Shown here: piece by piece, positions 1-64,000 of the stretch | Layout of the letters: each line of letters opens with the position of its first letter | Numbering within the stretch: the stretch's first letter is position 1 | DNA from: Salinibaculum litoreum | Lineage (GTDB): Archaea > Halobacteriota > Halobacteria > Halobacteriales > Haloarculaceae | Assembly (NCBI GenBank): GCA_009789175.1 | Contig: CP046866.1 | Span: 1,922,001 to 1,986,000 of the forward strand | Direction of reading: 5' to 3' | DNA: 64,000 nt | Translations under genes and position numbers: made by a program | The notes under the pieces: model-generated | Database searches by the model: none | Told to the model about the DNA's origin: nothing | Seen by the model: the letters and a program-made list of their open reading frames with translations, nothing else

Positions 1-859
1 CGGCCTCCGCGCAGTCTCCGGCCGCGTAGACGTGCTCGTGATTGGTGCGCCCGTACTCGTCGGTGGCGATGGCGCCGGTCGGCCCGAGTTCGATACCGGC
101 CTGCTCCGCCAGGTCGGTGTTTGGTGCGACACCGACGCCGACGACGGCGATGTCGGCTGCGTACGTGTCGTTCTCGACGTGGACGCTCTCGACGGCTCCG
201 TCGCCGGCAAAGCCCGAGACTGCCGTATCGAGATGTAACGTCACACCCTGGTCCCGGAGGTGGTCCTCGACGCGGTCGGCGACGGCCTCGCCGAAGGGCT
301 GGAGGACGTGTGGGAGCATCTCGAAGAGGTGGACATCGACACCGTGTGCCGACAGCGCTTCGGCCATCTCGATGCCGACGTAGCCACCGCCGACGATGGC
401 CGCCGTTTCAGGGGTGTGCTCGCTGACGTAGGCGTCGATTGCGTCGGCTTCGTCCATGTCGTGGATGGTGAACACGCCATCGAGGGCCAGCCCGTCGAAG
501 GGGGGCTCGATTGCCGACGCCCCCGTGGCGACCAGCAGGTCGTCGTAGGCCTGCTCAAACGTGCGGTCGTCGCTCTCGACCGTGACCGTCTGTGTCTCCG
601 GGTCGATGTCGACCACCTCGTGGCCGGTCCGCAGGTCGATATCACGCTCCTCGCGGAACGTCTCCGGCGTGACGGTCACGAGGTCGTCGAGTTCCTCGAC
701 ATCTCCTTTGACGAAGTAGGGCATCCCGCAGGCAGCATAGGACACCCACTCCCCTTTCTCGAAGACGACGACATCCAGGTCCGGGTTCGCCCGCCTGGCT
801 TTGCTCGCAGCACTCATCCCCGCCGCGTCGCCGCCGATGACGACGAAGGTATTGCTCAT
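1..859 (-). CDS. CoA-disulfide reductase/NADH-oxidase-like flavoprotein, 3' end cut by window edge
   Basis: The 286 visible residues are the N-terminal part of a pyridine nucleotide-disulfide oxidoreductase; the gene runs off the left edge, so its dimerisation domain is not seen. An FAD-binding Rossmann fold opens the protein (IGGDAAG, residues 8-14). YAACGMPY follows at 41-48, with Cys44 in the position of the single redox cysteine of CoA-disulfide reductases and NADH oxidases. A second dinucleotide site (IVGGGYVG, 155-162) should bind NAD(P)H, and AAGDCAE (279-285) closes the FAD site. The ATG at 859 lies about 28 bases after a TATA-like ACTTTTGT tract, which fits a leaderless transcript. 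Whether the substrate is CoA disulfide, polysulfide or oxygen cannot be decided from this fragment. Confidence 0.85.
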   Translation of the reverse strand, partial: MSNTFVVIGGDAAGMSAASKARRANPDLDVVVFEKGEWVSYAACGMPYFVKGDVEELDDLVTVTPETFREERDIDLRTGHEVVDIDPETQTVTVESDDRTFEQAYDDLLVATGASAIEPPFDGLALDGVFTIHDMDEADAIDAYVSEHTPETAAIVGGGYVGIEMAEALSAHGVDVHLFEMLPHVLQPFGEAVADRVEDHLRDQGVTLHLDTAVSGFAGDGAVESVHVENDTYAADIAVVGVGVAPNTDLAEQAGIELGPTGAIATDEYGRTNHEHVYAAGDCAEA

Positions 860-1059
860 GTGTCATCCTTCGGCTGCCACGGACAAAAGTATTTCTTGAA
901 TTCCCCAATACTGCAAACTACTACCCGGGGTTTCCGGCGGCGGCATCGGAGACGACCGGCCTCAAGAACATCCCACATCGAGAGCCCTGTTCGCGGGTGA
1001 CAGAGCTGTCGGTATTCGGTTGTTGTCAGCAGGGCGGTGGCAGCGACTCGGCACAGGAG

Positions 1060-1407
1060 TCAGTTCGAGCGCGTCCGGACGGCCGCCCAGACGGCAACGG
1101 CCCCAAGCAGGAACGCGGGCAGCAGCGGCAACACCAGATAGGCGTCCCGCATGGTCAGGCCAAGCGAGGCGATAAGCGACTGGGCCTGCGGGAGATACAG
1201 AATCGCTGTCGGGACGACGAGAAACGAGAAGACGACGACGCCGACCAGCAGCCAGCCCCGCCAGTCGAAGTCGTTGTCAGTCGGTCGGGCCTGCCGGGGC
1301 GGCGAAGAGCGGGGCTGGTGGACGTAGGTATCGTCCGTGCCGTCGGCATCGTCGCCCGGCCCGTCCCGTGAAGGGGCATCGGCCGGGCTGGCGGGCTCAT
1401 TTGCCAT
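1060..1407 (-). CDS. Small two-helix membrane protein of unknown function
   Basis: A 115-residue protein that I do not recognise. The first 55 residues are hydrophilic and rich in Pro, Asp and Ser. Two hydrophobic segments follow (about residues 52-72 and 88-107), joined by a short polar loop, and the C-terminus is Arg-rich, so it should be a two-helix inner membrane protein with a cytoplasmic or disordered N-tail. The start MANEPAS at 1407 is preferred over an in-frame ATG nine codons upstream because a GTTTTGGG box lies about 28 bases before it. It is transcribed toward the oxidoreductase cut by the left edge but lies about 200 bases from it, with no sign of co-transcription. Confidence 0.6.
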   Translation of the reverse strand: MANEPASPADAPSRDGPGDDADGTDDTYVHQPRSSPPRQARPTDNDFDWRGWLLVGVVVFSFLVVPTAILYLPQAQSLIASLGLTMRDAYLVLPLLPAFLLGAVAVWAAVRTRSN

Positions 1408-1472
1408 TGAGTTACGTCCCAGCCACGCGCCCAAAACTCCGTCGTTCCAGAGCGAAGTCTGGCGGCTGCCGC

Positions 1473-2522
1473 CTACAGTTCGCTGTCGGGGACGACGACG
1501 ACCTTGCCGAAGCCCTCGCGTTCCTCGATCATCTCGTGGGCGTCTGCAATCTCGCTCATCGGGAAGGTCTCCCGGATGCGGGGCTCGAAAGCCCCCTCCC
1601 AGACGAGGTCGAGCACGTCGTCGACCTCGCCGGGGGTGCCCATCGTGGAGCCATAGATTTCCAGCTGGTTCCAGAAGATGGCGTTGATGTCGGTCTCGGG
1701 GTCACGGCCCGTCGTCGCGCCACAGGTGACGACGCGGCCACCCTTGACGAGGCTGGACAGGGAGTCCTGCCAGGTCGCCTTGCCGATGTGGTCGACCACC
1801 ACGTCGACCCCGCGACCGTCCGTGGCCTCCTCGATGGCCTCCGCGAAGTTCTCCTCGTCGTAGTTGATCGTGTGGTCAGCGCCGAGTTCCGCGGCATACT
1901 CGAGTTTCTCGTCGGTGCTTGCAGTGGCATAGACCTCCGCGCCGATGTAGTCGGCAATCTGGACGGCAGCGTGGCCGACGCCGCCGCTTGCACCCAGTAC
2001 GAGAATCTTCTCGCCAGGGTCGAGGTCGGCTCGGGTGACGAGCATCCGCCAGGCCGTCTGGAAGACCAGCGGCGCGGCGGCGGCGACTTCCCAATCGATA
2101 CCGTCGGCGACTGGGACCAGATTCTCTGCGGGGACGGCGGTCAGTTCGCTGTGGACGCCACGGGTGTGCTCGCCGAGGATGCGGAAGTCGACACACATCG
2201 TCGGGTCGCCGTCACGACAGTGTTCGCAGTGCCCGCAGGCAAGCCCCGCCGAGACCGCCACGCGGTCGCCGGGCTCGAATCGCTCGACATCCTCGCCGAC
2301 CTCCTCGACGACGCCGGCGGCGTCGCTGCCGGGGATGTGTGGCATCTCCAGGTCCAGGCGCGAGAGCGCACCGAGTCCCATCCGGGTGAACACGTCCAGA
2401 TGGTTCAGAGCAGCAGCCTTCACGTCGACCAGCACCTCGTCGCGGTCGATGTCCGGGTCCGGAAATTCGCCGTATTCGAGAACGTCTCTGCGACCGTGTT
2501 CCGAGAACTGGACTGCTTTCAT
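1473..2522 (-). CDS. Zinc-binding alcohol dehydrogenase / quinone oxidoreductase family protein
   Basis: A 349-residue medium-chain dehydrogenase/reductase. The N-terminal GroES-like domain contains the structural-zinc cysteines Cys96, Cys99, Cys102 and Cys110. The Rossmann fold has GASGGVG at 177-183 for NAD(P)H. The place usually held by the catalytic-zinc cysteine reads ALNHLDVF (38-45), with Asn instead of Cys, which is typical of the quinone-oxidoreductase branch; a classical zinc alcohol dehydrogenase activity is therefore doubtful. MKAVQF at 2522 is the family start, and a GTGTTTTTCA box lies about 27 bases upstream. It is divergent from the moaB-like gene at 2660. The substrate is unknown. 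Confidence 0.85.
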   Translation of the reverse strand: MKAVQFSEHGRRDVLEYGEFPDPDIDRDEVLVDVKAAALNHLDVFTRMGLGALSRLDLEMPHIPGSDAAGVVEEVGEDVERFEPGDRVAVSAGLACGHCEHCRDGDPTMCVDFRILGEHTRGVHSELTAVPAENLVPVADGIDWEVAAAAPLVFQTAWRMLVTRADLDPGEKILVLGASGGVGHAAVQIADYIGAEVYATASTDEKLEYAAELGADHTINYDEENFAEAIEEATDGRGVDVVVDHIGKATWQDSLSSLVKGGRVVTCGATTGRDPETDINAIFWNQLEIYGSTMGTPGEVDDVLDLVWEGAFEPRIRETFPMSEIADAHEMIEEREGFGKVVVVPDSEL

Positions 2523-2659
2523 ATCCGGATAGACGCTAGCCTGGTGAAAAACACTGGTGGTACAACATTCGTCTGCCGGCACGTCGACAGCTGTCGAACA
2601 GCGTGCGACGGCGCTCGGGAGAAGCCGGCATTTTTCACCGCAGACAGCGAAGGTCGGCC

Positions 2660-3334
2660 ATGGTCGATTTCCAGTCCAGAGACACACGACGGCGGTCCGA
2701 CGACGACAGCGACGAAGAGGAAGAAACAGAGGAGACAGCGGCGGGAGAGGCGGCGACAGAACAGACAGAGCCGACAGCAGACCAGTCCGGTGGAGACGAA
2801 GTCGACGAGAACGGGGCCGGCACGGGAGACATCGAGGCCGAGGAGTACCTGGATACGTTCAGTTACGCCGTCGTCACCGTGGCGGCCGACCGGACGATAG
2901 AGGAGGACACTGTGGGGAACACAGTCGTCGATGCGGTCGAGGGGACCGGGGACGCCGTCGCGACACGGGAGTTGCTCGCGCCGGAGTACGACGGCGTCCA
3001 GCAGTCACTGGGGACGCTGGTCGACCGCCGAGACGTCGACGCCATCGTCACCCTCGGCGGCGAGGGCGTCAGACCGGAGGACGTGGTCGTCGACGCCGCC
3101 AGTGACCTCTTCGATAAGGAGCTCCCAGGCTTTGGAGAGTTGTTCCGGGTCTACTCACACGACCACGAGGGAACGGCAGTTGTCCGGACCCGGGCAACAG
3201 CAGGCATCATCGACGACATCCCTGTCTTCTGCTTGCCCGACGACAGCGTCGCCGCCCGCCGCGGCATCGAACAGATTGTCGCGGCGGAAGCGCCCGAAAT
3301 TGCGTCGCTTGCCGCCACGGACGACGAGGCCTGA
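2660..3334 (+). CDS. MoaB/MogA-like molybdopterin-binding domain protein with acidic N-terminal tail
   Basis: 224 residues. The first 60 are a disordered, Asp/Glu/Thr-rich tail. Residues 63-215 match the MoaB/MogA fold, which in molybdenum cofactor synthesis adenylates molybdopterin. The glycine-rich substrate loop reads TLGGEGVRPED (131-141) where the family usually has a GGTG-type loop followed by a conserved Arg-Asp, and the later PGFGELFR (155-162) corresponds to the conserved PG-E-R segment. The loop is divergent, so activity is not assured. The start at 2660 is supported by a CATTTTTC box about 27 bases upstream; an in-frame start 19 codons earlier would lie before that box. It stands alone, with no other molybdenum cofactor gene nearby. 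Confidence 0.75.
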   Translation: MVDFQSRDTRRRSDDDSDEEEETEETAAGEAATEQTEPTADQSGGDEVDENGAGTGDIEAEEYLDTFSYAVVTVAADRTIEEDTVGNTVVDAVEGTGDAVATRELLAPEYDGVQQSLGTLVDRRDVDAIVTLGGEGVRPEDVVVDAASDLFDKELPGFGELFRVYSHDHEGTAVVRTRATAGIIDDIPVFCLPDDSVAARRGIEQIVAAEAPEIASLAATDDEA

Positions 3335-3532
3335 TTTCTCAGGGCCAGGCCGACGTTTTGTGCGATTTTCAGTCGGCTTAAACCGCGTCAACGGTTTTGA
3401 ACGGAAACAACCGATCCGGCGGATTCCGTGGCTCTGGGACCGCTGAAGCCACCGAATTTAGACGTTTCAAGGATTAAATCGCGTTAACTTCGATACCCCA
3501 TTAAGTGTAATCGCTCCCCAGCGCCGGGTGCA

Positions 3533-4489
3533 ATGTCCGAACACAGTGTCACCCGACGGACGGTACTCAAGACAGTCGGCGCGGCCGCCGCTGCGGCGGC
3601 CGTCCCCGCCACCGTAACAGCCAGCGACGAGTGGACGAGCGTCGAGTCACCGACCGGTAACACCCTCTACGATATCGAGTACACGGCTGGGGGCGCGTAC
3701 GCCATCGGCAGTGGCGGCGTCGTCCTCGAACGTACGGCCGAGGGCTGGCGGAAGGTCCTCGACGGCGGTCCGACCGGCAACGGCAACGACTGTTACGGTG
3801 CGGACGTGACCGACGACGGCAAGCGCCTGTGGTTCGTCGGCTCCTCCGGTGCCATCGGCGAATACGACGTGGAGACAGGCAACCTGAACGACCACTCGGC
3901 ACCGATGGACGTGACCAACAATTTCAACGACCTGGCCGTCACCGGCGAGGCCGGCGAGGCCAACGTATACGTCGCGGGTGACTCCGGGAAGATGTACTAC
4001 AGCTTCGAGAACGGTGAGCAGGGCTCCTGGGAGTACGTCACGCCCGCCAGCGGGTCGAACATCAACGCCGTCGACTTCTACGACGACCGCAAGGGTCACA
4101 TCGTCGACGGCAACAAGACGGTCCTCCACACGCAGGACGGGACGACCTGGGACAAGATCGGACTGGCCGACGCCAACGTCAACTTCTACGGCGTCGACAG
4201 CGACGGCGCAGACGACGTGTGGGTCTCCGGCGGCGGCGGGATGGTCTTTCACTGGGACGGTGTCGAGTGGACGCCCGCAGACACCGGCGACGCCGGCCTC
4301 CGTGACATCGAAGTCACCGACGACGACGACGGCGACGGCCTCACGGTCGGTGGCGGCGGCGTAGTCTACGACCTGACCGGTGGCCGCTGGGAGCAGGAGA
4401 CCACACCCATCGGCGAGAATCTCAAGGCTGTCGTCCGTGGCTCACCGGACATCGCCGTCGGCGCTGCCGGCACCATCCTCGAACACTGA
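3533..4489 (+). CDS. Tat-exported beta-propeller protein
   Basis: 318 residues. The N-terminus has a twin-arginine signal (TRRTVLK, residues 7-13) followed by an Ala-rich hydrophobic stretch and an AxA-like site near residue 31, so it should be exported folded. The mature part is built of repeating units containing glycine-rich turns (SGGVVLE, SSGAIGEYD, SGKMYYS, GGGGMVFHWDG, GGGGVVYD). Each unit is about 40-45 residues, as in six- or seven-bladed propellers of the YCF48/BNR type. There are no cysteines suggesting a cofactor. Such proteins are thought to act as binding scaffolds outside the membrane; no partner is apparent here. An AT-rich stretch upstream (about 3470-3510) is the likely promoter. 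Confidence 0.75.
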   Translation: MSEHSVTRRTVLKTVGAAAAAAAVPATVTASDEWTSVESPTGNTLYDIEYTAGGAYAIGSGGVVLERTAEGWRKVLDGGPTGNGNDCYGADVTDDGKRLWFVGSSGAIGEYDVETGNLNDHSAPMDVTNNFNDLAVTGEAGEANVYVAGDSGKMYYSFENGEQGSWEYVTPASGSNINAVDFYDDRKGHIVDGNKTVLHTQDGTTWDKIGLADANVNFYGVDSDGADDVWVSGGGGMVFHWDGVEWTPADTGDAGLRDIEVTDDDDGDGLTVGGGGVVYDLTGGRWEQETTPIGENLKAVVRGSPDIAVGAAGTILEH

Positions 4490-4568
4490 CGCGACCTGAC
4501 CACGCTCACGCACCGGCCATCGAATTCTGATCCCGGTACGACAGTTCGACGGCACGCGTCCGGCCAGC

Positions 4569-4715
4569 TCACCGCTGGCGGACCAGCAAGACGAGCAGTC
4601 CCACGATAATCAGCCCGAAGCCCCACCATATCGAATCACCGGGCAGGAAATTCAATGCGAGCGTAACGATACCCGAGGAGACGAGCGACCAGCCGATGGT
4701 GGTGCGGTAAGCCAT
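4569..4715 (-). CDS. 48-residue membrane protein
   Basis: A short protein with two hydrophobic helices (about residues 8-24 and 29-45) separated by LPGDSIWW, ending in a basic VRQR. The tryptophan pair at the turn and the basic tail suggest a hairpin with both ends in the cytoplasm. I chose ATG at 4715 because the in-frame codons upstream encode Cys/Arg-rich sequence unlike a protein N-terminus. Proteins of this pattern are common in haloarchaea and mostly uncharacterised; no function can be assigned. Confidence 0.6.
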   Translation of the reverse strand: MAYRTTIGWSLVSSGIVTLALNFLPGDSIWWGFGLIIVGLLVLLVRQR

Positions 4716-4870
4716 AGCCCTTCTCGGGAGGCTATCTTGTTGGTAGTTTGGCTGGCATTTGCAAGATAACTGCGGGGAACTCGTCCTGTTCGTTCGACTA
4801 CACGGGGCTGGCAGCCACCCGGTCGCCGCCAGCGCCACATTCATGCCACAGTAACCCTTGTTAACGGCCG

Positions 4871-6202
4871 ATGAACGCGTCTCCGCCGGGACCGCGTGGC
4901 GAACCGCTGTTCGGGAGTAGCCGCAAGTACGCGGACGACCCCTTCCGGTTTCTCTCCGCCTGTGAGCAGGCCTACGGCGATGTCGTCGCCTTCGAACTCG
5001 GGCAGATGCCGACGTACCTGCTCACCAACCCCGACGACATCGGGACAGTGCTGCTCGACCCCGACACCTATCGCAAGCCCGACTTCCAGAGCGACGCCCT
5101 CGGGGACCTGCTCGGCGAGGGGCTGCTGTTGAGCGAGGGTGACACCTGGCAAAAGCAACGAGAACTGGCGAACCCCGCCTTCGCGATGGGGCGGCTGGCG
5201 AACTTCGCCGACCGCATCGTCGACCACGCGGATGCGATGCTCGCCGACTGGGACGACGGCGACGACGTGGATGTCGAACAGGAGATGACCCGCGTGACAC
5301 TCGACGTCATCGCGGACCTGATGCTCGGTGTCCAACTCGACGAGGGTCGCATCGAAACGGTCCGACAGAGCCTGGACCCGCTGGGTGCCCAGTTCGAACC
5401 CAACCCCATCAGATTCGCGGCCCCGGAGTGGGTCCCCATGCCCGGCGACCGGGAGTACCAGCAAGCGCTTGATACGCTGGAGAGCATCGTCGGGGACATC
5501 ATCGCCGAGCGCCGCGGCACCGAAGGCGACAGCGACGGGCCGATGGACATGCTATCGGTCCTGTTGCGGGCACAGAACCGCGGCGAGCAGTCCGACCAGC
5601 AGTTACGTGACGAGGTGGTGACGATGCTGCTTGCGGGTCATGACACCACGGCGCTGACGCTGACCTACACCTGGTATCTGCTCTCGGAGCACCCGACGGC
5701 CCGCGAGCGCGTCCACGAGGAGGTGGCCGACGTGGTCGGCGACGAGCGGCCGACGATGGACCACGTCCAGTCGTTCGAGTACGTCGAGTGGGTCATCGAC
5801 GAGGCGATGCGCCTATACCCCCCGGTGTACACCCTCTTTCGGGAGCCGACCGAAGACGTGCAGTTGAGCGGCTACGACATCGAGGAGGGGTCGGCGCTGA
5901 TGCTGTCACAGTGGGCCGTCCACCGCTCGCCGCGGTGGTGGGACGACCCCGAGACGTTCGAACCCGAGCGATGGACCAGCGAGCGCCAGCAGGAGCGCCC
6001 CCGCTTTGCCTACTTCCCCTTCGGCGGCGGCCCGCGCCACTGCATCGGCAAGCACCTCGCCAAACTCGAAGCACAGTTGATTCTCGCCCGCACGGCCAGC
6101 CAGTTCGAACTCGACTACGCCCGCGAGGGACACTTCGAGTACCGCCCGTCACTGACCGTCCACCCGAAAGACGGGATGCCGATGACCGTCAGCGAACGAT
6201 AG
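4871..6202 (+). CDS. Cytochrome P450
   Basis: A complete 443-residue P450 monooxygenase. The I-helix oxygen-activation motif AGHDTT lies at about 255-260, the K-helix ExxR appears in DEAMRLYP (about 310-317), and the heme-thiolate loop FGGGPRHCIG places the proximal cysteine at 391. The length and proline-rich start (PPGPRGEPLFG) are normal for soluble prokaryotic P450s, with no membrane anchor. No ferredoxin or ferredoxin reductase gene is adjacent, so its redox partner must be encoded elsewhere, and neighbours give no hint of the substrate. Haloarchaeal P450s of this type form the CYP174 family; membership here is inferred, not tested. Confidence 0.95.
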   Translation: MNASPPGPRGEPLFGSSRKYADDPFRFLSACEQAYGDVVAFELGQMPTYLLTNPDDIGTVLLDPDTYRKPDFQSDALGDLLGEGLLLSEGDTWQKQRELANPAFAMGRLANFADRIVDHADAMLADWDDGDDVDVEQEMTRVTLDVIADLMLGVQLDEGRIETVRQSLDPLGAQFEPNPIRFAAPEWVPMPGDREYQQALDTLESIVGDIIAERRGTEGDSDGPMDMLSVLLRAQNRGEQSDQQLRDEVVTMLLAGHDTTALTLTYTWYLLSEHPTARERVHEEVADVVGDERPTMDHVQSFEYVEWVIDEAMRLYPPVYTLFREPTEDVQLSGYDIEEGSALMLSQWAVHRSPRWWDDPETFEPERWTSERQQERPRFAYFPFGGGPRHCIGKHLAKLEAQLILARTASQFELDYAREGHFEYRPSLTVHPKDGMPMTVSER

Positions 6203-6233
6203 GACCGTCTCAGGGTGGCTGTGGCGATGCCTC

Positions 6234-6342
6234 ATAGTGATTACCGCGGTTATGTTCACGGAAGCTATCGCAAGATGCCGTTTCACCGACCTCAGCGCGG
6301 TTGTGGGTGGCACCAGAGGTGAAGACTCGTAGTAATCACTAT
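6234..6342. repeat. 109-bp interval bounded by 11-bp inverted repeats
   Basis: ATAGTGATTAC at 6234-6244 is matched by its exact complement GTAATCACTAT at 6332-6342. The segment fills the gap between the P450 gene and the convergent membrane-protein gene, touching the stop codon of the latter. It may be a small MITE-like element or the shared transcription-termination region. No flanking target duplication is evident. Confidence 0.5.
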
Positions 6343-6872
6343 CAGCCGAACTGAATCCAGTCGGTCCACTTCCGGTAGCCGACGTATAGCCCCACGACAA
6401 CGGCAACCGGGAACCAGAGGACGGCCACGAGACGATTGATAAAGAAAAACGGCACCAGTATCGCTTCGAGCGGGTCGTCGTCCTCATCGCCCGACCCGTC
6501 GTTCCACGGACAATCGAGGATGTACTGCTGGAGGAAGTACGTCTGGTTCTCGTAGACGACGTAGTCCACCTCGGTGAGGTTCAGCGAGGCGTTGACGGTG
6601 ATGGTAGCCATCCCGTCGGTGGCGGTTCGTGCCGCGTCGAAACTTCGCTGCTGGTCGTCAGTGAGGTTCTCGTAACTGGTCGTCTCGGGTGGGTCGCCGT
6701 CGTAGGGGGTCGATTCGACGACGCCCCTGTTACAGTCGGTCGGCTGTCTGTCGGTCAGTGCGTCCGTCTCTGCCGGCCCAGTCTCGGACCAGCGATACGC
6801 TTCGGTGACACCCACAGAGAGGGCAGAAACGAGGACCAATCCCACCATGACGGACCGCCACTGGGGGCGCAT
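6342..6872 (-). CDS. Membrane-anchored protein with N- and C-terminal transmembrane helices
   Basis: 176 residues, not recognised. A hydrophobic segment near the N-terminus (about 8-24) acts as a signal or anchor. A hydrophilic, Thr/Asp-rich ectodomain of about 100 residues follows, containing two cysteines (CNRG and DCPW) that could pair outside the cell. A strong helix near the C-terminus (about 145-167) is followed by a basic YRKW. The start at 6872 is supported by a GTTTATTTC box about 27 bases upstream; longer in-frame extensions would run past this box. It is convergent with the P450 gene and divergent from the MBL hydrolase gene. Confidence 0.65.
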   Translation of the reverse strand: MRPQWRSVMVGLVLVSALSVGVTEAYRWSETGPAETDALTDRQPTDCNRGVVESTPYDGDPPETTSYENLTDDQQRSFDAARTATDGMATITVNASLNLTEVDYVVYENQTYFLQQYILDCPWNDGSGDEDDDPLEAILVPFFFINRLVAVLWFPVAVVVGLYVGYRKWTDWIQFG

Positions 6873-6999
6873 GTCGGGGAGATTACCGCCGTCGTGTTTA
6901 TTTCTTTTCACTACGTGCGGGCCGTCCAACTCTCGCCGTCCCGGACTCCCAAACTGGCGTGTGTCGTCACTTTTGTAGCTGCTTCCCCAAGGGGCGGAT

Positions 7000-7707
7000 A
7001 TGGTCACCCGACTCGTCGACGACGTGTGGTGGTTCGACCTGCAGGGCGTCAACGCATATCTGGTCGTAGACGACACAGTAACGCTGGTCGATACGGGGAT
7101 GCCGTGGCATGCCGACCGCCTGGCCGATGGCGTCGAGCGCGCCGTCGGCGGCCTGGACGCAATCGACCGCGTGCTGATAACACATTTCGATTTCGACCAC
7201 GTGGGCGGGCTGAACGCACTGATAGACCGCGGTCTCGACGCGACAGTCGCCGTCGGGGTCGACGACGAACCGTACCTTGCCCGCCGGCAACGGCCGACCT
7301 GGAACAACCGGAAGGGGCTGTTCCAGCGCGTGACCGACGTGGTCCGGTCGGCCCCGGCATTGCCCGTCGAGACAGTTACAGAGGGCGGCAGCGTGGGTCC
7401 CTTCGATGTCTATCACACACCGGGACATACGCCGGGTCACACGGCCTTCGTCCACGAGGAGCGTCCACTTGCCATGATCGGCGACCTCGTGCGCGAATCA
7501 GACGGCGTCTTCGAGGTCCCGCCGTGGTTTCTCAACTACGACCAGGACCAGGCAGAGGAGAGTCTTCGCGCGTTCGTCGAGCGCGCACCGGAGGTGGACG
7601 TGGTCTGTCAGGGACACGGAACGCCCTTCGTCGAGGACGGCGGGGAGAAACTCGCAGCCGCCGCCCAGCTACTCGGTGAAACGACGCTCGAGACGACGAA
7701 CGTCTAG
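7000..7707 (+). CDS. MBL-fold metallo-hydrolase
   Basis: 235 residues with the metallo-beta-lactamase fold. The metal-binding loop reads THFDFDHVGG, giving His62-x-Asp64-x-Asp66-His67 rather than the canonical HxHxDH. Further ligands are in HTPGHTPGH (about 143-151), IGDLVRE (about 160-166) and QGHGTPF near 205. Asp in place of the second His occurs in a subset of MBL proteins and may change metal preference. Function could be thioesterase, lactonase or glyoxalase-like. A CACTTTTGTAG box sits about 27 bases before the ATG. The stop codon overlaps the convergent DUF7126 stop in the palindrome CTAG. Confidence 0.85.
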   Translation: MVTRLVDDVWWFDLQGVNAYLVVDDTVTLVDTGMPWHADRLADGVERAVGGLDAIDRVLITHFDFDHVGGLNALIDRGLDATVAVGVDDEPYLARRQRPTWNNRKGLFQRVTDVVRSAPALPVETVTEGGSVGPFDVYHTPGHTPGHTAFVHEERPLAMIGDLVRESDGVFEVPPWFLNYDQDQAEESLRAFVERAPEVDVVCQGHGTPFVEDGGEKLAAAAQLLGETTLETTNV

Positions 7708-8015
7708 AGTTCTGCGGCAACGGCCTCAGCGTCGAGCAGGTTCGGGTCGACCAGCATATCGGCCTGTCGGGAAGCGAAGTCGGGCAGGGACCCCTCGGCG
7801 TAGAGGACGATGCGAACATTCTCGTTGAGGTCCTTGGCGACGGGGACGGCCGTAGCCAGTTCCACCTCGGTCAGGACGAGTACGTCGGCGTCGTGGATGC
7901 CGGCCTCCTCCAGTGGCGGTCTGTTGCCGTGTGGTGTTCGCTCGACTGTGTGGCCCTCCGACTCGATTGCGCTTGCGATGTCGTGTTCGTCAGTACCGGC
8001 GACGATGACGTTCAT
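7704..8015 (-). CDS. DUF7126-like small protein downstream of guaAb
   Basis: 103 residues of alternating beta strands and helices (MNVIVAGTDEHD, DADVLVLTEV, VRIVLYAEG), a single small Rossmann-like domain reminiscent of TrkA-N or receiver folds but without a clear GxGxxG loop. It is the third gene after pyrG and guaAb on the same strand, 86 bases from guaAb. Homologues are sometimes labelled CTP synthetase, apparently by carry-over from the pyrG neighbour; at this length it cannot be a CTP synthase. The function is unknown; a regulatory role in nucleotide metabolism is only a guess from position. Confidence 0.65.
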   Translation of the reverse strand: MNVIVAGTDEHDIASAIESEGHTVERTPHGNRPPLEEAGIHDADVLVLTEVELATAVPVAKDLNENVRIVLYAEGSLPDFASRQADMLVDPNLLDAEAVAAEL

Positions 8016-8101
8016 TGGTGTGGTGGTAGAGAGGTGGGGGCTTGTGTCTTGTTACACGGGGCGGGTCTGGTCACTCGGGAGAAACGGCGTGGTGGTCGAA
8101 C

Positions 8102-9019
8102 CTACTCGTACTCGATGGTCGCCGGCGGCTTGTGGGTCACGTCGTAGAGCACCCGGGAGACGTTCTCGTTTTCCCCGGTAATCCGCGATTGGATCCGCTG
8201 GAGAGTCTCCCAATCGATTTCCTGGGCGCGGGCGGTCATGCCGTCACGGCTCTCGACGGAGCGGACGGCGACGACCCAGCCATGAACGCGGTTGTCACCT
8301 TTGACGCCGGTGGCTTTCCCGATGACTGCGGCGAGTGCCTGCCACGGGTCGTGCTCCTCCAGTTCCTCCTCGACGACGTGGTTGGCCTCGCGGGCGACTT
8401 CGAGTTTCTCCTCGGTGACCTCACCGATGATGCGCACGGCCAGTCCCGGCCCGGGGAAGGGCATCCGCTCGGCGATTATCTCTTCGAGGTCGAGTTCGCG
8501 TGCGACCTCACGGACCTCGTCCTTGTAGAGGTCCCGCATGGGTTCGACGATGCCATCGAAGTCGACGACTTCGGGCAGGCCACCGACGTTGTGGTGGCTC
8601 TTTATCGTGCCCTCGCTCTCGATGCGGTCGGGGTAGATGGTCCCCTGCACGAGGTAGTCGGCCTCGACCTCCTTCGCAACGGTCTCGAACTCGCGGATGA
8701 ACTGCTCGCCGATGGCGTGGCGCTTCTCCTCGGGGTCGGTGATACCTTCGAGGGCATCGAGGAAGCGGTCTTTCGCGTCGACGATGCGCAGCGAGTCCAT
8801 GTAATCGAAGGTCTCCCGAATCTGGTCTGTCTCGCCTTTCCGCATCAGGCCAGTGTCGACGTAGACCGGTGTAAGCTGGTCGCCGATAGCGTCGTACGCC
8901 AGTGCGGCAGCGGTCGAGGAGTCGACGCCGCCGGAAAGGGCGATGACGGCGTTTTTCTCCCCGATTTCGTCGGAGATTTCCTCACGGGCTTCCGGGATGA
9001 AGGAGTCGACGTCGACCAT
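8102..9019 (-). CDS. guaAb: GMP synthase (glutamine-hydrolysing), ATP-pyrophosphatase subunit B
   Basis: 305 residues. This is the synthetase half of archaeal GMP synthase, which adenylates XMP and aminates it to GMP with ammonia supplied by a separate glutamine amidotransferase subunit. The PP-loop SGGVDSS lies at 29-35, and the C-terminal dimerisation domain ends in the family signature near [11 protein letters not shown]. No GATase domain is fused, so the A subunit must be elsewhere. The ATG overlaps the pyrG stop codon by one base (TGATG), which indicates translational coupling in one mRNA. Confidence 0.93.
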
Positions 9020-10674
9020 CAGTCGTCACCTCCCACGGCCGCAGCCTCATCAGCCTGCAGCGACGCCATGCTCTCGACGAAGCCGAGGAAAGGCGGGCTG
9101 GCACGCGTCGGCCGCGAGCGGAACTCGGGGTGGAACTGCGTCCCGAGGAAGTAGGGATGCTCGGGCAGTTCCAGAATCTCCATGCGCTTGCCCGAACTGC
9201 CCGAGAAGACCATCCCGGCAGCTTCGAGGTCGTCGATGTATTCGGGGTTGACCTCGTAGCGGTGGCGGTGTCGTTCGGTACAAGAATCGGACTCGTAGAG
9301 TTCGTGTGCCAGGGTCCCGTCCTCGATTTCGGTGACGTGGGCACCCAGCCGCATCGTCCCGCCCATGTCATCCATTTCCTTCTGTTCGGGCAGGATATCG
9401 ATGACGGGGTGTGCGGTTTCCTCCGCCAGTTCCGCAGAGTGTGCACCGTCCAGTCCCAGCACGTTGCGGGCGTATTCGACGACAGCCATCTGGAAGCCAA
9501 GACAGAGTCCCAGGAAAGGCACGTCGTTCTCACGGCAGTAGCGGATAGCCTCTATCTTCCCCTCGGTGCCCCGGGAGCCAAAGCCGCCGGGGACGACGAC
9601 ACCGTCAACGTCGTCGAGTTGACCGTCGATGCCGTCGGCGAGCTCCTCGGAGTGAATCCACTCCCGTTCGACCTCGACCTGCTTTTCCAGGCCGGCGTGT
9701 TTCAGCGACTCGTGAATCGAGATGTAGGCGTCCTCCAGCCCGTACTTGCCCACGAGGGCAACCTTCACGGTGCCGTCCTGCTCGCGGGTGACCGTCTCCC
9801 GCCAGGTGGTATCGCGTTCGGGTTCGGGCAGGGCCTCCTCGGTGAGGCCGAAGTGGTCCATGACGTACTCGTCGAGGCCCTCGTCCTCGACGACGAGCGG
9901 GACCTTGTAGATGTCCTCGACATCGGGATTCGAGAAGACGGCGTCAGTCGGGACATCACAGAACAGGGCGATTTTCTCGCGGGTCTGCTCGTCCAGTGGG
10001 TCCTCGCAGCGACCCACCAACACGTCGGGCTGGAGACCGATAGAGCGCAGTTCCTTCACGCTGTGCTGGGTCGGTTTGGTCTTTTGCTCGCCGTTTTTCG
10101 AGTAGGGGACGAGCGTGACGTGAGTAAAGAGAATGTCCTCGTCGTCCTCCTCGTGGGCGAACTGGCGCAACGCTTCGAGATAGGGCATCCCTTCGATGTC
10201 ACCGACGGTGCCACCGACTTCGACGATGCAGACATCGGTGTCTTCGGCGGCCTCCCGGACGTGTCGTTTGATTTCGTCGGTGATGTGCGGGATAATCTGG
10301 ACGGTCTTGCCCAGGTAGTCGCCCGCGCGCTCGGCCTCGATGACGTTCTGGTAGACCTTCCCCGTGGTGACGTTGTGGTCGAAGGTCATGTCGATGTCGA
10401 GGAACCGCTCGTAGTTCCCGAGGTCGAGGTCGACTTCCCCGCCGTCTTTGAGGACGTATACTTCGCCGTGCTGGAAGGGATTCATCGTCCCCGCGTCCAC
10501 GTTCAGATAGGGATCTATCTTGACCGCGGTCACGTCGAACCCAGCGTTCGCAAGCAAGCGCCCAGTACTCGCAGCAGTGATACCCTTCCCCAGGCCGGAC
10601 ATCACGCCGCCCGTGACGAAAATAAACTTCCGACCAAGGCTCGGGTCATAGCCCGTCTCGGATTCTGTCGGCAT
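9019..10674 (-). CDS. pyrG: CTP synthase (glutamine-hydrolysing)
   Basis: 551 residues, normal length. CTP synthase converts UTP, ATP and glutamine to CTP. The N-terminal amidoligase domain carries the P-loop-like [10 protein letters not shown] near residues 21-30, and the C-terminal class I glutaminase domain has the nucleophile loop GLCLGF with Cys at about 387 and the His-Glu pair near the end. An in-frame start 26 codons upstream exists, but MPTESE at 10674 lies about 27 bases downstream of a CGGTTTTCAG box, fitting a leaderless mRNA. It is first in the operon pyrG-guaAb-DUF7126, tying pyrimidine and purine amination together. Confidence 0.95.
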
Positions 10675-10907
10675 ATCGACCGTCTGCTGGCAGGCCTGAA
10701 AACCGTTTCGAACCACCCACCACTTGCGTGGCTCTCCCATTCGGACTGTCAACTGTCTGGACCGTCAACCAGCTACTTCTCCGGAGGAGAGAACTCACTC
10801 GTGAGAGGGCTCGCCGTCTTGCTGGGCGAGTGTCTAATCAAGCGAGCACGGTGTGGAGATGGGTTTTATTTGACCAGTCTTATCTGTTCTAAATTAAAGT
10901 CAACAGT

Positions 10908-11606
10908 ATGAGTTCGCAGATAACGGGTCGGCCACTCGACGATGCCGGAACATCGGCCGAGGGGCCAGCGCTCGAAATTGACCCGAACGGGCGCGCTATG
11001 GAACTCTTTTCGGAGTCCCCTCACGCACTCGCCTCGAGTCCGGGCATGGGAATGTGGTCGACGATACTGGAGTATCCCGACGCAGACGAAGACGGCACAC
11101 CCTCGATGCTCGTCTGGCTAGGTCCAGACGCCACGACACTGCCGGCACACATACACAAGAGTAGCACGGAGACCTTTCGACCGGTGAGAGGTGAATTAAC
11201 GGTCGTCATCGATGAGAGACCTCAACACATCGCAACCGGTGACGAATTCACCGTCGAACCGGGAGAGCCGCACTACTTCAGGAACGATACCGACGGTTTT
11301 GTCGCATTTCAGGTGGACGTTCCCTGGACGAAGACGATTGACACGCAATACATGACTGCAGGACTCGACCACGAGGGCTATTTCGGTGCTGATGACGAAT
11401 ACGGGGAACCCGGCCCGGTTCAGGGACTGCTACTCTCCGAATATGTCAGCGAAGAGACCCATATTGACATTGCACCGCAAACTGTCCAACAGGCTCTCTG
11501 GGCTACCGTTGGCCGAATCGCACGGCTGACTGGCCGGGAAGCGATGGACGAGCGGTATTTACAGGACCAGTTCTGGGAATCGAACGTCGAACAACCGGAC
11601 ATCTAG
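10908..11606 (+). CDS. Cupin-domain protein
   Basis: 232 residues with one cupin barrel. Metal-binding residues are visible in PAHIHKSSTETF (His81, His83, Glu88) and in EPHYF (His122), the usual 3-His/1-Glu set. A C-terminal region of about 90 residues is predicted helical and lacks cupin motifs. Function may be dioxygenase, isomerase or small-molecule sensor. The promoter region just upstream is AT-rich, with GTTTTATTTG about 40 bases before the ATG. It stands alone between the pyrG operon and an atypical AT-richer region. Confidence 0.75.
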   Translation: MSSQITGRPLDDAGTSAEGPALEIDPNGRAMELFSESPHALASSPGMGMWSTILEYPDADEDGTPSMLVWLGPDATTLPAHIHKSSTETFRPVRGELTVVIDERPQHIATGDEFTVEPGEPHYFRNDTDGFVAFQVDVPWTKTIDTQYMTAGLDHEGYFGADDEYGEPGPVQGLLLSEYVSEETHIDIAPQTVQQALWATVGRIARLTGREAMDERYLQDQFWESNVEQPDI

Positions 11607-11909
11607 AGGCAGGCACGGACCGTGGGCGACCCGTTTACGGTCGAGCGGTCACTCGTTGTTCATACTGTCGGACGTAAGCCCTTCAAGAATTTCGCCACCC
11701 TGGGGTGGCGAATATCTTTCCGAAGTTACGTCCAACAGTATCAGTAGTGGGTGATTCGCTGCTTCTAGAACGGCTTGGGCGCGATACAGCCATTCTTTCT
11801 CGATTGCAGTGGTGATTATGCTTCGTATCTGCCTGTAGACAAGCCCAGGCCGCCCAGAGAACAATGTACTCTTGAGTATGACTACATCGTACCAGCCACG
11901 TCTGAGAGG
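11607..11909. other. Gene-free interval of 303 bases containing a palindromic element
   Basis: Between the cupin and the CAP-like gene I see no convincing coding sequence. The interval contains the 78-bp palindrome at 11663-11740. The rest is visibly AT-richer than the surroundings. Short open frames here (for example a 71-codon frame on the minus strand across 11649-11864) run through the palindrome and have no recognisable protein character. Confidence 0.6.
11663..11740. repeat. 78-bp imperfect palindrome (37-base arms, 4-base loop)
   Basis: Arms at 11663-11699 and 11704-11740 are complementary at about 28 of 37 positions, with perfect pairing at the outer end (TACTGT, GGACGTAA) and near the loop (TTCGCCACC/GGTGGCGAA). 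The right arm is shared in diverged form with 46833-46873 (GGTGGCGA, TATCTTTCCGAAG, GTATCAG). This marks it as a dispersed element rather than a local terminator. Confidence 0.65.
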
Positions 11910-12338
11910 TCAGAAGGTGGAGAAAAACAGATTGATTGTCTCCTGCTCTGCAAAGACCTGAGTAATTCCCACAGCGTCTTTTCCGACATAGACCCCAATT
12001 GCAGTTGTATCGTAGTCGCCGAGGAGCGTCTCGCGTTCCGTTTCCCGTTTCCATGCGTCAAGCTGTGCTGATGCAATATCAGTCCCGGACTGCCCGTGGT
12101 ACGTTCTCGTCCCGGTGACCGCCACCACAGGACAACCGATGCGATCAGAGACGCTGACCCCGTCCGCTGATGTAATGCCTGTAAAGTCTTTCATCACCAT
12201 TGCGGTCGCATGTGCCCGTGTCCCCGCTATCAGTCGACCAACTGGCTCGAGTTGTTCGCAACCATTGGCAGTTCGAAATCGGTTACCGTAGCGAAACAGG
12301 GCTGACTCCGTGTCCGAGGCAGTCCGTTGTCTCCCCAT
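11910..12338 (-). CDS. CAP-superfamily-like protein, AT-richer than neighbours
   Basis: 142 residues. The middle and C-terminal parts resemble CAP (SCP/PR-1) domains: TRAHATAM (about 40-47, with a candidate active-site His), DFTGITSADG followed by SVSDRI, a tryptophan segment AQLDAWKRE, and a terminal strand IGVYVGKD leading to GITQVFAEQ. No signal peptide is visible at the chosen ATG, which is odd because most CAP proteins are secreted; the original N-terminus may have been lost. Base composition is clearly lower in GC than adjacent genes, suggesting recent acquisition. The family assignment is by eye and is moderate. Confidence 0.5.
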   Translation of the reverse strand: MGRQRTASDTESALFRYGNRFRTANGCEQLEPVGRLIAGTRAHATAMVMKDFTGITSADGVSVSDRIGCPVVAVTGTRTYHGQSGTDIASAQLDAWKRETERETLLGDYDTTAIGVYVGKDAVGITQVFAEQETINLFFSTF

Positions 12339-12502
12339 TTCGCTCAGTTTTCATCACTCAATGATAAATATCTAACCTATATGAACCGTCTTTGATTCGT
12401 AGGACGAGGCCGACACTCATCGAAGGGCAACACGAAAGGACAATCTGAAACTCGTTTGTGGGCCATTCTACCATGATATCATCCTCAGCACCGACGGTTG
12501 GC

Positions 12503-13468
12503 TCACTTACCATCCAGAAACCGCCGAACCAGTCGCTCGACCTCCTCGCCCGGTTCCAGCCACGGCATGTGCCCGTGGGCATCGAGCAGGTGAAACTCGG
12601 CGTCGGGCATCGCCTCGGCGACGGGTCGGCCCACCGCCGGGTCGAAAAAGTAGTCCTCACTCCCCCAGATGAAGGCCGTCAGGCGGTCGAGACCGGTGAG
12701 TTCGTCCGTGAGGTCGTACATCGGGTGCATCCGACCGAAGGAACCGACGGCATTCGAAAAGGACAGCAGGCTTTTGCGCCGCCCTGGCAGTTCCTGAGCG
12801 ACGTATGATAACTCACAGAACAGCTCGGAGAGTGCAGACCCGTCGCTGACGCCGACCTGTTCTATGTCCTCCCGGGCGCTTTCCGGTGAGGAGTCCCGAC
12901 TCGATAACCAGAAGAGAACGCGGTTAATGCCGCCGACGGTCAGCAGCCGGAACGGAAGAGGGAACTCGCGAGAGACACCGCCCGGCGCGCCCACCAGACA
13001 CAGTCGGTCCGCGCGGTCGTGGTCCAGCGCCAGCAGGAACGCCTGCAACCCGCCCAGCGAGTTCCCCACGACGTGGGGACGCTCGATAGCGAGGTTGTCC
13101 AGCATGTCAGCGAGATAGGCAGTCATGAACGGGCGAACAGCAGCAGGGTACTCCGTGACGGCCGACAACCCCCGTCCGGGCCGGTCGGGCATGAGGACGC
13201 GATACGTATCGGTCAACGACCCCACCATCGGGAGCCAGGTGGCCCCAGCGGTTGACAGCCCATGCAACAGCAAAAGCGGCTCGCCATCGGTAGGACCGGC
13301 AGCGAGATAGTGGATTCCGCCACTGTCCGTCTCGGTCACATGCGAAGTCGCGTCGACGCCGTGTGTTTCAGCCAGTTGTCGTTGCAACTCCGCGTACCGC
13401 CGCTCGCCCGTAGCCGGCCAGTCCGCGGGCACCAGTGGCTCATCACGGGGAACGGTCTCAACGCTCAT
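12503..13468 (-). CDS. Alpha/beta hydrolase
   Basis: 321 residues with the alpha/beta hydrolase fold. The oxyanion region LLLLHGLS is at 65-72, the nucleophile elbow GNSLGG places Ser at 137, a candidate acid lies in WGSEDYFF near the C-terminus, and the catalytic His in DAHGHMPWLEPGE follows the family pattern. It resembles carboxylesterases and C-C hydrolases such as BphD/MhpC-type enzymes; the substrate is unknown. The start at 13468 is preferred over one twelve codons upstream because MSVETVPRDE begins an acidic haloarchaeal-style N-terminus. It is divergent from the histidine kinase gene. Confidence 0.85.
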   Translation of the reverse strand: MSVETVPRDEPLVPADWPATGERRYAELQRQLAETHGVDATSHVTETDSGGIHYLAAGPTDGEPLLLLHGLSTAGATWLPMVGSLTDTYRVLMPDRPGRGLSAVTEYPAAVRPFMTAYLADMLDNLAIERPHVVGNSLGGLQAFLLALDHDRADRLCLVGAPGGVSREFPLPFRLLTVGGINRVLFWLSSRDSSPESAREDIEQVGVSDGSALSELFCELSYVAQELPGRRKSLLSFSNAVGSFGRMHPMYDLTDELTGLDRLTAFIWGSEDYFFDPAVGRPVAEAMPDAEFHLLDAHGHMPWLEPGEEVERLVRRFLDGK

Positions 13469-13665
13469 GACAGTCCGTTCTCGACCAGGCCATTTAGTAG
13501 ACACTGACTACCCCCCATCGGACGACGTGTGTGGGCCGCAGTGTGTTCCCTTCCCACCAGCACTCTGGACGGGGTCGTACTGAGCCGAACGGGGAATCAG
13601 AGTCGCCCCCGGACTGGGACGGTGGTGAGATTTTAATACTACCGGCGAGTTGTGTCTATTGACTG

Positions 13666-15465
13666 ATGTCTGCCTCGATTCACGTGCTATATGTGGACGA
13701 CGACGAGGGGTTCGCGGACCGACTCGCCGACGCACTCAGCACGCACCACGAGGACATGGCAGTAACGGTGGCACACAGTGTTCAGGCGGGAGAGGCGCAG
13801 TTTGTGGCTGCAGACATCGACTGTATCGTCAGCGCCTACGACTTCGCCGAGAGGGATGGGCTGGATTTGCTGGCAGCCGTTCGCTCTGAGTCCCCCGACT
13901 TCCCGTTTCTCCTCTGTCCAAAAGAGGGGAGTGAGCGGATAGCCAGCGACGCCATCTCGGCCGGTGTCACCGACTACCTCCGGCGCGACGAGGTCGGTGA
14001 GCAGTTCGCGACCCTGGCGATTCGAATCGAGGATGCTGTCTCGGCGTATCGGGAACAACAGGAGACGAGAGAGACAGAACAGCTGTTTCAGGAAGTCACG
14101 GCGAACTCGACGGACTGTCTGTGGGTCTTCGATAGCGACTGGGAGGAGTTGCTCTTCGTTTCGGGGTATGACCAGATCTGGCACCGGCCGACCGAGAAGA
14201 TAGAGGAGAATCCGGAGGACTTCATGAACGGCGTCCACCCCGAGGACCGCGCGTTCGTACAGGACGTGATGGACCGACTCTCTGCGGGGGAATCGGTCGA
14301 CGTCGAGTACCGAATCCTGAGAGGTGAGGGAGAGACGGGGTGGGTCTGGGTCAAAGCGGAGCCAGTCACCGACGAGTCCGGGGCAGTCGTTCGCGTCGTC
14401 GGGCTCACACGTGATATCACCGAGCGCAAAACGCGTGAGCAGGAACTCGAATTGCGTACACAGGCAATCGATGAGGCACCGGTCGGCATCGTCATCACCG
14501 ACCCGTCGCTTCCGGACAACCCGATGGTCTACGTGAACGACCGCTTCCTCGAGTTGACCGGCTACGACCGGTCGGAGGCTCTTGGCCGGAACTGTCGGTT
14601 CCTGCAGGGCGAGGAGACCAGAGACGAACCGGTGGCTGAACTGCGGGCAGCAATCGACGAGGAACGACCCGCGACGGTCGAACTCCGGAACTACCGGAAG
14701 GACGGGGCGATGTTCTGGAACAGAGTCTCGGTCGCACCGGTCCACGACGAGGGGGAGCTTCGCCACTTCATCGGCTTCCAGGAGCCCGTCACGGAGCGCA
14801 AACAGCGCCAACAGCAGCTACAGGTGCTCGACCGGATTCTCCGGCACAACATCCGCAACCGGATAACTGTCGTCAGGAGCCGGGCCGAGACGATACAGTC
14901 AGGTTCCGACGGGGAGCTGGCGACACACGCAGCACACATCATCGACGCGTGTGCCGACCTGGCGGGTATCGCCGAGAAGGAACGAATCGTCACCCAGAGC
15001 CTCAGCGAATATCCGCAGACGGCTGTGCAACTCCGCCCGTTGCTCAGGCAGGCAGCGAGCGTTGTGGCCGAGGAGTACACCGACGCGTCGGTGACACTTG
15101 ACTGTCCCGAGGGTGTCACAGCAGTCGCGTCGCCACGAATCGAAAACGCCTTCGAGGAACTCCTCACGAACGCCATCACTCACACCGACGCGGCGACGCC
15201 GGAGGTGAGTGTCACAGTGACGCCAGAGACGGATGTGGTCCACGTGGACATCAAAGACACCTGTCCGCCTATCCCGGAGATGGAGCGGGACGTCTTGCTC
15301 GGACACGAGGAGACGCCACTGTCACACGGCGGCGGCCTGGGTCTCTGGCTCGTCAACCTGCTCGTCACGCAGTCCGACGGCACGATAACAGTCACCAGCG
15401 ACGGACCACGCGGAAACACCGTCCGCGTCACGTTGCCAACCGAGGCCGACGACGAGTCTCAGTGA
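13666..15465 (+). CDS. Sensor histidine kinase: degenerate receiver, two PAS, HisKA-like and HATPase domains
   Basis: 599 residues. Order: receiver-like domain (1-120), PAS (about 140-255, with PAC tail GLTRDITERK), PAS (about 260-378, with GRNCRFLQG as in LOV-like PAS), then the kinase with the phosphoacceptor in LRHNIRN (His394), an N-box EELLTNA and the G-box GGGLGLWL. The receiver keeps the acidic pocket VDDDE but has Ala57 where the phosphorylated Asp belongs (IVSAYDF), Pro for the switch Thr/Ser, and Arg for the conserved Lys. It therefore probably cannot be phosphorylated. In the second PAS the LOV cysteine environment GRNCRFLQ is present, so light or redox sensing is possible. A GATTTTAATA box precedes the ATG by about 30 bases. 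Confidence 0.9.
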   Translation: MSASIHVLYVDDDEGFADRLADALSTHHEDMAVTVAHSVQAGEAQFVAADIDCIVSAYDFAERDGLDLLAAVRSESPDFPFLLCPKEGSERIASDAISAGVTDYLRRDEVGEQFATLAIRIEDAVSAYREQQETRETEQLFQEVTANSTDCLWVFDSDWEELLFVSGYDQIWHRPTEKIEENPEDFMNGVHPEDRAFVQDVMDRLSAGESVDVEYRILRGEGETGWVWVKAEPVTDESGAVVRVVGLTRDITERKTREQELELRTQAIDEAPVGIVITDPSLPDNPMVYVNDRFLELTGYDRSEALGRNCRFLQGEETRDEPVAELRAAIDEERPATVELRNYRKDGAMFWNRVSVAPVHDEGELRHFIGFQEPVTERKQRQQQLQVLDRILRHNIRNRITVVRSRAETIQSGSDGELATHAAHIIDACADLAGIAEKERIVTQSLSEYPQTAVQLRPLLRQAASVVAEEYTDASVTLDCPEGVTAVASPRIENAFEELLTNAITHTDAATPEVSVTVTPETDVVHVDIKDTCPPIPEMERDVLLGHEETPLSHGGGLGLWLVNLLVTQSDGTITVTSDGPRGNTVRVTLPTEADDESQ

Positions 15466-15509
15466 GGTTCGTCTACCGTGACCGGCGGCTCCAGGCTCTC
15501 TCCGTTCGT

Positions 15510-16130
15510 TTAGAGCTCTCGGACGAAGAATTCGACAACCGTCTCTGCCACGGTATCTCGTTGTCCCACAAAGAAATGGTCAGCCGGCAGCATCTCGACG
15601 GCGTGGCCGTGGCTGCGGGCACGCTCTGCGACCGGGCCGGAGTCGACCGTATCGTCCCGTTCGCCGTAGACGACCTGTAGCGGGCAGTCGAGGCGGTCGA
15701 CGGCATCCGGGACAGACTCGCCGGCAAGTTCGTCTGCCGGGGCCAGTGCCGAGAGCGCGGCGGGTGCCGTGGAGGCCTCGCTTTCACTCGCCGCAGCGAG
15801 GATGGTGACCGCCCCGCCGAAACTGAAGCCGAAGAGACCCACTGTCTCGTAGTTCTCGCGCGCCCACGCGAGCGCGTCGCGAGCATCACGCTGTTCGGCC
15901 TGTCCCTCGTCCCACGGCCCGTAGTCGATGCGCAAACAGGCGATGTCTCGCTCAGTGAGGGCGGTACTGACGGCCCGGAGGCGGCTATCGGTGCGGTCGC
16001 CGCCCATCTGTGGGTGTGGTGGGCAGGCGACGACGACGGTGTCGGGGTCGCCGGTCGCTTCGTCGGCGTCGGGGGTGTCGAGTGTCGCCTGTACGTCCCG
16101 GGAATCAGGAATACGAATGCGGTCGGTCAC
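15510..16130 (-). CDS. Dienelactone-hydrolase-like alpha/beta hydrolase
   Basis: 206 residues. The oxyanion segment is PPHPQMGGDR (37-46), the nucleophile elbow GFSFGG has Ser103, the acid is in YGERDDTV (about 154-161), and His is in ADHFF (about 182-186). The compact size and the PHP loop match the small hydrolases often annotated as dienelactone hydrolase-like or CocE/KANL3-type. It is convergent with the histidine kinase and divergent from the PspA-like gene. No operon partner suggests a substrate. Confidence 0.82.
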   Translation of the reverse strand: MTDRIRIPDSRDVQATLDTPDADEATGDPDTVVVACPPHPQMGGDRTDSRLRAVSTALTERDIACLRIDYGPWDEGQAEQRDARDALAWARENYETVGLFGFSFGGAVTILAAASESEASTAPAALSALAPADELAGESVPDAVDRLDCPLQVVYGERDDTVDSGPVAERARSHGHAVEMLPADHFFVGQRDTVAETVVEFFVREL

Positions 16131-16184
16131 AGCGGCCGTAACGCGTGTAAGAATTTTAAGTTTCCCCGGCCAACGTTTCGAGAC

Positions 16185-17036
16185 ATGGGGATACTCTCGC
16201 GCGCGTCCTACATTGTCCGGTCGAAGCTCAATTCAGTACTCAACCGGGCCGAGGACCCGACCCAGACGCTCGATTATTCCTACGAACAACTCCGGGACGA
16301 ACTCCAGAAAGTCAAACAGGGTATCGCGGACCTGACGACACAGAAAAAGCGTCTGGAGATTCAAAAGCGCCGCCTGGAGGACAACGTCGAGAAGCACAAC
16401 GAACAGGCACGCGCAGCGGTCGAGCAGGACCGCGACGACCTCGCTCGCCGGGCCCTGGAGAAAAAAAAGCAGAAGATGCGCCAGATAGAGGAACTCGAAG
16501 GGCAAGTCGCGGACCTCCAGGGAAAACAGGACCAGCTCATCGAGAAAAAAGACCAGCTCCAGCGCCAGATTGAGGAGTTCCGTACGAAAAAGGAGACGAT
16601 GAAAGCCCGCTACGAGGCTGCCGAGGCCAGCGCGCGCGTCTCAGAGGCAGTCACCGGTGCCGGCGACGAGATGGACGAAGTCTCGAAGACCATCGAGCGC
16701 GCCGAGGAGCGCACCGAGGAGATGGAGGCCCGTTCGGCAGCGCTCGACGAGTTGCAGGAAACTGGCGCGCTGGAAAACCAGATTTCCGAGAAGAGCAAAC
16801 TCGACCGCGAACTCGAAGAGGTGACGACCACCAACGAGGTCGATGCCGAACTGGAGACCATCAAGTCGGAACTGGGCGAGGACACCGAGGCCGCCGACGA
16901 GGCGGTCGATATCGATGCGGAGGTCGACGCGGAAGTCGGCGAGGTCGACCCCGGCGAAGTCGAGGAGATGGACCCCCCAGCAATCGACGAAAACGAGGTC
17001 GAGGCCGAACTCGAAGAGCTAAAAGACGAAGAGTAG
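16185..17036 (+). CDS. PspA/IM30 family protein
   Basis: 283 residues. An amphipathic N-terminal helix (GILSRASYIVRSKLNSVL) is followed by a long charged coiled coil (about 30-190) rich in Lys, Glu and Gln, the hallmark of PspA/Vipp1 proteins that bind stressed membranes and polymerise. About 90 C-terminal residues form a very acidic tail ending in ELKDEE that is longer than in bacterial PspA. MGILSRA at 16185 is the family start and lies about 28 bases after GAATTTTAAG, fitting a leaderless message; a longer in-frame start would lie upstream of this box. Its role in membrane integrity under stress is inferred from the family. Confidence 0.9.
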   Translation: MGILSRASYIVRSKLNSVLNRAEDPTQTLDYSYEQLRDELQKVKQGIADLTTQKKRLEIQKRRLEDNVEKHNEQARAAVEQDRDDLARRALEKKKQKMRQIEELEGQVADLQGKQDQLIEKKDQLQRQIEEFRTKKETMKARYEAAEASARVSEAVTGAGDEMDEVSKTIERAEERTEEMEARSAALDELQETGALENQISEKSKLDRELEEVTTTNEVDAELETIKSELGEDTEAADEAVDIDAEVDAEVGEVDPGEVEEMDPPAIDENEVEAELEELKDEE

Positions 17037-17130
17037 AGTCAGACGACGGGAGGTCGGGAGCTCACGGGGCGGGACGCGCGAGCGGGACCCATTCGGCACG
17101 CTTTTTACTGGCCATCGGGTGGACTGTGGT

Positions 17131-18981
17131 ATGCGACTGCTGTTCATCCATTCGGACCATCTGGAGTTCGAGGCGCGGGAAAAGGCCGGTCCCGATAGCC
17201 TCGCCGAGACAGAGGGGGTCCCCATGGAAGGCCGCATGGAAGAGTGTGTAACGGCCTTCATCAGCGTCGAGTCTGACGACGAGGAAGACGTCGAGGGCGT
17301 CGTCGAGAACGCCCTGACTGAGCTCCGGGACGTGACCGGACAGCTCAACACGCAAAACGTCGTCCTCTATCCCTATGCGCACCTGAGCGAGGACCTCGCC
17401 AGCCCCGACGCCGCCAAACAGGTCATGCAGGACCTCGAAACGGAACTCGAAGCCGAGAGCTACGAGGTGTTGCGTGCACCCTTTGGCTGGTACAAGTCCT
17501 TCGAGGTCTCCTGCAAGGGCCACCCCCTCTCGGAGTTGTCCCGTCACGTCGCCCACCACCGCGACGAGGAGAAAGACGAGGAGGAACTGGACCGCGAACC
17601 TTCGGACTGGAAGGTAATGCACCCCGGCGGCGAAACCGACGATGCCGTCACCGCCAAGGCCGACACCAGCGAGGACATGCAGGCCTTCATCGAGGACGAA
17701 GTCGAGGATGTCGTCGCCAGCCCCGGCGAGGAGCCACCCCACCTCCAGATTATGAAAGAAAAGGAGCTTGTGGGATATGACGACCTCTCCGACGTTGGCA
17801 ACCTCCGCTTTTACCCCCGAGGGAAGCTCATTCGCGACGCCCTGATGGACTACGTCAACGACCTCGTAGTCGATTACGGCGGGATGCCCGTCGAAACGCC
17901 CATCATGTATGACCTGGGCGCGCGTTGTATCGACGAACACGCGGGCAAGTTCGGGGAGAGACAGTACCGCTTCGAGTCCGGCGACCGCCGGATGATGCTG
18001 CGCTTTGCCGCGTGTTTCGGCCAGTTCTCCATCATGCGGGATATGCACATCTCCGAGAACGACCTCCCGCTTCGCATCTACGAGATGTCGACGTACTCCT
18101 TCCGCCGCGAGCAGAAAGGCGAGGTGACCGGCCTCAAGCGCCTGCGCGCGTTCACGATGCCGGATATGCACACCGCAACGGGCGATATGGACCAGGCCCG
18201 AGAGGAGTTGATGAAACAGGCCAAACTCGCCTTGCAGACCTCCGAAGACCTCGACATCAACTACGAGCCGGCCATCCGGATGACCCGGGAGTTCTACGAG
18301 GAAAACGAGGCGTGGGTCGAGGAAGTCGTCGACGAACTCGGCAAGTCCGCCCTGCTTGAGATTATCCCCGAACGCCATCACTACTGGTCGGCGAAAATCG
18401 ACTTCGCGGCCATCGACGGGCTGGGTCGGCCAATCGAGAACCCCACCGTCCAAATCGACGTCGAGAGCGCAGAACGGTTCGACATCGAGTACACCGACGG
18501 GACCGACCAGCACCACCCGCCGATTCTTCACTACTCGCCCTCGGGTGGTATCGAGCGCGTGATGGCCGCACTGCTGGAACAGACGGCGACGATGGATACC
18601 CCCCAGCTCCCGACGTGGCTGTCGCCGACACAGGTTCGCTTCATTCCGGTCCGACCCGACCAGCACACCGACTACTGTGACGAACTGGCCGACGACCTGG
18701 AAGCCGCGGACATCCGCGTCGACATCGACGACCGCGACGAATCCGTCGGCAAGCGCATCGCCGGTGCGGAGACGGACTGGGTTCCCTACTACATCATCGT
18801 CGGCGGCGACGAAATCGAGGGTGAGACGCTGGGCGTCAACGTGCGTGCCGACGACGAGGAACTCGATATGACGCCCGCAGAACTGAAAGAGACCGTCCGG
18901 GAGGACATCGCCGACCTCCCCCAGCAGGCCCGCTATCTCCCCCGGTACGTCAGCGACCACCCCAACTTCACCGGGAACTGA
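17131..18981 (+). CDS. thrS: Threonyl-tRNA synthetase, archaeal type
   Basis: 616 residues. The N-terminal 140 residues (MRLLFIHSDHLEF) are the archaeal editing domain related to D-aminoacyl-tRNA deacylases, which removes serine from tRNA-Thr. The class II core follows, with motif 2 around FRREQKGEVTGLKR and metal-ligand residues in the family positions, then an anticodon-binding domain from about 500. A GTG four codons upstream (17119) is also in frame, but the ATG at 17131 matches the family start and lies about 27 bases after CTTTTTACTG. Single gene, convergent with the TauE transporter. Confidence 0.95.
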   Translation: MRLLFIHSDHLEFEAREKAGPDSLAETEGVPMEGRMEECVTAFISVESDDEEDVEGVVENALTELRDVTGQLNTQNVVLYPYAHLSEDLASPDAAKQVMQDLETELEAESYEVLRAPFGWYKSFEVSCKGHPLSELSRHVAHHRDEEKDEEELDREPSDWKVMHPGGETDDAVTAKADTSEDMQAFIEDEVEDVVASPGEEPPHLQIMKEKELVGYDDLSDVGNLRFYPRGKLIRDALMDYVNDLVVDYGGMPVETPIMYDLGARCIDEHAGKFGERQYRFESGDRRMMLRFAACFGQFSIMRDMHISENDLPLRIYEMSTYSFRREQKGEVTGLKRLRAFTMPDMHTATGDMDQAREELMKQAKLALQTSEDLDINYEPAIRMTREFYEENEAWVEEVVDELGKSALLEIIPERHHYWSAKIDFAAIDGLGRPIENPTVQIDVESAERFDIEYTDGTDQHHPPILHYSPSGGIERVMAALLEQTATMDTPQLPTWLSPTQVRFIPVRPDQHTDYCDELADDLEAADIRVDIDDRDESVGKRIAGAETDWVPYYIIVGGDEIEGETLGVNVRADDEELDMTPAELKETVREDIADLPQQARYLPRYVSDHPNFTGN

Positions 18982-19058
18982 GACGGAACCCGACGCGTAC
19001 GCTCGGCGACGATATTTTTCGCGGTATCGAGGAGCCGAAAGCAAGTATCAGCGACGGG

Positions 19059-20138
19059 TTAGAAGCCGCCACTGGCCATCAGGAACAGGGCAGTCGAGAT
19101 GATGGCAAAGAGAGCGCCGACTCCTTTCTGAATCGTCCCGGTGTCGAGGGCGTTCGAGACGTAGGGTGCAATCTGTCCGCCGGTTACCGTTGCCGGGACG
19201 GTGAAGACGACCATGTTCCAGGGCGTCGAGGCCAGACTGAGTGCGTGGATGCCGGGAACGACGGTGCCGGCGAAGACGTGGACGAGGGAAGCGAGAACGG
19301 CAGTCACCGCGACGATGATGTGGTTCGTTCCGATGGCGACGCGGGTGGGAACGTCCGTGCGAAGCATCGAGATGATACCCAGTTCCCCGATACCGAACCC
19401 GGCCAGGCCCTGGAACGTTCCGCCGATGCTGTAGTTGGCGAACCGTTCGAGATAGCCCGACCACGTGTAGGAGTAGGTGTCGCCCTCGCGGTCGACGCGT
19501 GTGACCTCGCCGTCCTCGGACTCGACGCCGGCAGGACCGAGCTTGCCGGCGTCGTCGGGGAGGTCCTCCTGACCGCCGTCAGCTGTGACGTTGGTGTCGT
19601 CCTCTTCGGCCGACGATTCCCCGTGGCCGAGGTCGGCCTTGAGCATGAGATAGGCAGCCGTCAGCAGTGCCACGCCGAGGGCGGCGTTGAACACCGGCTC
19701 CGGGATGAAAAACGACAGGAGTGCCCCGCCGATGACAAAGGGCACAGCGCCGCCGATGAGCGTGAGGCCGAGCCGACGGTCGACGAGTCCGTACTGGATG
19801 AAGGCGATGGCTGAACTGGACAGGCCGAACGATTCGCTGATGAGGCTGACTTTCACCAGCGTCTCCGGCGTCATGTCGTACGCCAACGGCGGGAAGATGA
19901 AGATGAAGAAGGGCACGAACAGTGCCGACCCGCTGATACCGACCGTGTTGACAGTTGTCGCACCCAGCAAGAAGAAGGGGAACAGCCACCAGTATTCCAG
20001 CCAGTAACCGAGGCCGCTTCCGTCGGCCGGAGCGAACAGGAGAACCGCGGCGACGAAGATGACTGGCGCTGTAAATACGAATACGTGCTGATACTTCAGG
20101 AACGACTTCTGGAGCTTCTGGGACGTGCTCGTACTCAT
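19059..20138 (-). CDS. TauE/SafE family sulfite or sulfonate exporter-like permease
   Basis: 359 residues with eight to nine hydrophobic helices in two homologous halves: LGATTVNTVGISGSALFVPF in the first, AGFGIGELGIIS in the second. This is the internal repeat of TauE/SafE permeases, which move sulfite, sulfoacetate or other organic anions. A hydrophilic, very acidic loop (about 175-215) separates the halves and is longer than usual. No sulfur gene is adjacent, so the substrate is open. It is transcribed toward thrS. Confidence 0.88.
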   Translation of the reverse strand: MSTSTSQKLQKSFLKYQHVFVFTAPVIFVAAVLLFAPADGSGLGYWLEYWWLFPFFLLGATTVNTVGISGSALFVPFFIFIFPPLAYDMTPETLVKVSLISESFGLSSSAIAFIQYGLVDRRLGLTLIGGAVPFVIGGALLSFFIPEPVFNAALGVALLTAAYLMLKADLGHGESSAEEDDTNVTADGGQEDLPDDAGKLGPAGVESEDGEVTRVDREGDTYSYTWSGYLERFANYSIGGTFQGLAGFGIGELGIISMLRTDVPTRVAIGTNHIIVAVTAVLASLVHVFAGTVVPGIHALSLASTPWNMVVFTVPATVTGGQIAPYVSNALDTGTIQKGVGALFAIISTALFLMASGGF

Positions 20139-20536
20139 CGTTGTTAGTTTGCGACGGCGGTGTCTCGGTGTGTGACAGCGAGCGTGTCGTTACTGGTTGC
20201 TGAACGACAGTCGTGGGTTAGAAGAGAAGTGGGCGAGTACCTGCCTGCGCGCCGAGACGGGCAGCGGGCTGGTGCCAGACAGCCGGCGGTTGCGGTCGGA
20301 CGTGTCATCAGTTAAGAAAACCCTCCGAGCGGTGGGGTGGTGACGAAACGGCCGTGAGCGTGCGCGTTGCAGGGGTGAATCACAATCTGCCGTGTCCGTA
20401 GTGAAAGGAAACGGAAAAAGACTGTGAGGGGGAACCGTCCGTGCGAATATCCAGCACACCGGACCAGTCAAGGGGATGTCGGCACTCGAAAACCGGACTC
20501 CAGACGCTTTTCAGCACGGACCTGTGAGTGAGGCGT
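20139..20536. other. Gene-free interval of 398 bases
   Basis: Lies between the divergent TauE gene and a universal stress gene. I find no coding sequence with a plausible start or composition on either strand. The right end holds the likely promoter of the stress gene (CGCTTTTCAG around 20505-20514). The middle contains several T-rich and A-rich hexamers (for example TTAAGAAAACC near 20310), but no clear repeat or structured RNA was recognised. Confidence 0.5.
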
Positions 20537-20971
20537 ATGTACGACGACATTCTCCTGCCGACCGACGGGAGCGAGGGGACCAGTGCGGCCACCGACCACG
20601 CGGCGACGCTTGCAGACGCCTTCGGGGCGACAGTCCACGTCCTCGCAGTCGCAGACACACGCAACCGGTTCGAGACCTCGGCGGGAGGTATCGGTCTCGA
20701 CGCGTGGCGCAAACAGGAAACGGAACGCGCCGAGAACGCCGCCGACGAGACAGCGACACAGTTGCCCGACGGGGTCACAACTGAACAGGTCACCCGAAAC
20801 GGCATCCCACAGGGAGAAATCGTCGACTACGCCGAGGAGGCAGATGTCGACGTGATGGTCATGAGCACTCACGGCCGGACGGGGCTGGACCACTATCTCA
20901 TCGGGAGCGTAACCGAACGAGTGGTGCGAACATCCCCCGTCCCTGTGGTAACAGTTCCGCTGACGGAGTAG
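20537..20971 (+). CDS. Universal stress protein UspA family
   Basis: 144 residues, one complete Usp domain. The N-terminal strand MYDDILLPTDGS carries the family Asp, and the ATP-binding loop near the C-terminus reads MSTHGRTGLDHYLIGSVTE, fitting the GxxG(x9)G(S/T) nucleotide signature, so ATP binding is likely. ATG at 20537 is preferred over an in-frame GTG three codons upstream because it lies about 27 bases after the T-rich box and matches the family start. A second Usp gene at 21982 is 35-40% similar by eye. Confidence 0.93.
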   Translation: MYDDILLPTDGSEGTSAATDHAATLADAFGATVHVLAVADTRNRFETSAGGIGLDAWRKQETERAENAADETATQLPDGVTTEQVTRNGIPQGEIVDYAEEADVDVMVMSTHGRTGLDHYLIGSVTERVVRTSPVPVVTVPLTE

Positions 20972-21136
20972 CTACTCCTCGTAGAGGTGTGTTCGCATCT
21001 CGACGTAGCGCGCTGGCCACTCCCGCAGGTGTGTTCGCAGTCGAGTGATGATGTCAGTGAGTAGTCCCTGCGTCCCCCGCCCACGGGAGTCCGTTCTATC
21101 CCCGCGCTTGCCGAGCGACCCATCATCAAAGCTCAT
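20972..21136 (-). CDS. Small basic protein, 54 residues
   Basis: A short reading frame from ATG at 21136 to TAG at 20972. The N-terminal half is Gly/Arg/Asp-rich and the C-terminal half forms a basic amphipathic helix with a repeated (L/M)RTHL motif. It has a well-placed promoter: GGTATTTATT (complement of 21161-21170) lies 27 bases before the ATG, the leaderless spacing seen for neighbouring genes. It overlaps nothing and its stop abuts that of the convergent Usp gene. The function is unknown. Confidence 0.5.
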   Translation of the reverse strand: MSFDDGSLGKRGDRTDSRGRGTQGLLTDIITRLRTHLREWPARYVEMRTHLYEE

Positions 21137-21160
21137 GAACAATCATTGAGAGCGGTAGAC

Positions 21161-21170
21161 AATAAATACC
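21161..21170 (-). promoter_or_regulatory. TATA-like box for the 54-residue protein gene
   Basis: On the minus strand this reads GGTATTTATT, centred 27-29 bases upstream of the ATG at 21136. That spacing matches archaeal TATA elements of leaderless genes. Confidence 0.5.
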
Positions 21171-21272
21171 ATGGGCGCTGATGTCGTCTACAGGGGCTGT
21201 GTGTCACCAAGTGGGGCAAGCAGCCCGAAAGGGGACTACTGCTCGTACTGTCGGCTATACGTACGTAATTGA
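21171..21272 (+). CDS. Possible 33-residue cysteine-containing microprotein
   Basis: ATG at 21171 to TGA at 21270. The product contains a Cys at 10 and a CSYC pair (Cys24, Cys27) with a tyrosine-rich C-terminus, resembling the tiny zinc-finger proteins frequent in haloarchaea, but only three cysteines are present and no fourth ligand is obvious. The promoter is uncertain because the TATA-like box here points the other way. Listed as a candidate only. Confidence 0.3.
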   Translation: MGADVVYRGCVSPSGASSPKGDYCSYCRLYVRN

Positions 21273-21292
21273 GAGAGTCAGAGCCGACAGTA

Positions 21293-21847
21293 TCACTGAC
21301 TCGCCGGCCTGTCCGAGAGGTCGACGCCGTGGGTCAGACGAATCGTCGTATCGGGTGAGTCGACCCGTGCATCAGCGAGTGGCGTCGTCTCAACATCACT
21401 GCCAGCCAGCAGTTCGTCGAGTCGGTCCCTCACAGAGACCGTCTCGCCGTCGACCGAACACGGCGAAACGAAGCGCAAGTCCGTCCCGTCGTACTCCGCG
21501 AGGGTCATCATCGGGAGCGTGATGACATCGCGGGTGGCACCCGTCAGCGCAGAGTCAACCGTCCGGCGCTCGAACAGTTTGCCAAACGAACAGTCGTTTC
21601 GCTGTGCCCACTCGGTAAAGACGGCAATGCGGTTCAGGAGGTACTGCCCGAACGTCGTTTGTGTCTCGGCTGGCGTCGCGGGCAGGTGCTCGCCACAGAC
21701 GTGCACCTGGTAGTCAGCCAGCGTCGTGCGGTCCGACAGTTTGTCGAGGGTCTCTACCACGGTAGCTTGTTCGTCGGCTGCGCCCCGCGGTGCAAGCGAC
21801 CGAACGTACAGCTCCGCGTGGACCCCCTCCGGTGTCTCCCCAGTCAT
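21293..21847 (-). CDS. Conserved haloarchaeal protein of unknown function
   Basis: 184 residues that I recognise only as a haloarchaeal pattern: a beta strand HAELYVRSLAPRG, a central segment CSFGKLFERR, and LPMMTLAEYDG leading into RFVSPCSVDG and a final helix RDRLDELL. The two-part alternating strand/helix layout suggests a compact alpha/beta protein without membrane segments; related proteins are sometimes called HTH-domain proteins. MTGETPEG at 21847 is preferred as start. The 25 in-frame residues upstream overlap an AT-rich promoter-like stretch (ACTTAAATAACACTTTAG region, about 21875-21897). It is divergent from the second Usp gene. Confidence 0.65.
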   Translation of the reverse strand: MTGETPEGVHAELYVRSLAPRGAADEQATVVETLDKLSDRTTLADYQVHVCGEHLPATPAETQTTFGQYLLNRIAVFTEWAQRNDCSFGKLFERRTVDSALTGATRDVITLPMMTLAEYDGTDLRFVSPCSVDGETVSVRDRLDELLAGSDVETTPLADARVDSPDTTIRLTHGVDLSDRPASQ

Positions 21848-21981
21848 CTGTACTGTGAACAATGCCCAAGCACGCACTAAAGTGTTATTTAAGTTATAAC
21901 TCATGTTCGATTTCAGACCCATCAGCGCGTGGAGGTGGGGCGGACACAGCGCTTAAGTCCGGAGCGGTGGTGGCAGATAGC

Positions 21982-22413
21982 ATGTACGACGAGGTACTCC
22001 TGCCAACCGACGGGAGTTCGGGAACTGTCGACGCACTCGAACACGCGATAACCGTTGCTGGCGACCACGACGCACGCGTCCACGTACTCTACGTGGTCGA
22101 CAAGCGCCTGTACACTGCCGCCAGCGACGAGGCCAAGGAGGAGGTTCGGCAATCACTGGAAGAAGAAGCCGACTACGCGCTCGATGACGCCCGCGTCCGT
22201 CTCGAAGACGAGGGACTGGCGGTGGAGACGATTCGCGAGGAAGGGATTCCCTACAAGACGATTACCGACTACGCCGACAGCGAGGACATCGACATCGTGG
22301 TGATGGGTACCCACGGCGAGACGGGTCCCGAGCGGATGGTCAACCTCGGGTCGACCACGGAGCGCGTCCTCAAGAACGTCTCGACGCCAACGTTGGTTGT
22401 CGACATCGAGTAA
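21982..22413 (+). CDS. Universal stress protein UspA family
   Basis: 143 residues, a single Usp domain. The start MYDEVLLPTDGSSG parallels the Usp at 20537, and the nucleotide loop MGTHGETGPERMVNLGSTTE fits the ATP-binding consensus. An in-frame ATG 40 codons upstream is rejected because GCTTAAGTCC lies about 27 bases before 21982 and the upstream residues are not Usp-like. The two Usp genes flank two small genes and one conserved gene and probably arose by duplication. It is followed after 40 bases by the carbonic-anhydrase-like gene on the same strand. Confidence 0.93.
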   Translation: MYDEVLLPTDGSSGTVDALEHAITVAGDHDARVHVLYVVDKRLYTAASDEAKEEVRQSLEEEADYALDDARVRLEDEGLAVETIREEGIPYKTITDYADSEDIDIVVMGTHGETGPERMVNLGSTTERVLKNVSTPTLVVDIE

Positions 22414-22453
22414 CAGTCTCAAGAGTTTTGGGGGACGGTACCGTGCGCCCGCT

Positions 22454-22966
22454 ATGGACAGTCGCGAGTACACCTTCGACGGGACCGACCCAGAGGTCCA
22501 CGAGACGGCCGCGGTCAGCCAGGAGAGCACGCTGGTCGGGGACGTGAGCATCGGCCCAGACGTGACGGTCTGGCCCGGCGCAGTGTTGCGCGGTGACGTT
22601 GGGCCGGTCCGTCTCGACGGCGGGAGCGCCATCGGAGACAACGCAGTCTTACACGCCTCGACAGTCGGGGAGGGTGGGATGGTCGGCCACGGCGCCGTGG
22701 TGAACGATAGTCGTATCGAGGACAACGCCCTGATTGGGTTCAACGCGACTATCTCCGACGCCACCATCGGCGCTAGCAGCATTGTCGCCATGGGCACGGT
22801 CATCCCACCGGGATACGACGTGCCCCCGGAGTCGTTCGTCCGCGGCACGCCCGCGCAGGTGACGCCGCTTGCAGAGACGGACATCGACCCCGACGATGTC
22901 TTCGAGGACTTTGCTTCCGGCGAGTACGCTCACCTGAGAGACGGCCACGAGGAGCTCTTCGAATGA
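22454..22966 (+). CDS. Gamma-carbonic anhydrase-like hexapeptide-repeat protein, one zinc ligand replaced
   Basis: 170 residues forming a left-handed beta helix of hexapeptide repeats with a C-terminal helix. The conserved LRGD pair (Arg46, Asp48), the first zinc His (VLHAS, His67) and second (VGHGAVV, His79) are present. The third, five residues after the second in gamma-class enzymes (His117 and His122 in Cam), is Asn84 here (VVNDSRI). Catalysis of CO2 hydration is therefore uncertain; related trimers also serve as acyl-carrier or structural proteins. The ATG at 22454 fits the family start. Its stop codon overlaps the start of the next gene (ATGA), indicating coupled translation. Confidence 0.85.
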   Translation: MDSREYTFDGTDPEVHETAAVSQESTLVGDVSIGPDVTVWPGAVLRGDVGPVRLDGGSAIGDNAVLHASTVGEGGMVGHGAVVNDSRIEDNALIGFNATISDATIGASSIVAMGTVIPPGYDVPPESFVRGTPAQVTPLAETDIDPDDVFEDFASGEYAHLRDGHEELFE

Positions 22967-24519
22967 GCCGGCTAGGGGAACTGGTCGAACGGTCGCTGGC
23001 CGCCGAGACCGTCGAAACCTTCGAGAGTCGCGTCGACGAGCAGGCTGCGGCCCTCCGGGACGCAATCGAGGCCGGCGAGATGGACAACGCCGAGTTCGCC
23101 GTCGGCCTGGAGATGGAAGTGTACGCGACCACCCGGACAGAGGAAGCGGGGACAACCGGCAGCGACACATCCGAAACGACCCTCGCTCGCCTGCCCGATA
23201 GCGTCTTCGACGGGACAGCCAACAAGGAACTGGGGCTGCACAACGCCGAACTCAACACGGACCCGAACGTGCTCGACGGGCCGGGGCTGACCGCCCAGGC
23301 CGACAGCATCGCCGACAGCTTCGAAGCCGCACAGCAGGCAGTCCGTGAGACAGGCCGGGAGCTGGTGCTTGACGCGATGTGGACCGTGCCACCTTCCGAA
23401 GGGGCCAAGACGTATCTCGACACCACGGAGCAACGCGACGGCGCGACCGTGGCCTCGAACATGCGCCCCGCGCCGCGGTACGTGGCCATCGACACCCACG
23501 CGCGGCAACTCGCCGACGGTGACCTCCCGCTGTCGGTGCCGGGTGCAGAGCATACCTTCGGGACGATTCTCTTCGAGTCACTGGCGACCTCCATCCAGCC
23601 ACACCTCCAGATTCCCACCGCCGACGCCTTCCCCGAGTACTACAACGCCGCCATCCGGACGCTGGGACCGGTGCTGGCGCTGTCGGCAAATTCGCCGTTT
23701 CTCCCGGCAGACCTCTACGAGGGTATCGACGACCCGGCCCAGTTGGTCGAGGAGACCCACCACGAACTCCGCATCGCGGCCTTCGAGCAGTCGGTCAACC
23801 ACACCGAGTCGGACAAGGTCCGGGTTCCCCGGGACATCGAACAGGCGTCCGACGTTGTCGACCGCGTGGTCGAAGACGACCTCTATGCCCCCTTCCTCCG
23901 GGAGTGGCTCCACGACGACGGCCGCGAGAGCTTCGCCGACGACTACTGGGAGTTCGACCACAAGCGGGGGACCTACTGGCGGTGGCTCCGGTGTGTCGTC
24001 GGCGGCGACCCCGTCGGCACCGGCGACGAGCGCTCGCTCCGTATCGAATACCGCCCAATCCCGACACAGCCCACCATCCGGGACGTGGTGGGGATGCAGG
24101 CGCTGACCGCGGGCCTCATCCGCGGGCTGGTCGCAGCCGACCACCCGCTCGCGGAACTCCCGTGGGACGACGCCGAAGCCGCCTTCTATAGCGCCGTCGA
24201 GGACGGACTCGACGCCGACCTCGCCTGGGTGACCGCAGACGGCGAGCAGACGGCCGATGCCGAGACCATCTTCGAGGAAGTCTTCGACTACGCCCGGCGG
24301 GGCCTCGATGAGGCCGGCGTGGCCACAGCAGATATCGACCACTACCTGGCACCCATCGAAGCCCGCTGGGACGCGGGGACGACACCCAGTCGCTGGAAGA
24401 AAGCTCGGGTTCGGGAGCGACTCGAAGCGGGCGACTCGCTTCCCGACGCGATTACGGGGATGCAACGTGACTACGTCGAGTTGAGTCGGCGGCGGACATC
24501 GTTCGCAGAGTGGCTGTAA
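22963..24519 (+). CDS. GCS2-like (glutamate-cysteine ligase family 2) protein of unknown substrate
   Basis: 518 residues. Recognisable features of the GCS2/YbdK carboxylate-amine ligase family are GLEMEVYAT (48-56, with acidic metal ligands), NKELGLHNAELNT (around 86-98), SANSPFLPADLYEG (about 244-257) and an arginine-containing EYRPIPTQPT late in the protein. It is about 150 residues longer than usual haloarchaeal gamma-glutamylcysteine ligases, mostly in the C-terminal half. Such enzymes join glutamate or another carboxylate to an amine using ATP; the actual amine is unknown. It overlaps the carbonic-anhydrase-like gene by four bases, so the two are probably made together. Confidence 0.7.
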   Translation: MSRLGELVERSLAAETVETFESRVDEQAAALRDAIEAGEMDNAEFAVGLEMEVYATTRTEEAGTTGSDTSETTLARLPDSVFDGTANKELGLHNAELNTDPNVLDGPGLTAQADSIADSFEAAQQAVRETGRELVLDAMWTVPPSEGAKTYLDTTEQRDGATVASNMRPAPRYVAIDTHARQLADGDLPLSVPGAEHTFGTILFESLATSIQPHLQIPTADAFPEYYNAAIRTLGPVLALSANSPFLPADLYEGIDDPAQLVEETHHELRIAAFEQSVNHTESDKVRVPRDIEQASDVVDRVVEDDLYAPFLREWLHDDGRESFADDYWEFDHKRGTYWRWLRCVVGGDPVGTGDERSLRIEYRPIPTQPTIRDVVGMQALTAGLIRGLVAADHPLAELPWDDAEAAFYSAVEDGLDADLAWVTADGEQTADAETIFEEVFDYARRGLDEAGVATADIDHYLAPIEARWDAGTTPSRWKKARVRERLEAGDSLPDAITGMQRDYVELSRRRTSFAEWL

Positions 24520-24602
24520 GCCGTCGAACCAGGGGCTGTCGGGTCGACTCGGATGCCACAAGAGAGGTGTCGCTCCCGCTCAGCAACAGCCGACTGCGAT
24601 TG

Positions 24603-25637
24603 CTAGCGCTTGCGGGCACCTGTGCCGGCCGCGACTGCCCGCAGGTCGATGGTTCCATCCTCCATCGGGACGCCGGCGTAGGGGTCCTCAGCGAGGAGCA
24701 ACGACCCATCGAGGTCGGCGTACTCACACAGCGGTGCTAGCTGGGCAGCGCCAGCAATCGCAGCGTTGCTCGCGACCATACAGCCAAGCATCGTCTCCAG
24801 CCCGTGTGCGTTGGCAGCCGCAATCTGTCGGAGCGTCGGCCGTAGGCCGCCGCACTTGCCCAGCTTGACGACTGCGATGTCGACCGCATCCGCGACGCGT
24901 GGCACGTCTGCAGCGGTCACGCAGGACTCGTCAGCCGCCACCGGCAGGGCACCCTCCTCGCTGACCGCCCGCAGACCCGCGATATCGTCGGCCGGGACGG
25001 GTTGTTCGACGAAGGCCACGTCGTACTCGGACAGCCACCGCGTCGCTGCGATGGCGTCGGCTGGCTCCCACGCCCCGTTGGCATCCACCCGGAGATGAGC
25101 CTCCGGTGCAGCCTCTCGGATGGCCCGGATTCGCTCGCGGTCCGCATCCGTCCCGAGTTTGACTTTCAGCGGGAAGCCGGCGGCGCTGGCTTCGCTGGCG
25201 CGCGTTGCCATCTCCTCCGGGCTGGCGATACCGACGGTGTAGGTCGTCGGCGGGGCGGCATCGGGGTCGAACCCCCAGCGGCGGTACAGCGGCTCGCCGC
25301 GCTGGCGGGCCGCGAGGTCATGAACCGCGATGGAGACGGCAGCGCGGGCGGCCGGGTTGTCGGGTGCGCGCTCGCGCAACTCGCCGGCGAGTGCCTGCTG
25401 TGCGTGGGGGGTGCCGCGCTCTTCGACTGCGAGGAGCAACTCGGGGAGGACATCGAGCGCACTCGCAACCGACTCGCCGTAGTACTCGACTGGCGCCGCG
25501 GCCCCGACACCGACGCGTCCGTCGTCGTCTTCGATACGGGCGAGGACGTTCTCGGCTGTCTCCGTCGTGCCCCGGGAGATACCGAAAGGGGCCGACAGCG
25601 GCAGTGAGATGGACTCGAAATCAGTCGACAGCGCCAT
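24603..25637 (-). CDS. Dipeptide epimerase-like enolase-superfamily enzyme
   Basis: 344 residues of the mandelate racemase/muconate lactonising fold. Key residues are in place: KVK (Lys158, Lys160) as first base pair, metal ligands Asp185 (DANG), Glu211 (EQP) and Asp236 (ADES), and second base Lys261 in VKLGKCGG. This KxK/DxD-type set fits L-Ala-D/L-Glu epimerases and related dipeptide epimerases; o-succinylbenzoate synthase is the main alternative. It is last in a three-gene minus-strand run BrkB, aldo/keto reductase, epimerase, with only three bases separating it from the reductase. Confidence 0.85.
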   Translation of the reverse strand: MALSTDFESISLPLSAPFGISRGTTETAENVLARIEDDDGRVGVGAAAPVEYYGESVASALDVLPELLLAVEERGTPHAQQALAGELRERAPDNPAARAAVSIAVHDLAARQRGEPLYRRWGFDPDAAPPTTYTVGIASPEEMATRASEASAAGFPLKVKLGTDADRERIRAIREAAPEAHLRVDANGAWEPADAIAATRWLSEYDVAFVEQPVPADDIAGLRAVSEEGALPVAADESCVTAADVPRVADAVDIAVVKLGKCGGLRPTLRQIAAANAHGLETMLGCMVASNAAIAGAAQLAPLCEYADLDGSLLLAEDPYAGVPMEDGTIDLRAVAAGTGARKR

Positions 25638-25640
25638 GGC

Positions 25641-26636
25641 TCAGAGCAGGTTCTCGAAGGGGCCAGCCTTCGCTGCTTCGAGGCGCTGGAACTGCTCGAC
25701 TGAGAGGTCGACCGTCGCCGCCTGGAGGTTCTCCTCCAGCTGGTCGACGGTGCGAGCGCCGACGATGGGGGCAGTCACGTCAGGATGGTGCAGGTGATAG
25801 GCCAGCGCGGTCTGTGCCGGCGTCGCACCGACCTCCCCCGCGACGGCATCCAGCACGTCGTGGGCATCGAAGTTCTCCGGTGTCAGGTACCGCTGTTCCC
25901 AGCCCTCGGTGTCGGCGGCAGTAGTGTCTTCGGGCAGGTCCGCATCGCGGTCGTACTTCCCGGTGAGAAAGCCCTGTGCCAGCGGGCTCCAGGGGACGAC
26001 CCCCAGGCCGTCGGACCGGCAAAACTCCAGATAGTCGCCCTCGATTTCGCGGTTGACGAGGTTGTAGCGTGGCTGGGTGACGGTGAACGGTTCCCAGCCG
26101 TATCGCTCGGCGATGTCGTTGGCGCGGGCAATTTTCCAGGCGTTTGGTTCCAGGGTGGAGGCACCGAGATAGTTGACTTTCCCGTCCTGGACGAACCCAT
26201 CGAGGGTGCGCATCAACTCGCGGGCGGGCGTGTTGTCGTCCCAGCGGTGGATATACAGCAGGTCGACGTACTCGGTGCCGAGTCGGTCGAGAATCCGGTC
26301 GATTTGCCGGCGAAGGTGTTTGCGGCCGAGCCCCGTCCTGTTGGGGTCCTCGTCGCGTGTCGGGAAGTAGATTTTCGAGGCGATGACGAAATCCTCGCGG
26401 TCACGGTCGGCAAGCCACTCGCCAATCCACCGTTCGCTGTCGCCCTCGCCGTAGATATCGGCGGTGTCGATGAAGCGCCCGCCGTGGGCCTCGTAGGTGT
26501 CGAGCAGGTCGTGCGCCGTCTCGCGGTCAGTTTCGAGGTTGCTTTTCGCCGTCTCGCGGCCGAAACGCCACGTGCCAAAGGCGAGTTCACTGACTTCCAG
26601 GCCTGTGCGACCGAGGGAGACAGTATCCAGGTCCAT
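25641..26636 (-). CDS. Aldo/keto reductase
   Basis: 331 residues of the AKR barrel. The catalytic tetrad can be placed in DTADIYG (Asp and Tyr), IASKIYF (Lys) and DLLYIHRWD (His). The C-terminal NADPH-binding half contains VIVGART-type residues (APIVGARTVDQLEEN). MDLDTVSLGRTGLEVS at 26636 is the usual AKR start; an in-frame ATG 24 codons upstream is unlikely. It lies 71 bases after the BrkB gene and three before the epimerase gene, so it is likely co-transcribed. The substrate is not known. Confidence 0.92.
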   Translation of the reverse strand: MDLDTVSLGRTGLEVSELAFGTWRFGRETAKSNLETDRETAHDLLDTYEAHGGRFIDTADIYGEGDSERWIGEWLADRDREDFVIASKIYFPTRDEDPNRTGLGRKHLRRQIDRILDRLGTEYVDLLYIHRWDDNTPARELMRTLDGFVQDGKVNYLGASTLEPNAWKIARANDIAERYGWEPFTVTQPRYNLVNREIEGDYLEFCRSDGLGVVPWSPLAQGFLTGKYDRDADLPEDTTAADTEGWEQRYLTPENFDAHDVLDAVAGEVGATPAQTALAYHLHHPDVTAPIVGARTVDQLEENLQAATVDLSVEQFQRLEAAKAGPFENLL

Positions 26637-26707
26637 ACACACGCGTGGAGTGGCGCGGCCAGAAGGGTTCCGGTCGCGTCGCCAGTTTGCCGATAGGCAG
26701 CCAGGCA

Positions 26708-27487
26708 TCAGGACTGGCGGTCGACCCTAACCCCCTCCCGAACGGCGTTGACAGCCGCGCCCAGCAACACCACGATGGCACCGAAATAGAGCCAGGTGAC
26801 AAAGAGGAGGACGGCACCGATGACACCGTAGGCCGCGTACTGGCCCGCGTTGGCCGCATACACACGGAATCCGACCTGTAGCAGGACCCAGCCAACGGCG
26901 GCGACGGCCGCGCCGGGGAGGACCGCTCGCACCGACTCGTCCCGCGGTGGGAGGACATAGTATATCGGCAAGAACGCAATCGTCAGTACGGCGACCAGGA
27001 TAAGCGACCCCAAGGTGTTGGCGTACGGAATCGCGACCGACAACATCGAGAGTGCAGTCCCGACGGCGATGACGAGCACAATCGCAAGCGCGATTCCCCA
27101 GACGACGACCAGGCCATCCCGAATCTGGTCGAGCAGTGAACTCTCCACGTCGTCGGCATAGAGTTCGTCAAAGGCCTGGTCCAGACCGCGAAAGAGCTTC
27201 AATCCCGACCAGAGCAAAGCGAGAACACCGACCACCGACGCCGCACCGCGACCGGAACTGCTCGTCAGCACCTCCGTCACCATCTGCTGGCCCGACGCCG
27301 AGAGTTGCCCGCTCACCAGGTTCGTGACGCGGTCGGCAAGCGCCTGTCCCCCGACGAGTGAGGCGACTGCCACGGCGAGCAACACCAGCGGGATAATCGA
27401 CACGAAGGCGTAGTAGGCGATGGCCGCGGCCAAGAACGTGAGATTCCGGTCGCGTGCGAGCCTGACGACCGCGCGAATGGTCGACAT
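26708..27487 (-). CDS. YihY/BrkB family membrane protein
   Basis: 259 residues with about six transmembrane helices. Family marks include the N-terminal AAAIAYYAFVSIIPL, the GRGAASVVGVLALLWSG stretch, IYYVLPPRD with the conserved Pro-Pro, and AYGVIGAVLLFVTWLYF near the end. This protein family was once called ribonuclease BN; it is now regarded as an inner-membrane protein of unknown transport role. MSTIRAV at 27487 is the chosen start because upstream in-frame residues are Pro/Trp-rich and unlike a membrane protein N-terminus. First gene of the AKR/epimerase run. Confidence 0.88.
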   Translation of the reverse strand: MSTIRAVVRLARDRNLTFLAAAIAYYAFVSIIPLVLLAVAVASLVGGQALADRVTNLVSGQLSASGQQMVTEVLTSSSGRGAASVVGVLALLWSGLKLFRGLDQAFDELYADDVESSLLDQIRDGLVVVWGIALAIVLVIAVGTALSMLSVAIPYANTLGSLILVAVLTIAFLPIYYVLPPRDESVRAVLPGAAVAAVGWVLLQVGFRVYAANAGQYAAYGVIGAVLLFVTWLYFGAIVVLLGAAVNAVREGVRVDRQS

Positions 27488-27658
27488 ACCCCTGGTCCGC
27501 CATGGGGTGTGTTGAATCCACGGCTGGCGAGCGAATGGTACCAATAGGAGACAGGCTCCGAACCGAGGCAACGGAGAGTGTGATATAAACTACCGGAATG
27601 GTTGCTGGCTCTGAAACAGTCAGTTCGGTTTGATTAGGTGGGCGGACAAACTGGGCGT

Positions 27659-27973
27659 ATGGAAATAGTAACCACGGACACCGTCGCAGGCGAAGACATC
27701 GAGGAATCGCTCGGCATCGCGCGTGGCAACACCGTCGAGGCACGCAACGTCGGCCGGGATATCACGCAGTCCATCCGCAACCTTACCGGCGGTGAACTGA
27801 AAGGCTACTCGGAGTTGCTGACAAAGGCACGCAACGAAGCCCTCTCGCGGATGGAGTCGGAGGCCGAGTCGATGGGGGCTGATGCAGTCGTCAACGTTCG
27901 ACTCGAAACCTCGGGCATCGTCGACGGCGGGGCGGAGGTTATCGCCTACGGAACCGCCGTGCGACTGAAGTGA
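27659..27973 (+). CDS. YbjQ/UPF0145 family protein
   Basis: 104 residues matching the YbjQ fold (heavy-metal-binding domain superfamily): the start MEIVTTDTVAGEDI, the conserved GELKGYSELL, ARNEALSRM and GADAVVNVR segments, and the end IAYGTAVRLK. These form pentamers; the role is unknown and metal binding is not established. MEIV at 27659 is the family start and is preceded by GGTTTGATTAGG about 27-30 bases upstream. Single gene. Confidence 0.92.
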   Translation: MEIVTTDTVAGEDIEESLGIARGNTVEARNVGRDITQSIRNLTGGELKGYSELLTKARNEALSRMESEAESMGADAVVNVRLETSGIVDGGAEVIAYGTAVRLK

Positions 27974-28030
27974 GTCGGACGGGAGACCGCGTACAGGGAG
28001 CAGACACCACAGCGAGGGGAACGCGTCGTT

Positions 28031-28495
28031 TCAGGACTCCTCGACGGTCGGGTCGCTCTCGGTCGAATCGTCGGCCGGAACGCCAGCGGTCGAGTCGCTA
28101 CCAGCCGAGTCCTCGGGACTCGCGTCGGCGCTTGTCGAACCGCTATCAGTCGGGCCGCCAGGGGTCGAGCCACTACCAGCCGAGTCCCCGGCAGGCGCGT
28201 CGTCGGTAGCCGATTCGCCGTCGTCGTGGCTGTCGACCTCGAAGTCCTCGAGCGTTTTGCCCTCACGAACTATCTTCTCGGCGACGACGAACTTCTCCAT
28301 CTTCCCGAGGCGGCCCCAGTCGAGCTCCGCGGGTGGCTCCTCCTCGAAGGCCTGGAACCGCTCGTAGACGCCCTCGTGGACGAACCGGCTGAACTCGCCA
28401 CAGGCCTCACAGGTCACCGTGAGATGTGACACGTCGAAGCTTCGCTCGACGGTCCCGTCGAGACAGGCGAGACAGCGGTAAGTGCGGGAGACCAC
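28031..28495 (-). CDS. Zinc-ribbon protein with low-complexity Ser/Thr/Asp tail
   Basis: 154 residues using a GTG start at 28495. A four-cysteine zinc ribbon occupies the N-terminus (Cys8, Cys11, Cys29, Cys32). A conserved helical segment (ELDWGRLGKMEKFVVAEKI, about 60-78) follows, then about 55 residues of imperfect repeats of the type S(G/D)ST-G and P-DS, poor in hydrophobic residues. No in-frame ATG gives a better start; the longer open frame upstream runs into sufS. It is the last gene of TPR, DUF424, sufS, zinc-ribbon and begins 34 bases after sufS. A nucleic-acid or protein-binding adaptor is likely. Confidence 0.7.
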   Translation of the reverse strand: MVSRTYRCLACLDGTVERSFDVSHLTVTCEACGEFSRFVHEGVYERFQAFEEEPPAELDWGRLGKMEKFVVAEKIVREGKTLEDFEVDSHDDGESATDDAPAGDSAGSGSTPGGPTDSGSTSADASPEDSAGSDSTAGVPADDSTESDPTVEES

Positions 28496-28529
28496 AGTTA
28501 CGCTGTGCCCCGGGAGACAGACCGGCCGT

Positions 28530-29771
28530 TCATGCGAACAGTGCCTCGGTTTCTTCCAGTGCCTCGACCAGTTTGTCAACCTCCGCTTTCGTGTTGTAGA
28601 TGTAGAAGGAGGCACGCGCCGAGGCAGCGATGCCGAGTTTGTCGTGCAGCGGCTGGGTACAGTGGTCGCCGGCCCGGACGGCGACGGCGAAGTCATTCAG
28701 GATTTCACTGGTGTCGTGGGCGTGGACGGAGCCGAGGTTGAACGACACCAGCGCCGCGCGGTCGTCGCCCGGCGGGCCGAGAATCTGGATGCCCTCGAAC
28801 TCCGAGAGCTGGTCGTAGGCGTATTCGGCGAGGCGCTCGCCGTGGTGTTCGACGTTTTCCATCCCGATGTCGTCCAGATAGTCACAGGCCTCCGCGAGTG
28901 CGATACCCTGGCTGATGACCGGCGTCCCGGCCTCGAATTTCCAGGGGAGTTCGTGCCAGGTGGAGTCCTCGAAGGTCACCTTCGAAATCATCATGCCGCC
29001 GTAGAGATAGGGCTGCATCTCCTCGAGCAGGTGCTCCTTGCCGTAGAGGACGCCGATGCCGGTCGGGCCGAGCATCTTGTGGCCCGAAAAGGCAAAGAAA
29101 TCGGCATCGATGTCCTGAACGTCGACGGGCATGTGCGGGACGGATTGTGCGCCGTCGACGAAGATGAGCGAGTCGTGGTCGTGGGCGATGTCCGCGAGTT
29201 CCGAGACTGGGTTGATAGTGCCCAGCGTGTTCGAGACGTGGACGACGCTGACCATCTCGGTGTCGTCGGTGATGAGTTCGCGGGCGGCGTCCATATCGAG
29301 ATAGCCCTCCTCATCGACGGGGATGTACTTGACCTCGGCCCCGGTCTTCTTCGCTATCTGTTGCCACGTCACGAGCGCGGCGTGGTGTTCCATCTCCGTC
29401 ATCACGATTTCGTCGCCGGGGCCGAGTTCGGCCAGCCCCCACGCGTAGGCGACGGTGTTCATGCTCTCGGTGGCGTTTTTCGTGAAGACGACTTCCTCGC
29501 GGCCCTCGGCACCGATGAACTCGGCGACGCGGTCGTGGGCGTTCTCGTAGGCGATAGAGGCCTCCTGGCTGAGCTGGTGGAGGCCCCGGTGGACGTTGGC
29601 GTTGGTCTCCCGGTAGTAGTCGGCAATCGTATCGATAACCTGGTCTGGCGTCTGCGAGGTGGCCGCGTTGTCCAGATAGACGAGTTGCGTACCGTCGAAC
29701 TCCCGCTGAAGGATCGGGAAATCCTTACGGATAGCCTCGACGTCGAGCAACTCGGACTGTTTCGGTTCCAT
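28530..29771 (-). CDS. sufS: Cysteine desulfurase, SufS type
   Basis: 413 residues, a class V aminotransferase-fold PLP enzyme that takes sulfur from cysteine for Fe-S clusters. The PLP lysine is in FSGHKMLGPTG (about Lys229) and the catalytic cysteine in RAGDHCTQPLH (about Cys372) with the short loop characteristic of SufS rather than IscS. Start MEPKQSELLDVEAIRKDFPIL fits SufS proteins. No sufB, sufC or sufD gene is adjacent here; instead the gene lies between a DUF424 gene and a zinc-ribbon gene in one minus-strand run. Confidence 0.93.
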   Translation of the reverse strand: MEPKQSELLDVEAIRKDFPILQREFDGTQLVYLDNAATSQTPDQVIDTIADYYRETNANVHRGLHQLSQEASIAYENAHDRVAEFIGAEGREEVVFTKNATESMNTVAYAWGLAELGPGDEIVMTEMEHHAALVTWQQIAKKTGAEVKYIPVDEEGYLDMDAARELITDDTEMVSVVHVSNTLGTINPVSELADIAHDHDSLIFVDGAQSVPHMPVDVQDIDADFFAFSGHKMLGPTGIGVLYGKEHLLEEMQPYLYGGMMISKVTFEDSTWHELPWKFEAGTPVISQGIALAEACDYLDDIGMENVEHHGERLAEYAYDQLSEFEGIQILGPPGDDRAALVSFNLGSVHAHDTSEILNDFAVAVRAGDHCTQPLHDKLGIAASARASFYIYNTKAEVDKLVEALEETEALFA

Positions 29772-29845
29772 TGCTCTAGTCGAAGGACTCGATGGGCAAC
29801 ATTATTTCGGTTTCCCTAAACTCAGTTTCCGGGAGCGGAAAGCAC

Positions 29846-30145
29846 TCACATCCACAGCAGTTGCGCGTGGCGGGTTCCGTCGAAGTCAAGGACGTTCTCC
29901 TCGTCGACGAAGCCCTCCTCGACGGCCAGCCCGACGGCCCGCGTGCCGACGATGTTGGCGACCGTACACCGGGCAAGACTCTGTACGACAGCCGCTTCCT
30001 CGGCCTCCTCGCCGTCGTAGAAATCAGCGTCGACGGTCAGGGAGACGTCGTCGTTCTCGAAGGTCTCGCCGACGACATCGGCATCACAGACCGAGACGAG
30101 CAGCCCTTCCTCCGTGTCGCGTTCGTTGAGCAGCAGTGTGGACAT
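29846..30145 (-). CDS. DUF424 family protein
   Basis: 99 residues matching the small archaeal DUF424 family: MSTLLLNERDTEEGLLVSVCDADVVGETFE at the N-terminus (in pieces), a central EAAVVQSLARCTVANIVG, and a final HAQLLWM. It has two conserved-looking cysteines and no membrane segments. The function is unknown. Its ATG directly abuts the TPR gene stop codon (zero spacing), so the two are co-translated. Confidence 0.85.
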   Translation of the reverse strand: MSTLLLNERDTEEGLLVSVCDADVVGETFENDDVSLTVDADFYDGEEAEEAAVVQSLARCTVANIVGTRAVGLAVEEGFVDEENVLDFDGTRHAQLLWM

Positions 30146-30949
30146 TTACTCTCTGAGTTGGTCGTCGTCGAACAGCTGTTCGTCACCGAATTGCTGGTCC
30201 TCACGCGGCCGGTCGCCCTGGGCGTCGACCAGTTGTTCCTCGTTTTCCTGGCGAATCTCCTCGGCTTCCTGTGCGACCTCTTCGGCGCGTTCGTCCTCGC
30301 CGAGTTCCTCAAGCGCGATGGCCTTCTCTTCGAGCAGGTCCACGCTCCGGTAGCCAAGCCGAAGAGCGTTATCGAAGCAATTCAGGGCGTCCTCAGCGAG
30401 GCCGCGCTCGTTGAGGAAAAAGCCACGGTTGTACCACGCCTGCCCAAACCGGGGGTCGATTTCGACGGCACGCTCGGAGTGTTCGAGCGCCTCCTCGGTG
30501 CGGCCGAACTCCCAGAGCGCGTAGGCGAGGTTCGTCTCCGCGGTGGCGGCGTGGTCGGAGTCGTCGTCGATGGCGATAGCCTCCTCGTAGGCACCGATTG
30601 CCTGGTCGTACTCCTCGAGTTCGGCGTGTGCCGCGCCCTTGTTCACCCAGGCCTCCTGCTCGACGCGCTCGTCGTCGGCGAATCTGGCGGCGCGTTCGAG
30701 CGCGTCGGTTGCCTGCTCGTGTCGGTTGATGCGCATGTAATCCAGCCCCACGTCGACGAGCTTGTCCGCGTTGACGGCGTCGCTGGCGACGTTGTGCTGG
30801 TCGAGCGTGTCGGTTACGACGCGGGAGTCGACGGGGTCGACCTGGTCAGGGTCGACTGAAAGCTCCGGCGGGTCGATGTCGAAGGCCTCGTACGGGTCAC
30901 CGAACCCCTGGCCCTCCGAGAACGAGTGGTCCTCGGGGTCGTCAGTCAT
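30146..30949 (-). CDS. Tetratricopeptide-repeat protein
   Basis: 267 residues from MTDDPEDHS at 30949 (a second in-frame ATG two codons upstream is equally possible). After an acidic N-terminus there are four to five TPR units (about 70-215), seen in the A-x3-(F/Y)-x-x-A patterns such as AHAELEEYDQAIGAYEEA and ALEHSERAVEIDPRF, and a charged Gln/Glu-rich C-terminal helix. It should be a soluble protein-interaction scaffold. It heads the run TPR, DUF424, sufS, zinc-ribbon. Confidence 0.88.
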   Translation of the reverse strand: MTDDPEDHSFSEGQGFGDPYEAFDIDPPELSVDPDQVDPVDSRVVTDTLDQHNVASDAVNADKLVDVGLDYMRINRHEQATDALERAARFADDERVEQEAWVNKGAAHAELEEYDQAIGAYEEAIAIDDDSDHAATAETNLAYALWEFGRTEEALEHSERAVEIDPRFGQAWYNRGFFLNERGLAEDALNCFDNALRLGYRSVDLLEEKAIALEELGEDERAEEVAQEAEEIRQENEEQLVDAQGDRPREDQQFGDEQLFDDDQLRE

Positions 30950-31004
30950 ATACATTCATTCGCGGGCAGGAGGGTTAAGGGCTACGTCACGTGGCGAGCG
31001 AGGT

Positions 31005-31231
31005 CGAGCGACCGACGGGAGCGAGACCTCGACGTGGAGCGGGGAACGAAGTGACCCGCAAAACTGCGGTCCACCGAGCGACCGACGGGAGCGAGACCTC
31101 GACGTGGAGCGGGGAACGAAGTGACCCGCAAAACTGCGGTCCACCGAGCGACCGACGGGAGCGAGACCTCGACGTGGAGCGGGGAACGAAGTGACCCGCA
31201 AAACTGCGGTCCACCGAGCGACCGACGGGAG
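31005..31231. repeat. 70-bp direct tandem repeat, about 3.2 copies
   Basis: The motif ACCGACGGGA recurs at 31011, 31081, 31151 and 31221, exactly 70 bases apart, and the intervening sequence is identical in the full copies. There are no unique spacers. Reading frames stay open through it on both strands, which is a composition effect. It lies between the TPR gene (divergent) and thpR. Confidence 0.95.
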
Positions 31232-31305
31232 TGGGAACACGACCCGAGAAAGAGCAGTACGATGACGGACAGAGGATTCAAACGAGCAGACCTGAAACGA
31301 GGAAT

Positions 31306-31863
31306 ATGAGCAAGCGGCTGTTCGTCAGCGTCGACCTCGACGGTCTCGCCGACGAGGTCCGACAGGTGCAGGGGTACTTTGAGGGCGCGACAGGGCTAAC
31401 CATGACCGACCCCGAGCAGGCTCATCTCACACTGAAGTTCCTCGGCGATACCGACCCCGACCGGATTCCCGAACTCCGCGAGGAACTGGAGGTGGCCGTC
31501 GCCGAAAGCGGGGTCGACCCCTTCACAGTCGAGTTCGGCGGACTGGGTGTGTTCCCGCATCTGGATTATATCAGCGTCGTCTGGCTGGGCGTCCGCAAGG
31601 GTGGCGAACAACTGACCGGACTACACGAAGCCATCGAGAACCGGACCGTCGCGATAGGATTTGCCCCGGAGGACCACGAGTACACACCACACGTCACGCT
31701 CGCGCGCATGGACCACGCCGGAGCGAAGGAACTCGTCCAGGAAACCGTCCGGACCGAGGCCCCCGACGTGGGCCAACTCCGCGTCGAGGAAGTCCGACTC
31801 ACCGAGAGCACGCTCACCCAGGACGGACCGGAGTACACGACTGTCGAGGCTATCCCCCTGTGA
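31306..31863 (+). CDS. thpR: RNA 2',3'-cyclic phosphodiesterase (2H family)
   Basis: 185 residues of the 2H phosphoesterase superfamily, which opens 2',3'-cyclic RNA ends and has been linked to tRNA ligation. Both signature motifs are present: HLT (His40, Thr42) in HLTLKFLG and HVT (His129, Thr131) in HVTLARM. MSKRLFVSVDL at 31306 matches the family start; the in-frame ATG 25 codons upstream lies in repeat-flanking DNA. Single gene downstream of the tandem repeat. Confidence 0.93.
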   Translation: MSKRLFVSVDLDGLADEVRQVQGYFEGATGLTMTDPEQAHLTLKFLGDTDPDRIPELREELEVAVAESGVDPFTVEFGGLGVFPHLDYISVVWLGVRKGGEQLTGLHEAIENRTVAIGFAPEDHEYTPHVTLARMDHAGAKELVQETVRTEAPDVGQLRVEEVRLTESTLTQDGPEYTTVEAIPL

Positions 31864-31938
31864 GCAGCCTGCTGGATTAGGGCAGCCAAAAACATAAAAT
31901 TCCTGATGTATTTATGTGCGGGGGTACAACGGCCGACC

Positions 31939-32766
31939 ATGGTGTTGCTGGAGAACGTGGCAATCGTGTTCGTCGCCGGGTTCATCACCGCGCTGGCGAC
32001 CGGACTGGGTGCGATTCCGTTTTTCTTCTTCGACGACATTAGCGACCGCTGGAACGTCATCCTCTGGGGGTTGGCCTCGGGCATCATGGTCTCGGCGTCG
32101 GTCTTCGGGCTGATTCAGGAGGGGTTAGCCGTCGTCGACGGGACGGTCGTCGATGCAGCCATCGCCATCGGACCGGGTCTCCTTGCGGGCGTTATCCTCG
32201 TCGTCGTGGGTCACGAGGTGCTAGAGGGAGCGGAACTGCATCCAAAGGAGTACGAGGAGGCGGATTTCAAGAAACTCGTGCTCATCCTCGGGATTTTGAC
32301 CGTTCACAGTTTCCCGGAGGGTGTCGCCGTCGGTGTCTCTTTCGCTGACCTCGGGTTGGAAGCGACCCCGGGTGATGCCGTCGTCCTCGCCGGACTGACC
32401 CTGCCCGTGCTGGCAGTGTTCATGACAGTCGCCATCTCGATTCACAACATCCCCGAGGGCGTCGCCATCTCCATCCCGCTGCGGTCGATGGGCGTCAGCG
32501 AGTGGCGGATGATCTGGTGGGCCGTGTTCTCCAGTCTCCCACAGCCCATCGGCGCGGCCATCGCCTATTATTTCGTGACGCTGGCAAAGCAGTTCCTCCC
32601 CTTCGGCTTCGGGTTCGCCGCCGGGGCGATGATTTATCTGGTGGTCACCGAGTTCATCCCCGAGGCACTCGACAACGGAGCCGGCCTCCCGCGTGGCGGC
32701 CGGCCGGAACTCGCGGCCGGCATCGCGCTCGGACTCGCGTTGATGGTTCCGCTGGCGTTTATATAA
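31939..32766 (+). CDS. ZIP family metal transporter
   Basis: 275 residues with eight transmembrane helices. Both metal-pathway motifs are present: HSFPEG (His123) and HNIPEG (His169), the binuclear site of ZIP transporters that import Zn or other divalent metals. A cytoplasmic loop between helices 3 and 4 has HPKEYEEADFKK rather than a His-rich stretch. ATG at 31939 lies about 27 bases after TGTATTTATG, supporting a leaderless start. It is convergent with the lipoprotein gene, overlapping by eight bases. Confidence 0.92.
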   Translation: MVLLENVAIVFVAGFITALATGLGAIPFFFFDDISDRWNVILWGLASGIMVSASVFGLIQEGLAVVDGTVVDAAIAIGPGLLAGVILVVVGHEVLEGAELHPKEYEEADFKKLVLILGILTVHSFPEGVAVGVSFADLGLEATPGDAVVLAGLTLPVLAVFMTVAISIHNIPEGVAISIPLRSMGVSEWRMIWWAVFSSLPQPIGAAIAYYFVTLAKQFLPFGFGFAAGAMIYLVVTEFIPEALDNGAGLPRGGRPELAAGIALGLALMVPLAFI

Positions 32767-33355
32767 TGGATTCTTCGTCGATGACTTTCAGGTCGATAAA
32801 CGGGGACAGCGGGTCCTGGAACCGCTTGACTTCGACGCCAGCGCCGTAGTTCGAGTGGTCGATTGCGAGGTAGTGAGCGCCTTCGGTTTCGATACTCCGC
32901 CGTCCGCCGTCGTCGGGAACCTGCACCTCGTATTTGTCGCTGTCGCCCTTGGGGACTGCCGCCTGACTGATGTCGTCGTGTCCGGCCGGCATCGAGGAGT
33001 CGCTAGTCGCCGCAGTGGTATTCCCGCCCGTCGTGGTCGTATTTCCCGTCGACTCGGCTGTCGTGTCGTTCGTGGTCGCCCCGTCTGTCTGTGCCCGATT
33101 GTAGATATAGAGACGGTACTGGCTGAATGTCGACTTGTCAGTAAAGTAGTAGACATCGAACTGCTGGTCGGCCCTGACCGTCAGCGACAGTGCGCCGTTG
33201 CCCCCGACGCTTGGCAGTTCCTCCCACCAGGCGGTGAGCGGTTCTATTCTCACTTCCTTGGCAATCTCACGCGCCACACGCCCGTCGGCGACACACCCGC
33301 CGGTCGTCGCAGCGACTCCGGCACCCAACGACGCGAGAAACGCCCGACGCCTCAT
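32759..33355 (-). CDS. Tat-type lipoprotein, unknown function
   Basis: 198 residues. The N-terminus has RRRAFLAS (twin-arginine signal) and a lipobox TTGGC with Cys21 as the lipidation site. The mature domain includes two beta-rich segments separated by a Thr/Asn/Gly-rich linker of about 25 residues. No catalytic motif is seen. ATG at 33355 is preferred over one seven codons upstream because AACTAAATAG lies about 27 bases before it. It is likely anchored on the outer face of the membrane. Confidence 0.75.
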   Translation of the reverse strand: MRRRAFLASLGAGVAATTGGCVADGRVAREIAKEVRIEPLTAWWEELPSVGGNGALSLTVRADQQFDVYYFTDKSTFSQYRLYIYNRAQTDGATTNDTTAESTGNTTTTGGNTTAATSDSSMPAGHDDISQAAVPKGDSDKYEVQVPDDGGRRSIETEGAHYLAIDHSNYGAGVEVKRFQDPLSPFIDLKVIDEESII

Positions 33356-33510
33356 ACCTATGACTACAGGACCCACTATTTAGTTCCCAACGGGCAAAAT
33401 CTCAGGGCTGATAACAGAGAACCGTGACAGAGTCTCTAGCACAGTAGCGTTTTCAGTATTGATAGTACTGGTCTCAGCAGGCGACTGGAGGGGGACTCCA
33501 CGAAAGGAAC

Positions 33511-33520
33511 ACACATATAA
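33511..33520 (+). promoter_or_regulatory. TATA box of the rpl39e operon
   Basis: ACACATATAA centred near 33516, about 30 bases before the rpl39e ATG at 33547. It places the transcription start within a few bases of the start codon, a nearly leaderless message. Confidence 0.6.
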
Positions 33521-33546
33521 GCGATGACGGGGAAGGGGGACACACC

Positions 33547-33699
33547 ATGAGCAAGAAATCAAAGTCCAAGAAGAAGCGGCTGGGCAAGCTGGAGCGACAG
33601 AACAGCCGCGTGCCGGCGTGGGTCATCCTCAAGACCGACCGGGACGTGCAACGAAACCCACAGCGCCGACAGTGGCGGCGGAGTGACACGGACGAATGA
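33547..33699 (+). CDS. rpl39e: 50S ribosomal protein L39e
   Basis: A 50-residue, very basic protein ([18 protein letters not shown] at the start, Arg-rich end) lining the ribosomal exit tunnel. It is the first gene of the cluster rpl39e-rpl31e-tif6, with its own promoter. Its TGA overlaps the rpl31e ATG (ATGA), so the two are translationally coupled. The basic composition stands out in this acidic proteome. Confidence 0.95.
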
Positions 33700-33974
33700 G
33701 CGCTAGTGACTTCGAGGAGCGGGTCATCACGGTCCCGCTCCGTGAGGCAAAACGCGAGCCCAAGGGCCAGCGTGCCGACAAGGCGATGGCGCTCGTCCGG
33801 AGCCACCTCGCACAGCACTTCTCCGTCGACGAAGACGCCGTCCGTCTGGACCCCTCCATCAACGAGGCGGTCTGGGAGCAGGGTCGGAGTTCGCCCCCCA
33901 GCAAACTCCGCGTCCGTGCTGCCCGGTTCGAGGAGGACGGCGAGAACATCGTCGAGGCGGAGCCGGCAGCGTAA
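33696..33974 (+). CDS. rpl31e: 50S ribosomal protein L31e
   Basis: 92 residues of the archaeal/eukaryotic L31e family, which binds near the exit tunnel. The conserved [22 protein letters not shown] region (in parts) is seen at 8-29, and an [16 protein letters not shown]-like C-terminal strand follows. Four-base overlap with rpl39e upstream; two bases separate it from tif6 downstream. This tight packing is the usual haloarchaeal arrangement. Confidence 0.95.
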
Positions 33975-33976
33975 GG

Positions 33977-34639
33977 GTGCTCCGCGCGGCCTTCTCCGGT
34001 TCGTCGTACGTCGGCGTCTTCGCCCGTGCGACTGACGAGTGTCTCCTCATCCGGCCCGATGTCGACGACGCAGTCGCCGACGAGTTCGGCGAGGAGCTCG
34101 ACGTACCGGTCGTTCAGACGACAGTCGGCGGCTCGGGCACCGTCGGTGCACTCGCGACGGGCAACAGCAACGGCCTCCTCGTGAGCGCACGCATCAGCGA
34201 GCGTGAACAGGAGCGTATCAGTGACGCCGTCGACATGCCCGTCACGGAGTTGCCCGGCCGCATCAACGCCGCCGGCAACGTCGTGTTGGCAAACGACACT
34301 GGTGCCTACGTCCATCCGGATCTCTCCCGGGAGGCCGTCCAGGCAGTCAAGGACGGACTCGAAGTGCCCGTCCACCGGGGCGACCTGGCAGGCGTCCAGA
34401 CCGTCGGCACGGCCGCCGTGGCGACCAACAACGGCGTGCTCTGTCACCCGAAATCAAGCGACAGCGAACTCGACACTATCGAGGACGTTCTAGGTGTGCC
34501 CGCCGACATCGGCACCATCAACTACGGTGCGCCGCTCGTCGGCTCGGGACTGGTCGCCAACGACGCCGGCTACGTCGTCGGTGAGGACACCAGCGGTCCG
34601 GAACTCGGCCGCATCGACTCCGCACTCGGCTACGCCTGA
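33977..34639 (+). CDS. tif6: Translation initiation factor aIF6
   Basis: 220 residues starting at a GTG two bases after the rpl31e stop. aIF6 binds the large subunit and prevents early subunit joining. The fivefold pseudo-symmetric repeat is visible in [28 protein letters not shown] and NDAGYVVG segments. In this cluster it is followed by a 156-bp stretch and then by the insertion sequence, after which rpl18a resumes the same operon-type order. Confidence 0.95.
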
Positions 34640-34790
34640 ACGGTTTTCACCGGGGTCAGTCGGTCCCGTCCGAGGACTGGTGGAATGGAACACTGTCACG
34701 CTCAGTGGCAACGCAGTCTCCGGGGGACGCTGTGATTGTGAACAGTTGCAGCAGGCGACCGAGTGGTGGCAAGGCAAGAGGGGTGTTCCG
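34640..34790. other. Gene-free interval between tif6 and the insertion sequence
   Basis: No coding sequence is evident. It begins with a T-rich CGGTTTTCACC directly after the tif6 stop codon, a plausible terminator-like tract. The remainder holds no recognised motif. The interval ends at the AGTAT target duplication of the ISH3-like element. Confidence 0.5.
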
Positions 34791-34795
34791 AGTAT
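34791..34795. repeat. Left target-site duplication AGTAT
   Basis: AGTAT directly precedes the left inverted repeat and is repeated at 36171-36175 immediately after the right repeat. This is the 5-bp duplication expected from a DDE transposase insertion. Confidence 0.85.
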
Positions 34796-34810
34796 CAGTC
34801 GATCACATCG
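34796..34810. repeat. Left terminal inverted repeat of the ISH3-like element
   Basis: CAGTCGATCACATCG, perfect complement of 36156-36170. The transposase gene stops 170 bp inside this end. Confidence 0.9.
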
Positions 34811-34979
34811 ACAGCCGCGTAACCTCGTCTGATGGCGGTGAATCAGATTGAACTGGTCGTGGAGCGTCTTCGAAGCGCTAGTGAGCGGGATCTTCGGCAT
34901 GGACCGTCGCTGTCGGCGGCGGATCGCCGCCGACGCGACAGTGTCGCCACTCACGACCGCTGTCCGGATCGGTGGACAG

Positions 34980-36125
34980 CTACCGGAAGAACCGGTCGTC
35001 GAGTGACTGGTTCGCTGGGACTGCTCTACGCACACCAAGCGCTGTCCAAGCGGCCCGCAACACCATCTCACAAAACTCCGCGAACGGCCATCTCCAGAGG
35101 CGGCGCCCCCCGCGGCGGGGCGCCGCCACGTACCTCCAATGCAGATACCGCCAGCTGTTCTGCAGCAACAGACTCACGACAAACATCACTAGCCGCAGGC
35201 CAGCGTCTTGAGAACTGGTGAACGCGAGGCTCTGCTTGGCTAATCGGTAGCTTGACTCGATGCCGAAACGCTTGCTGTAGTGCTCTCGAGCATCTCGTGG
35301 TGTGTCGATGAACGGCGCGTCAGCGGCGTAGCCGTGACGCGCCACTCCGTGTTCATCGTACCGCCCTTGCTGGTACACACAATCGATGAACACAGGGAAC
35401 GTTACCTCGCCGGCGAGATCGTGCTCGATCTCGCGGCTCCAGCCCCTGTTGAGTTCGTTTTGAATCGTCTCGCCCCACTTGACAATCGGCATTGCATAGG
35501 CGTAGTTGTGGGCGTACAGCAGTCCGAGACAGGTGCTGTTGTAGAATCCACGATCAAGGTAGACGGCCTTGACGCTGAGGTCAAGGCCGTCGAGCAGTTC
35601 GAGAAACTCAGCGAGGACATCGCTGGTGGTGTCGCCAGCGACGAGCTGGCGCACCGCCAGCGTGTATCGTTTGTTGCGTACTCGTACGTACAGCGTCGCG
35701 TACGCATGAAACGTTGTGGTTCCTCGTTTCGCCTGCGAGAAGTACAGCGCCTCTGTCTCGTCTTCGTCGCCGTAGTAGGGATCGAGGTGGAGGTCTGCAC
35801 AGACCTCCACCGGTCGATCTGGAAGTGTCGCAAGCGCATCTCGCTGCAGGAGCGTGTCCCCAACTGCCTCAACCGAGTCAAGCTCAAACTGCTCGGTGAG
35901 ATGTCCCCGGACGGTATTGGCGTGTGGCGAGTCGCCGGTCGTTTCGCAGACGTGGTTGATTGAGGTCCCGCCGGCGCTGGCGCCGGCGAGGACCTCGTAC
36001 AACGTCTCTGTCGTGACCTTGACGTCATCACCGAGGTCTATCGCAAGCTCTTCGTCGAGGCTGTTGACGACAAAATTAAGCAGGTGCTCTTCCTCTATTT
36101 CGCTGTCTGCTTCGGGTTGTTGCAC
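34980..36125 (-). CDS. ISH3 family DDE transposase
   Basis: 381 residues, full length for the family. A DDE triad can be assigned: Asp111 in CADLHLD, Asp191 in VYLDRGFY and Glu290 in FGIESSYR, with an RNase H-like core between them. The C-terminus is Arg/Trp-rich. The start is at 36125, 30 bp inside the right inverted repeat. A 29-base hairpin (35099-35127) lies in the C-terminal part of the gene. No frameshift or stop interrupts it, so the element may still be mobile. Confidence 0.93.
   Translation of the reverse strand: MQQPEADSEIEEEHLLNFVVNSLDEELAIDLGDDVKVTTETLYEVLAGASAGGTSINHVCETTGDSPHANTVRGHLTEQFELDSVEAVGDTLLQRDALATLPDRPVEVCADLHLDPYYGDEDETEALYFSQAKRGTTTFHAYATLYVRVRNKRYTLAVRQLVAGDTTSDVLAEFLELLDGLDLSVKAVYLDRGFYNSTCLGLLYAHNYAYAMPIVKWGETIQNELNRGWSREIEHDLAGEVTFPVFIDCVYQQGRYDEHGVARHGYAADAPFIDTPRDAREHYSKRFGIESSYRLAKQSLAFTSSQDAGLRLVMFVVSLLLQNSWRYLHWRYVAAPRRGGRRLWRWPFAEFCEMVLRAAWTALGVRRAVPANQSLDDRFFR
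35099..35127. repeat. GC-only hairpin within the transposase gene
   Basis: GGCGGCGCCCC and its exact complement GGGGCGCCGCC are separated by seven bases, an 11-bp perfect stem of only G and C. It encodes an Ala-Pro-Arg-Arg-Gly-Gly stretch in the transposase. Confidence 0.8.
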
Positions 36126-36155
36126 ATCCTCCCAAAGCAGACACTTCCTCTAACC

Positions 36156-36170
36156 CGATGTGATCGACTG
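36156..36170. repeat. Right terminal inverted repeat of the ISH3-like element
   Basis: CGATGTGATCGACTG, perfect complement of the left end at 34796-34810. It lies just upstream of the transposase start codon. Confidence 0.9.
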
Positions 36171-36178
36171 AGTATAGG
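36171..36178 (+). promoter_or_regulatory. Right target duplication plus possible truncated rpl18a promoter
   Basis: AGTAT (36171-36175) is the right target duplication. With the next bases it reads AGTATAGG, TATA-like and 35-42 bases before the rpl18a ATG. If this was the rpl18a TATA box, the insertion removed its upstream BRE and put insertion-sequence DNA in its place. Confidence 0.4.
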
Positions 36179-36212
36179 AAGATTCTTCCGGCGGGGTCCC
36201 CGACCGATGGGT

Positions 36213-36386
36213 ATGAGTGAATTCACGGTAACCGGCCGCTGGCAGGCACGCGACGGCTGGGAAACATTCGAGAAGGATATCGACGCCGAAAACGAGGACG
36301 TTGCCGTCGAGTACACCTACACCGAGTTCGGCTCCAAGCACGGGCTGAAGCGGACGCAGGTCGAAATCGAGGAGGTCCAGGCATGA
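36213..36386 (+). CDS. rpl18a: 50S ribosomal protein L18Ae/LX
   Basis: 57 residues of the archaeal LX (L18a/L20a) family: MSEFTVTGRW at the start, DGWETFEKDIDAENEDVA in the middle and SKHGLKRTQVEIEEV at the end. ATG at 36213 gives the family start; an ATG two codons earlier (36207) is in frame. Its TGA overlaps the pfdA ATG. It heads rpl18a-pfdA-ftsY immediately downstream of the insertion sequence. Confidence 0.93.
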   Translation: MSEFTVTGRWQARDGWETFEKDIDAENEDVAVEYTYTEFGSKHGLKRTQVEIEEVQA

Positions 36387-36832
36387 GTATGGGCGGGGGC
36401 AACCCCCAGATGCAGGAGATCGCACAGCAGATCGAAGAGATCGAACAACAGCAGGAAGCCATCGAGGAGGAAATCGAGCGCCTCCAGACCGAGAAACAGG
36501 AAATCGACGAGGCCATCGAAGCAATCGGCGAACTCGAGAGTGGCTCGACAGTGCAGGTACCGGTCGGCGGCGACGCCTACATTCGCGCCGAAATCGAGAA
36601 CATCGACGAGGTCGTCGTCAGCCTCGGCGGTGGCTACGCTGCCGAGCGCGACCAGGACGGCGCTGTCGATACGCTGGAGACGAAAAAGGAGACCGTCGAC
36701 GAGCGTATCGAGGAGATGCGCTCTGACATCGCCGAGCTGGAAAGCGAAAGCGAGGAGCTGGAGGAGCGGGCACAGGAGATGCAGGCCCAGCAGCTCCAGC
36801 AGATGCAACAGCAACAGCAGCAGGACGAGTAG
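36383..36832 (+). CDS. pfdA: Prefoldin subunit alpha
   Basis: 149 residues. Two long coiled-coil helices (about 8-50 and 95-145) flank a beta-hairpin region containing VQVPVGGDAYIRAEI, the classic prefoldin alpha fold. Prefoldin hands unfolded proteins to the thermosome. The C-terminus is a polyglutamine-rich run after ERAQEMQAQQ. It overlaps rpl18a by four bases and is followed three bases later by ftsY, a single transcription unit. Confidence 0.95.
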   Translation: MSMGGGNPQMQEIAQQIEEIEQQQEAIEEEIERLQTEKQEIDEAIEAIGELESGSTVQVPVGGDAYIRAEIENIDEVVVSLGGGYAAERDQDGAVDTLETKKETVDERIEEMRSDIAELESESEELEERAQEMQAQQLQQMQQQQQQDE

Positions 36833-36835
36833 GCG

Positions 36836-38014
36836 ATGTTCGACGGACTGAAGGACAAACTCAACAACTTCACCAGCGACGTCGAGGAAGACGCCGAGGA
36901 GACTGACGCTGAAGGAACCGACGCCGAGGCGGACGCAGGTGAGGTCGAGAGTTCGGACCAACCAGCGGAGAGTCCGAGCAGCGATACAGTCGAGACTGCC
37001 GAAACGGCCGACACGGCGGCAGCCGAGGGTGTCGTCGAGACGGAACCACAGGAGACTCCGGACGACGCCAGTGAGACTGGCGAAACGGAAACCGAGGAGC
37101 CGGAAGACGGCGAAGACGACGACGGCCGCGGACTGACGGAGAAGGCGAAACTGTTTGCCACCGGCAAGACCGTCATCGACGAGGACGACCTCGAGGCCCA
37201 CCTCGAAGAACTGGAGTTTGCCTTGCTTGGCAGTGACGTCGAGATGAACGTCGCACAGGAGATTCTCGACGGTGTCGAGGCGAATCTCGTCGGCGAGACG
37301 CGTCGCCGACTGTCGAGTACCGGCAATCTCGTCACCGACGCCGTCCGGGAGGCGCTGTACGATGTCATCAGCGTCGGCCAGTTCGACTTCGACCAGGAAA
37401 TCGCCGATGCCGAGAAACCGGTGACCATCATCTTCACCGGCGTCAACGGCGTCGGGAAGACGACGACCATCGCCAAACTGGCCGACTATCTCGAAAAACA
37501 GGGGTACTCCTCGGTGCTCGCAAACGGAGATACCTACCGTGCGGGCGCAAACGAGCAACTCGAACAACACGCCGACAACCTCGGCAAGAAGATTATCTCC
37601 CACGAGCAGGGTTCGGACCCGGCCGCTGTCATCTACGACGCCGTCGAGTATGCCGAGGCCAACGACGTGGACGTGGTGCTTGGCGACACGGCCGGCCGTC
37701 TACACACGAGTGACGGTCTGATGGACCAACTCTCGAAAATCGACCGCGTCATCGACCCTGATATGACCGTCTTCGTCGACGAGGCTGTCGCAGGACAGGA
37801 CGCGGTCAACCGCGCCCGGGAGTTCAACGACGCCGCCGAAATCGACGGGACAGTACTGACGAAAGCCGACGCCGACCAGCAGGGTGGCGCGGCAATCTCT
37901 ATCGCCCACGTGACGGGCAAACCGATTCTGTTCCTCGGGACCGGCCAGGACTACACGGACATCGAGCGGTTCGACCCCGAGCGCATCGTCGACGCGCTCC
38001 TGGGCGAGGAGTAG
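36836..38014 (+). CDS. ftsY: Signal recognition particle receptor FtsY
   Basis: 392 residues. A disordered, extremely acidic N-terminal region (about 15-100) replaces the membrane-targeting A domain of bacterial FtsY. The NG GTPase domain follows, with G1 GVNGVGKT at 202-209, DTAGRLH (G3) and TKADADQQGG (G4 region). With SRP54, encoded 5.4 kb downstream, it delivers ribosomes to the Sec translocon. Last gene of the rpl18a-pfdA-ftsY run; the small membrane-protein gene at 38022 converges on it. Confidence 0.95.
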   Translation: MFDGLKDKLNNFTSDVEEDAEETDAEGTDAEADAGEVESSDQPAESPSSDTVETAETADTAAAEGVVETEPQETPDDASETGETETEEPEDGEDDDGRGLTEKAKLFATGKTVIDEDDLEAHLEELEFALLGSDVEMNVAQEILDGVEANLVGETRRRLSSTGNLVTDAVREALYDVISVGQFDFDQEIADAEKPVTIIFTGVNGVGKTTTIAKLADYLEKQGYSSVLANGDTYRAGANEQLEQHADNLGKKIISHEQGSDPAAVIYDAVEYAEANDVDVVLGDTAGRLHTSDGLMDQLSKIDRVIDPDMTVFVDEAVAGQDAVNRAREFNDAAEIDGTVLTKADADQQGGAAISIAHVTGKPILFLGTGQDYTDIERFDPERIVDALLGEE

Positions 38015-38021
38015 GGCGGGT

Positions 38022-38177
38022 CTATAGCAAGAAGAAGTAGTAAATCCCGCCCCCGACCAGTGCCAGTAACACCGTATAGAAGACGAGACTCGCTATCAGC
38101 GTCTTGATCGGAAACAGCGCTATCTTGATGGGTATCTTGAGGAGTTTCTTGACCAGGCCGAGTATGAATCCAATCAT
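38022..38177 (-). CDS. 51-residue membrane protein
   Basis: ATG at 38177 to TAG at 38022. The product is strongly hydrophobic with a positively charged N-terminal part (LVKKLLKIPIKIALFPIK) and a C-terminal helix (about 30-51) ending FFLL. A TATA-like CATTTATTTG (complement of about 38197-38206) lies 27 bases upstream, giving a leaderless mRNA. The lysine-spaced amphipathic start suggests membrane-surface binding. No function is known. Confidence 0.65.
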   Translation of the reverse strand: MIGFILGLVKKLLKIPIKIALFPIKTLIASLVFYTVLLALVGGGIYYFFLL

Positions 38178-38608
38178 GTTATAGCATCGACACTGCAAAT
38201 AAATGAATCTACTGGCACACGGTAGGCCCTACATACCGGAGCCAGGACAGGCGCTCGACCGACAAACCTAGTTCAGTCACCGAAACGGACCACTACGAAC
38301 AGGTCTGCTTGGTGCCGCAACCTTGCTGTCGGGGCGACTCCAACAGTGGACACCGGATTCCCGGAGACATTCACCGGTAACAGGGACGGAACCACCCCTG
38401 ATGGGACATGTACGAACCCCCGAACCGCAAGACGGCAACCCATCGGTACGTGTTCACGTGGGTGTACGCACCCGAACCTTATCGGCAATACTATCCTGAG
38501 GAGGGGAAGTGTGGCGGTTTTCTCCGTGATGGGGTAGGTAAAGGGGCTGTGGTGATAGGAAAGGACAAGAGCGGCAGTTGCCCCCAGCAGGCTGCCGACT
38601 GGTCAACT
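38178..38608. other. Gene-free interval of 431 bases upstream of the nitrite/sulfite reductase gene
   Basis: No credible gene. Contains the TATA-like box of the 38022 gene at the left end, a pair of TGTACG-ACCC-GAACC direct repeats (38409-38426 and 38463-38478) and two small perfect palindromes between and within them: ACGTG-TT-CACGT (38448-38459) and GGGTG-TACG-CACCC (38460-38473). A 67-codon open extension of nirA across this region is rejected because the repeats lie in it. Confidence 0.6.
38409..38478 (+). promoter_or_regulatory. Direct-repeat cluster, candidate operator for nirA
   Basis: TGTACGAACCCCCGAACC (38409) and TGTACGCACCCGAACC (38463) share 15 positions with a two-base gap and start 54 bp apart; the palindromes ACGTGTTCACGT and GGGTGTACGCACCC overlap the second. 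The position 130-200 bp upstream of the nirA start fits a regulator-binding region. The regulator is unknown. Confidence 0.4.
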
Positions 38609-40333
38609 ATGAACACAGTAGAAGAATGGAAAGAAGAGAAGCACCCGCTCGAAATGGTCGAGCTGGTCAGAGAGTTCGCGGAAGAGGGTCTCACGTTCGA
38701 CGAAATCGAGGAGCGAGAGGGTCCCGGTGTCTGGGAGCGCATGAAGTGGACAGGCATGTACACTCATGGCGTCCAGCGCGGCTACATCATGATGCGCACC
38801 AAGGTGCCCGGCGGTTATCTCACCCCCGAGCAGGCCGAGGTCATCGGTGAAGTCGCCACGGAGTACGCCACCGCACCCGAGGAGTACGGCGGCGAGGAGC
38901 AAAACGAACTGTGGGGCGATGCGTTCCTCGACATCACGACCCGACAGGACATCCAGAAACACTGGATAGAAATCGAGGATGTCCCCGAAATCTGGGACAA
39001 GTACGACGAGGTGGGGCTGACCACGATCGGCGGCTGTGGTGACAGCGCCCGCAACGTTCTGGGCTGTCCCGCTGCCGGACTCTCGGACCACGAGTGTTTC
39101 AACGCACAGCCCGTCGTCGACGCCGTCTCTGACTTCTTCGAGAACAACCGCGAGTACGGCAACCTCCCCCGGAAGTTCAAGATGACGATTACCGGCTGTG
39201 CGGAGGACTGCTCGCAGTCACAGATCAACGACATCGGCCTCACGCCGGCGAAAAAGGAGATTGACGGCGAGTGGCAGTACGGCTTCCACGCGAAGGTCGG
39301 CGGCGGCCTCTCCGATGGGCCACGCATGGCCTCCCCGCTGGATGTCTTCATCGCGCCGGAGGACGCCGTGGAGTTCTGTCGTGCAGTCGCACAGACGTTC
39401 AAGGAACTGGGCGACCGCAACAACCGCGGAGTCTGCCGGATGCGCTATCTGGTCCAGCAGATGGGCCCCGAGAAATTCGAGGAAGCAATCCGTGACCGCG
39501 CGAGCATCGAGTTCCCGGAAAGCGGCGTCGACCTCACGGAAGGCTACACCGGCGACCACGTCGGCGTCCACGACATGAAAGAGGACGGGCTGAAATACGT
39601 CGGGTTCAACGTCATCGGCGGCCGGATGGGTGGCGAGGAGTTCACCGAGGCCGCCCGTGCCGCAAAGGAGTACGGCACCGAGGAGGCCTCGGTCCGACTG
39701 GCGACCGACCAGAACTTCCTCGTCACGCACATCCCCGAAGAAAACGTCGAGGACCTGCTCGCGGAGGACTTCGCCACGGAGTACCAGCCAGACCCCGGTC
39801 CGTTCTCGCGGGGCGCGGTCGGCTGTACCGGCAACGAGTTCTGTAACTACGCCATCATCGAGACGAAAAAGCGGACCAAGCGGTGGGCTCGCGAACTCGA
39901 CGAGCGCATCGACACGCCGGAGGACCTCGACGTTGTCCGGATGCACATGTCCGGTTGCTCGGCCTCGTGTGCCCAGCCACAGATCGCCGACATCGGCTTC
40001 CGCGGTGAGACAGTGAAAGTCGGAGAGGACGGCGAGACAGACATCCCCGAGGATGCCGACGCCGGCGACTACGAGAACCTCATCGAAGGGATGGACTTCG
40101 GGCTCGGCGGTGCACTCGGGACGGACAACGAGTTCATCGACTGGGTCGAGACCGCAGTCCCGGCACACGCCGTGATTCCCGCCCTCGAACAGCTCTTCGA
40201 TGCCTACGTCGACGAGCGTGTCGAGGGCGAGCGCTTCTACGAGTGGAGCCGTCGGGTCGACAACGACCGCCTGCGCTCGATTATGCAACAGGCAGATGCC
40301 AACGTATCCGGAGGTGTCGCTCATGGCGACTGA
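38609..40333 (+). CDS. nirA: Siroheme/4Fe-4S nitrite or sulfite reductase
   Basis: 574 residues with two ferredoxin-like plus siroheme half-domains. The 4Fe-4S/siroheme ligands are Cys406, Cys412 (GCTGNEFCNY) and Cys450, Cys454 (SGCSASCAQP), spaced C-x5-C and C-x3-C as in assimilatory reductases. The first half repeat has GCGDSARNVLGCP. The family reduces nitrite to ammonia or sulfite to sulfide with six electrons; haloarchaeal members are usually annotated as ferredoxin-nitrite reductase, but sulfite cannot be excluded. MNTVEEWKEEKHP at 38609 is the start. It overlaps by 11 bp the FrhB-type gene, implying that protein is the electron donor. Confidence 0.9.
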   Translation: MNTVEEWKEEKHPLEMVELVREFAEEGLTFDEIEEREGPGVWERMKWTGMYTHGVQRGYIMMRTKVPGGYLTPEQAEVIGEVATEYATAPEEYGGEEQNELWGDAFLDITTRQDIQKHWIEIEDVPEIWDKYDEVGLTTIGGCGDSARNVLGCPAAGLSDHECFNAQPVVDAVSDFFENNREYGNLPRKFKMTITGCAEDCSQSQINDIGLTPAKKEIDGEWQYGFHAKVGGGLSDGPRMASPLDVFIAPEDAVEFCRAVAQTFKELGDRNNRGVCRMRYLVQQMGPEKFEEAIRDRASIEFPESGVDLTEGYTGDHVGVHDMKEDGLKYVGFNVIGGRMGGEEFTEAARAAKEYGTEEASVRLATDQNFLVTHIPEENVEDLLAEDFATEYQPDPGPFSRGAVGCTGNEFCNYAIIETKKRTKRWARELDERIDTPEDLDVVRMHMSGCSASCAQPQIADIGFRGETVKVGEDGETDIPEDADAGDYENLIEGMDFGLGGALGTDNEFIDWVETAVPAHAVIPALEQLFDAYVDERVEGERFYEWSRRVDNDRLRSIMQQADANVSGGVAHGD

Positions 40334-42047
40334 ACATCCCGAGGAGCCGGAACTCATCGAGGACGCACCCGAACCGCCCATGGACCCGGGCGTCAGTGAG
40401 ACGGCCGACGACGGCCGGAGTGGTCACCTGCCGGGTGTCCCCGAGGCCGGCAGCGACGGCCCCGGTGTCCCACAGGTCGATGGCCACGGCGGCCACACCC
40501 CCGCACAGACCGAGGGAATTCACGACGAGGCTGGCCGTCACAGTAGCCCCGGCCACGAGACAGCAGCCGAACACGACCACGCAGCCACCGATGACGAGGA
40601 GTGCTGTGGTGGGAGCTGTCACTGTGGTGAGGACGGCGAAAAGCGTGCCATCGCCGACGGTGCCGGTGCGGAGGCCGCCGGTGGCGAGCCGACGAACGTC
40701 ACCGAGGACGGCGAGCTGGCAAACCTGGAGTTCACCGAGCCCACGGAGGGCAAGAGCCAGCCACTCCCCGGCGAGAGCCACGGAGAGGACTCCGAACGCC
40801 CCGATAAGCGCGTGGGCGTTCCGGACGGCGTGGACCTGGATACGCCGGGCTACTCCATCCGGTCGGAGATGAACGACATCGAGACGCCCGACGAGAAGAC
40901 GTGGTTCATGGAACTGGACGAAGCAGTCATCCAGGCCGACCGCTGTATCCAGTGTGGGACCTGTGTCGCGGCCTGTCCCTCCGACTCCATCGGCATCGGC
41001 GACGATGGACTCCCGGAACTCGTCAAGATGTGTACCGGCTGTTCGCTGTGTTGGGACTTCTGTCCCCGCGGCGGCATGCGCTACGAGCGTCAGTGGAAGA
41101 TCACCGGCGGCGAGGACAACGTCAAGGGTGCCGGCGACCCCATCACGGAGTTCTCCGCCCGCGTCGAGGAGGACTGGCGGCACAGCTCCCAGGACGGCGG
41201 CGTCGTTACGGGCGTCCTCATCCAGTTGATGGAGGAGGGCGAAATCGACGGTGCACTCATCGCCAGCGAGTCCGAGGAGGACCCCTGGAAGGCCGAGGGC
41301 TTCATGGCCACCAGCCCCGAGGAGCTCAAGGCGAACACCGGCACCATCTACAACCAGACGATGGCGCTCGGTCATCTGGACTTCTCGCAGTGGGAGGACA
41401 AATTCGAGAAGGACTGGGAGGACATCTCGCTGGCTGTAGTGGGCACGCCCTGTGAAATCGAGGGCATCCGCGCACTGCAGGACTTCGACTGGGAGTACGG
41501 CTCCCAGGAAGAGGGCGTTCGCGCAATCGACTACAGGATTGCGCTGATGTGTACGAAGAACTTCAATTACCAGTCGCTCATCGGCGAGGAACTGCAAGAG
41601 GAGCGCGGCATCGACATCGACAACGTCGGCAAGATGGACGTGCTCCACGGCAAGCTGATGGTCGACGACAAAGAGGGCGAGCGCATCCTCGAAGAGGATA
41701 TCGAGAACTTCCACGACGCCGCGCTCAAAGGCTGTAACGAGTGTGCCGACTTCACGGGCTTCTGTGCGGACCTCACCGTGGGCTCGGTCGGCTCCAGCGA
41801 CGAGTACTCCTCGGTCATCGTCCGGACCGAGCAGGGGCTGAACGCGTGGGAGGCCACCGAACCCCACCTCGACTACCACGACCTCGAAGACAAATCCGCA
41901 GTCGGCAAACTGCAGGGCTGGGACAAGAAGAAGGCCTTCGAGAGCCTCGAACGGCCCTTCGAGCCGGACGCCCCACGGTTCATCGACTACGAGGACCACG
42001 CCGAGAACTACGGCACCGTCAAGAACCCCCACGACGACGACCACTGA
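40323..42047 (+). CDS. FrhB/coenzyme F420 dehydrogenase-type Fe-S protein with His/Cys-rich N-terminal extension
   Basis: 574 residues. The first 190 are disordered, rich in Gly, Glu, His and Asp, and include a dense Cys cluster (Cys94, Cys95, Cys99, Cys101 in CCGGSCHCG) that could bind metal. Two 4Fe-4S motifs follow: CIQCGTCVAACP (Cys208-Cys218) and CTGCSLCWDFCP (Cys237-Cys247). The C-terminal half is the FrhB/FdhB domain, with TPCEIEG-type residues and GCNECADFTG, expected to bind FAD and F420. Such subunits move electrons between F420H2 and Fe-S partners. Start MATEHPEEPE overlaps nirA by 11 bp. The likely role is electron supply to the reductase; ferredoxin oxidation is an alternative. 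Confidence 0.88.
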   Translation: MATEHPEEPELIEDAPEPPMDPGVSETADDGRSGHLPGVPEAGSDGPGVPQVDGHGGHTPAQTEGIHDEAGRHSSPGHETAAEHDHAATDDEECCGGSCHCGEDGEKRAIADGAGAEAAGGEPTNVTEDGELANLEFTEPTEGKSQPLPGESHGEDSERPDKRVGVPDGVDLDTPGYSIRSEMNDIETPDEKTWFMELDEAVIQADRCIQCGTCVAACPSDSIGIGDDGLPELVKMCTGCSLCWDFCPRGGMRYERQWKITGGEDNVKGAGDPITEFSARVEEDWRHSSQDGGVVTGVLIQLMEEGEIDGALIASESEEDPWKAEGFMATSPEELKANTGTIYNQTMALGHLDFSQWEDKFEKDWEDISLAVVGTPCEIEGIRALQDFDWEYGSQEEGVRAIDYRIALMCTKNFNYQSLIGEELQEERGIDIDNVGKMDVLHGKLMVDDKEGERILEEDIENFHDAALKGCNECADFTGFCADLTVGSVGSSDEYSSVIVRTEQGLNAWEATEPHLDYHDLEDKSAVGKLQGWDKKKAFESLERPFEPDAPRFIDYEDHAENYGTVKNPHDDDH

Positions 42048-42200
42048 GCGTCGTTTCGGGTACCCCAATTATTTTAGGCAGACGGCAACCCGGAGCGGGA
42101 CTGTCCGACAGCCCTACCAAACGGAGACGGCATCGGACACACTGGCGGTGACAGTCCGTACCCGACCTGAGAGGAGGCGTCGTCCGGGAAGCAGTGAGCG

Positions 42201-43256
42201 TTACTCCGTCGGTATCTTCGGCTTCTCGGCTTCGAGCAGGACGATACCCGGGAGCGTCTGAAACGTCGTCCGTTTGACGTTCTCGAAGCCGACCGCCCGG
42301 AGCCAAGCACTGACTTCCTCGATGGTGTCTGTATTCGTCCCGAGCATCGAGAAGGAGACAAACCGAGCAAATGCCATGGCGGCGTCGGTAGCAGGTGTCG
42401 GACCCTCGCCATCGAACTGGGCGAGGACAGCCACGCGACCGCCGGGGGCCAGCGCGTCGTGGATGCGCCCGAGAAGCGGTCGGCTGATGGCGGGGTCGAA
42501 GCCGTGGGCGAGGGAAAACAGGAAGGCGAGGTCGTAACTCTCGCCGAGGTAATCCGACTGTACGTCGAGTCCCTCACAGACGATGCGGTCGTCGAGTTCT
42601 GCGGCAGCGGTTTCCTCACGAGCCAGCACGAGCGACTCGGGGTCGTCGACGATGGTCGCATCCAGATGTGGGTGGCGACGGCAGGCCGCAATCGTGTACA
42701 GTGCGTGCCCGCCACCGACAGCCAGCAGGTCACGGTCGGACTCGCGGACGGTGACGGCGTCGAGAACATCGACGACCAGCAGGGAACCAAGCGCTCGGAA
42801 CCCTCGCTGGGCGCGCTCGAACTCACCGGAGTCGAGCCACTCGGACATCGTCACTGGACGTTCACCTGTCCGGACTGTCTCGTCGAGGGTTTCCGCCCAG
42901 TACCGAAAGCCCAGGTCGGCCCAGAACGTGAGCCAGGGGCCGAGGTTCTCCTCGTCACCGGTGAGCCAGCGCCGACTCGTCTCCGTGAGTCGGTACGAGC
43001 CGTCACAATCCCGCACGTACCCGAGCGCGGCGAGTATATCGAGTAGGTGGCCGACACCCTCCGGGTCGGCGTCGACGGCGGCGGCGACAGCCTCTGGTGT
43101 GTCGTGGCCGTCCACGAGCGCCTCGAAGACATCCATATCGAACGCCAGCGACGCTGCCCGGAGCCCGACTGCGCCAAAGAGGTCGAGCAGCGGGGCCGGA
43201 GTCCGGTTGAGCCTGAAAAAGGCCAGACGGTCGAGGATGCTCGGTCGGACCGGCAT
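42201..43256 (-). CDS. SAM-dependent O-methyltransferase-type protein with winged-helix N-domain
   Basis: 351 residues. The N-terminal 90 residues (ALVDGHDTPEAVAAAVDADPEG) form the winged-helix dimerisation domain of plant-type O-methyltransferases. The SAM-binding region has the glycine loop VGGGHALYTIAA (about 175-186), an acid DATIVDD and DYLGESYDLAFLFSLAHGF. The second half resembles hydroxyindole/caffeate O-methyltransferase folds. The small molecule methylated is unknown. Single gene, convergent with the FrhB-type gene and divergent from srp54. Confidence 0.8.
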   Translation of the reverse strand: MPVRPSILDRLAFFRLNRTPAPLLDLFGAVGLRAASLAFDMDVFEALVDGHDTPEAVAAAVDADPEGVGHLLDILAALGYVRDCDGSYRLTETSRRWLTGDEENLGPWLTFWADLGFRYWAETLDETVRTGERPVTMSEWLDSGEFERAQRGFRALGSLLVVDVLDAVTVRESDRDLLAVGGGHALYTIAACRRHPHLDATIVDDPESLVLAREETAAAELDDRIVCEGLDVQSDYLGESYDLAFLFSLAHGFDPAISRPLLGRIHDALAPGGRVAVLAQFDGEGPTPATDAAMAFARFVSFSMLGTNTDTIEEVSAWLRAVGFENVKRTTFQTLPGIVLLEAEKPKIPTE

Positions 43257-43433
43257 AGGACCGCCTGCCGGTCCAGCGGGAAAAGTAACAGGGGCATACC
43301 GCCTGTCAGTCCCAGTCGACCCGACACGACGGTCGGCTCACAGCGGTCGACCCAGGCAGACTCGTTTTAGCGCCGTCGGCAGCAGGGCCCGAGAAAAAGG
43401 CTTACCAGACCCCGATGCGTAGCGAGAGCAACA

Positions 43434-44846
43434 ATGGTACTCGACGATCTGGGGAGTTCCCTCCGAGGGACGCTGAACAACCTCCGGGGGAAGTCCCGCA
43501 TCTCCGAGGAAGATGTCGACGACGTGGTCAAGGAGATACAACGCTCCCTGATTCAGGCCGACGTCGACATCTCGCTGGTGCAGGAGCTCTCCGACGGCAT
43601 CAAGACCCGCGCGCTGGAGGAGGAACCACCCGCCGGCACCTCCCCGCGTGACTGGGTCCTCCGCATCGTCTACGAGGAGCTGGTCGAGCTACTGGGAGAG
43701 TCCACCGAACTGCCACTCGAAGAACAGACTATCATGCTCGCCGGCCTGTACGGGTCGGGGAAGACGACGACCGCGGCGAAGATGGCGTGGTGGTTCTCGA
43801 AGAAAGGCCTGCGTCCGGCCATCATCCAGACAGACACCGACCGCCCCGGTGCATACGACCAGTCCAAGCAGATGGCCGACAACGCCGAGGTGGACTTCTA
43901 CGGTGACCCAGACGAAGATGACCCGACCGTCATCGCCGAAGAAGGGCTGGAGGCGACGGAGGATGCAGACGTTCGTATCGTGGACACAGCCGGTCGTGAC
44001 GGCCTCAACAGAGAACTCATCGACCAGATAGAGGACATCGAGTCGGTCGTAAACCCGGACCGGAACCTGCTGGTGCTGGACGCCGCGATGGGCCAGTCCG
44101 CCAAGGACCAGGCCACCGAGTTCGAGGAGGCCATCGGCATCAACGGCGTCATCATCACCAAACTCGACGGGACGGCAAAAGGTGGGGGCGCGCTGGCGGC
44201 CGTCAACGAGACCGAGTCGACAATTGCCTTCCTGGGAACGGGCGAGACGGTCAAGGACATCGAGCGCTTCGAGGCCAGTGGCTTCGTCTCCCGCCTGCTG
44301 GGGATGGGCGACCTCGAACAGTTGACCGAGCGCGTCGAGCGCGCGATGACCGAAGCCCAGGAGGAAGACGAAGACTGGGAGCCCGAGGATATCCTTGAGG
44401 GGCAGTTCACTCTGAAGGACATGCGCAAGCAGATGGACGCGATGAACCGGATGGGGCCGCTGGACCAGGTGATGGACATGATTCCCGGCCTCGGTGGCGG
44501 GCTGCAAGACCAGTTACCCGACGACGCGATGGACGTCACCGAGGAGCGGATGCGGGATTTCGATGTCATCATGGACTCGATGACCGAGGAGGAACTGGAA
44601 AACCCCCGTGTCGTCGGCGCAAGCCGGACGAAACGTATCGCGCGTGGCTCGGGCAAACCCGAGGAACGCATCCGTGAACTGCTCCAGCAACACAAGATGA
44701 TGAAACAGACGCTCGACCAGTTCCAGGGCATGGGCGACGCCGACATGGAGCGGATGATGAAACAGATGCAACAGGGTGGCGGCGGTGGACCCGGCGGACC
44801 CGGCGGCATGGGTGGCATGGGCGGCGGTGGCGGCCCGTTCGGATAG
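43434..44846 (+). CDS. srp54: Signal recognition particle 54 kDa protein
   Basis: 470 residues. N-domain followed by the G domain with G1 GLYGSGKTT at 104-112, [18 protein letters not shown] and the closing [10 protein letters not shown]. The M domain (from about 300) has the methionine-rich signal-sequence groove, ending in a Gly/Met tail. It binds 7S RNA and signal peptides and pairs with FtsY, encoded upstream. A TATA-like box (GAAAAAGGCTTACC, about 43393-43406) precedes the ATG by about 30 bases. The 7S RNA gene is not in this window. Confidence 0.96.
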
Positions 44847-45025
44847 CGTGGTTCGAGAGCGACTCGACAGGAAACGGACTGGCAGCCGAAGTTGAAACCA
44901 CACGGCGATTCTATGTATTTTGCTCCAAGATAATCTGAAAATCATACTCGATTGATTGGCAACGTATATCGTGGATTCATACTTACCAACTGATATGTCC
45001 TCGGGATTCGCCAGTCTCACCCAGC

Positions 45026-45142
45026 ATGTCACACGGCGCGCTCATCTGTCGTGAGTGTTTCAGCGAGATACGATTGCACGCCGGAGAGAGTGAGTCGGAG
45101 TTGGTGTGTCCCGACTGTGGCGGAACGGATTTCAGTATCTGA
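45026..45142 (+). CDS. 38-residue zinc-ribbon microprotein
   Basis: ATG at 45026 to TGA at 45140. Four cysteines in two pairs, CREC (Cys8, Cys11) and CPDC (Cys28, Cys31), with a Glu/Ser-rich loop between, form a one-domain zinc ribbon. Comparable tiny zinc-binding proteins are widespread in haloarchaea and often influence stress or motility. The upstream region is AT-rich (44900-45000), consistent with a promoter. Confidence 0.65.
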   Translation: MSHGALICRECFSEIRLHAGESESELVCPDCGGTDFSI

Positions 45143-45242
45143 GCCGCCGAAGAAAAGTCGCCATACAACGCGTAGTACGGAAGACCGTAGCAGCCGCTGC
45201 GTGCCGAGAGACGAAATGAAGCTCTGCCGGTATCGCAGGGGT

Positions 45243-46406
45243 CTACAGCGTCTCGCCGAACTCCCGGAGCGTCTCGATGACGTAATCGACATCAGCCTCG
45301 TCCAGTCCGGGGTGGTTCGGGAGCCCGAGCGTGTTGCCAGCGACGGCTTCGACGTTGGGCAGTGAGAGATCGTAGTCGTGGTCGGCGTCGTTTACACTCC
45401 AGGGGAATTCGGAGTTGAACCCACGGTGGTTCTCGAAGACCGGCTGGTCGTACAGCGGGTCGACGTAGCGGTGCCGGGTCTCCACGCCGCGCTCGAGCAG
45501 GGCCTCACGGACCTCCTTGCCGGACATCCCCGTGACCTCGGTGTCGATTTCGATGGGGGCCCAGAAGTAGGCGTGGTCGACATAGTCTCGGACAGTCGCG
45601 GGTTCGAGCCACTCCTGGTCGGCCAACTCCGAGAGCAGGCGCTCGGAGATCTCGCGGCGGCGGGCGTTGAACTCCTCCAGGCGGTCGACCTGTGCGGTCC
45701 CGATGGCCCCGTTGATATCGGACATCCGGTAGTTGTAGCCGAGTTCGACGTGATGGTCGCGGTCGGACATGGCGTGACTGCGCAGGAGTCGGACCTGCTC
45801 GGCGATAGCGTCGTTGTCGGTGGTGACGATACCGCCCTCGCCGGTGGTGATGTTCTTCGTCGCGTAGAAGGAAAAGCAGCCAGCGTCGCCGATAGAGCCG
45901 ACCACGTCACCCTTGTAGCGGGCACCGTGGGCCTGGGCGGCGTCCTCGATAACGTAGAGGTCGTGTTCGTCGGCGAAGGCGACGATTTCGTCCATCTCGG
46001 CAGGGTGGCCATAGAGATGGACGGGCATCACTGCTTCAGTACGGTCGGAGAGGCAGCGTTCGAGGTCAGTGTGGTCCAGCGTGTACAGTTCGCGGTCGAT
46101 ATCGGCGAAGACGGGGACGCCGGCCTGATGGACGACGGCGGTGGCCGTCGACCCGAAGGTCAGGGAGGGGACGATGACCTCGTCGCCGGGTTCGAGTCCG
46201 ATGGCATTCAGGGTCAGCTGGATGGCGGTGGTGCCATTCGAGACGGCGACAGCGTGGTCGACGCCGACGAAGTCGGCCCACTTCTGTTCGAACTCCTCGA
46301 CCATCGGGCCCTGGAGGAAGCGACCCGAGTCAAGCACCGCCTCGACGTTCTCGTGCTCTTCGTCACCGAGAATCGGCTCGGCGACGCTCACCGTTCTGTC
46401 GGCCAT
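45243..46406 (-). CDS. DegT/DnrJ/EryC1/StrS-type sugar aminotransferase
   Basis: 387 residues. A PLP fold-type I aminotransferase. The PLP lysine is in FYATKNITTGEGG (about Lys184), and the cofactor-binding DAAQAHGA and substrate motif DHHVELGYNYRMSDI are characteristic. Such enzymes transaminate nucleotide-linked keto sugars for glycans. No glycosyltransferase or sugar-nucleotide gene is nearby, so its product is unknown. MADRTVSVAEP at 46406 is the start; TTGATTACGG lies about 27 bases upstream. Confidence 0.9.
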   Translation of the reverse strand: MADRTVSVAEPILGDEEHENVEAVLDSGRFLQGPMVEEFEQKWADFVGVDHAVAVSNGTTAIQLTLNAIGLEPGDEVIVPSLTFGSTATAVVHQAGVPVFADIDRELYTLDHTDLERCLSDRTEAVMPVHLYGHPAEMDEIVAFADEHDLYVIEDAAQAHGARYKGDVVGSIGDAGCFSFYATKNITTGEGGIVTTDNDAIAEQVRLLRSHAMSDRDHHVELGYNYRMSDINGAIGTAQVDRLEEFNARRREISERLLSELADQEWLEPATVRDYVDHAYFWAPIEIDTEVTGMSGKEVREALLERGVETRHRYVDPLYDQPVFENHRGFNSEFPWSVNDADHDYDLSLPNVEAVAGNTLGLPNHPGLDEADVDYVIETLREFGETL

Positions 46407-46556
46407 ACGTCGGATGGAGGTTCCCACCGTAATCAACTCGTTGGTGGAACGCGACAGCCCGGTTCATCCTGTCGAGGATGTCATAGAACTCTCCACAAGG
46501 TGGCTATTTTCAGTGTGAACTGACTGAATACACTGCTCAGTAAGCGTGCGAAAGTA

Positions 46557-46691
46557 CCTTTTTCCGGCTCGGGTTTCCTCGCTTACTGCGTTCGCTGCGG
46601 GAACCGCTCGCCGCAAAAATCTACGCTAAAAAGGCTGAACGCTCGGCTTCGCCTCGCGTTCAGTGAATCGCGCTCACTCCGTTCGCGCGAA
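46557..46691. repeat. Three consecutive inverted-repeat structures
   Basis: CCTTTTT at 46557-46563 pairs with AAAAAGG at 46628-46634, enclosing a GC-rich region. Next is GAACGC/GCGTTC (46637-46661, with an imperfect inner stem), then TCGCGC/GCGCGA (about 46668-46690). This fits a dispersed structured element, terminator group or ncRNA. Confidence 0.55.
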
Positions 46692-46763
46692 TGCTTGCTG
46701 GTCACAGCACGGCCTGTATTGAGCAATGATGGTGTGCCCGATGAGTTGTCGCCCAGACGGGGC

Positions 46764-46808
46764 GAGTATAGGAGCAGTTGTAGGACATCCTAACTGTCAG
46801 CTATACTC
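46764..46808. repeat. 45-bp imperfect palindrome
   Basis: Outer arms GAGTATAG (46764) and CTATACTC (ending 46808) are perfect complements; inner arms CAGTTGTAGGA and TCCTAACTG pair with small mismatches. Located about 25 bases left of the element copy at 46833-46873. Confidence 0.6.
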
Positions 46809-46832
46809 CGTCGAAGAATGTTGTCAGCCCGA

Positions 46833-46873
46833 GGTGGCGAGTATCTTTCCGAAGGGATAGCCGACGGTATCAG
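46833..46873. repeat. Diverged copy of the 11.7 kb palindrome right arm
   Basis: GGTGGCGAGTATCTTTCCGA and the following GTATCAG match the right arm at 11704-11745. The left arm is not conserved here. The last bases extend into the 3' end of the cupin gene. Confidence 0.5.
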
Positions 46874-47265
46874 TCGTTCCCGGGAGCCTCGTCAGTGTCG
46901 GGGTCGTACGGACGGCCGATGTCGTACTGTGGTGCGCCGACCCCGAGCACGCGGACGGCGTCGTCAGCGTCCGCGGGGTTGTGCGGGCGTATCGGACTGT
47001 TCGGCTCCGAGACGAAGAGTTCGCCCTCGCCGACGGTGTAGGTCTCCTCGGGCGTTTCGACGGCCAGTTCGCCAGCGAGGACGGCAAACAGTTCTTCGCG
47101 CTGCTCGTGGTAATGGTAGGTTCGCGAGAGTTGCTCGCCGGGGTCGATGTCGTAGACGGCGGCGGCGAGCGTTTCGAGGTCGACCGCCTCGCTGATGGAG
47201 TGACGGTCACACGGGTGGTCGTCAGTTCCGGGGAGTGCCAGGGGGTCGAGAACGTGATAGCCCAT
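46870..47265 (-). CDS. Small cupin protein
   Basis: 131 residues, one cupin barrel. Metal ligands are in YHYHEQREELF (two His, two Glu) and NSPIRPHN (His). Start MGYHVLDPLALPG at 47265 is preferred; a longer in-frame start would enter the preceding membrane gene region with Arg/Trp-rich sequence. The gene lies 40 bases after the polytopic membrane gene on the same strand, so it may be co-transcribed with it. The function is unknown; small cupins often act in sugar or aromatic metabolism or as sensors. Confidence 0.75.
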   Translation of the reverse strand: MGYHVLDPLALPGTDDHPCDRHSISEAVDLETLAAAVYDIDPGEQLSRTYHYHEQREELFAVLAGELAVETPEETYTVGEGELFVSEPNSPIRPHNPADADDAVRVLGVGAPQYDIGRPYDPDTDEAPGND

Positions 47266-47305
47266 ACCGGTGGTAGACCGGCCACCCTGAACAGCCCTGC
47301 GCTCG

Positions 47306-48643
47306 CTACGCGTCGGCCGGTCTCCCACCGACCACGGCCCGGAGCGTCTCCGGGCTGTGACGTACCACCACGAGCAGCATGTTGGCGACAAAGGCCATCA
47401 CGCCGACGACGTAGAGGCTGGCACCGACCAGTCGAACGGTATCGGCGGCGACGGGGGACCCTGTCGGGACCAGCACGGCCCCGACCACGAGGGCGACACC
47501 GACAACGAACAGCCAGCAGTCGACAGCGGCGAGGCGACCGTCGTAGAGGTCGTCTATCATCGGGACCTGCTCGAAGCCGAGCCGGTCGCTGTAGCGGTGG
47601 ACCCAGACGATGAAGGGAACGATGTGATACAGCGTCCCGAGGACGACGAAGCCGACGATGCCAAGCACCAGCAGTAGTTGCACGTCTGGCCCGCCGAGTA
47701 TGGCCGACCGGGCCAGCGGGTCCGCAAACCACGCGGGGACGGTCGGAACCGCCCAGACGAGGATAGCAACGACCACGAGACCGTACCGGGTCAACATCGG
47801 CGTCCACTCCACACGGGTCTCGACCAGCCGGCGGGCGAGCACGGCCGCTATCGCGAGCAGGCCGGCGACGACCAGCAGACCGCCGGCGGTAGCGACGACG
47901 GCAACCTCGAAGAGGCGACCACCGGCAAGGCCGAGGACGCCAAGCGGGTAGGTAACTGTCTCGACACGTTTCAGGGTGGTATCGACGCCGTGGAGGTCGG
48001 TCTGGGTGAACATCGTCCCCAGCTGGTAGAGTGCGCCAAGAACGGTCGTCAGGACGGCACCGAAGACGGCGACGGTGGCGTGGGTCCCAACGATGCCAGC
48101 ACGGGAGACCGGCAGCGAGTGAGCGTGGCCGGCGTAGGTGGCAGCCAGCAGGAAGCCAAGTGGCGCGAGGAGGGTGAAAAAGCCGAGTGCGAGCGCGAAG
48201 TGCCCTTCTGTGATATCGAGACTGTCGACGGCCGCAAGCGTCCGGCCGATATTGTAGACGAACGCATAGAAGCCGGCAACGAGCAGAAGTCCAGCTGACA
48301 GGAACAGCCAGCCGGCCCCGGTGAGGAAAGCAGCGGCCAACCCGAGGACACCGAGACAGACCAGCGAGAGCTGGTGAGTCGCCAGCCGCCGGGAGTGCAG
48401 TGAAACGCCCGACCACACCGGAACGAACTGCGTCATCGCACCCATGATGGTCACACAGACCCACCCGACCAGCAGGAGATGGAGGTAGGCAAACCGCGAG
48501 AGCCCGCCGACAACGCCCAGCGCCCGCCCCACACCGAGGAGACCGCCCAGAAGGAGAAAACCGAAGCCGACGACGAAATGCCGCAGCGGAATCGTCATCG
48601 GGGGCTGGGCGTCAGTCTCGACATCGGCCGGAACCGCTCCCAT
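47306..48643 (-). CDS. Twelve-helix membrane protein resembling heme-copper oxidase subunit I/NnrS-type proteins
   Basis: 445 residues, about twelve hydrophobic helices. Helix 2 has YLHLLLVGW and helix 3 GAMTQFVPVWSG, and later helices contain GTHATVAVFGA, LYQLGTMF and LYHIVPFIVWVHRYSDRLG. These histidine-in-helix patterns recall heme-binding subunit-I/NnrS-like proteins, but the paired His of the CuB site and the usual HPEVY are absent, so oxidase activity is doubtful. An N-terminal acidic tail precedes helix 1. MGAVPADVET at 48643 is the start. It lies 68 bases after mptE and 40 before the cupin gene. Confidence 0.65.
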   Translation of the reverse strand: MGAVPADVETDAQPPMTIPLRHFVVGFGFLLLGGLLGVGRALGVVGGLSRFAYLHLLLVGWVCVTIMGAMTQFVPVWSGVSLHSRRLATHQLSLVCLGVLGLAAAFLTGAGWLFLSAGLLLVAGFYAFVYNIGRTLAAVDSLDITEGHFALALGFFTLLAPLGFLLAATYAGHAHSLPVSRAGIVGTHATVAVFGAVLTTVLGALYQLGTMFTQTDLHGVDTTLKRVETVTYPLGVLGLAGGRLFEVAVVATAGGLLVVAGLLAIAAVLARRLVETRVEWTPMLTRYGLVVVAILVWAVPTVPAWFADPLARSAILGGPDVQLLLVLGIVGFVVLGTLYHIVPFIVWVHRYSDRLGFEQVPMIDDLYDGRLAAVDCWLFVVGVALVVGAVLVPTGSPVAADTVRLVGASLYVVGVMAFVANMLLVVVRHSPETLRAVVGGRPADA

Positions 48644-48711
48644 GACGATGCCTTCGGTCCCGACCTGCCTCGCCCTCACCCCGAACGTGTTCGTGTAGCG
48701 TTCTCTCGGAA

Positions 48712-49401
48712 CTACTCCGGGAGGGCGCTGTCGTCGATGCCATCACGTCGGCCATCGAGGACAGCAAAGCGCTCGCTGCGACGGCGCTCTAGCCAGTAGA
48801 GCAGGCGCTTTGCCCACACGAGTTTGCGGCGTTTCATCGGGCCGACGGCGTCATCATCGAAATCCCAGCCGGGAAAGACCAGCCGGTCGGCACCGCAGTG
48901 GTCGGCGAGGAAGGCCGCGCGGTCACCGTCGGTAAAGCCGCCGAAATTACGAACCGGGCCGACCGGCGCGGCCTGGGTCGTCGGAATCACGGCAGCGGCG
49001 TCGAAAGCAGGAACGTACTCGCGCAAGGCCGGAATATTGTCACCGTGAGCGTGGACAGCGACCGGCGTCCCCGCAGCCGTCAGCTCTCGTACCGTGTCGG
49101 GGTTCTTGTCGAGGTCAGTGACCATGCAGTCGACGGCGACGCCGACCTCGCGGAGTCGGTCTGCGGCCGTGGATGCAGCAACGACGGCATCGGCCTCGCT
49201 GGCTCTGCCCGCTTCCGCCTCCAGACTCGGCCCGGCCCCCGCGACGGCGACGGTCTCACCGGCAAAATCCAGTCGGACAGGGTCGAAGGCCGTAGTGAGA
49301 CTGTCCGCAAGCAGGTCCCGGGCCTGCTCGTCGGCCCCACGGTCGAAGCCGAAGTCGTCCAGAATCGCCTCGTAGACCGGTTCCCACGTGGGATATTTCA
49401 T
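48712..49401 (-). CDS. mptE: 6-hydroxymethyl-7,8-dihydropterin pyrophosphokinase, MptE type
   Basis: 229 residues of the archaeal MptE/DUF115 family, which makes the pyrophosphorylated pterin substrate for folate or methanopterin synthesis. Markers: AVAGAGPSLE (about 65-74), DCMVTDLDKNP (about 103-113), VHAHGDN (about 128-134) and FPGWDFDDD (about 188-196), ending in KRLLYWLERRR. It lies 169 bases downstream of folP on the same strand, matching the pathway order (MptE product to dihydropteroate synthase). Start MKYPTWEPVYE at 49401. Confidence 0.88.
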   Translation of the reverse strand: MKYPTWEPVYEAILDDFGFDRGADEQARDLLADSLTTAFDPVRLDFAGETVAVAGAGPSLEAEAGRASEADAVVAASTAADRLREVGVAVDCMVTDLDKNPDTVRELTAAGTPVAVHAHGDNIPALREYVPAFDAAAVIPTTQAAPVGPVRNFGGFTDGDRAAFLADHCGADRLVFPGWDFDDDAVGPMKRRKLVWAKRLLYWLERRRSERFAVLDGRRDGIDDSALPE

Positions 49402-49570
49402 CGGCGTAGCCTCCGCTTGTCGGAGACAACAGGTGGTGATAAAGTGGCCACTAACGGGAAGTAACTGCCCGATAAAGCGGAGTGAGCCGAAATGGCACAC
49501 TGAACTACCCCTGCCCAGGTGCCCTTCCGGCCTTCAGGCAGTGCTTTCGTCGCATCCGGCATAAGTTTTC

Positions 49571-50695
49571 TTACCTGCAGCCTTCCCGTACCCGGGTCAT
49601 GGCGGTCGTGAGTTCGGGCGGTTCGTCGATAGTATCGGCCAGCGCCGTAAGGGCAGAGGCCGGGCCACCGAGGATAACCTTTCGTCCGGTATCGGCCACT
49701 GCCACGTCGTAGTCGTGGGCGGCCGTGAGGAGGGTATCACGGGCATCGGCGGGGAGGTCCAGCGCGAACATGCGGGCCACTGCCGTTTCGGGGGTGCCAG
49801 CATCCTCGCCCGCCTCGCCGTACTGTCGCTGTGCCTCCCGGACGGTCGTCACGTCGAGTTCCTCGACACGGTCGCTACGGACGCGCTCGCGGGCGAACTC
49901 GTCACCGATGATGGCGGCGTCGCGAGTCTCTGCCACGTCGTGTGTCCGAACGACGTGAGCACCCCGTTCGACGGCCATCGACGTGGCCGCCAGCGACACC
50001 GGGAGGGCCTCCTCGGTCGAGCGGTCGGCCAGGTCTCGCAGGAAGTTCTTCCGGTTGATGGAGACCAGGATGGGCTGGCCGATGGCCCGGAACTCCCGCA
50101 GTCGGTGGAACGTCTCGCGGTCGTCGGCCACGGTCTTTTCCTCGCTCCACCCGCCGAACGCGGGGTCGACGATGGTCTTGTCGGTGATGCCGTGCTGGAA
50201 GAGTGCGTCGTAGATGTCGTCAACCGCTTCGATAGCGCCGGGTCGTTCGAGGTCCGGCGGCGAAGCCATCTTGCCGACGGCAACATCGTGCTCGTCACAG
50301 ACCTCGGGCATCTCGGGGTCGGCAAAGCCACAGATGTCGTTGACCATATCAAAACCCTGTGCGAGGGCCTGCTCGGCGACCTCGTGATAGCGGGTTTCAA
50401 TAGAGAAGACAGCGTCGCCGGAGACGGACTCGATGGTCTGGACTGCCGTCTCCAGGCGGTCGAGTTCCTGCTCGGCGGAGAGGACCTCAAATTTCTTGTT
50501 GGCAGACTCCAGGCCGACATCAACGATGTCAGCGCCCTCGCCGATGAGTTCCTCATCGACGTAGGCGGCAGCCTCGGCAGGGTCGTCGTAGACCGAGGGG
50601 TCGTAGGGCGATTCCTTGCTGACGTTTAATACGCCCATGATACGCGGCGGGTGGTCGTCGCCGATGGACAGGCCTGCGGCGTCGACAGTTCGCAT
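49571..50695 (-). CDS. folP: Dihydropteroate synthase, with C-terminal extension
   Basis: 374 residues. The TIM-barrel core shows IMGVLNVSKESPYD (18-31), ADIVDVGLES, DMVNDICGF, DPAFGGWSE and LVSINRKNFL, and RTHDV near 270, the pterin and p-aminobenzoate sites. About 95 residues follow the barrel (from about 280) that bacterial enzymes lack. Haloarchaeal folP genes often carry such extensions. A GGCTTAACAGG box lies 27 bases upstream of the ATG. It is divergent from the 50821 gene and upstream of mptE. Confidence 0.9.
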   Translation of the reverse strand: MRTVDAAGLSIGDDHPPRIMGVLNVSKESPYDPSVYDDPAEAAAYVDEELIGEGADIVDVGLESANKKFEVLSAEQELDRLETAVQTIESVSGDAVFSIETRYHEVAEQALAQGFDMVNDICGFADPEMPEVCDEHDVAVGKMASPPDLERPGAIEAVDDIYDALFQHGITDKTIVDPAFGGWSEEKTVADDRETFHRLREFRAIGQPILVSINRKNFLRDLADRSTEEALPVSLAATSMAVERGAHVVRTHDVAETRDAAIIGDEFARERVRSDRVEELDVTTVREAQRQYGEAGEDAGTPETAVARMFALDLPADARDTLLTAAHDYDVAVADTGRKVILGGPASALTALADTIDEPPELTTAMTRVREGCR

Positions 50696-50820
50696 GGGAA
50701 TGACTTGGCTCCAACCCTGTTAAGCCAGTCGGTTCCCCAGGGGATTGCCGACGGCTGGCTCCACGACGGGCAGACGCGCGCTTCAGGCAGTTTTTCACGC
50801 CCGATGCGTTACGCTCGGCT

Positions 50821-51348
50821 ATGGCAAAAGTTTCAATCGGGCTCCGGGGCTGGCGCTTCGACGAGGACGAAGTCTTCGACGAGGAGGGCAACGTCCGCCC
50901 GCTGGTGGAGATGGACGACGACACCGTCTACCGGCTGGTCCGCCTGTCGGCGATACTGGGCGAACCCTGTGACGCCTGCTGGCTCCAGGAGGACGACGTC
51001 GAGGATTGTAATGCCGCCGCCATCGTCTACGGCGAACCGCTCTCCGAGGTTGTTCTCTGTGAGCGCCACGAAGCGGACTTCCTCTACTGGTTCCGCGAGG
51101 AGGGCGGGTCGGAGTATGCCGGCAGCGACGAGCTACAGGACGCGTTCCACGAGTGGTTCGTCAGCGGCAACCGCGCACCAGAGGGCTATGCCGGCCTTGA
51201 CCACGTCGAGGAGAACCCGTCTGACCTCCCCGAACCGCCGACGGAACCCGAGCAGTGTGGCCTCGACGAAGTCGACGAACAGGTCGACGAGATGAGCGAG
51301 GCCGAGCGGGAAGCGATGGACCTCGATACCGACGTGTTCGACGTATGA
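50821..51348 (+). CDS. Conserved haloarchaeal protein preceding trmJ
   Basis: 175 residues, acidic, soluble. Cysteine motifs CDACWLQEDDVEDC (about 50-63) and VVLCERHEADF (about 77-87) suggest a metal site. No known domain is recognised. Its TGA overlaps the trmJ ATG (ATGA), so the two genes are translated together. An AGTTTTTCAC box lies about 28 bases before the ATG. A role in RNA modification is guessed only from the coupling to trmJ. Confidence 0.7.
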   Translation: MAKVSIGLRGWRFDEDEVFDEEGNVRPLVEMDDDTVYRLVRLSAILGEPCDACWLQEDDVEDCNAAAIVYGEPLSEVVLCERHEADFLYWFREEGGSEYAGSDELQDAFHEWFVSGNRAPEGYAGLDHVEENPSDLPEPPTEPEQCGLDEVDEQVDEMSEAEREAMDLDTDVFDV

Positions 51349-52088
51349 GCGACAGCGACAGCGGCGGCCGGGACATCGCTGTGGCCGTCGTCGACGCCGA
51401 GACGCCGGGTAACGTCGGCACCATCGCCAGGGGCATGAAGAACTTCGGCCTCTCGGAGCTGTTGCTCGTCGACCCGCCGGAACTGGACCCCGACGGGGAG
51501 GCTTACGGCTTCGCCGGCAGCGCCCGCGAGGACGTGCTTCCCAATGCTCGGGAGGTAACACTGGACCATCTAGTCGAGAATTACCACACCGTCGGCTGTA
51601 CGGCCGTCACCAACGAGAACGCCACGAAGCACGTCCGCTACCCGTTCAAGACGCCCCGGGAACTCGCCGACAGCCTCCGGTCGGTCGAGGCGGACACCTG
51701 CATCGTCTTCGGCCGGGAGTCCTCGGGGCTGAACAACGACGAACTCGCCCGGCTGGACGAACTCTGTGCGATTCCAGCGAGCGCGGAGTACCCCGTCCTC
51801 AACCTCGGCCAGGCCGCGACTATCCTGCTGTACGAACTCCGGGAGTTGACCATCGCAGACGACCAGCTGCCGGAGATTACCGACCGCGCCGACGAGCGTG
51901 CCATCGAAGGGCTCCACGACCAGTTCGCGGACTTCCTCGTTGCCGTGGGGCACCCCGAAGAGAAGCAGGCCAAAAGCGGTCGGCTCTGGCGACGGCTCCT
52001 CGGTCGTGCCCACCCGACCGGTCGCGAGGTACGCACCCTCCGCGGTCTGTTCCGGCGGGCCAGCGAGCAGTTACGGGACGAGCAGTAG
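51345..52088 (+). CDS. trmJ: tRNA ribose methyltransferase TrmJ (SPOUT)
   Basis: 247 residues of the SpoU/TrmH SPOUT superfamily. Motif 1 AETPGNVGTIARGMKNFG (about 17-34), motif 2 IVFGRESSGLNNDEL (about 118-132) and motif 3 LNLGQAATILLYEL (about 146-159) form the knot that binds SAM. Archaeal TrmJ 2'-O-methylates C32 of tRNAs. The C-terminal extension of about 70 residues is charged. It overlaps the preceding gene by four bases; start MSDSDSGGRD at 51345. Confidence 0.88.
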   Translation: MSDSDSGGRDIAVAVVDAETPGNVGTIARGMKNFGLSELLLVDPPELDPDGEAYGFAGSAREDVLPNAREVTLDHLVENYHTVGCTAVTNENATKHVRYPFKTPRELADSLRSVEADTCIVFGRESSGLNNDELARLDELCAIPASAEYPVLNLGQAATILLYELRELTIADDQLPEITDRADERAIEGLHDQFADFLVAVGHPEEKQAKSGRLWRRLLGRAHPTGREVRTLRGLFRRASEQLRDEQ

Positions 52089-52207
52089 CGTTACGACCAG
52101 GGTAGCTTGTCGGTAGGAAGTTCCTTCTCGTCAGGAGAGTCCACGCGACATGAGGCAGGGATTTTAGCTGGCATATACTCTTGCCCACGTGTCTGCTGCT
52201 GTCGGCC

Positions 52208-52348
52208 ATGGAACGCTACTGTGGCAAGGTGCGGTGTGAGGACTGTGACAAGTGGCTGCCGGTCGAGGGTGGCAACGAGACGGTAACGTGTGACTGTGGC
52301 AATCGGTTCGTGGTCACGATAACGTCGATACCGGCCCAGCTCGTCTGA
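52208..52348 (+). CDS. 46-residue zinc-ribbon microprotein
   Basis: ATG at 52208 to TGA at 52346. Cysteines at 5, 10, 13, 28 and 30 (CGKVRCEDC and CDCGNRF) give a CxxC-(x14)-CxC zinc-ribbon arrangement on a protein without other domains. A GCATATACTC box (about 52171-52180) lies 27-32 bases upstream, supporting transcription. Such proteins often modulate transcription or stress responses; no specific role is assigned. Confidence 0.65.
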   Translation: MERYCGKVRCEDCDKWLPVEGGNETVTCDCGNRFVVTITSIPAQLV

Positions 52349-52402
52349 GAAAGTGGAGGGGTAGCGGGGAGGTGTCAGCCTCTCCGAGCACGCGACGGTG
52401 TT

Positions 52403-53518
52403 CTACGACTCGATGACAGCAGAGCCGATATCGGTCAGCTCGTCTTTCGTGAGCTGGCCGTGGACGGTGTAGGACTGGCTGTCAGTGTCGACGTGGAGGA
52501 AGGCGTACTCGTCGAAGTCGGCGTAGTAGCCGGTTTCGTCACCGACGGTGACCTGCTCGTAGTCATCGTCCTCACTCCAGTCGAAGGGTGAGTCAGCCTG
52601 CGTGCTGACGTGGATGCGCTCCTCGCCGTTCGTGTACGTCAGCATCGCCGTGTAGTAGTTGTCGCCGTCGATGGTACGGGCATCCTCGAATTCGTAGTCA
52701 CCGGGCAGTTCAGCGCCTGGAACAGACAGTTCGGCATCGGACTGCAGCGCGTCGTAGTCATCGTAGGAGGTGACCTCGGGACCGCCGAAGGAAGGTTCGG
52801 TCGCGTCCGACGGCACGTCAAGTTCGAACGCCGACTCGGGAACCTCTTCGTTCAGGGAGACGTTCGTGTACGTCTGGGTCGTCGAGAACGACATGTCCTC
52901 GGAGTCGACTGCGGACGTTATCTGGACGGGGAAGTACGTCTCCGTGTCGACTGCGACCGTCACCGAGACGTTGGCGTCGTTGTTGTACTGCGCCTGTGTT
53001 GGCTCGCCAGTCAGGACGTACACGTCCGTGCCGGCCACCGTGTCAGTACCCTCGTAGTGGTAGTCGACAGCCGACTCGTTGGTCAACGACTGCAGTTGTG
53101 GCAGCAACCGGTCGCTCCGATAGTCGAACTTGGAGACGGTGTTTTCATCAGGGTTGTAGGTGACACTGGTGGTCTCGTTGACGACCATGGTGGTGTTGGT
53201 TCCGTACGAGGACTCGAGCGTCTCGACGCGTTTCTCGAAGGCGTTCAGGTCGGCAACGACCCGCTGGGTCCCCGTGGTCGTCTCGCCGTCGTACTCGGTC
53301 TCAGTCGTCCGCGTGAACTCGACAGTCTCGAGCGTCTCGATACGCTCGATGAACGTGTCGACGACTTCCTCGCCGTCGGCGTCATCTGTGGAATCGGTCG
53401 TCTGTGCGGCTGGTGTGGAGGAACCGTCTGCGAACGCGACGCCTGCGAGACCCGACGACAGCACTGTGACTGCGACGAGTACCGCAAGCACCGCGGGGCG
53501 GCGGTTGTCCTGTGACAT
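52403..53518 (-). CDS. Exported LolA-like lipoprotein-carrier fold protein
   Basis: 371 residues. A Sec-type signal (RRPAVLAVLVAVTVLSSG, then GVAFA) with a likely cut near Ala30. The mature protein is Thr/Asp/Tyr-rich, mostly beta, with segments FTRTTETEYDGE and SKFDYRSDRLLPQL and VYVLTGEP similar to outer-membrane lipoprotein carrier/DUF2092 folds, followed by a second beta domain with repeated VTVG/YYADFD strands. Start MSQDNRR at 53518 is chosen because the TATATAAATA region at 53541-53550 (minus strand TATTTATATA) lies about 27 bases upstream; in-frame ATGs at 53530 and 53569 would lie too close to or upstream of it. Confidence 0.75.
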   Translation of the reverse strand: MSQDNRRPAVLAVLVAVTVLSSGLAGVAFADGSSTPAAQTTDSTDDADGEEVVDTFIERIETLETVEFTRTTETEYDGETTTGTQRVVADLNAFEKRVETLESSYGTNTTMVVNETTSVTYNPDENTVSKFDYRSDRLLPQLQSLTNESAVDYHYEGTDTVAGTDVYVLTGEPTQAQYNNDANVSVTVAVDTETYFPVQITSAVDSEDMSFSTTQTYTNVSLNEEVPESAFELDVPSDATEPSFGGPEVTSYDDYDALQSDAELSVPGAELPGDYEFEDARTIDGDNYYTAMLTYTNGEERIHVSTQADSPFDWSEDDDYEQVTVGDETGYYADFDEYAFLHVDTDSQSYTVHGQLTKDELTDIGSAVIES

Positions 53519-53540
53519 GCAGTTGTCCATTCGGACTATG

Positions 53541-53550
53541 TATATAAATA
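53541..53550 (-). promoter_or_regulatory. TATA box of the LolA-like gene
   Basis: Minus strand TATTTATATA, centred 27 bases before the ATG at 53518. It is the clearest TATA element in the window and decides the start. Confidence 0.65.
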
Positions 53551-53640
53551 GCGTCAGCGTGGACCGCACAGCCGGTAACTGGCAACAAAATATAAGTATC
53601 AGTTCTGTCCCGGCGGCCGGGTCAGACTGAGAACACGGCC

Positions 53641-55509
53641 TCAGGCGCGTTTCTGGATTTCCTCGCGGAGCACGTTGCTGACGGTGTCACCGTCGGCTTT
53701 CCCGCGGAGGGCACCCATACACTCGCCCATCAACGCGGAGAACGCACCCATGCCCTCGGCTTCGACCTGGTCGGCATTGCGCTCGACAACTTCGGCGACA
53801 GCCTCGCGGACCTCCGCTTCGCCGACGCCACCCAGCCCTTCCTCCTCGACGGCCTCCTCGGCCGTGAGGGCAGGGTTCTCCGCGAGGGCGACCAGCAGGT
53901 CGTTGAGTCCCTCCTGGGGGACCTCGCCGCCGTCGACGAGGGCGAGTGCATCCGCGAGGTGGTCGTCGGTCAGGTTCTCGACAGACACGTCGTCGCGCCG
54001 GAGTTCCGTCAGCGTCGAGGCGAGCGTGTCCGCAGCGAGCGTCGGGTCGACGCCGTCGGCGACGGCGGACTCGAACAGCGGCATGCGCTGGCCGTAGGCG
54101 ACCTGTTCGGCCAGACCCGCATCGAGGTCATGCTCCTCCTGGTACCGCGTCACTTTCTCGGTCAGCAGTTCCGGTGTCTCCACCTCAGTTGGGTCGAGGT
54201 TGACTGGCGGTACGTCGGTCTCGGGGTACATCCGCGCCGCGCCGGGCAGCGGGCGGAGATAGCGCGTCGTCGCGTCGGGTTCGGCGTCGCGGGTCTCCTC
54301 GGGGACACCCTCCAGTGCGGTCTCGGCCCGTTCGACGACCGCCTCGATGGCGAGGTCCGCAGTCTGGGGGTCGTCCGCAACCAGCGCGACTGCGTCGTCG
54401 GGGTCTGCATCCACTGCATCCCGGAGCGCCTCGACCTCGGCTTCGGTGACGCCGTAGGCAGGGAGTTCGTCAGTGTGGAAGATGCCGCCGGCACCGTGGC
54501 GTTTGGCGTGGTCGGCCAGTTCCGTCCCCAGGCGGCGGTCTGGCTGAATCTCGCGGCCGACCAGCCCGTCGAAGCCTGCCAGCCTGACCGCCATCGCTTT
54601 CCCGCCCCCAGAGAGAGCGCCACCGATGACGCCGCTGTCGGTGTCCTCGAAGGTGTCGCTCACGTCGACGGGGTCGCCGACGCGTGCGTCCCGCTCGGCG
54701 AGTTCGTCGGCAATCGAGAGCAGTTCGACCTGGCGTCTGACCTCGTTTTCGACGATGTCGTCGATGTCGTCGAGGCTCTGGACGCCTTTGATTTCGACGC
54801 GTGCGCCCTCCGCGATGGAGACGTTCACGTCCTGTCGGATGGTCCCCAGGCCGCGTTTGACCTTGCCGGTCGAGCGAAGCAACATGCCGATTTGCTCGGC
54901 GGCCTCCTTGGCCTGTGCGGGCGAGCGGATGTCCGGTTTGGTGCCGATTTCGACCAGGGGAATCCCCAGTCGGTCGAGGCTGTATCGGACGCCTGCCTCG
55001 GTTTCCTCGATGCGCTGGGCACTTTCCTCTTCGAGCATCATGTCCTCGACGCCGACCGGACCGTCGTCGGTCTGTATTTCGCCGTCGGTGGCCACGAGCA
55101 TGGTGCGCTGGAAGCCAGTCGTGTTGGAGCCGTCGACGACGATTTTTCGCATGACCTGTGCCTGGTCGACGGCCACCATGTCGAGCAACTGGGCGATTTC
55201 CAGTGCCACTTCCCGGGCTTCTTCGTCGACCCGTCCCGGCGGTTCGTCGTCCTCCTCGACCAGACAGGTGCTGTCGTAGGCGAGATATTCGAACTCGCGG
55301 TCGACGACCGACTCCTCCAAGGCAGCGGCGTCGATTTCGCCGAGTTCGCTTTTCGTCGGGTGGAGGTACCGTCGGAAGGTCCGCTCGGCGGCCTCGGGTT
55401 CGCGCAGGCGAGTCGGACAGGAACAGAACAGCTTCGTCGCCGTGTCGAGTTGCTGGTGAATCTCCAGCCCCGCCACGAGACCCAACTCGTCGTAGTCGTA
55501 GTCGCTCAT
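53641..55509 (-). CDS. gatE: Glutamyl-tRNA(Gln) amidotransferase subunit E
   Basis: 622 residues. GatE, with the asparaginase-like GatD, converts misacylated Glu-tRNA(Gln) to Gln-tRNA(Gln) in archaea, which lack GlnRS. Markers: GLVAGLEIHQQLDT (10-23), CSCPTR, the kinase-like core KEAAEQIGMLLRSTGKVKRGLGTIRQDVN (in parts), GRE(I/V)QPDRRLGTELADHAK, the AspRS-like GAD insertion with GAGGIFHTDELPAYG, and a YqeY-like tail domain GLNDLLVALAENPALT. ATG at 55509 lies about 28 bases after GCGTTTTTTGCC. gatD is not in the window. Confidence 0.95.
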   Translation of the reverse strand: MSDYDYDELGLVAGLEIHQQLDTATKLFCSCPTRLREPEAAERTFRRYLHPTKSELGEIDAAALEESVVDREFEYLAYDSTCLVEEDDEPPGRVDEEAREVALEIAQLLDMVAVDQAQVMRKIVVDGSNTTGFQRTMLVATDGEIQTDDGPVGVEDMMLEEESAQRIEETEAGVRYSLDRLGIPLVEIGTKPDIRSPAQAKEAAEQIGMLLRSTGKVKRGLGTIRQDVNVSIAEGARVEIKGVQSLDDIDDIVENEVRRQVELLSIADELAERDARVGDPVDVSDTFEDTDSGVIGGALSGGGKAMAVRLAGFDGLVGREIQPDRRLGTELADHAKRHGAGGIFHTDELPAYGVTEAEVEALRDAVDADPDDAVALVADDPQTADLAIEAVVERAETALEGVPEETRDAEPDATTRYLRPLPGAARMYPETDVPPVNLDPTEVETPELLTEKVTRYQEEHDLDAGLAEQVAYGQRMPLFESAVADGVDPTLAADTLASTLTELRRDDVSVENLTDDHLADALALVDGGEVPQEGLNDLLVALAENPALTAEEAVEEEGLGGVGEAEVREAVAEVVERNADQVEAEGMGAFSALMGECMGALRGKADGDTVSNVLREEIQKRA

Positions 55510-55644
55510 TGCACTCCACTGCACGTCGGAGGGGCAAAAAACGCACTATCGCCCCCAATGTTGTCCGGCCCCGTGTGACCCGAGATGTTTCACCGATTGA
55601 TAACGTCCAGCGGGCTTTATCGGGGTCTAGTCCAACGTTGGCCT

Positions 55645-56127
55645 ATGGGAGTCCCGGAGCGGTCCCGGGAGCGCGTCGAGGCCAAGCTTGACGAGTTCGA
55701 GGAGATCTACGGCTCGTTCGTCGTCAACCAGACCACGATAACGCTTCCCGACGACCAGTACACACGATTGCGCGAACGCGGTAATCCCGAGCCAGTCGCC
55801 GCCTACGTCGCCGTCTACAACGACGACGACGAAATCCTCCACGTCGACGCCGGCGGTGACCACGAACTGCCCGGCATCGCAGCACAGCTTGATGAGTCGC
55901 TTGTCCCGGCGCTGAAAGAGGAAGTCGCAGACACCGCCGATGTCGACTGTGCGGTCGACGAACTCGACCAGGTGACCATCGCCGGTCTGCGCAACGCCGA
56001 CGACCCCGACGCCAAGACGTTGTACAACCTCGTCACCGTCTTCCACGCGACGCACGAGGCCGGCGTGCCCGCCGACGAGGCCACGTGGTTCGAGACCACC
56101 GAATCAGTCCAGCCACTCTACGCCTGA
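55645..56127 (+). CDS. Conserved haloarchaeal protein of unknown function
   Basis: 160 residues, acidic and soluble. Segments VVNQTTITLPDD and VAAYVAVYNDDDEILHVD form beta strands that resemble the opening of NUDIX proteins, but no NUDIX box (G-x5-E-x7-REUxEExGU) follows, so a hydrolase call is not supported. GCTTTATCGG about 27 bases before the ATG at 55645 supports the start; the extra 20 in-frame codons upstream are rejected. It is convergent with egsA and divergent from gatE. Confidence 0.6.
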   Translation: MGVPERSRERVEAKLDEFEEIYGSFVVNQTTITLPDDQYTRLRERGNPEPVAAYVAVYNDDDEILHVDAGGDHELPGIAAQLDESLVPALKEEVADTADVDCAVDELDQVTIAGLRNADDPDAKTLYNLVTVFHATHEAGVPADEATWFETTESVQPLYA

Positions 56128-56128
56128 G

Positions 56129-57187
56129 CTAGATGACGCCGGTCATCGTCGCCGCCTCGCGAGCGGCGCGTTCGTCCATCCCGTCACCCAGAATCGTGTA
56201 CCGGTCCCGAATCTCGTGACAGGTCGTCAGCGCCTCGATGACAGTCCCCTCGTCGATGCCGAGTTCCGCGGCGGTCGTCGGCGCACCGATAGTCGCCAGC
56301 GCGTCCCGGACGTTTTGCCACTCGCCGTGTTCGCCGCTGTGGAGGTACTCCGTCATGATGGAGCCGACGCCGACCTGATGGCCGTGGAGTGCGGCCTCCG
56401 GGACGAGCTGGTCGAGCTTGTGTGAAAAGAGGTGTTCGGCACCGCTTGCCGGCCGGGAAGAGCCGGCAATCGACATCGCGACACCCGAGGAGACCAGCGC
56501 TTTCACGACGACCCACGCCGACTCCTCCAGCCCCTGCTTGACCGAGTTGGCGTTCTGGACCAGCATCTCCGCGGTCATCTCCGAGAGCGCACCCGCATAC
56601 TCGGAGTAGGTGACGTTTTTCAGCCGGTGGGCGAGTTGCCAGTCACGGACGGCAGTGTAATTTGAGATGATATCGGCACAGCCGGCGGTCGTGAGCCGCC
56701 AGGGCGCGTCAGCGAGGATTTCCGTATCCGCGATGACGGCAAGCGGCGGCTCGGCGGCGACGCTGTGGCGGGTATCTCCCTCGGCGACCGAGCCGCGACC
56801 GGAGACGATACCGTCGTGGCTCGCGGCAGTCGGCACGGAGATGAAACCGACGCCGTGGTGTTCGGCGGCCATCTTGGCGATGTCGATAGCCTTCCCCCCA
56901 CCCACACCAAGCAGATAGCCGGCGTCGACTTCCTCGGTGGCGTCGATGACCTCCTGGACGGCGTCGAAACTGGCCTCCTCGACGGTGACCATCGCGGGGT
57001 CGGTCCCCCGGTCGGCGAACTGGTCGTAGAGTCGGTCCCCGGCGACTTCCTTCGGCGTCGGGCTGGTAACCATCAGCGGACGCCCGGAGAGGTGTAAATC
57101 GTCAATCGCCGCGGTCGTCTGCTCCAGGACCCCGTGTCCGACGAGCACGTTCCGCGGAAGTCGTATCCACGTCGACTTCTCGAACAT
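56129..57187 (-). CDS. egsA: sn-glycerol-1-phosphate dehydrogenase
   Basis: 352 residues. Makes sn-glycerol-1-phosphate, the stereochemical base of archaeal lipids, from dihydroxyacetone phosphate with NAD(P)H. The dinucleotide site GVGGGKAID is at 94-102 and SHDGIVSG at 123-130. Zinc ligands fit Asp172 (ADIISN), His252 (GAEHLFSHKLD) and His268 (LHGHQVG), as in iron/zinc polyol dehydrogenases. A GAAAACAG tract lies about 28 bases upstream of the ATG on the plus strand. Divergent from the lipoprotein gene. Confidence 0.95.
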   Translation of the reverse strand: MFEKSTWIRLPRNVLVGHGVLEQTTAAIDDLHLSGRPLMVTSPTPKEVAGDRLYDQFADRGTDPAMVTVEEASFDAVQEVIDATEEVDAGYLLGVGGGKAIDIAKMAAEHHGVGFISVPTAASHDGIVSGRGSVAEGDTRHSVAAEPPLAVIADTEILADAPWRLTTAGCADIISNYTAVRDWQLAHRLKNVTYSEYAGALSEMTAEMLVQNANSVKQGLEESAWVVVKALVSSGVAMSIAGSSRPASGAEHLFSHKLDQLVPEAALHGHQVGVGSIMTEYLHSGEHGEWQNVRDALATIGAPTTAAELGIDEGTVIEALTTCHEIRDRYTILGDGMDERAAREAATMTGVI

Positions 57188-57300
57188 ACACCCCTGTGGC
57201 CGGGGACGGGTGAAAACAGTTTCCCGGGCGACCGGGGACGGCAGCCGCCTACCCTTGGTCGGATGCCAGCACTTACTTGCGTGTATCCGATTGTGTCCCC

Positions 57301-58392
57301 ATGGATAGAAGACGGTTCGTCAAGCTGGCAGGAACGGCAAGCGTCGCGACAGCGGCGGGACTCGCCGGCTGTAGTGACGACGGTGGGACCAGCGAGAACA
57401 ACAGCGACGACGACACCGAGGGGACACCGACACCCGATGGGACACCCGAGGGAACCCCCGACGACGGACAGGACGAACAGGACGGACAGAATAGTCAGGG
57501 AGGGGACCCGACGCCCGGCGAGCGGGCACGGTACGATTCGTGGATACTCCAGGATGCATACGGGAGTGGCCCGATAGATTTCGCCGTCTCTCTGGACATT
57601 GCTGCGCTCTCGGCGGTCGGGGAGGCCGAGGAGGATACCGACCCGCCGGACGACGCTCTTGCGGTCACCCCACTGTCGTTTTTCGGACTGGGAAGTAACC
57701 TGGCTACGGGAGTGCTGGGGATTCCACGGAGTGGCTCGGACCAGGACACCGACCAGCCGACGGAGTACCTGCACGTCGCCAGCAATAGCGTCATTATGGA
57801 GGGAAACTACGATGCCGACGCGACCGCGACCGCCATCGAAGACCAGGGGGCAACCGAGAGCGAGCAGTACGGTGACTTCACCTTCTACACCATCGACGGA
57901 CAGAACGGTACATCGGTAATCGGCATCACCAGTGACACGGTCATCGTCGCGGGAGCCAGCGGCGAGAGCAGCCCGACCGAGCAGGCGCGGTTACTCGCCG
58001 ATGCGAACAATGCCGAAGCCACGACATACAGCGCCGGTGTCGGGGAGTTCGACGAGTTGATGACGGCGCTTCCTGACCGCACGATTATGGGCGTCTCGTA
58101 TGACCCCGAGGGGAACGTCCTCGAAGGGACGGGCGGAGGACAATCCGAGCTCGAATTCATCGAGGAGACCGAACTCGGCCCGAACGTCCTCGGCTACGCG
58201 ACGAGCGCGACGCTCGAAAGCAGTGGTATCGCCACGTCCAGCGTCGCACTCCGCTACGAGAGTGCCGACGATGTCGACGACCGCTCGACCATCGAGTCGG
58301 CACTGGGCGCTGAAGCGGATGTGCAGACTATCGCTATCGATGGCCCGCTCGTCGTGGTCGAAGGCGAGTTCGCGACACCGGCCTCGAACTGA
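57301..58392 (+). CDS. Tat lipoprotein with repeated serine/threonine-rich sequence, unknown function
   Basis: 363 residues. RRRFVKLAG (Tat) and a lipobox LAGC with Cys24. A disordered acidic, Pro/Gly/Thr-rich linker (about 25-75) follows. The globular part has alternating strands and helices with acid-rich edges (for example PTEYLHVASNSVIMEGNYD and SDTVIVAGASGE). No catalytic motif is seen. ACTTACTTGC lies about 27 bases before the ATG at 57301, eight codons inside a longer open frame. Confidence 0.7.
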   Translation: MDRRRFVKLAGTASVATAAGLAGCSDDGGTSENNSDDDTEGTPTPDGTPEGTPDDGQDEQDGQNSQGGDPTPGERARYDSWILQDAYGSGPIDFAVSLDIAALSAVGEAEEDTDPPDDALAVTPLSFFGLGSNLATGVLGIPRSGSDQDTDQPTEYLHVASNSVIMEGNYDADATATAIEDQGATESEQYGDFTFYTIDGQNGTSVIGITSDTVIVAGASGESSPTEQARLLADANNAEATTYSAGVGEFDELMTALPDRTIMGVSYDPEGNVLEGTGGGQSELEFIEETELGPNVLGYATSATLESSGIATSSVALRYESADDVDDRSTIESALGAEADVQTIAIDGPLVVVEGEFATPASN

Positions 58393-58425
58393 GACGGACG
58401 GTAAACGGTCGTTACGACACCGTGG

Positions 58426-61400
58426 TCAGTCGTCGGCGCGGCCGCGCACTGCATCGCTCGCAGTGGCGGTGGCATCGGCTGCCGGCGGGAGGTCGTTACG
58501 CACGTCGTCGCGTTCGCGCTCGTCGATGACCTCCGCGTAGGCGTCGGGCATCACCTTCGTGAAGTTCTCTATCTCCTCGTCCCAGTTCTCCAGGAGTTCC
58601 TGGGCGCGGTCCGAGTCCGTGTAGGCGGCGTGGTTCTCGACCAGCCGAGTCAGCATGTCCCGGTCTTTGGCTTCGAGACTGCCCATCAGCGTGACCATGC
58701 CGGTGTTGGCGCGGTCGGCGAAGTCGCCGTCGGGGTCGTAGACGTAGGCGACGCCGCCGGACATGCCGGCCGCGAAGTTCTTGCCCGTCTCGCCGAGGAC
58801 GGCGATGGCACCACCGGTCATGTACTCACAGCCGTGGTCGCCGACGCCCTCGACGACGCCTTTCACGCCGGAGTTACGCACGCCAAAGCGCTCGCCAGCG
58901 ACGCCGTTGACGTAGGCCTCACCCTGCGTCGCACCGTAGAGGGCGACGTTGCCGGCGATGACGTTCTCGCTGGCCTCGTAGCCGGCATCGGCCGGCGTCC
59001 GGACGACGAGTTTGCCACCGGAGAGCCCCTTGCCGACGTAGTCGTTTGCCGTGCCCACGAGGTCCATCGTTACGCCGTCCTGAACGAAGGCACCGAAGCT
59101 CTGGCCGGCAGTCCCCTCGAAGCGAATCGTGAGCGTATCCTCGGGGAGCCCGTCGACACCGTGCTTTCGCGAGATACGACTGGAGAGGGTCGAACCGACC
59201 GCACGGTCGACGTTGTCGATGTCCATGTCAAGCGTGACCGGTTCCTCGTCCTCGATGGCAGCCTCGGCCTTCTCGAGGATATCCCAGTCGAGTTGCTCGT
59301 CCACGTCGTGGTCCTGTGGCTGGGTCTTGTACCGGTCGATGTCGTAGGCGCTGTCGGGGTCGACCAGCAGCGAGGAGAGGTCGAGTTTCTTCGCTTTCTC
59401 CTGTGACACGTCCGTGCGTTGCCTGAGCATGTCCACACGGCCGACCATCTCATCGACCGTCTCGAAGCCCAGTTCGGCCATAATCTCGCGCAGTTCCTGG
59501 GCGACGAAGGTCATGTAGTTGATGACGTGCTGGGGCTGGCCGGGGAACCGCTCGCGGAGCTTCTCGTTTTGGGTGGCGACGCCGACCGGACAGGTGTTCT
59601 CGTGACACTGCCGGGCCATCACACACCCGGAAGTGACCATCGAGGCGGTCCCGAAGGCATACCCCTCCGCGCCGAGGAGGGTGGCGACGGCAACGTCGCG
59701 GCCGGTTTTCATCCCGCCGTCGGTGGTGACCTTGATGCGGTCACGCAGGCCCGTCGCGCGGAGCATCTGGTTGGCCTCCGTGACGCCCAGTTCCCAGGGC
59801 AGGCCCGCGTTCTTGATTGAGGTTTTCGGTGACGCACCGGTCCCCCCGGAGTCGCCGGAGATGTGAACCACGTCGGCGTTTGCCTTGGCGACACCGGCAG
59901 CGATGGTGCCGATGCCGGCCTCGGCGACGAGTTTGACGTTCACGTCGGCTTCCGGATTGCTCGCTTTCAGGTCGTGGATGAGCTGTTTGAGGTCCTCGAT
60001 GGAGTAGATGTCGTGCAGCGGCGGCGGCGAGATGAGACCCACGCCGGGCGTCGCATAGCGGACGTGGGCAATCATCTCGTTGACCTTCTTGCCAGGCAGG
60101 TGACCGCCCTCGCCGGGCTTTGAACCCTGTGCCATCTTGATTTGTAGTTCCTCGGCGCTCGAGAGATACGTCGAGGTAACGCCGAAGCGGCCGGAGGCGA
60201 CCTGTTTGGTCACACACTCCTTTTCGGTGTTGAACCGCTCTGGGGGTTCACCGCCCTCGCCGGTGTTTGCGGTGGCACCGAGGCGGTTCATTGCGATGGC
60301 GTTGTTCTCGTGCATCTCCGGTGCCAGAGAGCCAAGCGACATCGCCGCCGTCTCGAAGCGCTCGACGATGTCTTCGATGGGTTCGACATCCTCGATTGGA
60401 ATCGCCTCCCGCTCGTCGTCGTCGAACTCCAGCAGGCCACGCAGCGTGTGGAGTTGCTCGTTTTGGTTGTTGATCTGCTCGGCGAAGTCCTGGTACTGCT
60501 CGTAGTCGCCGGTCCGAACAGCCTGCTGGAGGGTGCCGACGGTATCGGGGTTCCAGGAGTGGAAGATGCCGCCCGAGCGGTTCTCGTACTCGCCGACGCG
60601 TTCCATCTCGGGCTCGTCTGCGCTCCAGGCGACCGTGTGACGGCGTTCGAGGTCGGACTCGATTTCTTCGAGACCGATGCCCTCGGTCCGGTTCTCGGTG
60701 CCCTCGAAGTACTCCGCGACGAAGTCCGAGGAGAGGCCGACCGCCTCGAAAATCTGTGCGCCCTGGTAGCTCTCGACGGTCGAAATTCCCATCTTGGCCA
60801 TCGTCTTCAGCAGGCCGTCCTCGATGGCGTTGATGTAGGCGTCGATAGCCTTCTCGGGGTCGGCACCGTCGGGACCGGCGACGAGGTCGGTGATGGTCTG
60901 GTACGCCAGGTAGGGGTTGACCGCACCGGCACCGTAGCCCACAAGCGTCGCGAAGTGATGGACGGCACGCGGGTCGCCGGACTCGACGACGAGACCGACG
61001 TGGTTGCGAAGCCCGTTGCGGACAAGATGATGGTGGACGCCACCGGTCGCGAGCAGGCTCGGAATCGGCACCTCGTCGGGACCGGCCGAGCGGTCCGAAA
61101 GCACGAGAATATCGTGGTCAGGTGCCGCCTCGTCGGCTTTCTCCCGGACGGTTTCGACGGCGGACTGGAGGTCCTGCTCGTCGGGGTCGTAGGTGATGTC
61201 GATAGTCGCCGTCGACATCCCGTTCTCGTCGATGTCTTTGATGTCGGCCATCTCCTGGTCGGTGAGGATGGGCGAGTCGAGGACGAGCTGGCGGGCGTGT
61301 TCGGGCGACTCGGCCAGCAGATTGCGCTGGAAGCCGAGTCGGGATTCCAGCGAGGTGACCAGTTCCTCGCGGATGTAGTCAAGCGGCGGGTTCGTGACCT

Positions 61401-62985
61401 GTGCGAACAGCTGCTTGAAGTAGGTGAACAGCGGACGATTGAACTGCGAGAGAACCGATAGGGGCGTGTCATCACCCATCGATCCGACGGGGTCTTTGCC
61501 CTTCTCGGCCATCGGCTCCAGCAGGTGGTCTACCTCGTCGTAGGTGTAGCCGTACATCGCCTGGTGGGGCCGGAGCGTCTCGACCTCACCGTGTGGCAGG
61601 TTCGTCGAATCCGGGGAGACATCGCCCATATCGACCTGTTCCTGGTCGACCCACTCGCCGTATTTCTCGTCGGCAAGCCCCTCGAAAACCTCCTCGTCGG
61701 GGACGACTCGCCCTTCGTTGGGGTCGGCGAGGAAACACTGGCCGGGCTGCAGACGACCGCGTTCGGCGATATCCTCCTCGTCGTAGTCGAGCGCACCGAC
61801 CTCGGAGGACATCACCAGCGTGTTGTCCTGCAAGACATCGTACCGGCACGGACGAAGTCCGTTGCGGTCCAGTACTGCGCCGACGCGTTCGCCGTCGGTC
61901 GCTGCGACGAGCGCGGGGCCGTCCCACGGTTCGACGAGTGAGGCGTGGTAGTCATAGAAGTCCCGACGGTCGCCCGTGACGCCGTTTGCCTCGCCGCGCC
62001 ACGCCTCGGGAATGAGCGTCCGCAACGCGTGGGGCAGGTCACGGCCACCCTGCATCAACAGTTCCAGGGCGTTGTCGACGCTTGCGGTGTCGGATTGCTC
62101 GGGGTCGTCGATGATGGGCTTGATTTTCTCGATATCGTCGCCGAAGGCCTCGTGGGCGATGTCCGTTTCCCGCGCCCGCATCCAGTTGATGTTGCCCTGA
62201 ATCGTGTTGAACTCGCCGTTGTGGATGATGTTTCGGTACGGGTGAGCGAGGTGCCACGCGCCCAGCGTGTTCGTCGAGAAGCGTGCGTGAACGAGCGCGA
62301 AAGTAGAAACGAGGCGCTCATCGCGGAGTTCGGGGTAGTACTCGTCGACCTGTTCGGCCAGCAACAGCCCTTTGTAGGCGACTGTGTCCTTATCGAGCGA
62401 GACGATGTAGAAGCGGTCGTGGCCCGGCGGCTCCTGCTCTTCGACGGTGTTCTCGACGACACGGCGACCGACGTACAGCTGACGGTCGAAGTCCTCGCCG
62501 GTCTTGCCCTCGCTGGAGGTGACGAAGACCTGCTGGACATCCGGCTCGGACTCGACGGCAGTCTCGCCCAGCGTCGAGTTGTCGGTTGGTACCGAGCGCC
62601 AGGTGATGACGTCCAGCCCTTCCTCGGCGAGTTTCTCCTCGACGAGCGTTTTCAGCTCTGCTTTCGCCTGTTCGTCGTCGCGGGGGAGAAAGAGCGACCC
62701 GACGGCATACTCGCCGGGGTCGGGAAGGTCGGCGTCGACCTCCTCGGCAAAGAATTCGTGGGGAATCTGCAGGAGAATACCCGCACCGTCGCCTGTGTTC
62801 TTTTCGGCACCGGTCGTCCCGCGGTGTTCCATACACTCGACGAGGTCCAGTCCCTCCTGTACGACCCAGTTGTGTTTCTCACCGTCGAGGTCCATTACGA
62901 CCCCGACGCCACAGTTCGAGCGTTCGTCCGTGGGGTCTGCAAGCCCTGCGCCGCCCGCAGTGTCCCCAGTCTGCTGCTCAGTCAT
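58426..62985 (-). CDS. gltB: Glutamate synthase large (alpha) subunit
   Basis: 1519 residues, the usual length for the large subunit. The class II glutaminase nucleophile is Cys25 in ERSNCGVGVV, implying removal of a 24-residue propeptide. The central domain contains GGVHHHLVRNGLR, and the FMN-binding synthase domain has SGGTGASPKTSIKNAG and the 3Fe-4S cysteines in CVMARQCHENTC (around 1115-1132). A C-terminal beta-helix follows (GGVAYVYD, GAIAVLGETG). It transfers the glutamine amide to 2-oxoglutarate, using electrons from ferredoxin or a small subunit. ATG at 62985 lies about 28 bases after CCTCTTATGATT. Confidence 0.96.
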   Translation of the reverse strand: MTEQQTGDTAGGAGLADPTDERSNCGVGVVMDLDGEKHNWVVQEGLDLVECMEHRGTTGAEKNTGDGAGILLQIPHEFFAEEVDADLPDPGEYAVGSLFLPRDDEQAKAELKTLVEEKLAEEGLDVITWRSVPTDNSTLGETAVESEPDVQQVFVTSSEGKTGEDFDRQLYVGRRVVENTVEEQEPPGHDRFYIVSLDKDTVAYKGLLLAEQVDEYYPELRDERLVSTFALVHARFSTNTLGAWHLAHPYRNIIHNGEFNTIQGNINWMRARETDIAHEAFGDDIEKIKPIIDDPEQSDTASVDNALELLMQGGRDLPHALRTLIPEAWRGEANGVTGDRRDFYDYHASLVEPWDGPALVAATDGERVGAVLDRNGLRPCRYDVLQDNTLVMSSEVGALDYDEEDIAERGRLQPGQCFLADPNEGRVVPDEEVFEGLADEKYGEWVDQEQVDMGDVSPDSTNLPHGEVETLRPHQAMYGYTYDEVDHLLEPMAEKGKDPVGSMGDDTPLSVLSQFNRPLFTYFKQLFAQVTNPPLDYIREELVTSLESRLGFQRNLLAESPEHARQLVLDSPILTDQEMADIKDIDENGMSTATIDITYDPDEQDLQSAVETVREKADEAAPDHDILVLSDRSAGPDEVPIPSLLATGGVHHHLVRNGLRNHVGLVVESGDPRAVHHFATLVGYGAGAVNPYLAYQTITDLVAGPDGADPEKAIDAYINAIEDGLLKTMAKMGISTVESYQGAQIFEAVGLSSDFVAEYFEGTENRTEGIGLEEIESDLERRHTVAWSADEPEMERVGEYENRSGGIFHSWNPDTVGTLQQAVRTGDYEQYQDFAEQINNQNEQLHTLRGLLEFDDDEREAIPIEDVEPIEDIVERFETAAMSLGSLAPEMHENNAIAMNRLGATANTGEGGEPPERFNTEKECVTKQVASGRFGVTSTYLSSAEELQIKMAQGSKPGEGGHLPGKKVNEMIAHVRYATPGVGLISPPPLHDIYSIEDLKQLIHDLKASNPEADVNVKLVAEAGIGTIAAGVAKANADVVHISGDSGGTGASPKTSIKNAGLPWELGVTEANQMLRATGLRDRIKVTTDGGMKTGRDVAVATLLGAEGYAFGTASMVTSGCVMARQCHENTCPVGVATQNEKLRERFPGQPQHVINYMTFVAQELREIMAELGFETVDEMVGRVDMLRQRTDVSQEKAKKLDLSSLLVDPDSAYDIDRYKTQPQDHDVDEQLDWDILEKAEAAIEDEEPVTLDMDIDNVDRAVGSTLSSRISRKHGVDGLPEDTLTIRFEGTAGQSFGAFVQDGVTMDLVGTANDYVGKGLSGGKLVVRTPADAGYEASENVIAGNVALYGATQGEAYVNGVAGERFGVRNSGVKGVVEGVGDHGCEYMTGGAIAVLGETGKNFAAGMSGGVAYVYDPDGDFADRANTGMVTLMGSLEAKDRDMLTRLVENHAAYTDSDRAQELLENWDEEIENFTKVMPDAYAEVIDERERDDVRNDLPPAADATATASDAVRGRADD

Positions 62986-63176
62986 TCTATACCGCCTCAA
63001 GGCCTGGAATCATAAGAGGCTACTCCTGAAGGGGTCCGGGGATGTTAAACGCACATAATGGTGTATTAGGACAGTAATGTCAATATCGACATGCGCACGC
63101 GACACCCGCGAGTCAGTGTTTCCACGGGCAGGAAGCCGAGGATATTTGTAGGTTCCCCATGGCTTTGGGGACAGGT

Positions 63177-63653
63177 ATGGAGGTCATCGACGAGAAGGGT
63201 CGTGTCTTCGGCATCGTCAATGTCATCGACCTGGTGGTCGTACTCTTTTTGCTCGCTGTGGTAGCAGCGGGCACTGCACTGGTGCTGAGCGATCCCCGGC
63301 CTGAACCCCAAACAGAGTCGGTGACAGTGACAGTCCAGGCCGAGAATGTCCAGCCCTACGTGGCCGAGGCGATGCCGGAAAGCGGGACAGTCGATGGCGG
63401 GAACGTGACCAGTATCGAGAACAAGACGGTCAGGCCTGCAACGATTATTACCCAAAATGACTCGGGTGCCGCACTGGCCCGCGACCACCCCCGGCTGAAG
63501 ACCGTCGAACTCGACGTGACCGTCGAGGCCGAGCGGCGCAACGGTGACCTGTACTTTGACAACCGTCGGCTTCGCATCGGGAACGACATCGGCCTTGACT
63601 TTGGCACCGTCGTGCTCGCTGGGAACGTCACAGCGGTCGATTCCAAACGGTAG
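63177..63653 (+). CDS. DUF4330 family protein
   Basis: 158 residues from MEVIDEKGRVFGIVNVIDLV at 63177 (an ATG six codons earlier is also in frame). One transmembrane helix (about 17-37) anchors a beta-rich exterior domain, with conserved TVQAENVQPYVAEAM and LYFDNRRLRIG segments typical of DUF4330. The function is unknown, though such proteins occur near envelope or translation genes. GATATTTGTA lies about 28 bases upstream. It is convergent with proS. Confidence 0.85.
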   Translation: MEVIDEKGRVFGIVNVIDLVVVLFLLAVVAAGTALVLSDPRPEPQTESVTVTVQAENVQPYVAEAMPESGTVDGGNVTSIENKTVRPATIITQNDSGAALARDHPRLKTVELDVTVEAERRNGDLYFDNRRLRIGNDIGLDFGTVVLAGNVTAVDSKR

Positions 63654-63668
63654 AACAGACGGGGGCTG

Positions 63669-64000
63669 TCAGTAACTCTTCGCGAAGTACGCGGTCTCTT
63701 CGGCGTCCTCACCACAGATGGCGCAGTCGTCGTGAATCGGCTCCTCCTCTCTATCGAGTGGCACCATCACGATTTCAGCGGCGATGGCATCCTTGATCGG
63801 CTCTTCGCAGTCCTCGTCACCACACCAGCCACACTTGACGTAGCCGCCGTGCTGACCGATGGTCCCGAGGATTTCCTCGCGGCTCTCGGCCTCCCGAATC
63901 TCGCCTTCCAGCGTCTCCTCGGCGCTGGCATAGAGTTTGGCGAACACCGTATCGAGGTGGTCGCGTGCCGTCTCGCCGATGTCGGCCCGCTCTTCGGTCT
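63669..64000 (-). CDS. proS: Prolyl-tRNA synthetase, C-terminal end (cut by window edge)
   Basis: The last 110 codons of an archaeal-type ProRS. The C-terminal zinc-binding domain is recognisable: GYVKCGWCGDEDCEEPI with three cysteines and CAICGEDA with two, then the family's terminal AYFAKSY ending in tyrosine. The upstream residues TEERADIGETARDHLDTVFAKL continue to the right edge. It is convergent with the DUF4330 gene, 15 bases apart. Confidence 0.9.
   Translation of the reverse strand, partial: TEERADIGETARDHLDTVFAKLYASAEETLEGEIREAESREEILGTIGQHGGYVKCGWCGDEDCEEPIKDAIAAEIVMVPLDREEEPIHDDCAICGEDAEETAYFAKSY

Follow-up and report, generated by a model that had tools for sequence, protein, structure and literature searches.

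A predicted two-subunit, F420H2-driven sulfite reductase encoded by a linked gene pair of haloarchaea and Rubrobacteria

A 64,000-nucleotide stretch of the Salinibaculum litoreum genome (the window) carries a gene for a siroheme reductase that overlaps a gene for an FrhB/FdhB-type iron-sulfur flavoprotein. The locus raises the question of whether the two proteins work as one enzyme and, if they do, which electron donor it draws on and which substrate it reduces. What F420 does in haloarchaea has been described as enigmatic, and only one F420-dependent reaction has been reported there (PMC8305020). We consider it likely that both proteins are subunits of a single cytoplasmic sulfite reductase driven by F420H2. 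This prediction builds on what can be read from the sequences, namely, domain content, cofactor ligands, the overlap, near-universal linkage, a shared history, and the neighbors of the pair in Rubrobacteria, and we infer a physical complex of the two proteins.

The pair is a member of a kind that has already been predicted. Susanti and Mukhopadhyay (2012; PMC3448663) described the same pair in haloarchaea under the name aFsr, as a putative assimilatory sulfite reductase that depends on F420H2 and consists of an aSir-type alpha subunit and an Fsr-N-type beta subunit, and the legend of their tree also names Rubrobacter xylanophilus and Thermobaculum; the idea of F420 input was thus published in 2012. 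The name aFsr has since been repeated (PMC9295563). In Natronomonas, NP_4006A has been described as 27% identical to Fsr and "too distant to assume isofunctionality" (PMC8305020), and NP4004A has been described as the sulfite reductase (PMC3402447); by their numbering, these two are probably the same pair. We found no experimental test of the aFsr pair in the literature searched.

An overlapping gene pair and its conservation

The reading frame at positions 38609 to 40333 runs for 574 residues without a stop, and its product matches NIR_SIR (PF01077, E 4e-52) and NIR_SIR_ferr (PF03460), each in two stretches. The gene that follows matches FrhB_FdhB_C (PF04432, 3.7e-33), FrhB_FdhB_N (PF04422, 3.6e-19), and 4Fe-4S dicluster domains. 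Translation, Pfam matches, and coordinates therefore agree with the preliminary description of this DNA, which had reported a complete reductase gene overlapping by 11 bp a gene for a two-4Fe-4S FrhB/FdhB protein. An alternative, longer reductase could begin at an ATG at 38408; since homologues begin MNTVExxKxEKHP, we take 38609 as the conserved start. The features of the locus are listed here, with homologous pairs termed type A where the FrhB protein shares at least 70% identity.

38609..40333, + strand: siroheme-[4Fe-4S] reductase subunit of the aFsr-alpha type, predicted assimilatory sulfite reductase, 574 aa (PF01077 and PF03460, each twice; invariant R112, R148, K189, K191, C406, C412, C450, and C454)
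39170..39181, + strand: R-K-F-K motif, R188-K191, carrying K-x-K as in sulfite reductases, where plant and haloarchaeal nitrite reductases have K-x-N; from alignments with solved structures and homologues
40323..40333, + strand: 11-bp overlap of both reading frames (translational coupling); 74 of the 80 named homologous loci have an overlap of 8 or 11 bp
40323..42047, + strand: FrhB/FdhB-type iron-sulfur flavoprotein subunit of the aFsr-beta type, putative F420H2 oxidase, 574 aa (PF04432, PF04422, Fer4; best solved relatives 8riu_B and Fsr 7np8_A)
40602..40628, + strand: Cys-rich motif CCGGSCHCG in an acidic N-terminal extension (a comparable C-x(n)-C-x-C motif occurs in almost all type-A homologues but not in loci L103 and L104)
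40923..41072, + strand: two-[4Fe-4S] ferredoxin domain, residues 201 to 250, as in Fsr-N and FpoF (Pfam, structure-relative search, alignment)
41154..41861, + strand: FrhB core, residues 278 to 513, with FAD-helix motif QDGGVVT, cysteines C377, C410, C471, and C474, and a GSVGS loop (alignment; residue roles from PMC3591093)

Upstream of the pair in the window lie genes for eIF-6, prefoldin, and FtsY, and downstream are a methyltransferase gene on the opposite strand and then SRP54. The same prefoldin-ftsY position is occupied in 25 of the 42 type-A loci analyzed (window included) and is therefore an old chromosomal site. Other copies of the pair sit at different positions or on megaplasmids (Haloferax mediterranei pHME505, Salinirubellus, and Haladaptatus).

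The linkage across Halobacteria on which the preliminary description had made its reading depend is near universal. A sample of 145 halobacterial genomes contained 40 type-A FrhB genes in 39 genomes; every one of the 39 type-A reductase genes is followed by the FrhB gene, and a single FrhB gene of the 40 stands alone. In a scan of GTDB genomes, all 80 named loci (74 haloarchaeal and 6 actinobacterial/Rubrobacter) are linked. The frames overlap by 11 bp in 45 of these, by 8 bp in 29, and by 1 bp in 5, with a 3-bp spacing in the remaining one, and the prevalence of the 8- and 11-bp overlaps rules out a chance arrangement.

A related sister paralogue, type B, has a reductase frame of ~800 aa, which two plasmid records annotate as a rhodanese-domain protein; the FrhB gene after it encodes a product that is 42 to 50% identical. 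The two genes are linked in 17 of 18 cases by coordinates and in the 18th on reading its locus. In the reductase tree, types A and B group together (100/100), apart from stand-alone reductases. The FrhB tree parallels this grouping, separating, among the proteins compared, A, B, and Rubrobacter from methanogen-side members (100/99). Linkage and trees fit a single linkage event that would have been followed by duplication and, in type B, rhodanese fusion; they also fit an exchange of the pair between haloarchaea and Rubrobacteria, in either direction.

Another reading would be that the two proteins are merely cotranscribed and work separately. The complex is predicted here from the genes, which leaves such a reading some room; however, overlapping linkage is near universal in two domains of life, in differing neighborhoods, and on megaplasmids, and the reductase and FrhB trees match. 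We regard separate working as highly improbable. The data support the view that the two genes are practically inseparable and would make up an obligate pair.

Relation to Fsr and other known enzymes

The pair shares with aFsr the arrangement of two separate linked genes for an aSir-type reductase and an Fsr-N homologue, a beta subunit combining FrhB with two N-terminal [4Fe-4S] motifs, and an assimilatory alpha subunit with the siroheme-[4Fe-4S] ligands and the Arg/Lys sulfite ligands. A substrate-residue test, the Rubrobacter gene context, and the rhodanese paralogue were not found in the accessible part of the PMC3448663 text; otherwise, nothing essential differs.

The locus had been described in preliminary form as a split counterpart of methanogen Fsr (MJ0870; 7np8 and 7npa). 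In cofactor layout this comparison is apt: the FrhB protein, with two [4Fe-4S] clusters, FAD, and a further [4Fe-4S] cluster, corresponds to the N-terminal half of Fsr (~27 to 30% identity in the aligned part), and the same reaction is expected for both enzymes. By descent, however, it does not hold. Fsr of groups I and II is a single chain that begins with the input half, whereas two genes are found here, and the Fsr reductase half is Dsr-like, with a single repeat and an inserted ferredoxin, whereas the reductase here is of the two-repeat NirA/aSiR type. Its match to Fsr-C is weak (E 2e-8) compared with that to plant nitrite reductase (3e-77). Gene fission of an Fsr was rejected because the reductase halves are on different branches; Fsr and the pair would instead have arisen separately, each by joining a reductase to the same type of input module.

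Each subunit also has relatives that work in other settings. The stand-alone haloarchaeal siroheme reductases (NasD and RKWK sulfite-type enzymes) are alike in fold and cofactors and are 41 to 48% identical, but they lack an adjoining FrhB gene and form a separate clade. Mycobacterium tuberculosis NirA/SirA (1zj8) and plant nitrite reductase share the overall two-repeat fold with the reductase; by their record names they are ferredoxin dependent, and they have no FrhB partner. Conversely, the zeta subunit of F420-reducing CODH, FwdI of ethanotrophs (8riu and 8rja), and FpoF/FqoF have the same stand-alone module of FrhB and two [4Fe-4S] clusters, docked to a partner enzyme other than the one found here.

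Rubrobacteria neighborhood and substrate

An FrhB homologue is present in 33 of the 39 genomes of the class Rubrobacteria. All 23 loci read have the order cysH-reductase-FrhB. Downstream follow sat and cysC, each in 21 of the 23 (cysH-sir-frhB-sat-cysC), and 15 contain a TauE/SafE-type transporter gene; the same strand carries cofE (19 of 23) and cofC (18 of 23) upstream, usually as adjacent genes, and the loci without some of these genes include contig-end cuts (L242, L244, and L246). Names were taken from curated models above cut-off (F420_cofC, F420_cofE, phosphoadenylyl-sulfate reductase, sulfate adenylyltransferase, and adenylyl-sulfate kinase), and the Pfam matches are CofC, F420_ligase, PAPS_reduct, ATP-sulfurylase, APS_kinase, and TauE. 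We found no description of this gene cluster in the literature searched. It would join the predicted substrate (sulfite from CysH) with the proposed cofactor F420, is the strongest evidence for the predicted function, and makes the 2012 prediction much stronger.

Residues of the reductase itself point the same way. Fsr binds sulfite through two Arg and two Lys residues that are described as conserved among sulfite reductases (PMC10229431). R112, R148, K189, and K191 correspond to these four basic ligands in alignment and, like the cluster cysteines C406, C412, C450, and C454, are invariant among the aligned named homologues. The K-x-K pair is present in all 42 type-A reductases and also in type-B reductases. 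K-x-N occurs in four haloarchaeal reductases, all adjoining a nitrate-type MFS transporter gene and one of them adjoining NasA (NF041323, 1188 bits versus a cut-off of 1000). The NasD nitrite reductase of haloarchaea combines K-x-N with linkage to nasA and a nitrate transporter, in contrast to the RKFK motif here, which has no nitrate genes near it. The second Lys is the most informative of these residues: at its position, tobacco nitrite reductase has N in our alignment, and one deposited variant, which we take to be an N-to-K mutant, has K.

One alternative is that the same two-subunit enzyme acts physiologically on nitrite, in assimilation or detoxification. Siroheme sulfite reductases commonly reduce nitrite too. 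The best NCBIfam models are of the nitrite reductase type, though below cut-off, and the homologues carry the database name ferredoxin--nitrite reductase. Both Fsr and FsrII are known to reduce nitrite in an F420-linked manner (PMC10202398 and PMC9295563), and Natrinema sp. J7-2, which lacks nas genes, can grow on nitrite (PMC3402447). Against this stand the K-x-K pair of every type-A member, as opposed to the K-x-N of nitrate-locus reductases, and the position of the Rubrobacter homologues in cysH-sat-cysC clusters; moreover, no nitrate genes were seen among the neighbors conserved across type-A loci. A search of the host genome with family profiles found no other siroheme reductase and no Molybdop_Fe4S4 protein (Fe4S4-type nitrate reductase), which argues that the enzyme here does not serve nitrate assimilation. 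Residue comparison and gene context thus weaken nitrite as the main substrate, and we think this alternative quite unlikely. Where nitrite or sulfite assimilation had been proposed, the evidence points to sulfite rather than nitrite, and we predict that sulfite is the physiological substrate in S. litoreum.

As expected for a siroheme enzyme, genes for siroheme synthesis, namely, a uroporphyrinogen-III methyltransferase (SUMT) gene and a CbiX-type chelatase gene, lie divergently beside the pair at L103 and L104 (genus g30). As to the source of sulfite in the host, two ATP sulfurylase/APS kinase pairs (L065 and L066) lie among apparent glycan genes and were dropped as proof of sulfate reduction, and the sole PAPS_reduct protein is a weak match; a full sulfate reduction route is therefore not established here. 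An alternative source may be thiosulfate via rhodanese, as proposed for haloarchaea (PMC3402447).

FrhB-type subunit and electron donor

By sequence, the closest solved relatives of the FrhB protein are the F420-reducing CODH subunit 8riu, Fsr (7np8/7npa), FwdI (8rja), and FrhB. Foldseek returned the same set of F420 enzymes ahead of HCAR for two AlphaFold models, whose confidence is low (mean pLDDT 50 and 61, with <50 in the ferredoxin part) and which were used for fold search only. In an alignment of type-A and Rubrobacter members, both ferredoxin motifs are conserved, as are the QDGG motif of the FAD helix, the four cysteines of the FrhB cluster, and the GSVGS loop, which in FrhB lies against the F420 ring (PMC3591093). 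Two elements are altered: the KY-loop Lys is replaced by I, V, or F, so that the loop reads GTIY or GSFY, and in the IGKGK turn the first Lys is lost (H or D) and the second is present in only some members. These replacements alter the anion site for the F420 tail. Since ANME FsrII uses F420H2 even though the charge at its tail site is changed (PMC9295563), loss of these lysines does not exclude F420 use.

The same loss would nevertheless fit an electron entry subunit with another donor, either ferredoxin acting through the ferredoxin domain or a different use of flavin, as in plant HCAR. The FrhB fold takes in HCAR, which is not known to use F420, and haloarchaeal nitrite reductases are known as ferredoxin enzymes. 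However, the FrhB protein is nearer to F420 enzymes than to HCAR in both sequence and fold, cofC-cofE lies beside the Rubrobacter cluster, and the stand-alone haloarchaeal sulfite/nitrite reductases have no FrhB partner at all. A donor other than F420H2 therefore seems unlikely to us. CofE was detected in all 45 pair-bearing Halobacteria genomes, which the prediction requires but which is weak evidence because F420 synthesis is near universal there; this co-occurrence was set aside, and the Rubrobacter adjacency alone was counted. F420H2, earlier proposed as the driver, remains the best-supported donor by gene context and family, and we predict it with good confidence; that it serves rather than ferredoxin is what we infer.

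In the proposed mechanism, the FrhB-type subunit would oxidize F420H2 at the FAD of its FrhB core, and single electrons would pass through the FrhB [4Fe-4S] cluster to the two clusters of the ferredoxin domain, which would take the role of the free ferredoxin of NirA-type enzymes. From there they would reach the siroheme-[4Fe-4S] center of the partner reductase and sulfite. Reduction to sulfide takes six electrons and would consume three F420H2 per sulfide; the sulfide would serve sulfur assimilation, and the reaction would also remove sulfite.

If correct, this would give F420 a concrete role in haloarchaea: in an aerobe, sulfite reduction would be supplied by a low-potential carrier of two electrons. 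In Rubrobacter, genes for sulfate activation, PAPS reduction, and F420 biosynthesis cluster with the pair, which makes a 14-year-old prediction directly testable. The databases may, by the same token, misname many "ferredoxin--nitrite reductases." More tentatively, F420 might drive assimilatory sulfur metabolism in both aerobic haloarchaea and Rubrobacter through a cassette exchanged between domains, with the rhodanese-fused type B as a second F420-linked sulfur enzyme acting on sulfane sulfur or thiosulfate-derived sulfite.

The FrhB protein also has an acidic N-terminal extension of ~180 residues ahead of the ferredoxin domain, which is absent from the preliminary description. It contains a conserved stretch, NVDExGxLxDLEFTEP, in addition to the Cys motif, and our guess is that it may dock to the reductase.

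FrhB subunit and lone FrhB genes

Two stretches of the acidic N-terminal extension of the FrhB subunit are conserved between the window and its type-A homologues (pairs of the window kind): a Cys-rich, CxCG-like motif (window 40602-40628) and NVDExGxLxDLEFTEP; the remainder is variable. The motif cysteines are absent from loci L103 and L104. A lone type-A FrhB gene was also found on a plasmid (L106, G105:C7, and L007, Halopiger xanaduensis pHALXA01, 435163-436305), with no reductase nearby; the pHALXA01 gene table has no entry for it.

Sulfate activation and F420 genes

In the host genome, the sulfate adenylyltransferase and adenylyl-sulfate kinase pair occurs in two near-duplicate copies, both surrounded by apparent glycan/polysaccharide genes.

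G000:C1:1300431-1301045 and 2099473-2100087, sulfate adenylyltransferase and adenylyl-sulfate kinase pairs (L065, L066)

At most of the Rubrobacteria loci read, cysH-sir-frhB-sat-cysC is immediately preceded by the F420 biosynthesis genes cofC-cofE.

L242 (Rubrobacter taiwanensis) 161-5176, cofC-cofE and cysH-sir-frhB-sat-cysC; further loci, L254-L272

Other reductases

The type-B reductase, a rhodanese-fused paralogue, is paired with its own FrhB (loci L107-L124, L004, and L005), and on Natronococcus occultus plasmid 2 (L005) this pair is followed by a nosZ-nosD cluster. Relatives of a membrane protein predicted in the window were also found near four type-B reductase loci.

47306-48643, (-), predicted membrane protein, no Pfam match

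Stand-alone genes annotated "ferredoxin--nitrite reductase" (L125-L144) are of two kinds. Those with K-x-N lie at nitrate loci; those with K-x-K are linked to DUF7119 and may in fact encode sulfite reductases under a wrong name.
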